IMG/VR virus record: IMGVR_UViG_3300025153_000010
Coordinates: 1-41,962 of that record
DNA length: 41,962 nt
Reading direction: 5' to 3' (one strand)
Source: a virus
The position numbers were made by a program, and so were the translations under genes. Below the pieces are notes generated by a model. That model was given only the letters and a program-made list of their open reading frames with translations. It searched no databases and was not told the DNA's origin. Each line of letters begins with the position of its first letter. Position 1 is the first letter of the stretch. Positions 1 to 41,962 of this stretch are shown piece by piece.

Positions 1-2214
1 TGCATTGACTTCACGAGCTTTATTGGCAGCATCTTCGTCCGCTTTTTTCTTTTTCTCCCGGTAATCCGCTTCTATTTTGCCGATATCGGTGACGAGCTGC
101 TCTTTAATGAGCTTTTCCTGATCGGCCTTTAAGGTTTCGCTGGCGAGCGATTCCTGGACGGCTGTCAGAGCACGTTCAGCTTTTTGTTGCAGCCGAACGA
201 TGTCGCGCGATTTCTCATCCTTGATGCGGGAAACGAAGGCTTCGTCTTCGAGGTCGTGAAGCTTTTTTAATGCATCCTCGTTGGCTTTATTGACGTCTTC
301 AAGGTGTTTTTGATGGGCAGCGGCGTCCTTGGTGCGTTGTTTTGCGTCTTCGCTTTCCTGTTTCTTTTTAGCATCCTTGTCGTCCTTTTCTTTCTCGGTC
401 TGGGCCTTTCGTTGTGCAGCCAATATTTGACGCTGCCGTGCTTCTTCGGCAGTTTCAGCGGCCAATGCAGCCTTTTCGCTATCCTTTTTAGGCTGATTGA
501 CAAAGGCATCTGTCCAGCCGGATTTGATTTTATTGTAGGTGTCGGTCGCGTGTGTGCCGACGTTGGTAAAGCTTGCCTTGGATTTCTCGAACGCCTGAGC
601 AGCGCCAACCAAATCGCCTGAAAGCGCTTTACCCAGGGCCGTGGCTCCATGTACAACCCCGGCAATTACGTCGTATGCAATAGTTAGTGTGCCGATTACG
701 GTTTGAAGCGGAATAAGGCAGGCTTTGAAGGCCAGCGCGACGAACTTCATTACCGTTTCCAGCGACGCGCCCCCTTTGAGAAAATTGGGAAGGATTGCAT
801 CAATGTAGTTCAAGAATGAAGACACCAGATTGCCGACAGAATCATACACTTCCTCAAATACCTTCACAACCGGATCGCTGGCTTCCACAACCTTGATCAG
901 CCAGCTGATACCGTTTTGCAGCAAGGTGAGAAAGCCAACAAATGCCGGTGCGAGTCTTTTCCCGATCGTCAGCTGTAATGAGTTCATTATGTCGTCCACA
1001 TTGGAGGACTTGCCTTTCATTGAATCCATCGACTGGCCCGCAAAATTAAGCGTGCCCGGGATTTTGCCCAGTTCAACCACCATGTCCATTGCTCCCTGCT
1101 CGGATCGCTCAAAAGATTTGGTGACACCCGCAACCGTTGTGCTGATCTTGTCGCCTGAAGTTTTGACTTTGATCCCAAACTCGGTCCATCGCTCGTTGTT
1201 GTTGATATCCTTAATCGCCTCGCCAAGCTGATCAAGGGGTAACCGGGCTTTGGTTGAAACGTCGATCATCCGCTTCATTTGCTCTTCTCCTGGCCTCAGG
1301 CCCCGGTTGGCAAGTGAGACATATCCCTTGGTAACTTCTTCAAGGGTAAGGGGCGTCTCTTTGGCAATGATGGCAAGGGCCTTCATACTTGACGCTGCTG
1401 CTTTTTCAGCATCGGCCTGCTTCATCGTGGCTTGATAGGTAGCAGCAAGCGACTTTTCGTAGCTTTCAAACTCTGAGGTCGTATCAAAAATAGCCTTACC
1501 CCACTCCCAAAGCTTTTGAACCACTTCCAGAGCCAGGAACGCAGCCATGGCCGTCTTGACCATATTTGCCCCAGATGTCATCTTGCCCCAGAGTCCTTTT
1601 TTTTGCGGCTCATCAAGCGCATCGCTCACATCCTTCACGTCTTTCTCCACGCCCTTTAGATGTTTCTCGGTTTCTGCAAGGTTTTTCGTCGCGGCTATGA
1701 ATTCTTCCGTTTTGGGCTTCAAGGTGCCCATCTCAGTGCGTAATAGCTCGACTTTCTTTTTGAGATTGTCGTAAGTAAGCGACGAGTTCGAAGACATTTT
1801 TAAAGCTGATTTTTCAGCATTTTCATTTGCCTTTTTGATGCTGTCTATCTCCTGATTTACCTTTTCAAGAACTTTACGCGCTTCGTCAGCCTTTTTCACA
1901 GCAGAGACCCACTCGTCCGTTCCGGGTTTCAGCTTCCTTACCTCTGTGTCAAGCTTCTTGACCTGATTTTGTAGCTGCCCGTATGTCAGTTGAGTACTGT
2001 CTACAGATTTGGAATGTTCCTTTACGGCGTCGGTAGCCGCTTTTGCTTCCAGCTTCACGGCTTTCCATTCGTCGGAGCCTTTTCCAACGGTTTTCTCCAC
2101 CTCTTTAAGTTGGGCATTGAGTTGTTTTGCCTGGGTTTCGAGACGGTCTAATTCGTTCGAAAATTCCTTCCCTTCGACCCGAAGGGATATACTGGCTTCT
2201 TCATTAAAATCCAT
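1..2214 (-). CDS. Tail tape measure protein, N-terminal part (runs off left edge)
   Basis: Reading leftwards from ATG at 2214 the frame stays open for 738 codons to the window edge. Seen: three imperfect N-terminal coiled-coil repeats marked by SDEWKAVK, TDEWVSAVK and TEEFIAATK, then a hydrophobic segment near the junction to a globular region, and a long Lys/Glu/Ala-rich coiled coil at the end. This is the usual build of a siphophage tape measure, which sets tail length and is threaded through the tube. It starts 1 nt after the stop of the 2216-2743 gene. The C-terminal half is very probably the fragment at 40278-41962 on a circular map. Joined directly, the two pieces are out of frame and stop after four codons. 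Confidence 0.85.
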   Translation of the reverse strand, partial: MDFNEEASISLRVEGKEFSNELDRLETQAKQLNAQLKEVEKTVGKGSDEWKAVKLEAKAATDAVKEHSKSVDSTQLTYGQLQNQVKKLDTEVRKLKPGTDEWVSAVKKADEARKVLEKVNQEIDSIKKANENAEKSALKMSSNSSLTYDNLKKKVELLRTEMGTLKPKTEEFIAATKNLAETEKHLKGVEKDVKDVSDALDEPQKKGLWGKMTSGANMVKTAMAAFLALEVVQKLWEWGKAIFDTTSEFESYEKSLAATYQATMKQADAEKAAASSMKALAIIAKETPLTLEEVTKGYVSLANRGLRPGEEQMKRMIDVSTKARLPLDQLGEAIKDINNNERWTEFGIKVKTSGDKISTTVAGVTKSFERSEQGAMDMVVELGKIPGTLNFAGQSMDSMKGKSSNVDDIMNSLQLTIGKRLAPAFVGFLTLLQNGISWLIKVVEASDPVVKVFEEVYDSVGNLVSSFLNYIDAILPNFLKGGASLETVMKFVALAFKACLIPLQTVIGTLTIAYDVIAGVVHGATALGKALSGDLVGAAQAFEKSKASFTNVGTHATDTYNKIKSGWTDAFVNQPKKDSEKAALAAETAEEARQRQILAAQRKAQTEKEKDDKDAKKKQESEDAKQRTKDAAAHQKHLEDVNKANEDALKKLHDLEDEAFVSRIKDEKSRDIVRLQQKAERALTAVQESLASETLKADQEKLIKEQLVTDIGKIEADYREKKKKADEDAANKAREVNA

Positions 2215-2215
2215 A

Positions 2216-2743
2216 TCAGCGGGCTTGGATAACGTTTTTGATTTCTTCAATGGCCAGACGGGCACCGGCTTGGGCAACTTGGGAGCGTAGAGAACTCATG
2301 CCTTTGAAAAGGACATCATTGTGAATACCCCGGTAGCCACGTTTAACATTGGGATACTGTTTGATTTTGGAGCGGATACCCCATGCAATTCGCTTGATGG
2401 CAATAGCGTCGGTTGACGGCCAGTTGCCGTTTTTATAGCCCGGAACGTAGGCGAAAGTGTTAACGCCTTCACGCTCGACAAAATATTCCATCGCTTCCTG
2501 GGGCGGCATACGGGTGTAATTCATGCTTTTCAAATCCTTCAACCTGACCACACCAGAAAAGCTGATGACCTGGGTGATGTAGTCGCGGCCCCGCTCTTGG
2601 GCGGACACACGAAAAGAATCGATCATGTCGCCGGTGAGAACCAGATTAGCGGATCGAACCCGGCGTTGCATCTCGGCGACAGCCTCCCTGATGTACTTAT
2701 CCAGAAGGTTTTGGAACTGTTCGTTTGATAGATTGATAGGCAT
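2216..2743 (-). CDS. Phage tail/head-completion-like protein upstream of tape measure
   Basis: 175 codons from the ATG at 2743 (MPINLSNEQFQ). I reject longer starts because they run back through the stem-loop at 2744-2791 and into the preceding gene. The protein is basic, with an amphipathic N-terminal helix rich in Arg (AEMQRRVRSANL) and a conserved-looking centre with YVPGYKNGNWPSTDAIAIKR cut by short loops. Size and the position just before the tape measure resemble HK97 gp10-like tail or head-tail proteins, but I see no decisive motif, so that assignment is inference. The gene abuts the tape measure start (1 nt apart), which suggests translational coupling. Confidence 0.7.
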   Translation of the reverse strand: MPINLSNEQFQNLLDKYIREAVAEMQRRVRSANLVLTGDMIDSFRVSAQERGRDYITQVISFSGVVRLKDLKSMNYTRMPPQEAMEYFVEREGVNTFAYVPGYKNGNWPSTDAIAIKRIAWGIRSKIKQYPNVKRGYRGIHNDVLFKGMSSLRSQVAQAGARLAIEEIKNVIQAR

Positions 2744-2791
2744 AAAAACGGGGTCAAAATCGTATATTTTACGAAAATGACCCCGTTTTTT
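2744..2791 (-). terminator. Strong hairpin directly before a start codon
   Basis: Perfect 13-bp inverted repeat: AAAAACGGGGTCA at 2744-2756 and its complement at 2779-2791, with a loop of about 22 nt. On the minus strand the stem is followed by five T and then at once the ATG at 2743. It looks like a bidirectional intrinsic terminator or attenuator between the tail protein gene ending at 2814 and the next gene. Confidence 0.65.
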
Positions 2792-2813
2792 GGAGCGAGA
2801 AAGGACGTAATAA

Positions 2814-4229
2814 CTACACCTGAACCAGTATCGCCTTGGTAGCTGATTGCAAGGGAAAGCTATTATTAATCCGCAATGGAAGGTAATCCATGCCGTTGAT
2901 ATGGATCTTTTGCTTAAAGTCAAAAGCCGCCAGATCGGCCTCGTTTAGGTTCAATTCCGCATTCAGATAGCAAATATTTCGCCGCATGGTTTCGGTTCCC
3001 GCCCAGCGGGATGCCTTTAAACCGCCATCCCCATTCCAGTACAAGCTTTGCCCGTCCCAGTACGGAAGTGCTACCGGAATGTCATCGTCGGGATCCATGC
3101 CATTCCACAGCAGCAAGCGCGGCGCTGCTCGATTCGGCAACATGTTGAACAAGCTTGTAGATCCTGCCTGCTTGGCGATTGGCAGGCCAGTTTCCGTGTC
3201 TGTAAGCAGGGTGGAGAAAACCGTTCGAACAGTAGCTATGCCTAAGTCATCGGCGAAGGCGGGTGCAAGAAAATCGTCCATGATGGCGGGTTTATCCTTC
3301 ATGAGGGAATCGCCGCCATCCAGGATCATCGATAGCTGTAACCTTCTGTTCCGCTCAATGATTTTGCGCGACCCTTTCACCAGCTTGTCCGACCAGTCTA
3401 CCAGCGTGTCGGTACTCATAATATTGTCGGTAAAGCCAATGGTGAGCGTCTTAGAAACGGTGTTAAAATCTAATGAAAGGTTCAGCAGTTTGCGAAGCTC
3501 CAACACGTACTGGGGTGGTGTAAGATCGGGAACAAAGCGGTTCAGGATCATGGTCGGGTCAGAATCCAAAGCCCGAATATTGTAATGAATGAGCCGCTGG
3601 CAGAAAGGATCGGTAAAGAAATCGCCAGTCATGGTGACGCCAGAAACTTCCCCGATTTTGCCCAAAACATAGTGCACAAGCGGCATTGGAACTTTCGGCC
3701 CTGCCACGTAAGCCCCCACGCCATATTCGTTCACGATTCCGGTGTAGCTTACCTCAGATCCTTTGTCGCCGTAATAGTCGGTGTTGATAATTGAAGGAAA
3801 GTACGCTGCAGTATCGCCGACGCCGTCGATAAGTGCCGGCAATAGGGTGTCTGGCAGGGTTATGTCGCCCAGATCGATCTGAGATAGTGAGGTGTTGTGA
3901 ACATCACCAAAGAATTCATCGAGCCGTTGAACGACGGTAAGCTTGTAGGAGTCGGCTGTGATATCGCTTACAAAAGCGGTGCCTTCCTGAATGAGCTGGC
4001 CATTCAAATATTTTTCGAAAGTAAACCTGGGATGTACACTCCCCAGGTTTACGATGTCGATAAAGCCGAAAATGGCCCGATTTTTAGAGGTGATCGGCAC
4101 GGACGGAATCTCGACTTTGTCGCTGAAAATATCATCGTATACAAAATAGGGGCTTATCCGTTCCCATGATACAATATTGCCCTTGCCAAGTTCTAACGTA
4201 GAGCCGTTGATGCGGATTTCAAGGATCAT
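2814..4229 (-). CDS. Phage tail protein (distal tail/baseplate candidate)
   Basis: 471 aa, beginning MILEIRINGSTLELGKG. The start overlaps the stop of the preceding 670-aa tail gene by four bases (ATGA). The sequence is mostly predicted beta, with no catalytic motif, signal peptide or membrane segment. Co-location with the 670-aa tail gene and the tape measure, and the overlap, argue for a tail-tip or baseplate component that assembles with it. The style (short beta N-terminus, then a region describing displacements and boundary conditions such as WERISPYFVYDDIFSDKVEI) is one I associate with uncharacterised Bacteroidota phage tail proteins. The exact role is unknown. Confidence 0.75.
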   Translation of the reverse strand: MILEIRINGSTLELGKGNIVSWERISPYFVYDDIFSDKVEIPSVPITSKNRAIFGFIDIVNLGSVHPRFTFEKYLNGQLIQEGTAFVSDITADSYKLTVVQRLDEFFGDVHNTSLSQIDLGDITLPDTLLPALIDGVGDTAAYFPSIINTDYYGDKGSEVSYTGIVNEYGVGAYVAGPKVPMPLVHYVLGKIGEVSGVTMTGDFFTDPFCQRLIHYNIRALDSDPTMILNRFVPDLTPPQYVLELRKLLNLSLDFNTVSKTLTIGFTDNIMSTDTLVDWSDKLVKGSRKIIERNRRLQLSMILDGGDSLMKDKPAIMDDFLAPAFADDLGIATVRTVFSTLLTDTETGLPIAKQAGSTSLFNMLPNRAAPRLLLWNGMDPDDDIPVALPYWDGQSLYWNGDGGLKASRWAGTETMRRNICYLNAELNLNEADLAAFDFKQKIHINGMDYLPLRINNSFPLQSATKAILVQV

Positions 4230-6238
4230 AATACTTCAACGGTTAGAGGGTTGTCGGTGGAATAAACCATAATCTCACCAAAAGAGTACACCCCGTTATC
4301 GGACACATTTACTTCCTTGTTTTTGGATGCGATTCGCAGCTTACATGACCAGAGAGGGAAATGATGATAGCCTACTTTACAGGTTATAGTGTGCAGGCCA
4401 GGCGACATGACGCTGTCGGAAATGGCGATAGCAGGCGGGGTAATCCCAACGGTGTTGGTGACAATGTACACCCCGTCGACGTACATCTCAACCACCGGCC
4501 CGGATGCTCCACCACCTCCGATCACGTTAAAGCCCGAATCCATGGGAATCTTGTGAAAAATGGCAGCGTGAACAGGCGTGGTATTTACTGTACAGGTTCC
4601 TGACGCGTTGGCCGTGGCCTGCGTGTTCAGAGAAGTGTATTCCGCTTCGGCCAATATATTTGCTTCCCCCGCATTTTCTCCGCCATACTTACCAGCGGCA
4701 ATGGTAATTGTAGCTGGACCACCAATGAACCCGGCGCCGCAATTGGTCCTGTTAAAGGTTCCAGCCCGCGATATCGCACCGCTTGGGAAAGGGGTGCTTC
4801 CGGGTGAAATATCGGTGTTCAGGTATTCGGGCAAATAATCAGCATCACCAGGGGAATTAGACTTGATCGTAAGCGGGATGAAAGACGTGTCAGTGTCAAG
4901 ATAGGTCTTAACAATACGGCCAAACCTTACGTATCCCGTACGCTTTCCAAATCCATCCAGCATATATTGAGGCTTTGATCCTTTCCAATACGTGGCCCTT
5001 TCTGCAAACGTCGGGGCCTGTGGAAGAAAGCTATAATTACTCGCGTCTCTAATCTTGCGAAAAGTATAGGATCTGCTCGCCAGACCTGGCGAATCCTGAC
5101 TACTGACCTGGGAAGTGGTTACAAGCTCCAAAGGTTCGTGAGCACTGCCGGTGATCAGGTACCACTCTTCTGCCAGAATAAGCTCAGACAGGTAGCGGGT
5201 CATTTCGATGCTGTCTTTTTCGAAATAGCCGGTCGAGATTGTGATCTCATTAGATCCGACCTTGTCGATCATGAACAGATCCGAGAAGTCGGAACCGGCG
5301 CCGACCGGGCGCTCACGATCGGCATAGAAACGCTGAACCTTGTGAAGCTCGGATGCTTCACCTACCAGACGAAGCGTGTCGTAAGTATGAAAGGAGTTGC
5401 TGAACATGACAGAGCGCTCCTGTTTTCGTGACCGGCGATCGGGCCAATAAGTGCGCTTTTCGGACAAGCGGTTTTCGACCTGATCGACCAAATAAACCTG
5501 ATAATTAACGACAGAGCCAGGTACGCCACTCAATGCGACATCCGGGCCGACCGGGATACAAAGAACCCGCCCGAATGGCACATCCTGAATAGGCAATGAC
5601 GGGTAAAACGTTTCCGTAGTGGCATCTGCAAAAGTTACGTCGACCCTTAACTTGATGTAAGAGGGTGTCGGTGAAAAGTTGAGCAGGAAATACAAATATT
5701 CTTCCTGTCCGGAGCCGACGATTTTGTTATCAGGTTGCCATGTAAGAAAGCGGTTGTTGTGATAGTGTGTCCAGTAAGCCGCGCCCCAAACGTCGTGATC
5801 GATTTCGGCAATACCCGACTTGATCGCCCACTGGGGAGGTATAGCCTGGCTCAGGATTTCGGTTCCTTCGTACTTCACCACCTCAGTGAAGCTGAAAGGC
5901 ATCGTAAGGCTGCTTATAGAACTTATTTGAAATTGCTTGTAAGTAGGCTTTTCGCGGAAAAGCAAGCCGTCCAACTCTGCCTGGACATTGAACTTAGCCC
6001 CTTCGTAGGTGCTTTCCCCGGATGTAATAATCGGAGGCTTTTCCCGACCGGGAAGGGTAAGAAACGGCTCTAATATTTGCAGGCCAGCGAATTCAGGGGC
6101 ATTTAAAGTAAGCTCGTAACGGAGGTTCTGCCGAATGGGGTAATCGGATGGATCCACAGCGGCAATGATATGTTCCAGCCTGTTACGGGTAAACTGAAAC
6201 GGGGAAAATGATGCATCAAGAGGGAAAGCGTATGTCAT
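4226..6238 (-). CDS. Large tail protein with DUF5977-type repeat
   Basis: 670 aa, starting MTYAFPLDASFSPFQ. The main body is beta-rich. Around residues 485-550 there is a segment resembling the DUF5977 repeat of Bacteroidota surface and phage proteins: NRTNCGAGFIGG, then AAGKYGG, then a run of Ala/Glu/Asn and TANASGTCT. The last 120 residues form another beta module with a glycine string (IGGGGASGP). It lies 1 nt after the upstream gene and overlaps the downstream tail gene by ATGA, so the two are likely translated together. The role is probably tail tip, side fibre or adhesion. The family resemblance is established for the repeat only; the tail function is inferred from position. Confidence 0.75.
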   Translation of the reverse strand: MTYAFPLDASFSPFQFTRNRLEHIIAAVDPSDYPIRQNLRYELTLNAPEFAGLQILEPFLTLPGREKPPIITSGESTYEGAKFNVQAELDGLLFREKPTYKQFQISSISSLTMPFSFTEVVKYEGTEILSQAIPPQWAIKSGIAEIDHDVWGAAYWTHYHNNRFLTWQPDNKIVGSGQEEYLYFLLNFSPTPSYIKLRVDVTFADATTETFYPSLPIQDVPFGRVLCIPVGPDVALSGVPGSVVNYQVYLVDQVENRLSEKRTYWPDRRSRKQERSVMFSNSFHTYDTLRLVGEASELHKVQRFYADRERPVGAGSDFSDLFMIDKVGSNEITISTGYFEKDSIEMTRYLSELILAEEWYLITGSAHEPLELVTTSQVSSQDSPGLASRSYTFRKIRDASNYSFLPQAPTFAERATYWKGSKPQYMLDGFGKRTGYVRFGRIVKTYLDTDTSFIPLTIKSNSPGDADYLPEYLNTDISPGSTPFPSGAISRAGTFNRTNCGAGFIGGPATITIAAGKYGGENAGEANILAEAEYTSLNTQATANASGTCTVNTTPVHAAIFHKIPMDSGFNVIGGGGASGPVVEMYVDGVYIVTNTVGITPPAIAISDSVMSPGLHTITCKVGYHHFPLWSCKLRIASKNKEVNVSDNGVYSFGEIMVYSTDNPLTVEVL

Positions 6239-6239
6239 T

Positions 6240-6725
6240 TCAATCGTCGTTTAGGCACATGGATATATAAAAGCCGACTTTCAGGTTTAGCTCGTAGCCT
6301 ACTGCATTGTCGCTCCAAAGGCTTCGTACTGGCTCCATGCTTACCGAATCAATGGGGAATTCGAGCGCTGCCGCATCGCCACCTTTATTGATATGGTCCG
6401 CCAGGAGTTTCAGCACAATGTGATTGGCGATCTTACGGGCCTTTGCAAACGTGTCGTCAATGTCGGCGATATCTCCGGAAGCCGGTTGCAGCAAAATGAA
6501 AAGTGGTGCCTGAAACCAAGCAATGATGTTTTCACGGTTTCCTTTGATTGAGATCGTCGGTAAATCGGAATGCAAAAGTGGATATTTGAAAGCGTCTTCG
6601 GATCTGCTGGCCGCTATCACCGATTCTGTCGATGTGCAATAGTAGGCGGCAATTCCGGTATGCTCGCCCAGGAACTGGGAAAAGTAGCTTTCGTATTGTG
6701 CTTGTAGATCAGGGGCGTTAGTCAT
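6240..6725 (-). CDS. Small phage structural protein, unknown
   Basis: 161 aa, MTNAPDLQAQYESYFSQ at the start. Acidic, mixed alpha/beta, two Cys (YYCTSTES and SMCLNDD at the C-terminus), no membrane segment. It overlaps the upstream gene by 8 nt and leaves 1 nt before the large tail gene, so it belongs to the tail operon. Tail completion or tail terminator proteins are often this size and in this place, but nothing in the sequence proves it. Confidence 0.65.
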   Translation of the reverse strand: MTNAPDLQAQYESYFSQFLGEHTGIAAYYCTSTESVIAASRSEDAFKYPLLHSDLPTISIKGNRENIIAWFQAPLFILLQPASGDIADIDDTFAKARKIANHIVLKLLADHINKGGDAAALEFPIDSVSMEPVRSLWSDNAVGYELNLKVGFYISMCLNDD

Positions 6726-7593
6726 CGTCTTCGTTTTGGGTTGGTTGATTAACAGGGGCCGGTTGTTTAGGATCTCGCTCTTTGAGCCTTAAAAGAGCGT
6801 CGAAAACATTGTTGAGATTATCGGCCATAACCGCCTTGGGTGTGAGGTAAAGCTTTTCTTCGACCAGGATGTACTTAATATCCTTCATGTCCATCAGCGT
6901 CTCGACCCAGTCGTAAGGCTCTGGCTCATTGGTTTCGGAATCTTCATCATCATGATCGATGACGGGCTTATCGGGTGCCTGGAAGATTTCGTAAGTGCTG
7001 TAAAGCCAGCGAAGCTCATGCAAGAAGTATTGAATAATCCCCGCCAGAATTCCAGGACTCACGTCACGCAACAAAATTGAGCGGGGCTCGACCACGTGCT
7101 CGTTGAAAGCTTCGCGGTAATCGCCAGACCAGGCAGGAGAAAGAATGTCCAGATCTGCCGGTGCAGGCCTGCAAAGTGTGGCCATCAACTTGGCAGCTAT
7201 CTGATCCCGGTCGGAATCTTCGTCATACATCAACTGGAAAAAGTAGGTGTACGCGTTCAGAAACTCGCCAAATGTCGCATTGCGAAAGGATTCTCCGGGT
7301 GTATAGTAGACTACATCTCCATGCTGAAAAGTCTCAAATGGACGGCCCTCTATCGGCTTTTCCCATACCCAATCCAATAAGACACATAGCTCATTGACCT
7401 GCCATGGCACAAGCTTTTTGAATTGCTTTGCTGGAATCGGGCTAACCAAATACAAGATGGCCAGACGGCTCTTAGGTGTTCTGGCATTAAATTCCCAGAC
7501 AAGACGAAGGACGCCTGTGCGAAGTGCGGGCGGTATTTCTTCCCAGATATCGGGAAAGCAATACGGTGTGTCGTTTAAGCGGACGGTGGTCAT
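6718..7593 (-). CDS. Phage tail-operon protein, unknown (assembly factor candidate)
   Basis: Start taken at ATG 7593 (MTTVRLNDTPYCFPDIWEE), because this ATG overlaps the TGA of a 38-codon membrane peptide gene. An upstream ATG at 7629 would only add MGVFFFSQILSK, which is the shadow of that peptide. About 291 aa, mostly helical, with a conserved-looking PFETFQHGD segment and an acidic low-complexity region (DHDDEDSETNEPEPYDW). The C-terminus is Asp-rich (QNEDDD). No known motif. An early position in the tail operon would suit an assembly chaperone or minor structural protein. Confidence 0.65.
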   Translation of the reverse strand: MTTVRLNDTPYCFPDIWEEIPPALRTGVLRLVWEFNARTPKSRLAILYLVSPIPAKQFKKLVPWQVNELCVLLDWVWEKPIEGRPFETFQHGDVVYYTPGESFRNATFGEFLNAYTYFFQLMYDEDSDRDQIAAKLMATLCRPAPADLDILSPAWSGDYREAFNEHVVEPRSILLRDVSPGILAGIIQYFLHELRWLYSTYEIFQAPDKPVIDHDDEDSETNEPEPYDWVETLMDMKDIKYILVEEKLYLTPKAVMADNLNNVFDALLRLKERDPKQPAPVNQPTQNEDDD

Positions 7594-7706
7594 TTTGGAA
7601 AGAATTTGCGAAAAAAAGAAAACACCCATCGAACAAGATCAACCAAGCCGGCACCGATTAGAAGTAGCACAAGTAGCAAAAGCCCAGAAAATTTTGGTCG
7701 CATCAT
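7590..7706 (-). CDS. 38-residue single-span membrane peptide
   Basis: Small frame from ATG 7706 (or 7703) to TGA at 7590. It begins MMRPKFSG and continues as one Leu-rich transmembrane helix (LLLLVLLLIGAG), followed by a basic, aromatic tail (RWVFSFFRKFFPK). The start overlaps the previous stop as TAATG and the stop overlaps the next start as ATGA. Both junctions look like coupled translation, which is good evidence that it is expressed. Position behind the CHAP enzyme and two other membrane proteins suggests a lysis role (pinholin or holin-like), which is inference. Confidence 0.6.
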   Translation of the reverse strand: MMRPKFSGLLLLVLLLIGAGLVDLVRWVFSFFRKFFPK

Positions 7707-8110
7707 TAAAGTTGATTCATAGTGACTTTAACCGACAGAGCTGCACAAATCCCAACGGCTGTATATTTCCAAACATTGGCCCAAAACACCTGACGTTTCA
7801 GGAGACGAACGGTTTCGGCATCTTTGGTGGACTGATCGCGGTAACGGTTTCTATCCAAAGTAATCAGCAGAAGATCCCCGTTTCTTTTGGAAAGCTGATC
7901 ATCGGAGATCTTCCATTTGGCTTGCCAGAAATCAGCGTCGATTTTGGCTTTGACGCTCAGCCTTGCACCTTGCTCGGTAAGCACATAAAAGCCGATGGGC
8001 ATAAGCTTTTTGACACTGTCGAGTGTGACGGTCTTCGTTAAAGTGTCACTGGGCGTTATAAAGGCTGTCGAGTACGCTTTGAAGCTCGCCGCTGTAAAGA
8101 TTATCAACAT
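7706..8110 (-). CDS. Membrane-anchored protein of lysis cluster
   Basis: The open frame begins at 8173, but I prefer ATG 8110 (MLIIFTAASFKAYSTAF), which reduces overlap with the upstream gene to 65 nt and exposes a hydrophobic N-terminus. It has a second hydrophobic segment near the C-terminus (YTAVGICAALSV). Between them is a charged, probably helical domain (ISDDQLSKRNGDLLLITLD). Overlap with a small N-terminally anchored gene recalls overlapping Rz/Rz1 spanin pairs, but there is no proper lipobox. Spanin is only one option. Confidence 0.55.
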   Translation of the reverse strand: MLIIFTAASFKAYSTAFITPSDTLTKTVTLDSVKKLMPIGFYVLTEQGARLSVKAKIDADFWQAKWKISDDQLSKRNGDLLLITLDRNRYRDQSTKDAETVRLLKRQVFWANVWKYTAVGICAALSVKVTMNQL

Positions 8111-8342
8111 GACGGTGCGACATAGCGCGCCGGGCCTCGATAGTATCCAGCTTGATTTGTGTGAGGGAATCATACTTGATGATTTTTACGGTTTCCTGAC
8201 CGGGCATGCGGTCAAACTTGTTTTGAATAGTCTGTTCAATCTTCCGCTGGACGAAATAAGTGTCTGCCATTGCCAGGAGCATGATCACAAAAACGGCAAG
8301 GCATGCATAACCAAAGATTGAAAGGAGTTTTTCCTGATTCAT
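8046..8342 (-). CDS. Small bitopic membrane protein (i-spanin-like)
   Basis: 98 aa. One N-terminal transmembrane helix (FGYACLAVFVIMLLAMA, residues about 10-27) is followed by a charged helical domain (VQRKIEQTIQNKFDRM, RHVDNLYSGELQSVLDSLYN). This topology, size and placement right behind the CHAP enzyme match inner-membrane spanin subunits. The family is too variable to confirm from sequence alone. The next gene starts inside this one. Confidence 0.55.
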   Translation of the reverse strand: MNQEKLLSIFGYACLAVFVIMLLAMADTYFVQRKIEQTIQNKFDRMPGQETVKIIKYDSLTQIKLDTIEARRAMSHRHVDNLYSGELQSVLDSLYNAQ

Positions 8343-8352
8343 GATATGAAGT

Positions 8353-8964
8353 TTATACGTCGAACACTTTGATAATCCATTTCACCTGGCGTTTGAGGCG
8401 GTCTTTTACCCAGACCCCTTGCTTGGTTTCACCCTTCGGGGCGCTCGTATTTCCGGCAATGAACGTGGCAAAAGGAAATCCGGGGTTTGGATGCCACGAC
8501 TTGATGATTTCCACGTGATCGATACCTGTACTTCGTCCCGAAAAGTTGTAACCGGCCACGTCGGCGGGCTGGGCGACGGTACTGCTGGTGACTCTGACTA
8601 CTCGCTTTCGATCAACAAGCCAGTTGACCGTCAAGGCTGGCCCCTTCACGTGAAGCTTAATCCCGCAACGTTTCAGCATCGCAGCAACGAAAGCACCGCA
8701 ATAGGCCCGACCTTTCCATCCGACGTTTGTAAGATCATATCCGATGTCGTTGAAATATCCGACAATGGCGGTATGGTCATTTTTGTCGGTAGCCTCCCTG
8801 ACGTAGGTTGCTTCCCGCAAAGCGCGATCCAAAAAACATTTCTTTTGGGCTTCAATACTATCCTTGGCTGCTACCCGAAGATTACTTGCATCAGCTGAAC
8901 AAAAGCCCAAACTGGCAAACCATAAGAAAAGGCAAAGAAGGCTACACGGTGATAAGGTTCGCAT
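8353..8964 (-). CDS. Secreted CHAP/NlpC-like cysteine peptidase (endolysin candidate)
   Basis: 203 aa. An N-terminal signal peptide-like stretch (LLCLFLWFASLGF, residues 9-21) precedes a domain of CHAP/NlpC-P60 type. The catalytic set can be read as Cys89 in GRAYCGAF, His150 in IDHVEI and Asn172 in AGNTS, with the expected Cys on a helix and His on a beta strand. Such enzymes cleave peptidoglycan cross-bridges or stem peptides in the periplasm. A signal peptide would make it Sec-exported and less dependent on a holin. The start lies 94 nt inside the preceding gene, so translation is nested. No separate wall-binding domain is visible. Confidence 0.7.
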   Translation of the reverse strand: MRTLSPCSLLCLFLWFASLGFCSADASNLRVAAKDSIEAQKKCFLDRALREATYVREATDKNDHTAIVGYFNDIGYDLTNVGWKGRAYCGAFVAAMLKRCGIKLHVKGPALTVNWLVDRKRVVRVTSSTVAQPADVAGYNFSGRSTGIDHVEIIKSWHPNPGFPFATFIAGNTSAPKGETKQGVWVKDRLKRQVKWIIKVFDV

Positions 8965-9641
8965 TGTTCGAGATCAGATATAAGTGAAAAATTGGAAGAA
9001 ACTTTGTTGTGCCAGTAGCCGAAAACGGACGGAAACAGAAGCCAGATGAACCCCACAGCGGCGAGAATGGCGATACTGAAGGGGAGAAAATTGGTTAAAA
9101 CACGGAGGCCGACGCTATTCATCATGCGGCGTGCTGAATCGTTCATCGGGTCGTCGGACACAGCTGCGGTGCCCATCGCCCAGAATAAAAGGAAGCTTAA
9201 CAGTGTTAACCCGCCGATGGCCCAGAGTGCTTTGGAGCTGGAAAGCCCGAAGGTTTTCTTTGTTTCGGTTTTTCCTTCGATAGTGAGAAAGCCCAGGTCG
9301 TCTTCGAGTTCTTCGATTTGAGCAGTCACCTTGCGTTTTTCTTCGGCCAGTTCCAATGCGTCGGATAGGCTTAGTTTGCTCCCCAGCCCATGAACCAGAT
9401 TAAGGGTTTCCAGCGTCTCCTTTAACGCATCCAACTTTTTGAACTTGGCGTCCTGTCCCTGGGCGCGTTGCAATTTCTGTTTTTCAATTTCGACCTGCCG
9501 AAGCTCACTTGCTTTTTCGCGCATTTCTGAAATTTTAATTTCCAGCTGTTCGGGGGTTACCGTGCTGTCCTGATCCTTATGAACCTGGAATGTGGGTGAT
9601 CCGCTGGGGAATCGAGGGGCTGGCTGTGGGTGTTGTGACAT
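8871..9641 (-). CDS. Multi-span membrane protein with coiled coil
   Basis: 256 aa. The N-terminus is Pro/Ser-rich, residues about 30-110 form a long charged coiled coil (EIKISEMREKASELRQVEIE), then three or four transmembrane segments follow (ALWAIGGLTLLSFLLFWAMG, FSIAILAAVGFIWLLF, YGLPVWAFVQLMQVIFG). Its end overlaps the start of the secreted CHAP enzyme. This could be a holin-type or antiholin protein, or a virion ejection protein, since it sits directly behind the connector gene. Only membrane topology is secure. Confidence 0.65.
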   Translation of the reverse strand: MSQHPQPAPRFPSGSPTFQVHKDQDSTVTPEQLEIKISEMREKASELRQVEIEKQKLQRAQGQDAKFKKLDALKETLETLNLVHGLGSKLSLSDALELAEEKRKVTAQIEELEDDLGFLTIEGKTETKKTFGLSSSKALWAIGGLTLLSFLLFWAMGTAAVSDDPMNDSARRMMNSVGLRVLTNFLPFSIAILAAVGFIWLLFPSVFGYWHNKVSSNFSLISDLEQCEPYHRVAFFAFSYGLPVWAFVQLMQVIFG

Positions 9642-9653
9642 TTTGAGATTTGG

Positions 9654-10673
9654 TTAGAAAATGAAAGAATTATTTGCCCGGCCATCGGTGGGGGCGTTTT
9701 GGGTGAAAAGTGGTGTTGTCGATGCCTTTTTGAGCTGGGCACGTTCGTAAAAACTTGGGAAGATGTCCGAGGTGGCGTGCTCGTTCAGGTAGTTGAGCAA
9801 ATCGGATTCTACCTGTTTGGTTTTTGTCACCAGATCAGCCCGAAGCTGTTCAAGCGCCTTGTCCGTGGCTGACAATTCATTGACCAGGGCGTCGTCGAGA
9901 TTGAGAACCCGGATGCCATCACCAAAAAGCTGGATGCGCAAATAAGGAAGGGCCAAAAGCAATGCACGTGGTGCGACGGCCTTTTGGATCAATTCAATCA
10001 CCCAGCCTTCGTGGTTGCTATATTCAGCCTCGGTATCCACCCACTTCGCTTTAAGTGCGTTAAATACTTCGGGTGTGGTGAGCTTTGACACATAATCCTT
10101 TTCGGCGTGAACCAGGTAGGGTTTCAAAGCCAGATAAGTGAGGTGCCGACCGGCAACAACGGGCAAATCCCTGGTGATGCTCATGGCGCTATTAAGAAAC
10201 AGCTCGTGATGCTTTGCGAACTGATCGTCACGCCAAACGGGGTAATCGTCAGGGTTTTGAGAAAGCAGATCCAGCACGTATTCGATTGCAATTTCAGCTT
10301 GTGCCATGGCTGACTTCATGACGTCGATATGTGCCCACTTAGGGGCCATTGTTGTACGGCTTGGCTGATTCATAACAATACCTGCATCGCCAGTGGCAAC
10401 ACGCATGTGAGGCATCGCAATAAGGTAGGTGAACCAGGCCAGGGCGATCTCGGTCAAGTCCCTTAGCTCTGTGTAACGAGTGGTTTCGTCGGGTGTTTCA
10501 CCTTCCCCGACAATGCCGGATTCAAGACGCTTGAACAATGCCTGGCCAATGGCAGGAATGATGTATCGACGCTCGGCCATGCCAACAAAGGGACGCATGG
10601 TATTAAATTCGAGGCTCTTTTGGATGCCTCCAATGTGCTTTTTAAGCTTTTCGGTATCGGTTATTAAGCTCAT
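9654..10673 (-). CDS. DUF6712-like head-tail connector candidate
   Basis: 339 aa, helical, beginning MSLITDTEKLKKHIGGIQ. The N-terminal part (RPFVGMAERRYIIPAIGQAL, a region of about 20 residues near position 26) and the TLREL-like helices resemble the DUF6712 proteins found behind portal genes in Bacteroidota prophages. It begins 3 nt after the portal stop. In that setting a head-tail adaptor or a portal-associated protein is likely. The family link is from memory of the pattern and was not searched. Confidence 0.65.
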   Translation of the reverse strand: MSLITDTEKLKKHIGGIQKSLEFNTMRPFVGMAERRYIIPAIGQALFKRLESGIVGEGETPDETTRYTELRDLTEIALAWFTYLIAMPHMRVATGDAGIVMNQPSRTTMAPKWAHIDVMKSAMAQAEIAIEYVLDLLSQNPDDYPVWRDDQFAKHHELFLNSAMSITRDLPVVAGRHLTYLALKPYLVHAEKDYVSKLTTPEVFNALKAKWVDTEAEYSNHEGWVIELIQKAVAPRALLLALPYLRIQLFGDGIRVLNLDDALVNELSATDKALEQLRADLVTKTKQVESDLLNYLNEHATSDIFPSFYERAQLKKASTTPLFTQNAPTDGRANNSFIF

Positions 10674-10675
10674 AA

Positions 10676-11965
10676 TTAGTTCTCGACTACGGTGGATGAA
10701 TTTTGCTTACCCGTTGGGTTTTTGTCCAGGGTGGTGAACTGGGTGTCGGCGAACTGGAATTCGATATCTGACGGCAACCCCGAAAGCTTCGCACAAACCT
10801 TGATCGGCTGGATCATGGGGTGACGGTCGGCGGCGGTCATCATTTTGGTGTACTCATATGCCAGGCGAATCTCAGACCCTGAACCGCCCAGCTTGCTACC
10901 TGTATCGATCCCGGCAAGAACCGGCATTATACCATGTGAGCTGGAATGAGCGATGTCAGCTGTCGATGCTATTTTGGTATAAGCGTCGTCAGACATTTTA
11001 TTATCAAGCGGTTCGATCATCAGTCCCGAAATAGCTTTACCATCAGGTCCCAGAAAATAGCGGGTGATAATCGCCTTGTTTACATTCTTGACACCAGAAA
11101 GCCACTGATCCATTTCATTACGGAGCTGCACGAACGCTGCTTTTTGTTCGGCTTCGTCGGTGATACCTTGCTGAATAAAATAATCACCCGGGATTTTGAT
11201 CACGTACTTGATATTGTATCCGTTTTTCAACCCTGAAATGTGGAATTCGGGAATGAGGTTTGAGACTTCCAGCCACTTATCACCACCCCACCAGGACGGG
11301 AATGCATAGAACGGCTGACCAGGTATAGGCTCCTTTTCATGCATGATCGAGTCTGTGAAGCGGGAAGGGTTCACAGGATCGAAAGCCGGAACCTCAAATT
11401 TCTTCGCTGTTCGAGACATAGGTGTGCCAAACATGTCGGACAAAAGAAACTTGGTAGCGTCGTATTGCCCTTTGGGGATCCTGCCAATGCGGGTAACAAA
11501 AGCGTCGCGAACCTTTGGCCGCCAGAATTTACCCTCTTTGTCGGAACTGATGTTGGTGAAAGTGTTCCAGCTGTACGACCATTGCCAAGCAGCTTCGCGG
11601 GCAAACTTCTGAATTTGGGCGCGTTCCATCCATTCCTTGACCCGGTCGTCTTCGTACGGTTCGTAAATAACCTTGCGGTCTTCGACGATCCGGCGCATTG
11701 GCACCACACCGGCACCGATCATGTACTTGACATTGGTACGAAGTAGCTGCAAAGCTTTGTCATTGGCCGACATTAGCTTGTGCATGGTATTGGGCTTGTC
11801 ATCGCGAAAGCCCCATGGATAGTAGTCAGGGTATAGCGCTTCGGAAGTATCGTACCAGCCAGAAACCGGCGTATGTGCCTGATCATGTTTCCCGATTACG
11901 GTAAGAAACAGGCCGTTTTTGCCATTGGTGATAATAGAAGATTTGTCGGAAACTGGGTGGATCAT
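10676..11965 (-). CDS. Portal protein
   Basis: 429 aa. Position two genes downstream of the large terminase, size, and a C-terminal helix of portal type (GSGSEIRLAYEYTKMMTAAD) followed by HPMIQPIKVCAKLSGLP support a portal: the dodecameric ring at the capsid vertex through which DNA is packaged and ejected. The N-terminal half has the typical helical wing (DKALQLLRTNVKYMIGAGV). Overlap with the preceding gene is ATGA, and the next gene follows after 2 nt. No truncation is visible. Confidence 0.8.
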   Translation of the reverse strand: MIHPVSDKSSIITNGKNGLFLTVIGKHDQAHTPVSGWYDTSEALYPDYYPWGFRDDKPNTMHKLMSANDKALQLLRTNVKYMIGAGVVPMRRIVEDRKVIYEPYEDDRVKEWMERAQIQKFAREAAWQWSYSWNTFTNISSDKEGKFWRPKVRDAFVTRIGRIPKGQYDATKFLLSDMFGTPMSRTAKKFEVPAFDPVNPSRFTDSIMHEKEPIPGQPFYAFPSWWGGDKWLEVSNLIPEFHISGLKNGYNIKYVIKIPGDYFIQQGITDEAEQKAAFVQLRNEMDQWLSGVKNVNKAIITRYFLGPDGKAISGLMIEPLDNKMSDDAYTKIASTADIAHSSSHGIMPVLAGIDTGSKLGGSGSEIRLAYEYTKMMTAADRHPMIQPIKVCAKLSGLPSDIEFQFADTQFTTLDKNPTGKQNSSTVVEN

Positions 11966-12360
11966 TGCAAAACCGGTTTTTCAGGGTGACGTATTTCCAT
12001 CCATTCCTTGGAAAAGGATGGCTTGTAATGAGTAATAAGCTTGATTTTAATGTGGCGAACCTGACGGGATCCATCATCGCCAGCGAAGACGATGCGGATA
12101 AGGTTGTTAGCCTGCAAATTAATGGTGGTATGCTTGTCGCTTTCCTCCCGGACTTCCTTGGATCTGGGAGCCTGAACGGCCATTGTTACCGATTCGTAAG
12201 AGCGAGAACACCTGAATTTTTCCCCTGCAGTACCGTCAACTTTATAATACCGAATGCTGGCCACGCGCGGAGACCCGTCCGACTCGAATTCATTGAAGAA
12301 ATCGAACAGGGCTGCTTCACGCTTGATAGATGGTGTATCCACACCGGGAACTTCCTGCAT
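11962..12360 (-). CDS. Small hypothetical protein coupled to portal
   Basis: 132 aa, starting MQEVPGVDTPSIKREAALF. Beta-rich and basic at the C-terminus (HIKIKLITHYKPSFSKEWME), no known motif. Its stop overlaps the portal ATG by four bases. It is the first gene after a clear terminator at 12419-12452, so the portal operon probably begins just upstream of it, although I could not identify a convincing promoter in the gap of about 60 nt. Confidence 0.6.
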   Translation of the reverse strand: MQEVPGVDTPSIKREAALFDFFNEFESDGSPRVASIRYYKVDGTAGEKFRCSRSYESVTMAVQAPRSKEVREESDKHTTINLQANNLIRIVFAGDDGSRQVRHIKIKLITHYKPSFSKEWMEIRHPEKPVLQ

Positions 12361-12418
12361 TGGGTTTCGCTATTTACAATGGCGAATTTGCAGGGTATGT
12401 GGATACTTGGAAAGGACG

Positions 12419-12452
12419 AAAAAAACAGCGCCTCGGATAATCCAAGGCGCTG
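12419..12452 (-). terminator. Rho-independent terminator
   Basis: On the minus strand the stem CAGCGCCTTGGA / TCCGAGGCGCTG (one wobble pair, 3-nt loop) is followed by seven T. It lies 25 nt after the stop of the 12478-12741 gene and separates the terminase transcript from the portal transcript. Confidence 0.85.
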
Positions 12453-12477
12453 TAAATGTCAAGTGAGATGTAGGGAC

Positions 12478-12741
12478 TTAATTTGACGCCTGACCTGAGT
12501 TGTTAAACGCGTCACGAATTTCATAAAGTGTTACCAGTATTTCACGCTTGTCTAACGACACTCCGGAACCATCTGAAAGAGTGATGTACTTAATGGCCAC
12601 GTCGAGTTCACCACCTATTGTAAGCATGCTACCTTCGCCTACCATATCGAGAAGGTGGAAAAGTGGCTCCACATTAACAAGCTGGCCGGTAGAAGGATTT
12701 TTAACAAAAAGAGGAAGGTATTCCATAGTGCTACTTTGCAT
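12478..12741 (-). CDS. Small hypothetical protein after large terminase
   Basis: 87 aa from ATG 12741 (or 12726). Acidic, with segments such as SMLTIGGELDVAIKYITLSD and DKREILVTLYEIRDAF; no membrane span or motif. It is the last gene before the terminator at 12419-12452. Function unknown; a head-completion or decoration role is possible by position only. Confidence 0.55.
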   Translation of the reverse strand: MQSSTMEYLPLFVKNPSTGQLVNVEPLFHLLDMVGEGSMLTIGGELDVAIKYITLSDGSGVSLDKREILVTLYEIRDAFNNSGQASN

Positions 12742-12816
12742 AAAAGATTGTTTTTTAGGGGCTATCGCCGCCCCCGCCGTGTAGGATAAGTTTTCATTGC
12801 CTGCAAAGTTAATCTA

Positions 12817-14346
12817 CTAAGAGCCTAAAAATCCTATCGACGGAATAACTGACGACCCCATAGCCATCCTGCCAGCCCTAGCGCCATATTTAGTACATAA
12901 ATAATAATCGACCGTGTCGGTTAAGTGGGTTGCCAGCTCCTGGGGGATCGAGCGGCGTTCGGATCCTTTGTCCTTTTCGAAGTTCTCCAAAATGGGCGTT
13001 TGCGACATACACATCATGACCACTTTGGCGTGTCGGAGATTGAAACGGACTTTTGGCAACCGGGTGTTTTCTTCTTTGAGGATCTCATCCATAAAAAAGA
13101 ATTTGTCGCGGTGTGCCCAGTTGTAGGATCCGGCCATGATGGCGACACGCCAGCCGTATTTTCGTAAAATTTTGGTAAAAACATCCAAATGCGTTTCGGT
13201 CGTGCCCGCGTTTTTGGACTTGATGTTCCGGTCTCCGTAGATCTGGATCAGCTTTAAACGATGGCCAATATACTTTTCACAGAATTTGATGGCTAGTTTT
13301 TCGACCATGTTGATCTTTTCCTGATCAGGCTTAACGAATAGCGCGTCGAAACAATGCTCGGTGTTTCGGGCTTCCTGCCATAGTGTACCAGAAGTGAACG
13401 ACGCGTTGGTGTCGATGGAAATATTGATAGCCGAATCCTGACTGTAATCGCCTTGGGCCATTTGCCACACACCTAAGGCGTCGTCGTAATCGTAACGCGT
13501 TTCCATATTGCAATGCTTATCCATGCTCAGAGATGGGTAGAAGCCATTGGGAAGTGACGTCATACGCTTGTTTTCCATCTCGACCTCGAATTCTATCGGT
13601 GTTAAAAGTTCGCGCTGGGTTTCAATGTAGTCAGGTACTTTGGCGAGCAGTGCATAATTATCGGCGGCGGTTGCCTCCTGATAGAGATACTTTTCCGGAT
13701 TGTCTTTTGCCAAATCTTCATACTTGAAAATCCAATTACCCTCGGGGTTCCAGGGCACGGATGAGAAGTGATAAAAGGCCAGATTGAGATGGGAATCGAA
13801 GCCGATCGGCGCACGGTTACGGGGAAGGATAATCTTATTAACCCAGTCCTCTTTGAACCAGCCGGACTCATCAATAAAGTTTTGTGTGTCGTTACCACCA
13901 CGGTTGGTATTTGGCCGGTCGTAACTCCTGAGCTGCAACACATACCCCGACTTGAAGGAAATGCAGTTGTCGAATTTTTTCGGCGAATAAATCGGCTTTG
14001 CCCAGTTTGCGGGTGGCCGCTTGAACTGTACATAATTACCACGACCCGTTTTAGGGTCGTATGGATGCCAGCCGTATTGTTTCCAAACAGCGTCTGCCTG
14101 TTCCAGGATAATTTCAAGGCCCTGGCCAAAGGTGTTACAATTAAGTGACGCCTTCGCACCCGGCAGTGCTTTGGCTGATTGCCCGATAACATGGCAAAGT
14201 GTATTCGTCTTGGCTGATGCGCGGCCACAAATTGCGGCCTTAATCCTTGCTGTGGATTTCAGGAATTTGATTTGCCACGGATTCAACCTGATTACCGCCT
14301 GGGAGGCTTCTTGGAATGTCTTCATATGGAGTGTCGATAGCCTCAT
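12817..14346 (-). CDS. Terminase large subunit
   Basis: 509 aa. It drives DNA into the prohead and cuts the concatemer. Walker A-like GRASAKT at residues 41-47 (Lys46), Walker B hydrophobic strand plus acid pair at FIDESGW (Asp159, Glu160). The nuclease half shows candidate metal-binding Asp312 (ISIDTNASF), an Asp in IYGDRN and an Asp in HLTDTVDYYL. The start is nested about 107 nt (or 86 nt with the second Met, MKTFQEASQ) inside the small terminase gene, so translation is probably coupled. The length is normal for the family. Confidence 0.92.
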   Translation of the reverse strand: MRLSTLHMKTFQEASQAVIRLNPWQIKFLKSTARIKAAICGRASAKTNTLCHVIGQSAKALPGAKASLNCNTFGQGLEIILEQADAVWKQYGWHPYDPKTGRGNYVQFKRPPANWAKPIYSPKKFDNCISFKSGYVLQLRSYDRPNTNRGGNDTQNFIDESGWFKEDWVNKIILPRNRAPIGFDSHLNLAFYHFSSVPWNPEGNWIFKYEDLAKDNPEKYLYQEATAADNYALLAKVPDYIETQRELLTPIEFEVEMENKRMTSLPNGFYPSLSMDKHCNMETRYDYDDALGVWQMAQGDYSQDSAINISIDTNASFTSGTLWQEARNTEHCFDALFVKPDQEKINMVEKLAIKFCEKYIGHRLKLIQIYGDRNIKSKNAGTTETHLDVFTKILRKYGWRVAIMAGSYNWAHRDKFFFMDEILKEENTRLPKVRFNLRHAKVVMMCMSQTPILENFEKDKGSERRSIPQELATHLTDTVDYYLCTKYGARAGRMAMGSSVIPSIGFLGS

Positions 14347-14821
14347 AGATGAAAGATGCTGGAACGGAGTAATCGGTATCGTCCTGATCTTCCTCTTTAA
14401 TTTCGTCGTAGGCGTTCATGAGTTTATTGATCTGGTCGTTCAGCCGAGCGGCGGCAATGTAGTCGCCCATTTGTGACGCTTCGGCTTCCCGCTTTTCAAG
14501 ATGCTGGATCCTGAAAGCCTTTTTTGCCCGCAAGCTCATTTCGTGAATGTCGCCATACAATTCCATGGCTTCGTTCACGATCCGGTTGGACATTTGCATA
14601 CTGACCTCGTAGTGATCCTGAATGAACTTCACCACTTCGGCGCGTTTCCATGGGCCGCAATAATGCCCATCGACATCAGCCTGACCGAAGTCGATCAGGG
14701 CAATTACCCGCTCATAGCGCTGTAAAAATTCCTGCTCGGCGACGGTAGGCTCGTAGTCACCGGCATAATAGTCGCGGTACTTTTGAAGCTTGTCAGGCTG
14801 ATGTGGGATGATGTTAGGCAT
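14240..14821 (-). CDS. Terminase small subunit (putative)
   Basis: 193 aa, helical. The centre (KRAEVVKFIQDHYEVSMQMS) looks like a helix-turn-helix of small terminases, followed by a long coiled coil (EKREAEASQMGDYIAAARLN) and an acidic tail (EIKEEDQDDTDY). It directly precedes and overlaps the large terminase gene, the standard arrangement. The small subunit would recognise the packaging site. The assignment is by position and fold impression. Confidence 0.75.
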   Translation of the reverse strand: MPNIIPHQPDKLQKYRDYYAGDYEPTVAEQEFLQRYERVIALIDFGQADVDGHYCGPWKRAEVVKFIQDHYEVSMQMSNRIVNEAMELYGDIHEMSLRAKKAFRIQHLEKREAEASQMGDYIAAARLNDQINKLMNAYDEIKEEDQDDTDYSVPASFIYEAIDTPYEDIPRSLPGGNQVESVANQIPEIHSKD

Positions 14822-14824
14822 GGA

Positions 14825-17800
14825 TTAAACGGTTGTACTGTAAGCCACCCATCCGTACACTTGCGCCCCTGCGCTTCGTAATGCAAAATACCCCGGATGG
14901 TTATAGTCATCATTCGCGATTTGCAGCGTGGTATTTATCGAACCTTCGTCATTCTGTTCAAACGTAAAGCTATGACTCAATGGCTGCATGGCGAACCATG
15001 TCGGGATAATATATATACGGTTAGCTACCTGACTAGCAAGGCTTCCGAATCGCGTTTGCAGCTCTTTGTACAAATCCCACTTGTTGTTGTGATCCGATTG
15101 TGAAAATAAGCCGACGTAATTTGGGTGCCTCTCTGGAAACATTGGGCCTGGAATGTCTGTCATTAAAACCCCAACCTTGCAAGATGGCAACTGTGTGGTA
15201 ATCTCCGTTGCGAGTTCAATGATATCATTAGCTATATCAACCGGGTTGGTGACGTGCAACCTATCGTTTTCACCGGTTGTAATTAAGTAATGGGTAGGTG
15301 TGCAAACCTGGTGATTCGCCAGACTCACTACTTTACTTCCTGCCGTACTGCCTAAAATCAATGGCGTAACCCCATCGGGGGCCAGTGTTTTCCATTCAGC
15401 TAGGTATTTTGTAAAATTGAACCTGTTTGTTCCAGATTTTGCGTAGTCAAAGTAAGGATTTACTGTTGACAGAGTCCCTGCAGAAACGCCGTCTATCCAT
15501 GCTTGAACAAGTGCAATTTGAGGGGCGGATCCAGTCCACGCACCTAGACTATTGGAAATTTGATTTTCCGAAATAAGCGTGTTGTAAGAATTCGCCGAAA
15601 TTACCGGCGCAACGACACCGTAAATCGCCTTTGAAATTAAGGTGTTATCTGAAGCCGAGCCATTGTATCCACGACTGTTGGTTGTTGATAAACCCAATAA
15701 ATCCCAGCCACCAAGTGGAAAAACCCACATTCTTATAGGGTGTCTAAGCCATGTACTTGTAGCCCACCCACCAAAGCCATCAGCAAATTGTTTGATTGTG
15801 AGACTATTGCTTTTATAGGAGAGGGTTCCATCTCCTTGGTTAGACCTCCCCATGCACAGATAGCTAAATCCGCTACCTGCGTCAATCCTATTTTTTTCAG
15901 CAATTTCCTTTGCCATTCCATGAATTGTGCCCGCTCCAACGCCTGAATAACTACCGTTTCTTGGTCGAAATGTAGTTATACTATCTCCGATCCATCCCAC
16001 TTTTGGGAACTGTGAAGCCAACGCGCTTATATTGACTGAAATGCGGTTTATATTGACATTTTTCGTTAAATATTTGCCCCCTCCCAGTGTAATAGCGAGC
16101 GTATCTTGGATCACCGTCCCCGCATTTGTTGCATTTTTAGCAGTGATGATAAAGTTCTTACCCCCATTCAGCCAGACCTCTATTTTTTCCCGAATGAAGT
16201 GCTGCAAGTATAAAAGCGTTGGCTCTTTCCTTGTTGTGGCAACTCCGTCCGGTAAATAAATATTTGCGGGTGATATGTACTGAAAATCAATCAATCCAAG
16301 GTTGGCCACTGCTTCTAGTGCGGCTGTTTTCGCCGCTAATAAGTCCGTTGTGATCTTATCAGCTACGAAGCTTTCGCCAATTTTCGCCCCTACTGTGAGG
16401 CGTTTGGCTAGGATGCTATGCGCATCAACCTTATCATTTAAATCCTCTGTCACATAGGATTCGTAAGCTGTGGCTGATGTCCCGATTTGAATTTGTAATG
16501 TATCTTTCTGTGGTAATGACACCCCACTTCCGTAAATCTGCATAGCGATTTTTACGCATAGCGCAGGCGTGGTGAAAGCAAAATTATTTGTAGGACTACC
16601 TATGAACGATATAGTCGCACCCGCGGCATTTAGGAATTTTAAACCGCGCGGTGGCCCTATGGTTAATCCTGAAATAAAATACGTCGTGTTTGGCAAAACA
16701 GGCATATCCTTAATACGACCAAATCCAGCAACGGAAAATACAACACCGTCAGAGCCAACGCCTTCGCCGTCCTGGACGTGCGTGGCTTTGTCAAACTTAT
16801 TTGTTCCCACGATGGCGACAGTTGCCCCGGTTGCTTTCCCCGCAATTGCAGCCGAGTTGGCAGCTACATTTGCTTCGATCGTATCAAGTCTTGTAAGAAA
16901 CAAAACATCCTCATAAAAATGAACGATTCCCGGGTTTGCGTCCCCTGCCGGTAACGTAGGTACGGTTGTATATGTAGGTGCGACAGTTGGCAACCAAACG
17001 CGATAATACAACCCCGTTCCGTTGTTCCATTCTCCACTAGCATCATCCTTGTTTGTGACCGAATACACCGGGTTTAATGTCGCATCGCAAGATATAGACA
17101 CGAATATTCTATCCCCGTTCGCCGTTGTGACAGAGTTTGTTAACTTGATTTTGTATTCGTAATTGTGGTAATCTACAATTGAATCAGCATCGTCGTAAGT
17201 GGCAAATTCCGCGTAAGGAACTGTTGTATCTAGAAGAATCGTATTAACACCCGATCTTTGGTGAATGACCTGAAATCTTATGTCACTATTGATTGTTCCT
17301 AAACTACTGCGTTTAAAAATGAAGAATCCTGCTCTATCAAGCTTCTTAACTCCTTTTGGGAAAAACCAATATTTGTGCTCCTTCAATGTGGTCGAAATCC
17401 CATACGTGGTATAGGCGTAGCTGGGCACTTGCTGAATACGCGCCACTGGAGTAATAACAGGAGTCAATTTAATGGTTTGAGCCTCTAAACTTGTTATTTT
17501 GGGTTCGGCAACGACTATTTTTTGAAGCGCCAAGTCGCTTGCTTTAATCCAAGACCAATGGGTTCCAATTTTCTTCAACCTATCTCCGGGGTTGACAGCC
17601 TGGCCAATACTGAAATTTTCGCCTGCGAATGCCATTACACCAGCTACGGGCGTAATATCGAGATAAGCTCCATCCACCCAAGCCGGGTTTGGTGTCGCAG
17701 TAATGGTAGGAGTATTGGTTGAAGCGTTCCAAGACCCTTTCGGAATTAGCCCCAGATCTGCTCTATCAGCGGCTGCTATTGATCTGTCAGCGGCGAGCTC

Positions 17801-18046
17801 TGATAATACTTTTTGGGCGGTAGCCGCTGTTATATTACTATTGAAAGTGCTGATGTGCTCGTCGTACGTACCGAGAATGTCTGTCAATTGGCTTTGAAAA
17901 GTCGCCGGGTCGATTTCACCATGGTTGTCGTAGTAATCAACCCATGTTTCGAGCATATCGGCGAGCTCAGTGTCTTGGATGGGAGAAACGGGTGAACGGC
18001 CCCGAAGGGTGTTAATAGCTGCAATGAGCTGGGAACGTGTTGGCAT
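14825..18046 (-). CDS. Tail fibre/spike with SGNH-family hydrolase domain
   Basis: 1073 aa. The N-terminal two thirds are repetitive, beta-rich fibre-like sequence with a jelly-roll-like stretch. From about residue 680 an SGNH/GDSL hydrolase is readable: block I GDSIT (nucleophile Ser689), block III GEND (925-928, Asn927), and block V DYNH with Asp1047 and His1050. Such enzymes on phage fibres remove O-acetyl or other acyl groups from capsule, LPS or exopolysaccharide during adsorption. The gene stands alone between the accessory block and the small terminase, behind a terminator at 18126-18159, which is an unusual place for a fibre. The stop is 3 nt before the small terminase start. Confidence 0.8.
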   Translation of the reverse strand: MPTRSQLIAAINTLRGRSPVSPIQDTELADMLETWVDYYDNHGEIDPATFQSQLTDILGTYDEHISTFNSNITAATAQKVLSELAADRSIAAADRADLGLIPKGSWNASTNTPTITATPNPAWVDGAYLDITPVAGVMAFAGENFSIGQAVNPGDRLKKIGTHWSWIKASDLALQKIVVAEPKITSLEAQTIKLTPVITPVARIQQVPSYAYTTYGISTTLKEHKYWFFPKGVKKLDRAGFFIFKRSSLGTINSDIRFQVIHQRSGVNTILLDTTVPYAEFATYDDADSIVDYHNYEYKIKLTNSVTTANGDRIFVSISCDATLNPVYSVTNKDDASGEWNNGTGLYYRVWLPTVAPTYTTVPTLPAGDANPGIVHFYEDVLFLTRLDTIEANVAANSAAIAGKATGATVAIVGTNKFDKATHVQDGEGVGSDGVVFSVAGFGRIKDMPVLPNTTYFISGLTIGPPRGLKFLNAAGATISFIGSPTNNFAFTTPALCVKIAMQIYGSGVSLPQKDTLQIQIGTSATAYESYVTEDLNDKVDAHSILAKRLTVGAKIGESFVADKITTDLLAAKTAALEAVANLGLIDFQYISPANIYLPDGVATTRKEPTLLYLQHFIREKIEVWLNGGKNFIITAKNATNAGTVIQDTLAITLGGGKYLTKNVNINRISVNISALASQFPKVGWIGDSITTFRPRNGSYSGVGAGTIHGMAKEIAEKNRIDAGSGFSYLCMGRSNQGDGTLSYKSNSLTIKQFADGFGGWATSTWLRHPIRMWVFPLGGWDLLGLSTTNSRGYNGSASDNTLISKAIYGVVAPVISANSYNTLISENQISNSLGAWTGSAPQIALVQAWIDGVSAGTLSTVNPYFDYAKSGTNRFNFTKYLAEWKTLAPDGVTPLILGSTAGSKVVSLANHQVCTPTHYLITTGENDRLHVTNPVDIANDIIELATEITTQLPSCKVGVLMTDIPGPMFPERHPNYVGLFSQSDHNNKWDLYKELQTRFGSLASQVANRIYIIPTWFAMQPLSHSFTFEQNDEGSINTTLQIANDDYNHPGYFALRSAGAQVYGWVAYSTTV

Positions 18047-18125
18047 AACGTTTCGTGATTGGTTGTAAGGTTATCATCACGAAAGTACCGGCAGGAAAAA
18101 GAGGTGGAAAGGACGGAAAATTTGG

Positions 18126-18159
18126 AAAAGCCCTCCGATGCAGGGAGCATCGGAGGGCT
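18126..18159 (-). terminator. Rho-independent terminator
   Basis: Perfect 13-bp stem (AGCCCTCCGATGC at 18129-18141 and its complement at 18147-18159) with a 5-nt loop. On the minus strand it is followed by TTTTCC. It separates the early/accessory transcript from the fibre gene. Confidence 0.8.
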
Positions 18160-18166
18160 GATTTGA

Positions 18167-18307
18167 TTACTGATTAAATAGATAATCAAACATTCCGATG
18201 CGAATCGCGGCGGTGAATAGCTCCACGGCTAACTTAATAAGTAATTCCTTGTCGATGAATGGCCCCGTGGAACCTTGCTCCCGGTGGCATTTGGTTTTTT
18301 TTGCCAT
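18167..18307 (-). CDS. Small basic protein, unknown
   Basis: 46 aa from the internal ATG at 18307 (MAKKTKCHREQG), preferred over the ATG at 18352 because the earlier start would run through the TGGGACA inverted repeat. The C-terminal half is an amphipathic helix (ELLIKLAVELFTAAIRIG). It is followed after 8 nt by the terminator at 18126-18159. No family recognised. Confidence 0.45.
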   Translation of the reverse strand: MAKKTKCHREQGSTGPFIDKELLIKLAVELFTAAIRIGMFDYLFNQ

Positions 18308-18340
18308 GGGACAAATATTGATGCCCGGCAAAAAAATCAA

Positions 18341-18400
18341 TGGGACAGCCACTACACCCTCCTAATTTGCGTCAATTGAGGGTTTTTGTTGGCTGTCCCA
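18341..18400. promoter_or_regulatory. Inverted repeat TGGGACAGCCA, possible operator
   Basis: Two perfect 11-bp arms, TGGGACAGCCA at 18341-18351 and its complement at 18390-18400, 38 nt apart, with a third partial copy (CATGGGACA) near 18305-18313. They lie between the MYG1-like gene and the small gene at 18167. This would suit a regulator-binding or transcript-folding element. Which is unknown. Confidence 0.4.
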
Positions 18401-18425
18401 TGGAATTACAAAAAAAATGCTATAG

Positions 18426-19304
18426 TTATTCTGGCAAGTGAGGGTAAAGCGCTTCGGCAAACCAAATAGCGACCCTCTTATCTTTCACTACGGCCATAAA
18501 ACCCGACTTATGCCGAAAAATGAAACCCGGACAATGTGCTATGCTTTCCGGTACCACATCGATCGTTGTGTCGCGGGACTGGATTTGCCAACCGTTGGCG
18601 TGTGGCATTACGGCAAAAACGTGGTCGGTCTTATCCTTCCAGATTCCGGAATATTCTTCAAACACGGCCACGTTGTTTGGCAGGATCACGCGGCGGTGGT
18701 ATTCGGCTTCGAATTCGGCTTTGCGCTCGGAGTTGTAAACTTCGTTGCCAATGATGACCATGGCGAACTCAACTGCTTTGCGGAATTGGATAAATTGCTG
18801 ATCTGGATCAGTAACATCGCGGTTGAAACCACCGATAATACTGGAAACATTGCGAAAGCCGCTGGGAAGTGTTGCCCACACGCCGTATATATTGTTACGG
18901 TTGGTGTCCATTGCGTCGATAGCGGAAATGAATTTTTCGAAAAATGGCTGGGCGTCGGGTCGTGGACAAATCAAATCCTTAAAATGCTCATACACCAACC
19001 CAGCAGCCGACATAAGGTTCATATCCTGATGATGGTCGAAATTCAACATTGAAGGATCGTAAACGCCCCCAACATCCAAAACCAAGATTTGAGGATCTGC
19101 CAGACCGGCCGCGAGAATTTCGGGATTGCGGGTGCGGAATAACTCGAAGCCACGAAAGTGATTCTCGTTAACATTATAATAACCCGTGAATAAATCGAAC
19201 GGAAAACCGTGATATGCATCCATTGCAGTTTGCAGCATGGCCACTGCAAAAACGTCGTCGGCGTGAAAGGTGGTGTCGTGGGTAATAACTCTATTGAAGT
19301 TCAT
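18426..19304 (-). CDS. MYG1-family (UPF0160, DHH-like) metal-dependent hydrolase
   Basis: 292 aa. The N-terminus has the MYG1 signature THDTTFHADDVFAVAML (His9, His14, Asp16, Asp17), then DVGGVYDP at 77-84 and FDHHQ with Asp90, His91, His92. These are the metal-binding residues of the DHH superfamily as used by MYG1 proteins, for which exonuclease activity on RNA has been reported in eukaryotes. The length matches the one-domain family. The start overlaps the end of the cytosine methyltransferase-like gene by 14 nt. In a phage it could act on nucleic acid turnover or a signalling nucleotide; substrate unknown. Not a usual phage gene. Confidence 0.85.
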   Translation of the reverse strand: MNFNRVITHDTTFHADDVFAVAMLQTAMDAYHGFPFDLFTGYYNVNENHFRGFELFRTRNPEILAAGLADPQILVLDVGGVYDPSMLNFDHHQDMNLMSAAGLVYEHFKDLICPRPDAQPFFEKFISAIDAMDTNRNNIYGVWATLPSGFRNVSSIIGGFNRDVTDPDQQFIQFRKAVEFAMVIIGNEVYNSERKAEFEAEYHRRVILPNNVAVFEEYSGIWKDKTDHVFAVMPHANGWQIQSRDTTIDVVPESIAHCPGFIFRHKSGFMAVVKDKRVAIWFAEALYPHLPE

Positions 19305-20124
19305 AAGAATGGATTGGGGTTGTAAAATTAGTGAATGAATGATGGGAATCGATCTGGGAAAGAATCTCTTTGATCAGAGCCGGGGGCACAATGGAACGCT
19401 CGTAGGCGCTGGTCATTTCGGTTACAGATCCTGGAAAGATGCGCCCCACGGCCGTGCTGATTTTTGGGAGCTTCAAAAAACTGCAATTGGTGAAAATGTC
19501 GGTTGGCTTGTAGATGTCCAGACCGAAGTCGTTGTAACTGATTTCGTACCGAAAAGGCGCGAAATTCATTTGCGGCATGTGCCTGAGTGCCCCCCTTGGA
19601 TTTTCAATGAAAAAGTATGTGGGGTTTATTTTCTTGATCAGCCACAAGGTTTTTTCAAGAAGCTGGACGGCACGCCGGGATGCTTCGGTTTTGGGGAAAT
19701 AGTAGTAACTCCTATGATTGTACGTTATCTTATCCCAATGGTTGACCAGATTCAAAATGGAATACTGGGTGCATGGCACCGATGCCCAAACGATAGATGC
19801 CTTGTCCCGACCTGGTATTTGATTCAAGGCAACTTTGGCGATGTCGGCCGACAGATCAGGTTGGAACTTGTTTTCGATGTCGACGGTGAAAACCTTGTAC
19901 CCAAAGTCAGCCTGAGCGATACTGGACACTGTTTTCGACCCTGCGAAAAACTCGACGAGATAGCGATCTTTCAGGTCGGTTTTGTAATGTAGATTGTCCG
20001 CAAACGTGGACATGCAATTTTGACAATGCCAGGCCGATTTTTTGAGCAAAGGATAATAGATTTCCTTCATGCTGGTATCAAATTGCTTGATACCGCACGA
20101 TGTGCAGTAATGTCTTTTCTTCAT
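19291..20124 (-). CDS. C5-cytosine methyltransferase-like protein with N-terminal zinc ribbon
   Basis: 277 aa. A four-Cys zinc ribbon (Cys7, Cys10, Cys34, Cys37) precedes a Rossmann-type domain: motif I-like VEFFAGSKTVS with VDIEN (residues 57-85), motif IV SVPCTQYS with catalytic-type Cys118, and motif VI-like IENPRG (Glu174), where classical enzymes have ENV. The target recognition region is short, and the protein is shorter than typical bacterial C5 enzymes. It may methylate phage DNA against restriction, or be a related modification enzyme. It overlaps the MYG1-like gene, so the two are probably co-expressed. Confidence 0.75.
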   Translation of the reverse strand: MKKRHYCTSCGIKQFDTSMKEIYYPLLKKSAWHCQNCMSTFADNLHYKTDLKDRYLVEFFAGSKTVSSIAQADFGYKVFTVDIENKFQPDLSADIAKVALNQIPGRDKASIVWASVPCTQYSILNLVNHWDKITYNHRSYYYFPKTEASRRAVQLLEKTLWLIKKINPTYFFIENPRGALRHMPQMNFAPFRYEISYNDFGLDIYKPTDIFTNCSFLKLPKISTAVGRIFPGSVTEMTSAYERSIVPPALIKEILSQIDSHHSFTNFTTPIHSYELQ

Positions 20125-20205
20125 GATTTTATGACAATCCGGATTGAACGGTTTACAGTGCGCAGCCGACCTGAGGTGCAGGCCGGCAAATGGCGTTTTT
20201 TAGTT

Positions 20206-20529
20206 TTATTCGATTACTTCAAAGGAGTGGATTCCGGCAAAATCTGAAAAGTCAAAACTTCGGAAGGCTGGCTGATATTCGTACTTGCCTTTCTTCGAGT
20301 CCCATCTAACAACAGCTTCCATGCCGTTCAGAAAATGGTAGTTGTAGTTTTGAAGGATCCGAATGCGGCACCCGTCAGATACCTCTTTGCCATTGGAATC
20401 ATAAAAAACAGCTACTGGCTTTACTTTCGGCTTTTTGTATAGGCCTTGACGGCCCATCTCTTCCAGATAATTGTCATACGACCCATATTCCTTTATGATA
20501 TCGTTCAGCTTTGATGTGATGCTACCCAT
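20206..20529 (-). CDS. Small phage protein, unknown
   Basis: 107 aa. The pattern AVFYDSNGKEVSDGCRIRIL followed by GMEAVVRWDSKKGKYEY is typical of small beta-barrel phage accessory proteins of the YopX-like kind (a weak resemblance). The ATG lies 8 nt inside the preceding small gene. No catalytic motif. Confidence 0.6.
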   Translation of the reverse strand: MGSITSKLNDIIKEYGSYDNYLEEMGRQGLYKKPKVKPVAVFYDSNGKEVSDGCRIRILQNYNYHFLNGMEAVVRWDSKKGKYEYQPAFRSFDFSDFAGIHSFEVIE

Positions 20530-20743
20530 TGGAATCAGGTTTAACAGGTTCGACTTGATAAGGATTTGGGTAAAGAACTTTCAAAAATTCATTTTCCGAT
20601 TTGAACAAATCTCTATCTAGTTCAACTGATCGTAATTCTTTCTTCAACCGTCTGCACATCCATATTAAACCGGATACTTGAATATTTGCAACTGATGAAA
20701 TCGTTTGAGTATTTCTCACTCTTGGAGTTGTTATACTATTCAT
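20522..20743 (-). CDS. Small helical protein, unknown
   Basis: 73 aa, basic helix (WMCRRLKKELRSVELDRDLF) followed by a Pro-rich tail (YPNPYQVEPVKPDSNG). It overlaps the next gene by 8 nt and follows the ASCH-like gene closely, so it belongs to the early operon. Function unknown. Confidence 0.5.
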   Translation of the reverse strand: MNSITTPRVRNTQTISSVANIQVSGLIWMCRRLKKELRSVELDRDLFKSENEFLKVLYPNPYQVEPVKPDSNG

Positions 20744-20758
20744 AATGATTCGAATCTC

Positions 20759-21448
20759 TTAAGACTTTATGATTACTTCGAAACCGATCACCCACACCCA
20801 GGGGTTGCTCTTCACACTGTTTTCTCCCTGGATAGAGGCCCAAAGTGTGAAAAATGACAAAATAGGATCATTAGTGCCCACTTCACCGCCATAAGGGTGA
20901 TTGTACCATCTGTACCTCGTTTCCTCAGGAGCCTCAGGCCAAGATGGCAAAACCTCTATCCCTTCGTGCACTGCATCATCGGCGCTAATTGACGCCAATC
21001 GATCGGCCTTGACGTCTGTAATTTCGATCCAGGTTCTGGCAAAAACTTTGGGTAAAAACCGAGCTCGTTGCCATTTGCCCAGGGTTTTACGCTTTCGAAG
21101 CTTTTGCAAAGTGGTCAGCGAAATTTCCTTGTAATACAGGTCAATAATAACCCCGTCTTTAAACTGACAATACCACCTATTTTCTACTGCCCAAATTTTA
21201 TGTTCTTCCCGGATCCAAAGTTGATCGCCGATTTCGCCGAATGGAGATGGAATCGGTGTGATCCATGGTGTAATTTCCGGCTTCAAGTCCTCAAACAAAA
21301 GACCCTTATCGTACCCGATATATTTGTAACGGTCGGGATCGTCATTGATGATCAGCTTATCCGACAGTAGCCTGCGCGTCATTGTCTTAACTCCGTTGTG
21401 GATAGGCTGGATTAGGCTTGTTGAGAATGAAATGGGGCGTTCTTTCAT
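20759..21448 (-). CDS. ASCH/PUA-like phage protein
   Basis: 229 aa. The start MKERPISFSTSLIQPIHNG with KTMTRRL, the GDQLWIREEHKIW box in the middle, FARTWIEITDVKADRLASIS and the C-terminal NPWVWVIGFEVI are the conserved landmarks of a widespread phage ASCH-like family. ASCH domains adopt a PUA-like beta-barrel fold and are thought to bind RNA or modified bases. The gene starts 4 nt after the upstream stop. The function in phage biology is unknown. Confidence 0.75.
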   Translation of the reverse strand: MKERPISFSTSLIQPIHNGVKTMTRRLLSDKLIINDDPDRYKYIGYDKGLLFEDLKPEITPWITPIPSPFGEIGDQLWIREEHKIWAVENRWYCQFKDGVIIDLYYKEISLTTLQKLRKRKTLGKWQRARFLPKVFARTWIEITDVKADRLASISADDAVHEGIEVLPSWPEAPEETRYRWYNHPYGGEVGTNDPILSFFTLWASIQGENSVKSNPWVWVIGFEVIIKS

Positions 21449-21452
21449 AATA

Positions 21453-21944
21453 CTATCTATTGGAATCTGATTTAAAAAGCTGGTTGAATTTATTTTTTGT
21501 CACCTCTTGGCAGTCTTTGGGAGCTTTCCAGTTTTCCTGAATTTCAGTTATGTTATCCCATACTTCGAATCCGATGTATTCATCTGAGGTGAAATTGTAC
21601 CCGATTCGCACGAAGTCGTAATCCACTTTCACAATTCTGTTCAGGTCACCTATTGGAATGGTTGGAAGTTCTTTGAACATTTTATCGATTAGCTTACCAT
21701 CTCGGGTACTTTTACGAGGTGTAGCTTCTCCATTTTTATTGACTTTCCACAATGCCAAATAAGGTTCCTTTTCAAATTTTACAGCAGAAATTCCACCATA
21801 GGCAACTCCATAGGCACTTAAAAAAATGGAAAACCCGAATGCGTCAGCCACTTTTTTCTGAGCTTCAAAACATGCTGTTCTACGATTTTGGAATTCGGCA
21901 AATTTTGCACCTGTCTTGCTTGTTTTCTTTGTGATAAAATACAT
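21453..21944 (-). CDS. Early phage protein, unknown
   Basis: 163 aa, MYFITKKTSKTGAKFAEFQN at the start, basic and mixed alpha/beta. No motif recognised. It follows the stop of a 53-codon gene by 3 nt and ends 4 nt before the ASCH-like gene, within a tightly packed early operon. Confidence 0.6.
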   Translation of the reverse strand: MYFITKKTSKTGAKFAEFQNRRTACFEAQKKVADAFGFSIFLSAYGVAYGGISAVKFEKEPYLALWKVNKNGEATPRKSTRDGKLIDKMFKELPTIPIGDLNRIVKVDYDFVRIGYNFTSDEYIGFEVWDNITEIQENWKAPKDCQEVTKNKFNQLFKSDSNR

Positions 21945-21947
21945 GAT

Positions 21948-22109
21948 CTAAGGATTTAAAATCGTGCTGGCCATTTTGTCAAGTACCTTTTCTTGCTCTT
22001 TGGAAGCGATGAGCACTTGCTTGTCCCTGGTTATGAAATATTTGTTTTGGAGGTTCCGGACTTTTTGAACCTGGGTTGCAAGGGATTGGAGTGTGATTGT
22101 TTCAGGCAT
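21948..22109 (-). CDS. 53-residue early peptide
   Basis: Small frame from ATG 22109 (MPETITLQSLATQVQKV) to TAG at 21948. Hydrophilic and helical, with alternating Lys/Gln/Leu (KVRNLQNKYFITRDKQVLIA), probably a short coiled coil. Its ATG overlaps the TGA of the upstream gene by 8 nt and the next gene begins 3 nt after its stop. This spacing matches its neighbours and supports a real gene. Confidence 0.55.
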   Translation of the reverse strand: MPETITLQSLATQVQKVRNLQNKYFITRDKQVLIASKEQEKVLDKMASTILNP

Positions 22110-22365
22110 CGCTTTCTGGGTTTAAAAATGAATTGAAGGTTTCTAATGCTCGTTGGTATTCATAGTCAAATTCTTTTTGATCAATCGGCTCAAAAGTCTC
22201 TGAGATAAAAACGGCCAGGTGCTCGACCCAATAGATCCCAGGCCATCGCAATGTTACTTTCAGTGTGTCGGCAGCTACCTCGATTTTGTCATGAGGGACA
22301 GCGAAATATTCTGTGAAGAAATCCTGTGAAGCAAAGTTTTTGTGAAGCTGTTTATAGTATTTCAT
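22102..22365 (-). CDS. Small early protein, unknown
   Basis: 87 aa, MKYYKQLHKNFASQDFFTEYF start; acidic with many aromatics. Overlaps the upstream gene by four bases and the downstream 53-codon gene by 8 nt. No recognised domain. Confidence 0.55.
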   Translation of the reverse strand: MKYYKQLHKNFASQDFFTEYFAVPHDKIEVAADTLKVTLRWPGIYWVEHLAVFISETFEPIDQKEFDYEYQRALETFNSFLNPESDA

Positions 22366-22550
22366 GAGATCTGTTTGATGAAGTCCTTGCTGTGATCGTG
22401 GTCGTCAGCCCAATAGCGCCCGTTTGCCATCCAATAACGGTCGTCGGATCTTACCGGGAAAAGGCCATTTTTGTCGGTGATTTCTGAGATGGTGAAAGTT
22501 TTACCACCACGTGTTAGCCAGGTTTGCCCGGCTTTGATTTCGATATCCAT
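22362..22550 (-). CDS. Small early protein, unknown
   Basis: 62 aa. The opening IKAGQTWLTRGGKTFTISEI looks like a small SH3/KOW-like beta barrel, then a Trp- and Asp-rich tail (WMANGRYWADDHDHSKDF). Overlaps its neighbours by 1 and 4 nt. Function unknown. Confidence 0.55.
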   Translation of the reverse strand: MDIEIKAGQTWLTRGGKTFTISEITDKNGLFPVRSDDRYWMANGRYWADDHDHSKDFIKQIS

Positions 22551-22789
22551 TAATCAGATTTTGTTAGGGTCATTTCGAAGATATCCTTGTCGGTTCGGAG
22601 CTTCCCAAGTCGCTGGTAATCCGGGCCTGCTTGTTTTTGTATTTCTTCGAGACAGGCCAACGTATTGTAAAAGTTGGGATTGAAGCCTTTTGTAATTTTC
22701 ACAAACAGCTTGTCACCAATGAACTCGAAGCGCTCGACCAGCCCGAATTGATCTAGTTCTTTCGGGGGATGGCGTGATTCCTGGGGCAT
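22550..22789 (-). CDS. Small early protein, unknown
   Basis: 79 aa, MPQESRHPPKELDQFGLVER. Mixed charge, no motif. The last base of its stop codon is shared with the next ATG. Member of the early small-gene chain. Confidence 0.5.
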   Translation of the reverse strand: MPQESRHPPKELDQFGLVERFEFIGDKLFVKITKGFNPNFYNTLACLEEIQKQAGPDYQRLGKLRTDKDIFEMTLTKSD

Positions 22790-22801
22790 ATATTGGATTG
22801 G

Positions 22802-23197
22802 TTAAAGTGAAAAATTCGCGATTATCTTCCGTAGGTTTTCGATGTCCTCTTGCTTGCTTTCGATGGTGTCTTGCAGGACATTGTTTACGGTTTCGTGTTG
22901 CTGGATCCGCTGGCGGAAGATGTCAATGATGGGTTTCATGTGATTGCACGTCCAGCCCTTGGTTACCAGCAGCATGAGGGTAGTTTTGGTAAGGCAGTTT
23001 TCGAACTCGCCAAACGTTTGCAATAGCTTCATGGCCCGGATCTGTTCCAGCTTTTCCGCTGTATTTCGCCAGTATTCAGCAAAGAGTCCTGATTCATAGA
23101 CATCAAGCTCGATATGATAAAAAACGTCGTCCTGATGGCGGATTTCGGTTAAATAGATGTACTTCCGATTATCATCGATAATTGCTTGAAGCGTCAT
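22802..23197 (-). CDS. Helical early protein, unknown
   Basis: 131 aa. Beta-like N-terminus (YIYLTEIRHQDDVFYHIELD), then long helices including a C-terminal coiled coil (ESKQEDIENLRKIIANF). Cytoplasmic. Function unknown. Confidence 0.55.
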   Translation of the reverse strand: MTLQAIIDDNRKYIYLTEIRHQDDVFYHIELDVYESGLFAEYWRNTAEKLEQIRAMKLLQTFGEFENCLTKTTLMLLVTKGWTCNHMKPIIDIFRQRIQQHETVNNVLQDTIESKQEDIENLRKIIANFSL

Positions 23198-23421
23198 GAC
23201 AAGGATGGTTTGGGTGAAAGTGTGTTACCTGGCTGCACCGGTGGTATCGATGGTATTGCCGGCGATATCGACAGAGCCGGCGTGGTGGACCGCATCAGTA
23301 TTTCGGGCGATGTGATCAGCTGGTACCGCTTTATGTACCGGTAGGATCCAGCATTGTTTTTAGATTCTGCAACATGGCCCGCTGTTCGATCACTGGCAGA
23401 TCCTTGAACTTTCGCCGCCAA
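23194..23421 (-). CDS. Doubtful small frame overlapping Dam 3' end
   Basis: 75 codons, Ser/Pro/Ala-rich (PALSISPAIPSIPPVQPG). Its first 90 nt lie inside the Dam gene in another frame, but its stop overlaps the next ATG as ATGA, like the other genes here, and it fills a 133-nt gap that would otherwise be empty. A shorter start inside the gap is possible. Weak call. Confidence 0.25.
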   Translation of the reverse strand: MAAKVQGSASDRTAGHVAESKNNAGSYRYIKRYQLITSPEILMRSTTPALSISPAIPSIPPVQPGNTLSPKPSLS

Positions 23422-24116
23422 CGGCGTTGCATCCGGGTGATACGTTCACGTTCGCGGTAATCTTCCCCGATGTATTGGAAGTCGTGTAGCTGGTCGGTTT
23501 CGGGATAGTTCATCCAAAGTTGTTCAATGGCACGGCCATTGCGGGTTTGAGACTCGAATTCGATGCGACGCCAGCTATCCGCCCATCCTTTTCCCCAAAT
23601 CATATCGTCGTATAGCTCATTGGGGTAGGTGCTAATCGCTACCTTGGCATATTGAAAATTTACCAGACTGCGTATAAGCTCTTGATGATCATCGTCGGAT
23701 AGTTCGTACCTGTATTGTGGCCGGGAATCCTTCCTTGCTGTAAGCGGGTATGGTGGATCAGCGTAAATGAAGGCATCCTCTCTATCCAACAGACGATTGA
23801 AACGTGAATCGTCAAACAGCTCCAAAGTGGATCCATGGAAACAAAAATTTCCTTTTGCGCCCATTTCAATGCGTCGCAAGATGTGTGTGAAATCTGTTAC
23901 GTGATCGAAACCAAACTTTTCGACATAAAAGCGAATGAGCCGCTCGTCGGTTTCGACTACATAATTAGCCCATGCCGTCCGCTTGTGCCGCAAGATCCCC
24001 AGCATCCCTCCAAAAAGCTCGACATATATCCTGTGAGCTGGGATCTGGTTAATGATCTTCTGGTATGTGCCAGAACCAGACTTTCCGCCGAAATATTGAG
24101 TGTTTTTGAATTCCAT
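23331..24116 (-). CDS. D12-class adenine-N6 DNA methyltransferase
   Basis: About 261 aa from ATG 24116 (MEFKNTQYFGGKSGSGTYQ). An ATG at 24143 would add nine residues and overlap the upstream gene. Landmarks: the AdoMet-binding YFGGKSGSG start, ELFGGMLGILRHK, and catalytic DPPY at residues 120-123. The enzyme methylates adenine and would modify phage DNA or mark it against host restriction. Target specificity cannot be read. The C-terminus is strongly basic (RITRMQRRWRRKFK). It starts 4 nt after the preceding stop. Confidence 0.85.
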   Translation of the reverse strand: MEFKNTQYFGGKSGSGTYQKIINQIPAHRIYVELFGGMLGILRHKRTAWANYVVETDERLIRFYVEKFGFDHVTDFTHILRRIEMGAKGNFCFHGSTLELFDDSRFNRLLDREDAFIYADPPYPLTARKDSRPQYRYELSDDDHQELIRSLVNFQYAKVAISTYPNELYDDMIWGKGWADSWRRIEFESQTRNGRAIEQLWMNYPETDQLHDFQYIGEDYRERERITRMQRRWRRKFKDLPVIEQRAMLQNLKTMLDPTGT

Positions 24117-24120
24117 TATT

Positions 24121-24354
24121 CTATTCAAATTGAAAGTTTGCATTGATTGCTTTCAGTGTGTCACCCAATAGCCAGATGTTTTCATCGAGCACGTTGACAC
24201 CGTCTTGCATGGTACCAATTTCCTCCGGTGTCAGATCGGCTGAATGATGCTCGATTACTTCATGCTCATCCTCCATGATTTCAGTAAGGCGGGTGATAAC
24301 TTGTTGAAGCTTTGGCATCGTTGCTGTGAGCTTTCTTTGGTTTTTGGGTGACAT
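24121..24354 (-). CDS. Small acidic early protein
   Basis: 77 aa. A basic N-terminus (MSPKNQRKLTATMPKLQQV) then an acidic helix-rich region with several His (EDEHEVIEHHSADL). It is separated by 3 nt from its upstream neighbour and by 4 nt from the Dam gene. No domain recognised. Confidence 0.55.
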   Translation of the reverse strand: MSPKNQRKLTATMPKLQQVITRLTEIMEDEHEVIEHHSADLTPEEIGTMQDGVNVLDENIWLLGDTLKAINANFQFE

Positions 24355-24357
24355 GGA

Positions 24358-24669
24358 TTAGAGGTTTAAAGAGGTTTTTACGAATTCGAAATGGGTGGTG
24401 AAGTCCTTTAATCGCGCCTTGTATTCCTTTTCGGACGACGCAACACAGAAATTGATCATGAACTCGACGTCGAAGAATTCGCCCAGGCCACATACATCGG
24501 TGCCAGTCGACCGAATTTTGAACTTTTCAGAGTCGACGTATTCGAGCCAAAAGGCTTCGCTTTCGGATTTTATCTTAATAAAAAACCTGTCATTGGCCGT
24601 ACGGACGTACACCGGATAGGTTATTTTGATCTTTGGAGGTACGGAAAGTCGTTTAATTTCGCTGATCAT
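24358..24669 (-). CDS. Small early protein next to iteron array
   Basis: 103 aa, beta-rich (KIKITYPVYVRTANDRFFIK) with two Cys. The first gene downstream of the GTAGGCA repeat region on the minus strand. Function unknown. Being next to the origin it could be an origin-associated factor, but nothing in the sequence shows this. Confidence 0.55.
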   Translation of the reverse strand: MISEIKRLSVPPKIKITYPVYVRTANDRFFIKIKSESEAFWLEYVDSEKFKIRSTGTDVCGLGEFFDVEFMINFCVASSEKEYKARLKDFTTHFEFVKTSLNL

Positions 24670-24706
24670 AACTTTGACATATTTACCAAGGGGTACCTAT
24701 TTTGAG

Positions 24707-24998
24707 TGCCTACCATGCCTACCGTGCCTACGCTTGAAAACTTTTGCTGATAATCAATCGATTACCAGTTTTGACAGTACCTACAACCGTAGGCAAATTC
24801 CGTTTAGCGTAGGCAAATGGCCGATTTTGTAGGCAAGTGCCATTTTGTAGGCATTTTTCGGGCACTTGCCTACGCTTGCCTACCATTTGCCTACCGTTGC
24901 CTACGCCTTGCTTCGCTCCCTTTACCACCTATTTATTTAATAATCAATTAATTAATATATATATGGTAAGGGCGTAGGCACGGTAGGCACGGTAGGCA
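24707..24998. other. Probable replication origin: 14 GTAGGCA iterons plus AT-rich element
   Basis: Seen: 14 exact copies of TGCCTAC/GTAGGCA arranged as three (24707-24731, 9-bp period, TGCCTAC), four (24789-24853, GTAGGCA, 18-20-bp period), four (24867-24904, TGCCTAC, 10-11-bp period) and three (24974-24998, GTAGGCA, 9-bp period). The outer triplets form a 27-bp inverted repeat with one mismatch. A perfect 13-bp inverted repeat (24829-24841 and 24861-24873) lies inside. An AT-rich stretch at 24926-24965 looks like a DNA unwinding element. This is the only gap above 300 nt without a gene and lies 16 nt behind the primase-helicase stop. An iteron-type origin is the best reading (inference). Confidence 0.6.
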
Positions 24999-25014
24999 AG
25001 GAAAATACGGGGCG

Positions 25015-28000
25015 CTAAAATGGAATGTCCCTTTGCTTGCCTGGGGCATCCTTAACTTGTTCTCTTTCAGAAACATTGCCTACGCTGGCTACCGTTGGTG
25101 TGTCCTGTTCCATTTTCTCATTTAAGCCCTCCAAGGAGAAACCGTCCAAAATCTCAGTGAGATACTCGTAATCGTAAGCAAGTGCCGATGTAGGAGAACC
25201 GCCGAATTTTATGTTTCGAATGCTGCCATAAAAGCCTTTGGCATGTTCCAAGTAATGTTTTAGCGACCCTGAGTCAAGCCCGTTCTTCCCGTACTGCTTT
25301 CTGTGTAATTCCAGGTACAATGGCTGAATCTTGCTGAGCCGCATGTATAGGACTTTTTTGGGACGGCCTTGATCCAGGATCTTCTCGGTGCTTTCGCCAT
25401 TCTCATACACCGTCAGCGATGGTACGGCTTTGATCAGAAACTCCTCATTGTCTTTAATGTGGCCCGTTCGGTACATGTATTCGACCATGTTCCAGAATGT
25501 ACTGGTCTCTTTGGATCCGGCTATGAGGGAATTCTGCTTACGAAGCATGTTTGAGGCCGTTTGCCGGATTTCCTCCTGCGTAAATGGGAAATCGATCAGA
25601 TCCTTTAAAACCTCGAACATTGAAAGCAGTACTGAGATATTTTTTACGAGACGGTCGTCAATGCCATGTTTGGAAAATGAGGATTTTAAAACATCGAACT
25701 GGGTGTTGTAGATATCGAAAAAGGTCTTTTCCACGATATCCCGGTGCACCGACAATTCTGCCGTAATGTGCCCAAAGTCCAGATTCTTGCCTCGCAAGTG
25801 AAAGGAGTCGAGCCGCTGGCGTTCTTCCTGGGAAAACTCAGTTTTGTCGTATTGTAGCAAAATGCACCTGGTGAAAAGTGCGATATCAGCTGTTGGCAAT
25901 TCCTGGCCACTCACAATACACCCAGATGAAACTGGGATAGACTTGTTTCGGTTATCCTTCGTCATGTCGGACTTGGTGTGGCCATTCCCATCGTAGGCGG
26001 TTTTGAGCGACTGCACCCGGCCCCAGTCAATACTATTGAGATACTCATCGAACCAAACAACTGCATTGCGGAACTCGGCGAAATGCTTGTAGAAACCTAC
26101 GCTGGTACCTGTGTTGAGCGCAAACGGCGGTCGAGCGTGGCCGAATAAATAGGACATAGACCATGCCATGGTGGACTTACCCGTTTGCGGCGGGCCAAAA
26201 AGGAATAAATGCGGAAAGCATCGGAAGCGATCAAACACAATATCCCTGAAAAGGCATGAAATGTAATACAGTAAACCGATGCGGCCATTATCGCCATGTA
26301 CGTCGCAAAACAGCTTGGCGTAGTCGGCAAAACTGATCGTTCCCTTGTTGTAGATGAATTTTTTGGCGTTCTGATACTCGTCGTCGTCGTTCATATAGAT
26401 CCTGGAAAGAGGTGGTATAAAATAGCGTTTGTCGCCGTGCTCTACGATGCCGTAACCGTCCTTATCCAGGGGTGTGAAAACGGGGCGGGTTACCTTTTCT
26501 AAATGCATTGGGGACTTTTGAGACTGAATGCCATTGGCAAAAGCATAAAATCCGTCCTTATGATATCCCAGGGTTTTCACTTCTTCGGCTTCCTTGGATT
26601 CATCGAAAAGCTTAGACTTGACTTTCATAAATTGCATGGGATTGCCCATGAAAATGAAGTTACCCTGAGACTCAACGTTTTTACGGAAGCCGTCCAGCTG
26701 GACAAACTCCGAGGGATCCAGGTCGACAACCTTCGACTTTTTCCAGCAGTTTTTGACTTCGTAGATCCGCTTGGGGTTGGACTTGGAAATGATCAGAAAC
26801 AGCGGGCGAATGGTAAAGTTGCTGCCAGGCTTAAACTTGTACATATACGATTTCTCGTCGTAGGTGGCGAACCAGTATTTGCCTTGCCACTCAACGAAAC
26901 CATATTTGCGAAACATCTTCCTGATTTCAGGAGTGTGCCAGGCTTCGAGAGATAATCCTACCTGCTCTATGTCGTCATCTTCTTCGTCGATGAAATCGTC
27001 GTCATCGTCAGATTCCGAATCTTCGGTCTTTTCCTTTTCCTCGGAAACAGGTTCTTTTGATTTGCTTTTGCCTTTTTTTCCCTTCTTAGCCTTTTTAGAG
27101 GCGTTTGGGGCTGGTTCTTCCTTTACTGGATCCGGCACCGGCGTTTCTGTCGATGGATGATCACTGGACACTACTTTTAACAAAGTCCTTAAATGTGCTT
27201 CAACTTCTTCTGGATCATGAAAAAATATAGTTTGTGGCTCGTTAACGATCTTCGGCGACACAATTCCAAGTAAAACAAGCTGATCCATGATTCGCCCAGC
27301 CCGATTGTATCCCAGTTTGAACAATCGTTGGATAAAGGAAGTACTACACTGCTGATCAGCAACAATAAGCATAGCAACATCAAAAAGTAAATCGTCGACT
27401 TCGTCCGGAAGTACCGGCACTTCTGCTGGTACGATATCGGGTTTAGGTTCGGTAACGTCGGGCACACCGTCGACTAACGGTGTTTCTGGCGATACTTCAG
27501 GTAAATTCTTCTTGTCCCAGGCAGCTTTAATCAGATCGTCAAGGTCTATTAGATTGTCGCCTCTTTGGTCGATGATGTGGTCGGCGATGTCATATCCATC
27601 GGTGCGGTCCGGAAATGGATCGACGACAGCGTGATTGATCTGATAACCTTCAAGCTTCCGAATGCTGCTGTTGGGTTTGCCTGGACGGCCAGCTATATCG
27701 GCATCACAAAGCCATACGACCCGGCGTCCAAATACGGCTGGTATTTTGGCATCGGTAAGGCCGGTATTGGCTGCACAAGCGAGCCAGTCGTACTGTGGAT
27801 AGAAAAAGGAAGCTACAACGGCTGTCTTTTCGGACTCCACAATGATAACCGTCTTTTTCTTGTCAGGATCTAGCAGGTGCTCACCGTAAAGGCACAACAT
27901 AAAACGTTTCAGTTCGTCGTCTGGCTGTTTGAGGCTGAATGCCAGAAAGTCCTTATTGCGATGACCATCCGTCTTGTAAAGGATGCTTTTCCCGTTCACG

Positions 28001-28410
28001 ATCCGGCCTTCCCGATCCTTGAAAACGAACATCGTTTTGTTGATTTCACCACCCATACCCCATTTTTGAAAATGAAGCATGGTAATACCAAGCCTATTGG
28101 TAAGGTAGGTGTGCAGGTTGGTATAAAGGCGGGCTTGGGCCTTGGTCAAGCGCTCCAATTGGGGGCCTTCAGGGAATACCTGGACGGGTTGTGGTGGCGG
28201 CGGGCCTGGCTCTTTGCCTTCGGTCTTTATTCCCTTTGGCGGTAAGTGGATCCCGCAAGTGTTTTGCCGATCGCAAATGCCGAAGTCGTCAAGGCGCTTG
28301 CCCTCTATATCTTCATAATAGCGAAACACGCCATTATGGTCACAATTGGGGCATGTGCCCTTTTTCTTCGGATGCTTTTCGAGCCTAAAAGGATACTCAT
28401 TGGACTGCAT
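25015..28410 (-). CDS. Primase-helicase with internal FtsK-gamma-like winged helix
   Basis: 1131 aa. Order of parts: zinc finger (Cys20, Cys23, Cys46, Cys52); TOPRIM primase domain with IVESEKTA (Glu192) and LCDAD (Asp236, Asp238); a winged-helix segment near residues 338-400 matching the FtsK gamma pattern (CSTSFIQRLFKLGYNRAGRI, then MDQLVLLGIVSP); an acidic/Lys-rich linker; an ATPase of DUF927/SF3-like type with Walker A GPPQTGKST (Lys745) and Walker B WFDEY (Asp788, Glu789). It would unwind and prime at the phage origin, which lies just behind its stop. The start is nested in the preceding SANT-like gene. One GTAGGCA-type copy (25077-25083) lies inside its 3' end. Confidence 0.88.
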   Translation of the reverse strand: MQSNEYPFRLEKHPKKKGTCPNCDHNGVFRYYEDIEGKRLDDFGICDRQNTCGIHLPPKGIKTEGKEPGPPPPQPVQVFPEGPQLERLTKAQARLYTNLHTYLTNRLGITMLHFQKWGMGGEINKTMFVFKDREGRIVNGKSILYKTDGHRNKDFLAFSLKQPDDELKRFMLCLYGEHLLDPDKKKTVIIVESEKTAVVASFFYPQYDWLACAANTGLTDAKIPAVFGRRVVWLCDADIAGRPGKPNSSIRKLEGYQINHAVVDPFPDRTDGYDIADHIIDQRGDNLIDLDDLIKAAWDKKNLPEVSPETPLVDGVPDVTEPKPDIVPAEVPVLPDEVDDLLFDVAMLIVADQQCSTSFIQRLFKLGYNRAGRIMDQLVLLGIVSPKIVNEPQTIFFHDPEEVEAHLRTLLKVVSSDHPSTETPVPDPVKEEPAPNASKKAKKGKKGKSKSKEPVSEEKEKTEDSESDDDDDFIDEEDDDIEQVGLSLEAWHTPEIRKMFRKYGFVEWQGKYWFATYDEKSYMYKFKPGSNFTIRPLFLIISKSNPKRIYEVKNCWKKSKVVDLDPSEFVQLDGFRKNVESQGNFIFMGNPMQFMKVKSKLFDESKEAEEVKTLGYHKDGFYAFANGIQSQKSPMHLEKVTRPVFTPLDKDGYGIVEHGDKRYFIPPLSRIYMNDDDEYQNAKKFIYNKGTISFADYAKLFCDVHGDNGRIGLLYYISCLFRDIVFDRFRCFPHLFLFGPPQTGKSTMAWSMSYLFGHARPPFALNTGTSVGFYKHFAEFRNAVVWFDEYLNSIDWGRVQSLKTAYDGNGHTKSDMTKDNRNKSIPVSSGCIVSGQELPTADIALFTRCILLQYDKTEFSQEERQRLDSFHLRGKNLDFGHITAELSVHRDIVEKTFFDIYNTQFDVLKSSFSKHGIDDRLVKNISVLLSMFEVLKDLIDFPFTQEEIRQTASNMLRKQNSLIAGSKETSTFWNMVEYMYRTGHIKDNEEFLIKAVPSLTVYENGESTEKILDQGRPKKVLYMRLSKIQPLYLELHRKQYGKNGLDSGSLKHYLEHAKGFYGSIRNIKFGGSPTSALAYDYEYLTEILDGFSLEGLNEKMEQDTPTVASVGNVSEREQVKDAPGKQRDIPF

Positions 28411-28846
28411 ATAAAATTCGTTCAGCTCGTTTTCTGATAATTGATCGTCGGGTGAGCTCGATGAGCAAACCGTGTTCTTGTTTTATTTTGGCATGCTTGC
28501 TTTTGGGATGCCGGAAACAGATTGACAAAATGTAATTGTCGGTAACCTGGTCGCGTTCCAGCTTGTAAGTTTGCCGGGCGGGTTCGGTGTTATACCGTTG
28601 CTGCCTGTTGTTTCTTTGCCGGATGGCCATCAGTTGCTCGGGTGTTCGAAACAGCTCCATGCGAACCCGTTTTTTGGCAATTCGCTTGCGTGTCCATGGG
28701 GTAAACTTCCGGGGAAAACGCTGGTTCATTTGCTCCGACATCTCGACATCTCCCATGTGTGCATAATGTGAAACAAGGAAAGAGATTTGGGCTTTTGTCC
28801 ACTTATTAAGTTCAACGGTGAAGGGCATACGTACGATTTTTGTCAT
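28397..28846 (-). CDS. SANT/Myb-like DNA-binding protein (putative)
   Basis: 149 aa, very basic. WTKAQISFLVSHYAHMGDVE followed by FTPWTRKRIAKKRVRMELFR fits the pattern of small SANT/Myb-like helical DNA-binding domains common in Bacteroidota mobile elements (WT...FL..HY..MG..E). The C-terminal half is basic and helical. It overlaps the primase-helicase start by 14 nt, suggesting a replication or gene control role. Confidence 0.6.
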   Translation of the reverse strand: MTKIVRMPFTVELNKWTKAQISFLVSHYAHMGDVEMSEQMNQRFPRKFTPWTRKRIAKKRVRMELFRTPEQLMAIRQRNNRQQRYNTEPARQTYKLERDQVTDNYILSICFRHPKSKHAKIKQEHGLLIELTRRSIIRKRAERILYAVQ

Positions 28847-29109
28847 TGGGCTGCACCTCCTTTCGCCTCGCTAAGTGCCGGAAAAATGAACTTGTCGAAC
28901 CGGGTAAATCCTTGTAACAAGGTGCCCAGAATGTGGGTGTTCCAGTGAATGCCCTGGTCGGTGATACTGGACACGTTGGCGACGTAATGCCATCCTACAA
29001 TGATATCAGCGGCATGTATGTACCGATGACCAAAAAGTATCACAAGCTTGTAAGCGATGTAATCCATGGTGAAAACTTCACCGGCAAGGAAACGATCCTG
29101 ATTATTCAT
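28843..29109 (-). CDS. Small early protein, paralogue A
   Basis: 88 aa. Shares the order I-[TD]-x-QG-[IF]-x-W-x-x-x-ILG-x-x-x-x-G and a C-terminal G-G-x-x-Q with its upstream neighbour at 29106, which indicates a tandem duplication. Overlaps both neighbours by four bases. Beta-rich, with a His/Trp centre (AADIIVGWHYVANV). Function unknown. Confidence 0.6.
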   Translation of the reverse strand: MNNQDRFLAGEVFTMDYIAYKLVILFGHRYIHAADIIVGWHYVANVSSITDQGIHWNTHILGTLLQGFTRFDKFIFPALSEAKGGAAQ

Positions 29110-29357
29110 TGTGGCGATCCTCCTTCCCTGAATTCCAAATTAGAAAATGAGATGTATCCCTTGACAGGTTTTCCAAGAATGTTTCTTTGCCAATAGAACC
29201 CTTGGTTTGTAACTTTTACTACAATAGCAAACCACTCGAAAACGCCTTCGCTGTTTCGGATAAGCACCACGTGGTGGCTGGCCTGCTTTTTTATTTTGTG
29301 AATCCACCCATCACCTGTGCTGAATGGAGCCCCTGATAAAACTGTGTCATTTTTCAT
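29106..29357 (-). CDS. Small early protein, paralogue B
   Basis: 83 aa. Centre HHVVLIRNSEGVFEWFAIVV, then VTNQGFYWQRNILGKPVKGY, ending REGGSPQ. The second half aligns by eye with paralogue A (ITDQGIHWNTHILG...GGAAQ). Four-base overlaps on both sides. Function unknown. Confidence 0.6.
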   Translation of the reverse strand: MKNDTVLSGAPFSTGDGWIHKIKKQASHHVVLIRNSEGVFEWFAIVVKVTNQGFYWQRNILGKPVKGYISFSNLEFREGGSPQ

Positions 29358-29602
29358 TTCTTAGACCCTCCTTCCATGTTGAGCGCTTTGCAGATCTTAT
29401 AATCGAGGTAGCTCCTGATTGTGATATAGGTCACGTGCCGGTTGAAATGCTCGTTCATGGGTTCGGTACCCTTGGCTGCGTGCGCCAGTTCAAGACTTGA
29501 CTTGGCGTAGTCATCGACCTTGGACTGGATACGTCCCAGCTCGTCCAGGGTGTCGGGAAGTTGCTCTTTATTGTACAGATCTATAATTTCTTCGATACTC
29601 AT
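29354..29602 (-). CDS. Small helical early protein
   Basis: 82 aa, MSIEEIIDLYNKEQLPDTL. Helical, with an acidic N-terminus and a basic C-terminus (LDYKICKALNMEGGSKK). Four-base overlaps with both neighbours. No family recognised. Confidence 0.55.
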   Translation of the reverse strand: MSIEEIIDLYNKEQLPDTLDELGRIQSKVDDYAKSSLELAHAAKGTEPMNEHFNRHVTYITIRSYLDYKICKALNMEGGSKK

Positions 29603-29799
29603 AGAATGGACGGTTTAAGGAAAATCCAGTCGGATTTGGTGATGATGTAAAAACAATGTGGGCATTCATGCTTATAAAGATCTTCGAGCAAGGCGTGAAA
29701 TATTTTGGCCTTCTGGTGGCGGCTGCATTTGGGACACTGGATGTAATCGTTATCCCTTGGCAGTTGATCATTATCTGGGACAACTGTTGTTTTTGACAT
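29599..29799 (-). CDS. Small zinc-ribbon protein
   Basis: 66 aa with two CPxC pairs, CPKC and CPHC, about 23 residues apart, the layout of a zinc ribbon. The start is 29 nt inside the upstream membrane peptide gene. It could be a nucleic-acid-binding or protein-binding early regulator. Function unknown. Confidence 0.6.
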   Translation of the reverse strand: MSKTTVVPDNDQLPRDNDYIQCPKCSRHQKAKIFHALLEDLYKHECPHCFYIITKSDWIFLKPSIL

Positions 29800-29914
29800 G
29801 GCTCGAAGGTTTGAACTGGTGAAGCACTGCCTTTGCCAGGCGAATGCCGAAGTAGAAAATCACAAGGAAAAATGACAGGATGAGCATTACGAAAAAGCGG
29901 TCGATGGACGTCAT
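29771..29914 (-). CDS. 47-residue single-span membrane peptide
   Basis: ATG 29914 (overlapping the previous TGA as ATGA) to TAA 29771: MTSIDRFFVMLILSFFLVIF then a basic tail (RLAKAVLHQFKPSSH). One transmembrane helix. Supported by coupled junctions. Function unknown. Confidence 0.5.
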   Translation of the reverse strand: MTSIDRFFVMLILSFFLVIFYFGIRLAKAVLHQFKPSSHVKNNSCPR

Positions 29915-30069
29915 GATTGTTTGGGTTTTTTGAAAATGATGGAATAGGATACAAGGAGAAAAAAGGCAACACAGACCAGGAAGGAAAAATGGTCAGTCAA
30001 TAGATTGGCTATACCTTCTCCGGTAAGCAAAATGCCAATTACGGCAAGGGCGTTTTGGGTGGTACTCAT
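29911..30069 (-). CDS. 52-residue two-span membrane peptide
   Basis: ATG 30069 to TGA 29911: MSTTQNALAVIGILLTGEG, then a hydrophobic FSFLVCVAFFLLVSYSIIF and a basic end (KKPKQS). Two hydrophobic segments. The stop overlaps the next start as ATGA. With its neighbour it forms a pair of early membrane peptides, plausible superinfection exclusion or anti-host factors (inference). Confidence 0.5.
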   Translation of the reverse strand: MSTTQNALAVIGILLTGEGIANLLTDHFSFLVCVAFFLLVSYSIIFKKPKQS

Positions 30070-30081
30070 GAGATTGACGGG

Positions 30082-30366
30082 TTAAGATTTGACAGACCGG
30101 GAGGAAAGACCTTGTTTTTGCAGAATAGATTTTTGGGAAACGGAGTGAACAATTTCCTTCATATCTGCAATGATCTTTCTCAGGGACTCATTGCCGGTAG
30201 TCCCCTTACCGATGTTTTGCCAGGCATGCAAACCGGTGTCAGTGCCGTGCCAATCGCTATGTTTTTTCAACAGAGAGCGCCACTTCGTTTTATGCAGTGG
30301 ATAAAGCCTACGAAACTCTGCTAGCAGGAGTTCCTTGTTACCATTTACTAAGTCAGTGTTTGCCAT
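30082..30366 (-). CDS. First gene of leftward early operon
   Basis: 94 aa, basic and helical (LLLAEFRRLYPLHKTKWRSL, then SDWHGTDTGLHAWQNIGKG). It faces the repressor gene across the operator region, where a Cro-like or early regulatory gene is usual, but no helix-turn-helix can be identified with confidence. It is followed after 12 nt by the small membrane peptide genes. Confidence 0.6.
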   Translation of the reverse strand: MANTDLVNGNKELLLAEFRRLYPLHKTKWRSLLKKHSDWHGTDTGLHAWQNIGKGTTGNESLRKIIADMKEIVHSVSQKSILQKQGLSSRSVKS

Positions 30367-30383
30367 TGTGAATTGTTTATTAC

Positions 30384-30427
30384 ATTTACGAGGTAATTAT
30401 TACCTATCTAATAATTACGATGTAAAT
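30384..30427. promoter_or_regulatory. Operator-like inverted repeat between early gene and repressor
   Basis: Two 19-bp arms (30384-30402 and 30409-30427) matching at 16 of 19 positions around a 6-nt spacer; inner arm GTAATTATTA. It lies in the divergent AT-rich gap next to the first leftward early gene. Probable repressor or Cro operator and early promoter region. Confidence 0.55.
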
Positions 30428-30429
30428 AT

Positions 30430-30449
30430 AAATCACAATAATGTGATTT
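30430..30449. promoter_or_regulatory. Second operator-like palindrome
   Basis: AAATCACA and TGTGATTT as 8-bp arms around a 4-nt centre, with a further CAGTGATTTT half site at 30472-30481 just before the repressor start. Its sequence differs from the neighbouring 19-bp repeat, so two regulators or two site classes may exist. Confidence 0.5.
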
Positions 30450-30486
30450 TAAAATAAAAAACTCAACGTTACAGTGATTTTAAATT

Positions 30487-31146
30487 ATGACTAATCCTAA
30501 TACTGTGAACATCAATTACTTAGACCTTAAAGCTATTCGCAAAAAAAATAAGTGGACTCAGGCAGATCTAGCCAGAAAGCTTGGGGTGCATTTAAATACA
30601 GTCCTTGGATACGAAAAAGGCAATGTGATTCCCGAATCAAAACAGAACCTTCTAGCCTTAATTCTTGCCGGTGGCAGTGATACGGAAAACTCACAAGACA
30701 TCACAAACGGCAAACTCACCGTCAATGAATACATTGACCTCGAATACATTCCAGTAAAGGCCCGTGCTGGCTTTGCTGAAATGGAGAATATTGGCCATCC
30801 TGTTTTTGAAACCTATCGGGTGCTCCGTACGGAAGAAGGGGAAGCGTTCAAAAAACAGGTTGTGATTGAGATCGACGGGGATAGCATGGAGCCTAACTAC
30901 ATGAGCGGCTCTAAAGTAAGATGCAAAGAGGTGCCGGACGGGGATTGGCAATACCTGAACAGCGGCGTATATGTGGTAGTGTACAGCAACTTCTTTGTGG
31001 TGAAACGGGTAAAGAACAGCCCTGCCAATGGCATACTTTCGCTTCACAGCGACAACACCGAAACAGGCGGTACTACAGATGTGCCGTTAAGCGATGTGAG
31101 GAAGATATGGAGGGTGATGCGGATTGTGGATGCACCGGCTCGGTGA
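30487..31146 (+). CDS. CI/LexA-like repressor (XRE HTH + S24 peptidase)
   Basis: 219 aa. An N-terminal XRE helix-turn-helix (WTQADLARKLGVHLNTVLGY, residues about 22-41) and a C-terminal S24 domain: self-cleavage site Ala94-Gly95 in KARAGF, nucleophile Ser133 in DGDSMEP, and general base Lys173 in FVVKRVKN. Maintains lysogeny and should cleave itself when RecA is activated, linking induction to DNA damage. Transcribed away from the early operon across the operator region. Confidence 0.92.
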   Translation: MTNPNTVNINYLDLKAIRKKNKWTQADLARKLGVHLNTVLGYEKGNVIPESKQNLLALILAGGSDTENSQDITNGKLTVNEYIDLEYIPVKARAGFAEMENIGHPVFETYRVLRTEEGEAFKKQVVIEIDGDSMEPNYMSGSKVRCKEVPDGDWQYLNSGVYVVVYSNFFVVKRVKNSPANGILSLHSDNTETGGTTDVPLSDVRKIWRVMRIVDAPAR

Positions 31147-31196
31147 AAAACTAACTTATACTCAACGTCTTAATTAACCATAAACAACTACCCTAC

Positions 31197-31928
31197 ATGA
31201 AAAACAGAACTACTGCCGGAATTTTAGCCATCCTTTTGGGTGGTCTTGGAGTGCACCGCTTTTACCTCGGACAAATTGGATTAGGGATATTGTATCTGGT
31301 CTTCTGTTGGACATTTATTCCTTCGATCATCGCCCTGGTTGACGGTATTATTTTCTTGACAAAATCAGATGATGAGTTCAATTTGAAATACGGTAAAGAC
31401 ACCCCGGTAAAGGCAGTCCCTGCTAGCGCCAATCCTATTCCGGCCAAACAAGTAAGTTCAATTAAAGAGTTGTTTTCCCACGACTTCGAAGCCTTTGATG
31501 ATAAACAATTTAACGTATTGGGTAAGGAGACCAATTCGGAGGGGAAAATCATCATGAAATACAGGAAGGCGCTTTCTTACAAAGAGGCCGGGCTTTTTGA
31601 TATCATAAATGTCAATGACATAGAAGGTTCTAGAAATTACACTTTTGAAAATGGCCGATTCAACAAAGCGGATTACCCGGCTGTCGAAAGTCTTATTACC
31701 TCACTTTATTATTTATTGGGTAAGGACTCGTCGTTCAATGGCCTGCTTACTGTGGATGAAAAGGAAAGATTTCTTGACGGTAGCTTTCCCAGGATCAACA
31801 GGATGTGGACTGATGAACACCTCACTAACCCAGTGATGGTGACCTTTGACAAAGATGGTTACGAGTTGACGGTTTTTGGGTTTAAATCCCTGCCCTCTAA
31901 ATCCACCGCTCCAATTGAGCAAGAATGA
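31197..31928 (+). CDS. TM2-domain membrane protein, lysogenic conversion candidate
   Basis: 243 aa. Two transmembrane helices of TM2 type at the N-terminus (GILAILLGGLGVHRFYLGQ, then GILYLVFCWTFIPSIIALVD) followed by a soluble C-terminal domain of about 170 residues of unknown fold. It sits between the repressor and attP on the same strand as the repressor, the classic place for genes expressed in the prophage state. Superinfection exclusion or a host-surface change is plausible (inference). Confidence 0.7.
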   Translation: MKNRTTAGILAILLGGLGVHRFYLGQIGLGILYLVFCWTFIPSIIALVDGIIFLTKSDDEFNLKYGKDTPVKAVPASANPIPAKQVSSIKELFSHDFEAFDDKQFNVLGKETNSEGKIIMKYRKALSYKEAGLFDIINVNDIEGSRNYTFENGRFNKADYPAVESLITSLYYLLGKDSSFNGLLTVDEKERFLDGSFPRINRMWTDEHLTNPVMVTFDKDGYELTVFGFKSLPSKSTAPIEQE

Positions 31929-31946
31929 TAAATGCCACCAGAAACC

Positions 31947-31968
31947 CGTGTCAATTACGTGTCAATTT
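31947..31968 (+). repeat. Integrase arm-type sites, left pair
   Basis: Two tandem 11-bp copies of CGTGTCAATT(A/T). They correspond to the pair CGTGCCAATTA at 32164-32185, on the other side of the tRNA-derived core. The arrangement is as expected for P and P' arms of a tyrosine integrase. Confidence 0.6.
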
Positions 31969-32059
31969 GAAAGAATAATGGTCGTCAAAAGAGGCTAAAA
32001 AGGGCCTCATGTCAGTAAATTTTCATCAAAAAACTGCCTCTATGCGTCAGAAACGGCAT

Positions 32060-32146
32060 ATGCAGGTCAAACGTGTGAGGGTTCGAATCCCTCAACTCCC
32101 ACATTGCGTAAAGGCCTATAAATCAAACGATTATAGGCCTTTTTCT
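32060..32146 (+). other. attP core: tRNA 3' end with its terminator
   Basis: GAGGG TTCGAAT CCCTC (32077-32093) is a perfect T-arm and loop, followed by seven acceptor-strand bases AACTCCC and a discriminator A. CCA is not encoded. The 5' half of the tRNA is absent, so this is a 3' tRNA fragment that would restore the host gene on integration. It is followed by a perfect 12-bp hairpin (32110-32121 and 32131-32142) with T-run, a terminator for the restored tRNA. The expected host tRNA begins GGGAGTT; its identity cannot be read here. Confidence 0.7.
32110..32146 (+). terminator. Intrinsic terminator after tRNA fragment
   Basis: AAAGGCCTATAA paired with TTATAGGCCTTT across a 9-nt loop, followed by TTTTC on the plus strand. 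Probably part of the host-identical attachment segment. Confidence 0.7.
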
Positions 32147-32163
32147 TTGGCCAAAAGTGACCC

Positions 32164-32185
32164 CGTGCCAATTACGTGCCAATTA
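32164..32185 (+). repeat. Integrase arm-type sites, right pair
   Basis: Two perfect tandem copies of CGTGCCAATTA between the core and the integrase start. Counterpart of the left pair at 31947-31968. Confidence 0.6.
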
Positions 32186-32209
32186 ACTTTAGATTTTCAG
32201 GGTTTAACA

Positions 32210-33457
32210 ATGAGTTCAGGATCGGCTATCTATCCGTTCAAACCAGCTATATTATCAGACAAAAAAGGAGATTTATCCAAAATATGGACAGTCAACTATT
32301 ATGTTTGGTCAGAGAAGAAGGGGATGCTCGTTAGGAAAAGAGCTACGTTTAATCAGTCCACCGCAGCTGAACGATACGAACTGGCGAAAGAATTCATCTC
32401 AATAGTTAATGAAGCTCTTCAAGAAGGGCAAATTGTAGACCCTGTCAAAATTGAGATTGCAGACCAACCACTCACTGGCAAAACTCCGTTGGTTATTGCA
32501 TTTAAAACGTTTTTGGACATCCGAGGCAAAACAATTGACATAAATACGCTTCGAAGTTATCAGAAGGATATTAATGTTTTTTTAGAATGGGCTGACAAGA
32601 CAGTTCTAACCGAAAATAGACGACTAACGGTTTCAGAAATGACGCTGAGCGAGTTCTCTAGTCATGAAGTTTTCCGTTTTTCCGACTATGTTGATGGGAA
32701 AGTGAGAGTAAAAACGGATAAAGCTGGCAATGTTCTTAGTACCAAAATAGGAGTCGCAAAAAAAACTTACAGCAACTATATCGCCACCCTTCGCACTGCC
32801 TTTAGTTTTTTCATCGAAAGAAAAGCAATTAAGACCAATCCCTTCCTGGATGTAAAAAAGAGAAAGGGAGGAAGCAGCCAACATATTCCCTATAGTCCAA
32901 AACAAGTTCGGGACTTTAAAAAAATATGCCTTGAAAAACTAGGGGACGAACAGCTTTGGCTGTTTGTAAATTTTATTTACTACGGATTTTTTAGACCACG
33001 AGAGGAGGCTCAGTTTCTTCAGGTGAAGCATATCTTAAAACGAACTATCGTGGTACCCGGTGAAATTGCTAAGAATAACAATTCTGAACATGTCAGGATA
33101 CCAAAAGCGCTGGAAGATTTAATACAAAAGTATAATCTGAGGAGTTTTCCGCCTAACTATTACGTTTTCTCGTCGGAGAAAAGACCGGGTATAAAGAGGG
33201 TTGGAATCAATTATTTTTATGTAAGAAATCGCAACGTGCTGGATCTTGCAAATCTCAAAGATCAGGAATACGACCTATACGGCTGGAAGCATACAGGAGT
33301 GATATCACTGTATCAAGCAACAAAGGATATCAAGCTCATTCAAGTCCAATGCCGCCATAAGGACATCAACACCACAGACAAGTATTTGAGGGAATTAGGT
33401 TTGTTTTTTGATGATGATGCATTGGATAGTTTTCCAGAGGCTGGAACGGATCATTAA
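32210..33457 (+). CDS. int: Tyrosine integrase
   Basis: 415 aa from ATG 32210 (MSSGSAIYPFKPAILSDKKG); the frame is open further upstream but that part crosses attP. A Bacteroidota-type phage integrase: SAM-like N-terminal binding domain around residues 95-200 (TLRSYQKDINVFLEWADK), and a catalytic domain with Arg262 (FFRPREE), the K-H-T-G box with His361, a HKDINTT box and nucleophile Tyr392 (DKYLR). Integrates the phage at the tRNA. It lies directly beside attP, the usual arrangement. Confidence 0.93.
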   Translation: MSSGSAIYPFKPAILSDKKGDLSKIWTVNYYVWSEKKGMLVRKRATFNQSTAAERYELAKEFISIVNEALQEGQIVDPVKIEIADQPLTGKTPLVIAFKTFLDIRGKTIDINTLRSYQKDINVFLEWADKTVLTENRRLTVSEMTLSEFSSHEVFRFSDYVDGKVRVKTDKAGNVLSTKIGVAKKTYSNYIATLRTAFSFFIERKAIKTNPFLDVKKRKGGSSQHIPYSPKQVRDFKKICLEKLGDEQLWLFVNFIYYGFFRPREEAQFLQVKHILKRTIVVPGEIAKNNNSEHVRIPKALEDLIQKYNLRSFPPNYYVFSSEKRPGIKRVGINYFYVRNRNVLDLANLKDQEYDLYGWKHTGVISLYQATKDIKLIQVQCRHKDINTTDKYLRELGLFFDDDALDSFPEAGTDH

Positions 33458-33508
33458 AAAAAACGGATACAATTGTACCCGCCTTTTCACTTTTACCCTC
33501 CACACTAG

Positions 33509-33537
33509 CTTGATGAGATCAAGTAGCTTTTCTTTTT
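33509..33537 (+). terminator. Terminator candidate after integrase
   Basis: CTTGAT-GAG-ATCAAG short hairpin followed by a T-rich stretch, in the gap between the convergent integrase and Dam-like genes. Confidence 0.5.
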
Positions 33538-33567
33538 GACTCGTTGTTATAAAAAAAGTCACTACAT

Positions 33568-34356
33568 CTAATAATTCCAGGTTAAACACTCGACTTTGGT
33601 TTTGGCCTCCTTACGGCGTCCATCCACAGCGAGTGTTTTTTGATGATCTTCGGTTTTCCAGTCATTCTGTTTTCTGTACTCCATCAAAATATCTTCTGGA
33701 TAGCTACTCAAAAGAAACTTTCCCTGCATGTTTTTACAGGCTTCTAACAAAGCCACAAAATCGTTTGCCTTGTAACCTTTGTATGGCCCTTGATCAGAAG
33801 ATACATACGGCGGATCCAGATAGAAAAATGATTCGGGGCTGTCGTACGCTTTGATGACTTTCAAAACGTCATAGCTTTCGATTGTTACGAATTTTAACCG
33901 GTTTTGGTAGGCTTCTGTGAATAAGCTCTTTTTGTTGAAAAGTCTGAGGGAACTATTCCCTATACGGTCGTAGCCAAAACCGCCACCAATAACTTTCCCA
34001 AAACTCATATTGCATTGCATCCATACTGACCAGGCACATTCTATTTTCCTGGTGACTTCCTCTTTTTGGGAAGTATAAACTTCTCGTGACTGGCGAAATT
34101 GCGAGCGGCTATGGAAGGTCTCATCAACCAATGCCTCAATTTCATTGAAGTCATATTTTAAAACTTTGTAAAAGGTCATTAGGCGATCATTGACATCGTT
34201 CACGACTTCGAAAGGTGAAGGATCCTTTGCCCAGAAGACTGCACCGCCGCCAAAAAAGGGCTCAATGTAATTGTGGTGTTTGGGGATTTTTGGTAAAATG
34301 TGGCGAAGCATGTTTTGCTTTCCGCCGTAATAGGAAATAGGAGTTTTTAGACGCAT
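33568..34356 (-). CDS. Second D12-class adenine DNA methyltransferase
   Basis: 262 aa from ATG 34356 (MRLKTPISYYGGKQNML), preferred to the ATG at 34410 since the family starts in this way. Landmarks: YYGGKQNMLRHILPKIP, EPFFGGGAVFW, and catalytic DPPY at 181-184. Different in sequence from the other Dam at 23331, so not a duplicate. It is encoded on its own between integrase and a plus-strand membrane gene, a lysogeny-side location. Confidence 0.88.
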   Translation of the reverse strand: MRLKTPISYYGGKQNMLRHILPKIPKHHNYIEPFFGGGAVFWAKDPSPFEVVNDVNDRLMTFYKVLKYDFNEIEALVDETFHSRSQFRQSREVYTSQKEEVTRKIECAWSVWMQCNMSFGKVIGGGFGYDRIGNSSLRLFNKKSLFTEAYQNRLKFVTIESYDVLKVIKAYDSPESFFYLDPPYVSSDQGPYKGYKANDFVALLEACKNMQGKFLLSSYPEDILMEYRKQNDWKTEDHQKTLAVDGRRKEAKTKVECLTWNY

Positions 34357-34432
34357 TGTTGATTTTGCTATTTTTTTACTGATAGCAAATTCCATAAATT
34401 GTCGATTCATAAAAAGGACGTCATCTGCAGCT

Positions 34433-34792
34433 GTGAACCCATTTGGCTATCTATACTATCAATCTTATTTGCTACTGAGCCGGGTTTCTAAATCTGGAGC
34501 TGCCAGATTCAAAACATTCACGATGCTCGTAGCATTCCAGCTACTTCACGTCATTATTGCCTTCCCTTCCCTGATGCACGCATTTGAGCCCGAATTAAAT
34601 CATGTAGATGTTGGCAAAATATCAATCAATGTTGTGTTGTTTATCGCTATACCTGTAGCTAATTATCTTCTAATTAACTTTGATGAAGCGGAGAAAAGGA
34701 GCAATGAGAAAGAAGCAAAAGTTCATTGGCAATTTGTGGCCTACATTTTCCTAATATTCCTATTGCTGATTGCAAGGCAACCAAAGTTCTAA
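34433..34792 (+). CDS. Small multi-span membrane protein (GTG start)
   Basis: 119 aa, starting at GTG 34433. Three hydrophobic segments (TMLVAFQLLHVIIAF, ISINVVLFIAIPVANYLLI, FVAYIFLIFLLLIA) joined by a short acidic loop (FDEAEKRSNEKEAK). It is the last plus-strand gene and ends 5 nt before a hairpin terminator. Divergent from the second Dam. Possible lysogenic conversion or superinfection function. Confidence 0.6.
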   Translation: MNPFGYLYYQSYLLLSRVSKSGAARFKTFTMLVAFQLLHVIIAFPSLMHAFEPELNHVDVGKISINVVLFIAIPVANYLLINFDEAEKRSNEKEAKVHWQFVAYIFLIFLLLIARQPKF

Positions 34793-34796
34793 CAGT

Positions 34797-34829
34797 AAAA
34801 GTGGTTTCACTAAATATTGACACCACTTT
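34797..34829. terminator. Bidirectional terminator
   Basis: AAAAGTGGT (34797-34805) pairs with ACCACTTTT (34821-34829) across a 15-nt loop. It ends the plus-strand membrane gene and, on the minus strand, the late operon coming from the right. Confidence 0.6.
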
Positions 34830-34833
34830 TGCA

Positions 34834-35061
34834 TCAGTTTACCTTCGAAGGCTTCCAAACGCAAATCTTTGATAGAAACGTTTTTCGAATTCGAATCGTC
34901 GGATCCTCCTTGCTTTCATATATCCTGCCAAAAAAAAAAATCTTGAAGCGCAAACGATACAGGGCGCACCCGACGACGCGCCTGTGGTTGAATCTGATAA
35001 AAAAATAGTCGGTTCAACGGTTTCAAAAACAGGCATTTACTCAGGTGCTGCTGTTGAATAA
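34834..35061. other. Region with broken reading frames around an 11-A run
   Basis: A minus-strand frame starts at ATG 35036, three bases after the end of the frameshift extension (TAAATG), but becomes Arg/Phe-rich after an 11-base homopolymer (34930-34940). A -1 shift there gives a more protein-like end (YESKEDPTIRIRKTFLSKI) stopping at 34834. On the plus strand another protein-like frame (EAQTIQGAPDDAPVVESDKK) runs to 35061 without a start. Either one small gene is disrupted by a homopolymer error or slippage, or this is decayed sequence. I cannot decide. Confidence 0.35.
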
Positions 35062-35252
35062 TTTTCGGCCTTAATTTGGGCTATAATTACGGAATGCCGT
35101 TTGTCTAAAACCAGTATCTGCTGAACAATATCCGGGCATTCGTTTGGATACTCTTTAACTAGCTTATTAGATAAAAAACCAGCTTCGAGCAGAACCGTTC
35201 TGAGTTCTTGCCGAAGCTGGTCCGTGTCTGTTGGAGCGGTGGGCTCTACTTT
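35037..35252 (-). CDS. Start-less -1 frame extension of the 35246-35470 gene
   Basis: About 70 sense codons without any ATG, beginning at the nine-A run and reading VEPTAPTDTDQLRQELRTVL and so on, to TAA at 35037. The text has a natural amino-acid mix (RTVLLEAGFLSNKL, NECPDIVQQILVLDK). It can be translated only by -1 slippage on A AAA AAG (35255-35249) at the end of the upstream gene, by transcript slippage, or if the genome has one A more than read here. Fused product about 144 aa. Confidence 0.55.
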   Translation of the reverse strand, partial: KVEPTAPTDTDQLRQELRTVLLEAGFLSNKLVKEYPNECPDIVQQILVLDKRHSVIIAQIKAENYSTAAPE

Positions 35253-35470
35253 TTTTTTGAATTATCCGCGGCTTTGGAAGCGGTTGCCTTGGCTGGCTTT
35301 GGAGCGGTAGGTTTTGGGGTTGCAGCTTTGACAGTTTCCTTTACTTCACCGAGGGATTCCAAGGCTTTTTTTACTTTGGCCAGGGCTGCTTTGTTTTCGT
35401 CTGAAGGGATTCTTTTGAAAGCTCGTTCTGCCAGGAACAGATCGGCTTCTAGTTGTGCTAATGATGACAT
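35246..35470 (-). CDS. Small Lys/Ala/Pro-rich late protein with slippery stop
   Basis: 74 aa. A helical, charged N-terminal half (SLAQLEADLFLAERAFKRIP) and a Lys/Ala/Pro tail (KPTAPKPAKATASKAADN) ending KKK. The final codons AAA AAA AAG TAG form an in-frame X-XXY-YYZ heptamer, like the E. coli dnaX site, next to the stop. It follows the tail tube-like gene, as G and GT do in lambda, so a -1 fusion product is likely. Head decoration is another option. Confidence 0.6.
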   Translation of the reverse strand: MSSLAQLEADLFLAERAFKRIPSDENKAALAKVKKALESLGEVKETVKAATPKPTAPKPAKATASKAADNSKKK

Positions 35471-35489
35471 TGGATCTTAGGATTTGAGT

Positions 35490-35522
35490 AAAAAACTAGC
35501 TCACTGGCTGTGGCCAGTGAGC
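35490..35522 (-). terminator. Rho-independent terminator
   Basis: Perfect 10-bp stem GCTCACTGGC / GCCAGTGAGC with a 4-nt loop, followed on the minus strand by TAGTTTTTT. It sits between the 35532 and 35246 genes and may reduce expression of the latter. Confidence 0.75.
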
Positions 35523-35531
35523 GGTTTCAGA

Positions 35532-35765
35532 TCACTTCTTTTTTACTACCGGTGCTTCCGCTTCGGGTAGCACTGCTGGCTCGGCTTCGGCTACTGGTGA
35601 CGCTGGTGCTGCTTCAACTTGTGAAACTCCGGCGATGCCTGCTTTGAAAAGCTTTTCGGCGACCAGGTCGCCGTCTACTTCTGCTAAATGGATGCGGTTG
35701 CCTCCAACGAGGTAATATTGATTGGCAGCTACTTCCTTATCTATTTTATACTTGGTTAATGGCAT
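35532..35765 (-). CDS. Small late protein with Ala/Pro/Glu tail
   Basis: 77 aa. An N-terminal beta-like segment (PLTKYKIDKEVAANQYYLV) and an Ala/Pro/Glu-rich tail (EAAPASPVAEAEPAVLPEAE) ending VVKKK. It shares the KKK-stop ending with the downstream gene. Probably a capsid decoration or tail-related protein by position. It is preceded by the iteron-like repeats at 35821-35935. Confidence 0.6.
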   Translation of the reverse strand: MPLTKYKIDKEVAANQYYLVGGNRIHLAEVDGDLVAEKLFKAGIAGVSQVEAAPASPVAEAEPAVLPEAEAPVVKKK

Positions 35766-35820
35766 GATCTTATGAATTGTGAGATGAAATAATAAAATGG
35801 TACTAGAAATTCTTTCCTTC

Positions 35821-35935
35821 CTTGCCTACCGTGCCTACGCTACTAATTTGTTGTTGACCGTCAATGATTTAAACTAATTGGCCCGGCTGGAAACCGTAGG
35901 CAACTGGTAGAAATCGGTCGCATAGCGTAGGCAAG
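35821..35935. repeat. Second GTAGGCA locus
   Basis: Two TGCCTAC copies at 35823-35829 and 35832-35838 (9-bp period) and two GTAGGCA copies at 35896-35902 and 35927-35933, in inverted arrangement around an AT-rich centre. The left pair is identical to the last two units of the 24707 triplet, and the distance to the CCGTAGGCAA box (53 nt here, 53-55 nt there) is preserved. It lies in the gap between the tail tube-like gene and a small late gene. Confidence 0.6.
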
Positions 35936-35939
35936 TAGT

Positions 35940-36587
35940 TTAGATGACTACCGGCAAGGCGTCGATTGGAATAACAATCGTCGTGTCGAGTGGGGCGGGT
36001 GGGGTCATAAAGCCGTCGTTTTTGGCGGTGAAGGTGATCTTTTGCGCGTCGGTTCCTTTGGCTCCTGAATCACCGGTCATTTCGAGTTCAAGCGGGTTGT
36101 CGACTGATCCTACCAGGTACATTTTGTTGTTGTTGCCCTTGGCGATGATCAGTAAAGGGCGGTTCAATAAACGTGTGGCCAGCTTCACGCTGTCTTCATC
36201 GATACCATTGACCTCGAAACTGATATTCTGCTCGAATGCCTGGCTGCCGATCTTCCCTTTGGATGAGAAACCCCACTTGGTGGTGTCGTAGGCTGCCTGG
36301 ATTTCGATAAACTTCTTTGTAGTGGTCAGCGGGATCGTTGTTCCAGTGATTTTGCCGCTTGTTGCGAGCATGTCATAGGTTGGAAACTCAACGTCGTCGA
36401 AGTCTTCCACGACTGCGATGTACAAACGCTTATTACCTCCCGGTTTCGGTCCGCACTTACGGCGAAGACCTAATAATGGAAGACAGCTGGCTGTTATCGC
36501 GGCCGCTGGATCATTTGTGGTGGTGATTCCTATTGCGACCAGGCTCACAAGGAGGGTAACCGATAAAAGTTTGAGAATGCTATTCAT
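35940..36587 (-). CDS. Major tail tube-like protein with hydrophobic N-terminus
   Basis: 215 aa. The body after about residue 50 is a beta-rich domain (YIAVVEDFDDVEFPTYDML, then FIEIQAAYDTTKWGFSSKG, FEQNISFEVNGIDEDSVKLA) resembling tail tube-type proteins. Position behind capsid genes fits. The first 30 residues (MNSILKLLSVTLLVSLVAIG) look like a signal peptide or membrane helix, which is odd for a tube protein. An ATG inside the hydrophobic region is absent, so a non-ATG start nearer CGPKPGGNKR may be the real one. Confidence 0.6.
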   Translation of the reverse strand: MNSILKLLSVTLLVSLVAIGITTTNDPAAAITASCLPLLGLRRKCGPKPGGNKRLYIAVVEDFDDVEFPTYDMLATSGKITGTTIPLTTTKKFIEIQAAYDTTKWGFSSKGKIGSQAFEQNISFEVNGIDEDSVKLATRLLNRPLLIIAKGNNNKMYLVGSVDNPLELEMTGDSGAKGTDAQKITFTAKNDGFMTPPAPLDTTIVIPIDALPVVI

Positions 36588-36606
36588 TGGATTTGGTAAA
36601 AGTTAG

Positions 36607-36624
36607 GCCCGGCCGAAACCGGGC
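36607..36624 (-). terminator. Weak hairpin between capsid and tail tube-like gene
   Basis: 6-bp GC stem GCCCGG / CCGGGC with a 6-nt loop, followed on the minus strand by CTAACTTTTACC. A likely attenuator that lets capsid protein be made in excess. Confidence 0.45.
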
Positions 36625-36663
36625 AATTGGTTAAATGGTGAAATGCTTGCTGACCGGTCTGAT

Positions 36664-37635
36664 CTAAACCTTGTTGTTGCGGATAATGAATGGCCCGTGG
36701 GCGTAGTCGAATGCGCAACGCAAGAAAATGTTTACCTCCCATCCTTTAAGCTGTGGACTGATGCTCAACCTTGGCTTGATGGCTCCATCTGTCCCGAAGA
36801 AAAGGTTATTCGGAGGGGTCACGATAATGGTTTCTTTACCTGCCAGACCTGGATCAATTACAAACCTTTTGTTGTCGTGGTCGTCGGGTGTGGCGGTGGA
36901 CTCGTTTGGTCCTACGTGATCCGGGAATAGCGCGCGGCGTCCCTGGTTGTACTTTTTGAACATGCTGCGTGAAAGGCGTATCTCGGTGCTTGTCTCGGCA
37001 AGACGTGGCAAGTTGTCGTCGAACTTCTCACATAGGGCCTGCACGTGGTTGTAGATCGCCTGGGTGTCGGCAAAGGCACCGGCAACAGTCAGCGTGTTGG
37101 CAGCTGGAATGTCACCGCCACCGGCAGCGCCAGCGATCAGTTTCAACAGCAAACCGTCGACTGCGTTGATAGATCCGATCTGGGCCGCATCCGCATCCCC
37201 TTTCCAGCTGGAATTTTCACGAAGGAAAAGCCCTTGTCCCTGGATGATCTCTTGTAAAAAGAAAGTCTCGAAGGGGTTGTCCAGCACATTCTGAACCGTT
37301 CCTAACCCTTTGACTTTACGAAGGTAACTTTTGACGATGGCCAGGATCTGGGAGCGTGGAATGAAGAAGTCGGCGTCGATCTCCTGCAACTTCCATTTGC
37401 GGGTTTTGAAGTCCGCTCCTTTTGCTGGCAAGAAATCATCACTTGCCACACGGAGGGTATCCATTACACGCATGGAGGTAATCACTTCTTCGTCCTCAGT
37501 GTAGCGAACATCGAAGTCGTTGGCTACCTGCTGGAAACCGTCCTGGATAATATCACTGATAATTTCCGGGTTGGCTTCCACGTGAGCGAGCAGCTCGGAG
37601 GGGATCTGGGTTATGTCCAGATTTTTAGTAGGCAT
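36664..37635 (-). CDS. Major capsid protein (HK97-like)
   Basis: 323 aa, starting MPTKNLDITQIPSELLAHVE. It follows protease and scaffold genes in the standard order. It has the N-arm-like helical beginning, an E-loop-like region, and a beta-rich C-terminal half ending RCAFDYAHGPFIIRNNKV. The length is typical of HK97-fold capsids. There is a short gap to the scaffold gene and a weak hairpin afterwards, suggesting separate, strong expression. Confidence 0.85.
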   Translation of the reverse strand: MPTKNLDITQIPSELLAHVEANPEIISDIIQDGFQQVANDFDVRYTEDEEVITSMRVMDTLRVASDDFLPAKGADFKTRKWKLQEIDADFFIPRSQILAIVKSYLRKVKGLGTVQNVLDNPFETFFLQEIIQGQGLFLRENSSWKGDADAAQIGSINAVDGLLLKLIAGAAGGGDIPAANTLTVAGAFADTQAIYNHVQALCEKFDDNLPRLAETSTEIRLSRSMFKKYNQGRRALFPDHVGPNESTATPDDHDNKRFVIDPGLAGKETIIVTPPNNLFFGTDGAIKPRLSISPQLKGWEVNIFLRCAFDYAHGPFIIRNNKV

Positions 37636-37698
37636 AATTAAAAAATAAAATGGTGGATAATTGAAAGACTAAAACTTAGTGTGTGACCAAAGCGGGTT

Positions 37699-38133
37699 TT
37701 ACTTTTTTACCATCGCCAGCGCTGCCGCCATCACACTACCCTCTTTGAACATGGAGGCCGGATCGTCAGTATTCTGGCTTTGGTCGCCGCCGGGCGTGGT
37801 GCCGTTCACTGCTCCTTTGTGTTCCTTAAACCAGTCGTCCAGGCGCTTGTTTTCCGCTGAAAGGCTGGTGATCTTGGTTTGCGCCTCGGTGAGCTTTGGT
37901 TCCAGATCTTTTACTTTGGCTTCGGCTGTGTCGGCGCGAAGGGTGGCGGCGTCATAGTCCGCTTTCAGCTTTGTATTGCCGTCGAGCTGGGCAGTGATCC
38001 GGTTGTTTGCTTCGAGTAGCTCGGCCTGGTAGGTTGCGAACTCCTCAGTGGAAAGCTTTTCTGTGATGGAGGTGGTGGACTTGGCGAATAGTTCGGCCAG
38101 AAAGTCTTTACCGGTTTTTAAAATCTGCGACAT
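37699..38133 (-). CDS. Scaffold-like coiled-coil protein
   Basis: 144 aa. A long coiled coil (TLRADTAEAKVKDLEPKLTE, then AQTKITSLSAENKRLDDWF) followed by a disordered GTTPGGDQSQN stretch and a short C-terminal helix (SVMAAALAMVKK) that could dock to the capsid. Located between protease and major capsid genes, the usual place of the scaffold. Confidence 0.8.
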   Translation of the reverse strand: MSQILKTGKDFLAELFAKSTTSITEKLSTEEFATYQAELLEANNRITAQLDGNTKLKADYDAATLRADTAEAKVKDLEPKLTEAQTKITSLSAENKRLDDWFKEHKGAVNGTTPGGDQSQNTDDPASMFKEGSVMAAALAMVKK

Positions 38134-38135
38134 GG

Positions 38136-39008
38136 TTATTGTTGTTTGGATAATTGAATTGCTCTTTTGTTTGCCGCCTCTATGGATCCAGCACTATCGG
38201 CCAGGCCTAACGAGATAGCCAGCTTGGTGCCGAAAACCTGACCGGAAAAGGCCAGCTCTTCATTGGTGATCTTGCCAGCTCGGCCACGGCGCATAAAGCC
38301 GATGAACTCCTGGCGGGATTCGACCAGATTGGTGATCAGGGTGGCTCGGGTGGCTTCGTCCAGGCCTTCGATGGAGTTGGGTTTGTTTTTGTCTTCGGAT
38401 CCGGGGGCGCGGATGATCTCGGGGACAAGGCCCTGCTGGGCATAGGCTTTGGATTCGTTCACATAGATGTAGAGTACACCGATGGAACCAACAACGGTAG
38501 CCGCCTGGGGTTCCAGCCAGATCTCGGTTGCCTGACTGGCCACAAACATCCCTGCCGAGCAGCACATGGCCGTGTGAACGATAACCACCTTTGAGCAGTC
38601 ACGTACCGTTTGGGCCAGCATCCTGGTAGAATCAACTGTGCCGCCGGGCGTAAACATTTTGAGCACGATGGCCCTGACGTAAATGTTCTGGTCGCACCGC
38701 TTAATGATGCGGGCGTAGTCTTCATTGCCCCAACCCCAAAAACCAAAACGGCTCATGCCGCCTGCGATGGTGATGGTAGCTATGCCGGTTGCATCATCGA
38801 GCAGATAGTATTTGATGTACCAATCATAAAAGGAGTTTGGGTCGCCTGCGAGGTGCTGGTTTACGGGAAGATCTTTAAACGAGGCGAAGCCCATCGACCG
38901 CTGGGCAAAAGTGAAGAAAGGATTTTCGCCTTTTTGTGCATGAGAGAAGGCACCGGGAAGGAAAGACTCCTGGATATACCAGGCCCCTGAAAATGATTGT
39001 ACCGTCAT
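38136..39008 (-). CDS. Prohead maturation protease (S49/SppA-like)
   Basis: 290 aa. Predicted ClpP/crotonase fold with catalytic-type Ser151 in the CCSAGMF box, preceded by FTPGGTVDSTR and followed by TVVGSIGVLYIYVN and AYAQQGLVPEI, the S49 landmarks. It cleaves scaffold and itself within the procapsid. The start codon lies in a perfect 12-bp hairpin (38996-39034). Confidence 0.85.
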   Translation of the reverse strand: MTVQSFSGAWYIQESFLPGAFSHAQKGENPFFTFAQRSMGFASFKDLPVNQHLAGDPNSFYDWYIKYYLLDDATGIATITIAGGMSRFGFWGWGNEDYARIIKRCDQNIYVRAIVLKMFTPGGTVDSTRMLAQTVRDCSKVVIVHTAMCCSAGMFVASQATEIWLEPQAATVVGSIGVLYIYVNESKAYAQQGLVPEIIRAPGSEDKNKPNSIEGLDEATRATLITNLVESRQEFIGFMRRGRAGKITNEELAFSGQVFGTKLAISLGLADSAGSIEAANKRAIQLSKQQ

Positions 39009-39034
39009 CGACGTGGATTAATTGACGGTACAAT
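38996..39034 (-). promoter_or_regulatory. Hairpin covering protease start codon
   Basis: Perfect 12-bp inverted repeat ATTGTACCGTCA (38996-39007) and TGACGGTACAAT (39023-39034), loop 15 nt. On the mRNA, the ATG at 39008-39006 is at the stem base, so folding would hide it. Possible translational control of the protease. Confidence 0.5.
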
Positions 39035-39079
39035 TTTCAGTATTTGAAAATCAAGGGAAAAGGACGAGAAAAACGGGTT

Positions 39080-39631
39080 TTAGCTGAAACTTTCACCAAA
39101 TGCACTGCTGAACACCCTTTCAAGGGCGGGCATAGCGTCGGTGTGATAGGCTGGGTGTGTGGCTTCACAGCGAAGTGAAAAGGTGGCGCTTTTGTCTGCA
39201 CTGATCATCGAACCGAACCCGAGCTCTGCTGGGATGGATGGACTACCCAGGATTCTAATCTTTCGCAGGTGATCTTCAAAAAAGGCAATCCACTTTGTAT
39301 TTACATTGTCCATAATCCAGGTGTCGGTTTCGATCATCGATTGCGGAAGGGTGAACTGTATGGTCTGGGTAAGCTTTGGCCCGGCTTCTGTCCTGGTAAG
39401 CGATTCATTGAATAAACATTCTTTATTACGAAACATCATTTTATGCAATGTTGCGCCTGAAAAAAATGAAATCATGCGCGAGGGGACATGCAAGGAAGTG
39501 CTCGCGGCCAGGTAAACGGGGTCGGGGATCTGCTGTACCTGACCTGCATCGATCAGCCAAAGTTTTCTGATAAAGCCAGGGTTTGGCCCACAGGTTTTGC
39601 CAATGATTTGGAAGGGTAATTGATCGCTCAT
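39080..39631 (-). CDS. Late structural protein, unknown
   Basis: 183 aa, beta-rich (HLRKIRILGSPSIPAELGFG, then MISADKSATFSLRCEATHPA). No motif; cytoplasmic. Between tape measure and protease genes. It could be a head-tail or tail completion protein. It begins downstream of a 20-bp-period repeat. Confidence 0.6.
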   Translation of the reverse strand: MSDQLPFQIIGKTCGPNPGFIRKLWLIDAGQVQQIPDPVYLAASTSLHVPSRMISFFSGATLHKMMFRNKECLFNESLTRTEAGPKLTQTIQFTLPQSMIETDTWIMDNVNTKWIAFFEDHLRKIRILGSPSIPAELGFGSMISADKSATFSLRCEATHPAYHTDAMPALERVFSSAFGESFS

Positions 39632-39697
39632 TCTGGGGACGCAAAACGCGGGGTTAAGTTTTTGAATAGTTTGTTTGTAGCCTTGTGCGGTCGTTTT

Positions 39698-39777
39698 CGC
39701 CTAAACGATTCGCCGCATTTGGTGCGGATTCTCCGCAATCGTTACACATTCGCCGCAATCGCTGCTGATTCGCCGCG
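39698..39777. repeat. Tandem repeat with exact 20-bp period
   Basis: Four units, on the minus strand each starting GCGGCGAATC or a close variant (GCGGCGAATG, GCGGAGAATC, GCGGCGAATC), with ends such as CGATT shared between the first two. The array covers the last codons of the 39742 gene (RGESAAIAANV) and continues through the non-coding gap. Two helical turns per unit suggest a row of protein-binding sites on one face. Confidence 0.55.
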
Positions 39778-40233
39778 AAATTTTTTTTGATAACGATCCA
39801 TTTTTTCTTCCCAAAGGCGGATCATTCGCATCGCAGAATTGACGGAAAGGTCATCTTCGCTAATTCCGTACATATCAAGGAATTTCTCCACGCCCTGCTG
39901 GTAATTGCGGTTTTCGCGGTAGTGGGCGATGCCATATAAAATGATCGATTCACGAAACCAATCTTCCAGGATCAGCGATATTCGGCCCCGCTTTTCTTTG
40001 GAAATGTGCATCAGTTTCGAGTCGCAGTAGATCCGGACTTTGATGACGACACCTTCGGCTTTGTCGCTTGTGGTGGTGGTGAAATTCTTCTCGAAAAACC
40101 CTTCCAATAATCTGCCCAGCGGCTCGTCACGGCGGGGCAACAAGTACCCGTCGCGTTGATTGTAATACTTGGCTTCGATGAACTTTTTAACGTAGGATTT
40201 CACGGGTAGTGTTACTTCAATTTGACGGCTCAT
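39742..40233 (-). CDS. Small basic late protein, unknown
   Basis: 163 aa, starting MSRQIEVTLPVKSYVKKFIE; helical and basic, with GRLLEGFFEKNFTTTTSDK and LEDWFRESIILYGIAHYREN. The C-terminus is encoded in the 20-bp-period repeat array. This type of small protein accompanies structural genes in Bacteroidota prophages, function unknown. Possible DNA-binding protein. Confidence 0.6.
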   Translation of the reverse strand: MSRQIEVTLPVKSYVKKFIEAKYYNQRDGYLLPRRDEPLGRLLEGFFEKNFTTTTSDKAEGVVIKVRIYCDSKLMHISKEKRGRISLILEDWFRESIILYGIAHYRENRNYQQGVEKFLDMYGISEDDLSVNSAMRMIRLWEEKMDRYQKKFRGESAAIAANV

Positions 40234-40277
40234 AGATTGTGTTTTGTTCTAATTAAATATACAAAATCCTGCCCTTA

Positions 40278-41962
40278 TTATTTGCCTCCCATCAGGCTCA
40301 CAGCTCCAATGAGACTATCCAAACGCCCGCTCTGATTGGAGTTGTTTACTGCATCCCTAACACTGTTAACCGCGTTCTCAAGGGCAGCAATCTGCCTGAG
40401 CGCTTCAATCTGTTTCTCGGAATTTGCCAAGACCGCTTTTTGGGTTTTGATGGACTCTTCACCTTGCCTTTCTGCTTTCTCGTGTGCGGCCTGAGCGCCT
40501 GCCGTGTCTCCTGTTGCCGATGGGTCATTGGCATCGACGCCGTCGTATCCGCTTGTGTCGGCTCCGTAATCTCCGGTGTCGCCTGTTGATGTAGCACCGG
40601 CGGCGGCAGCTGCTTCGTCCGCTTCTTTTTGCGCGTTGTAAGCATCGATATTCGCCTCATTGGCTGCCTGCTGGGCTTTGCGTTTTTTGGATCCAAAAAG
40701 CATCATGTTCTTTTCCCAGTAGGGTGTGGTGGGCACGTAATGGGAGTAACTCCCGTTATCACCGTTCATCATCGATCCGTTACGCATCATGGTACTTGCA
40801 CCATTGAGTTTGAGTGGGCCGGGTTGGCGGTTGACCGACTGGTAAATGATCTGATCCAGTACTGGCTTGTGGTGCTTGGTGATCTCGTTGGACATGATGT
40901 AGGCTTCACCGTCTTCGGCTTCGCCTACCTCATTGCCAGTCCGCCGGTCGACAAAGGCGATACCGCCGTCGCCATATTTTGCGCCATGTTTACCGCCTTG
41001 GAGATACCCCGCATTTTGGAAATATCCCCCGTGACGAAACTGGGGTTCGGGCTGGCTTTTGATCTTGGCAATCTGCACACCAGTCACCACTGCGGCAACG
41101 GCTGCCAGTACGATGTTGAGCGGGAAAAAGTTGGCCAAAGCTTTCAATACCGCAAGGGCACCGGTGATCAAGGCGCTTGCGATATCGGCTTTTTGCTGGG
41201 CCTTCCAGGCTTTCTTTTTCTCTGCCACTTCGGTCGCGCGGGCCTTCCGGTTTTCGGCTGCGATGGTTGCTTCCAGGTCTTCCTTGAACTCGGCCTTGGT
41301 GGTCACTTCGTCTTCTGCGATCTGGATCTGCTTGTTCGAAGCGTTCTGAGCGTCCTTTAACACCTTGGCGTTGGTTTCGGTGGTAAAGTCTGTGAGCTCG
41401 TCGATCAGCTCGGTTTTTGACTGGGCTTCCTCGGTGGCCAGGCGTATTTTCTCAGCGCTTTCCTTTTTCGCCAGTGCTATTTTCTCTTCAATGGCCCGCT
41501 TTTCATCGTCTGTTTTGGCCAGGTTTGCCAGCTTTTGAAGTTCCATGATTTTGGATTCTTCGGCGGCTTTCATTTGTTGGAGCTGCTCGGAGTAATACTT
41601 TTTGAGCGCGTCCCGTTTTTGCTCCTCTGTGGTCGTTTCCGAGGTCAGGATCTGCTGTAATTCCGTTAACCGGTCGGTTTCCGCTGTTTTCAGCGATGTG
41701 ACGTAATTGGAGCTGCTGGTGATCAGAGACTCTGTCACCGACATTTCATTTTGCAGCAGCGCCACCTTTTCATCACGTTCTTTTTGTGCCAAAGCGATGT
41801 GCTTTTCTGCTTTATTTTGTGCCAGATCGTTAAGGAAACTTACTGCCTGCTGGGCCATGTCTGCCCCCATTTGGTAAGATCCCATGTCGGCAGAAAGCTT
41901 CTTTTGCCAGGCTTCCTGATGGCCCTTGACCATTGTTTGCGCGGCATTCAGAAACCCGGAAA
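40278..41962 (-). CDS. Tail tape measure protein, C-terminal part (runs off right edge)
   Basis: Open from the right edge (codons from 41960) to TAA at 40278, about 560 codons. An ATG at 41933 is unlikely to be the real start since the frame is open upstream. Long Lys/Glu/Ala/Gln coiled coil, a hydrophobic segment (SALITGALAVLKALANFF, then LNIVLAAVAAVVTGVQI), then a Gly-rich FRHGGYFQNAGYLQGGKHGA and VGEAEDGEAYIMSNE, the ending typical of tape measures of Bacteroidota phages. The tail end is Ala/Asp/Gly-rich. Its partner is the 1-2214 fragment. Confidence 0.8.
   Translation of the reverse strand, partial: SGFLNAAQTMVKGHQEAWQKKLSADMGSYQMGADMAQQAVSFLNDLAQNKAEKHIALAQKERDEKVALLQNEMSVTESLITSSSNYVTSLKTAETDRLTELQQILTSETTTEEQKRDALKKYYSEQLQQMKAAEESKIMELQKLANLAKTDDEKRAIEEKIALAKKESAEKIRLATEEAQSKTELIDELTDFTTETNAKVLKDAQNASNKQIQIAEDEVTTKAEFKEDLEATIAAENRKARATEVAEKKKAWKAQQKADIASALITGALAVLKALANFFPLNIVLAAVAAVVTGVQIAKIKSQPEPQFRHGGYFQNAGYLQGGKHGAKYGDGGIAFVDRRTGNEVGEAEDGEAYIMSNEITKHHKPVLDQIIYQSVNRQPGPLKLNGASTMMRNGSMMNGDNGSYSHYVPTTPYWEKNMMLFGSKKRKAQQAANEANIDAYNAQKEADEAAAAAGATSTGDTGDYGADTSGYDGVDANDPSATGDTAGAQAAHEKAERQGEESIKTQKAVLANSEKQIEALRQIAALENAVNSVRDAVNNSNQSGRLDSLIGAVSLMGGK

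Follow-up and report, generated by a model that had tools for sequence, protein, structure and literature searches.

The window analysed here is a 41,962-nt stretch of viral DNA (IMG/VR record IMGVR_UViG_3300025153_000010). At positions 24707-24998 it carries 14 exact copies of the heptamer GTAGGCA, arranged in four blocks of 3(-), 4(+), 4(-) and 3(+) copies (Table 1). The array occupies a gap between an ORF of 103 aa (24358-24669, minus strand) and a gene coding for a large primase-helicase. Since this gene is encoded on the minus strand and the array lies on its lower-coordinate side, the array is located downstream (3') of it. The word occurs 20 times in the whole window, compared with 2.8 +/- 1.7 in shuffled sequences, and none of 100 shuffles reached this count. 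The IHF consensus is matched at two sites of the array, one in each large gap. The first gap, taken whole, has 32% GC, and its very AT-rich part is limited to 40 bp. The folding energy of the region as single-stranded DNA corresponds to z = -10.4. No RNA families, terminators or tRNAs were found there.

Several details of this anatomy had been claimed by an initial annotation, made without database searches. The number of copies, their 3+4+4+3 grouping and alternating orientation held exactly, as did the position just behind the primase-helicase gene, the perfect 13-bp inner inverted repeat (24829-24841 and 24861-24873) and the 40-bp AT-rich stretch. The outer inverted repeat, described as near-perfect and 27 bp long, was confirmed; its arms (24698-24733 and 24972-25007) measure 36 nt and are 89% complementary. 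The gap was also said to be the only non-coding one above 300 nt; our check did not cover the window ends. The statement that the word is not a DnaA box is correct. No DnaA boxes (TTWTNCACA) are present in the array, and their count in the whole window is at chance level; a DnaA-dependent origin, marked by a cluster of such boxes, was rejected for this array. Cumulative GC skew, proposed as a check, was flat and uninformative, with no minimum at 24.9 kb. A fifteenth copy inside the primase-helicase gene and a second cluster had been overlooked.

Table 1. Features of the GTAGGCA array, the adjacent primase-helicase gene and the second cluster (window coordinates; L009/L037, Dyadobacter beijingensis prophage)
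Feature	Position	Strand	Basis or remark
Iteron block 1 (distal outer), three GTAGGCA, 9-bp period	24707..24731	-	orientation and period common to L009/L037
ATAATCAATCGATTA, IHF-consensus site, distal gap	24750..24764	+	consensus match; enrichment in arrays of relatives
Iteron block 2, four GTAGGCA, 18-20-bp spacing	24789..24853	+	
Perfect 13-bp inner inverted repeat linking blocks 2 and 3	24829..24873	none	
Iteron block 3, four GTAGGCA, 10-11-bp spacing	24867..24904	-	
AT-rich stretch (12.5% GC), probable DNA unwinding element, with IHF-consensus site 24942-24954	24926..24965	none	also low GC of matching gap in relatives
Iteron block 4 (gene-proximal outer), three GTAGGCA, 9-bp period	24974..24998	+	
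Primase-helicase gene, 1131 aa, proposed initiator	25015..28410	-	
SSB-tip-like C-terminus RDIPF	25018..25032	-	
AAA+ helicase half, aa 465-1131, Walker A aa 739, Walker B aa 783	25018..27018	-	fold like SaPIbov1 Rep and Cch
Fifteenth GTAGGCA, within 3' end of primase-helicase gene	25077..25083	-	present also in L009
C-terminal domain, helix-helix-helix-wing order, aa about 967-1088, proposed word reader	25147..25512	-	model and co-variation
FtsK gamma domain insertion, aa 337-396	27223..27402	-	Pfam E 3e-18; absent from L009
DUF6371 (primase half), aa 114-236	27703..28071	-	Pfam; other primase types in its place in relatives
Zn ribbon (PF21957), aa 6-62	28225..28395	-	Pfam
Second, smaller cluster, 2(-) then 2(+) GTAGGCA, 57-bp gap (42% GC) between	35823..35933	none	

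The second cluster lies 11 kb away from the main array and is intergenic, with ORFs 35532-35765 and 35940-36587 on either side. Besides these two arrays and the gene-internal copy, GTAGGCA occurs only once more in the remaining 41.2 kb. The second cluster might be a crr-like or regulatory second site. No such cluster was found in the contig of the sister prophage described below, and no second array was seen in the examined stretches of other relatives, L121 excepted. Elsewhere in the window (18426-19304), a MYG1/UPF0160-type exonuclease-like gene was observed (Pfam E 1e-25), here in a phage genome.

The helicase half of the neighbouring protein gave only weak P-loop matches in a sequence profile search against PDB. 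It was also modelled with AlphaFold2 (aa 465-1131, mean pLDDT 88). In a Foldseek search the best matches were SaPIbov1 Rep (8tch, E 2e-14) and SCCmec Cch (5dgk, E 1e-13); these two entries make up the top four hits, with E values from 2e-14 to 2e-13 and TM scores (target) of 0.61-0.64, and are followed by poxvirus D5/E5 and SaPI5 PriRep1. The C-terminal domain is predicted to consist of a helix, strands, two further helices and a two-stranded wing. Because a fold search with this domain alone matched no solved structure, the designation "winged helix" rests on the predicted order of elements. Neither Rep_3 nor RepA_N was matched by Pfam, and the initiator type of iteron plasmids that bears these domains was rejected. 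Helicases of most relatives end with DIPF, DLPF or EPPF after an acidic linker, resembling the SSB C-terminal tip; such ends could possibly serve as a lure for host SSB-binding proteins. Some relatives (L087-L089) possess an extra OB/SSB-like domain.

The closest relative is a prophage of Dyadobacter beijingensis DSM 21582 (IMG/VR 2522125168), whose primase-helicase is 71% identical to that of the window. Its gene is followed by the same kind of array: after the gene-internal copy come 3(-), an AT-rich gap, 3(+), 4(-) and 3(+) copies, with diverged spacers. The tandem pair GTAGGCAnnGTAGGCA is found in the 7.4-Mb D. beijingensis genome in the prophage array only. As the same array is present in this prophage, the window phage probably infects a Dyadobacter-like host; this is an inference from the relative.

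Many more distant primase-helicases were revealed by a protein search of 222 genomes of this family. When short words were counted blindly, most of the helicase genes examined proved to precede a cluster, built of differing words (GTTGGTA, CGTAGGA, TGTAGTA, TGTAGAA and others). Two helicase-alignment scans of IMG/VR supplied 97 further loci; 89 loci had enough sequence to be counted. In the 700 bp that surround the helicase stop codon, 64% of these 89 viral loci have at least six copies of one heptamer. The same holds for 1.1% of 1001 tiles of 700 bp taken elsewhere in these loci. The array follows the helicase gene across the 89 loci despite many different neighbours. About a third of relatives lack a cluster right at the helicase end; some of them have one 1-4 kb away, and in others none was found. 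Among named phages, eight GTTGAGA lie directly behind the gene annotated as "DNA primase" in Flavobacterium phage laban6-1 (NC_048834), an array likewise follows the helicase gene of Flavobacterium phage 1H (NC_031911), and nine TTGTAGG are present in Porphyromonas phage017a, at a distance of about 2 kb behind the gene. In Cellulophaga phage Ingeline_1 and Microcystis phage Mea-Yong924-1, the surroundings of the gene showed no array.

The words change, but the layout is kept. The 46 non-redundant loci use 19 words, all beginning with GT and mostly with GTAG or GTTG. The words were GT-anchored for comparison, so the shared GT is partly due to construction; blind heptamer counts give the same words. 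In gene orientation, the commonest arrangement is a unit of inverted block, gap and direct block that occurs twice in succession (-+-+). A shorter form with a single such unit is common as well; the group with TGTAGCA departs from the layout. The gap between inverted and direct block spans 40-80 bp and is usually very AT-rich, the first gap having usually 9-28% GC. Neighbouring copies of the same orientation are spaced by 8-11 bp (186 cases), 18-21 bp (34) or 28-33 bp (12), with hardly any values between. This phasing of about 10 bp places the sites on the same face of the helix. The IHF consensus WATCAANNNNTTR is present in 22 of 47 arrays; among control tiles its frequency is 3.4%, and among the AT-rich ones 5.2%. 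No earlier description of these origins was found in the literature searched, although most subscription papers were outside its reach.

The word itself was tried as a family marker and rejected: an exact scan for three tandem GTAGGCA copies returned mostly unrelated phages and some coding repeats. The relatives are traceable via the helicase and not via the word. GTAGGCA, often as tGTAGGCAat in three copies, was observed in phages with unrelated helicases (L010, L012, L014-L017, L020, L022-L024, L026, L029-L031, L033-L035). In L011 (9575-9831) a GTAGGCA array lies right behind a VapE-type helicase, and in other such phages the word is located 2-3 kb behind DUF5906 helicases and beside terminase genes. 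Arrays of ACGTTGGAA (L077:10078-10182 and L078:3585-3747) lie upstream of a gene for Zn ribbon and DUF6371 that stands alone, with no helicase. Nine GGTAATA form a second, different array about 3 kb past the putative GTTGGTA origin array in L094 (about 8908) and L073 (about 4789). In the locus L086:8691-10714 (genome G208), the helicase gene is degenerate and contains stops, and what is left of a GGTTGAC array flanks it; the locus appears from sequence alone to be a decayed prophage replicon.

In the window primase-helicase, the linker that connects the primase half to the helicase half carries an FtsK gamma domain. This insertion was observed in two separate phage lineages, represented by the window and L082, and is confined to them among the loci compared. 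FtsK_gamma is the sole FtsK match of the protein; the FtsK motor domain was not matched by Pfam. Dyadobacter FtsK has the identical recognition helix, KLGYNRAGRIMDQL, so the gamma domain probably derives from a host gene and would be expected to read host KOPS; both inferences rest on the helix identity. Relatives without gamma keep their respective words: the D. beijingensis prophage has no gamma in the protein or the contig, yet it bears the same array as the window, and TGTAGTA is used by both L082 (with gamma) and L079 (without). In 800 kb of a Dyadobacter-like genome, GTAGGCA shows a weak strand bias (43:27), and the most strand-biased heptamer there is GGAAGGG (71:27).

The primase half is swapped freely among relatives. 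It may be missing or be of DUF6371, BT4734/PriCT_2 or DnaG type, and arrays occur with all of these. TGTAGTA accompanies both BT4734-type and DnaG-type halves, which rules out the N-terminal primase as the reader of the word. As the same words are used with and without gamma and with two primase types, neither gamma nor the primase half is the reader. After correction for the helicase core, distance between words correlates with distance between C-terminal domains (partial Mantel r=0.32, p=0.0005, 47 non-redundant loci); the reverse control, word against core, gives -0.15 (p 0.99, same loci). In a sliding window along the helicase, the word signal peaks at the C-terminus. The co-variation is modest and was measured among related sequences. 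It is thus likely that the word is read by the C-terminal, probably winged-helix domain of the helicase, an inference from co-variation and the structural model, without binding data. In phage P4, the winged helix of the alpha protein binds origin repeats (PMC4234260), and the correlation between word and C-terminal domain points the same way.

The systems most similar to this one are the replicons of staphylococcal islands and P4. SaPI initiators have helicase activity and primases (PMC7145576). In the SaPI origin, which is located near rep and read by Rep, an AT-rich region is flanked by sets of iterons. Fold and origin layout agree here: the common helicase fold with SaPIbov1 Rep and SCCmec Cch extends over nearly the whole 667 aa, and iteron sets flank an AT-rich region near the gene in the window and its relatives. 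The helicase half is similar to the initiator helicases of the islands, which load themselves; for the window protein, self-loading and unwinding are inferred by analogy. Identity in the fold alignment is only 11-14%. Unlike in SaPI Rep and Cch, the primase is fused into one protein and comes in several exchangeable types, the carriers are tailed phages of Bacteroidota and not Gram-positive islands, and the array has a fixed, phased four-block layout with IHF-type sites and GT-type words. P4 alpha is likewise a single protein with Toprim-type primase, helicase and a C-terminal DNA-binding domain acting on repeats, and the window protein shares the primase-helicase fusion (DUF6371, Zn ribbon and AAA+). 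Contrary to P4 alpha, the window helicase model is closest in PDB to SaPI Rep and Cch. The P4 iteron word differs from GTAGGCA. The second P4 site, crr, invites comparison with the second cluster at 35823-35933, a counterpart of which was not found in the sister prophage contig. In plasmid pRN1, the origin lies directly downstream of the gene for primase-helicase ORF904, which has a C-terminal winged helix (PMC4234260). This position resembles that of the window array, but the pRN1 origin is a large stem-loop without iterons. We consider it likely that the present system belongs to the SaPI-Rep/P4-alpha type of initiator-origin pair, as a branch not linked to it before, with origin activity and binding inferred.

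We propose that 24707-24998 is very likely the replication origin of the phage (probability about 0.84) and that GTAGGCA is an iteron bound by the phage's own primase-helicase. The array, its conservation behind the gene, the layout kept with changing words, the link between word and C-terminal domain and the fold match are shown by computation. The iteron-origin reading of the initial annotation is thereby supported, with origin activity still inferred. Its suggested search for GTAGGCA clusters near homologous primases was strongly positive, but the relatives bear their own words. Its proposed binder, the primase-helicase, is narrowed to the C-terminal domain of the helicase half. In the proposed mechanism, the protein encoded directly upstream would bind GTAGGCA through this domain, and spacing by about one or two helical turns would put several subunits on one DNA face. 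Blocks of opposite orientation flanking the AT-rich element would load helicases facing each other, while a host IHF/HU-type protein may bend the gaps. The AT-rich element would then melt and the attached primase half would lay the first primers. Binding, melting, helicase loading and origin firing are all inferred from anatomy, conservation and fold homology. The second cluster and the role of the IHF sites, both known from sequence alone, are left unexplained by the origin reading.

Other explanations of the array fare worse. It could be an operator or a partition or packaging site of another phage protein (a repressor, ParB-like protein or small terminase subunit), its proximity to the helicase being incidental. 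Iteron-like arrays do play such roles elsewhere, and an array of three GTAGGCA adjoins the small terminase gene in phages of other groups. However, the array tracks the helicase across 89 loci with many different neighbours, the C-terminal domain of the helicase and the word vary together, and the S24-type repressor (30487) and integrase (32009) genes are 5-7 kb away; we regard this possibility as very improbable. Arm-type repeats of an attP site are likewise short, clustered and accompanied by IHF sites, and a tyrosine recombinase is encoded by the phage. Nevertheless, the integrase is 7 kb distant, relatives of every type have their arrays behind the helicase, the word varies with the helicase, and IHF sites are found at origins too, which all but excludes attP. 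A dispersed host repeat, named by the initial annotation as the refuting case, or a chance cluster has no supporting evidence and is refuted by the shuffles, by the confinement of the D. beijingensis pair to the prophage and by the architecture kept in relatives.

The gamma domain might instead be the reader. GTAGGCA would then be a word of the host translocase, similar to KOPS, that serves as an origin or for loading. The domain is genuine, with a recognition helix as in Dyadobacter FtsK, and GTAGGCA loosely resembles KOPS. Contrary to the FtsK/KOPS system, the protein has no FtsK motor match, and the word is not host-KOPS-like, its strand counts being far from KOPS behaviour. It is also independent of gamma, as seen in the D. 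beijingensis relative and in the pair L082 and L079. This explanation is therefore very unlikely, and the C-terminal domain remains the preferred reader. We assign no function to gamma in the initiator, which is the chief open novelty. A bolder reading, which we find doubtful, is that the captured gamma works and lets the initiator recognise host chromosome-orienting words or touch XerD. If this were true, replication of the phage or prophage would be coupled to the host segregation machinery, and the initiator would have two sequence readers, a private one (the C-terminal domain) and a stolen one (gamma).

Our results provide a testable origin and reader for a large group of Bacteroidota phages, cultured Flavobacterium phages included, whose helicase half has no Pfam family. 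The fixed layout with changing words presents a natural experiment, in which initiator and origin co-evolve while the attached primase is swapped. Each related phage seems likely to have a private start signal, as far as can be inferred from the arrays, and such private words would predict which related phages share or exclude one another's origins.
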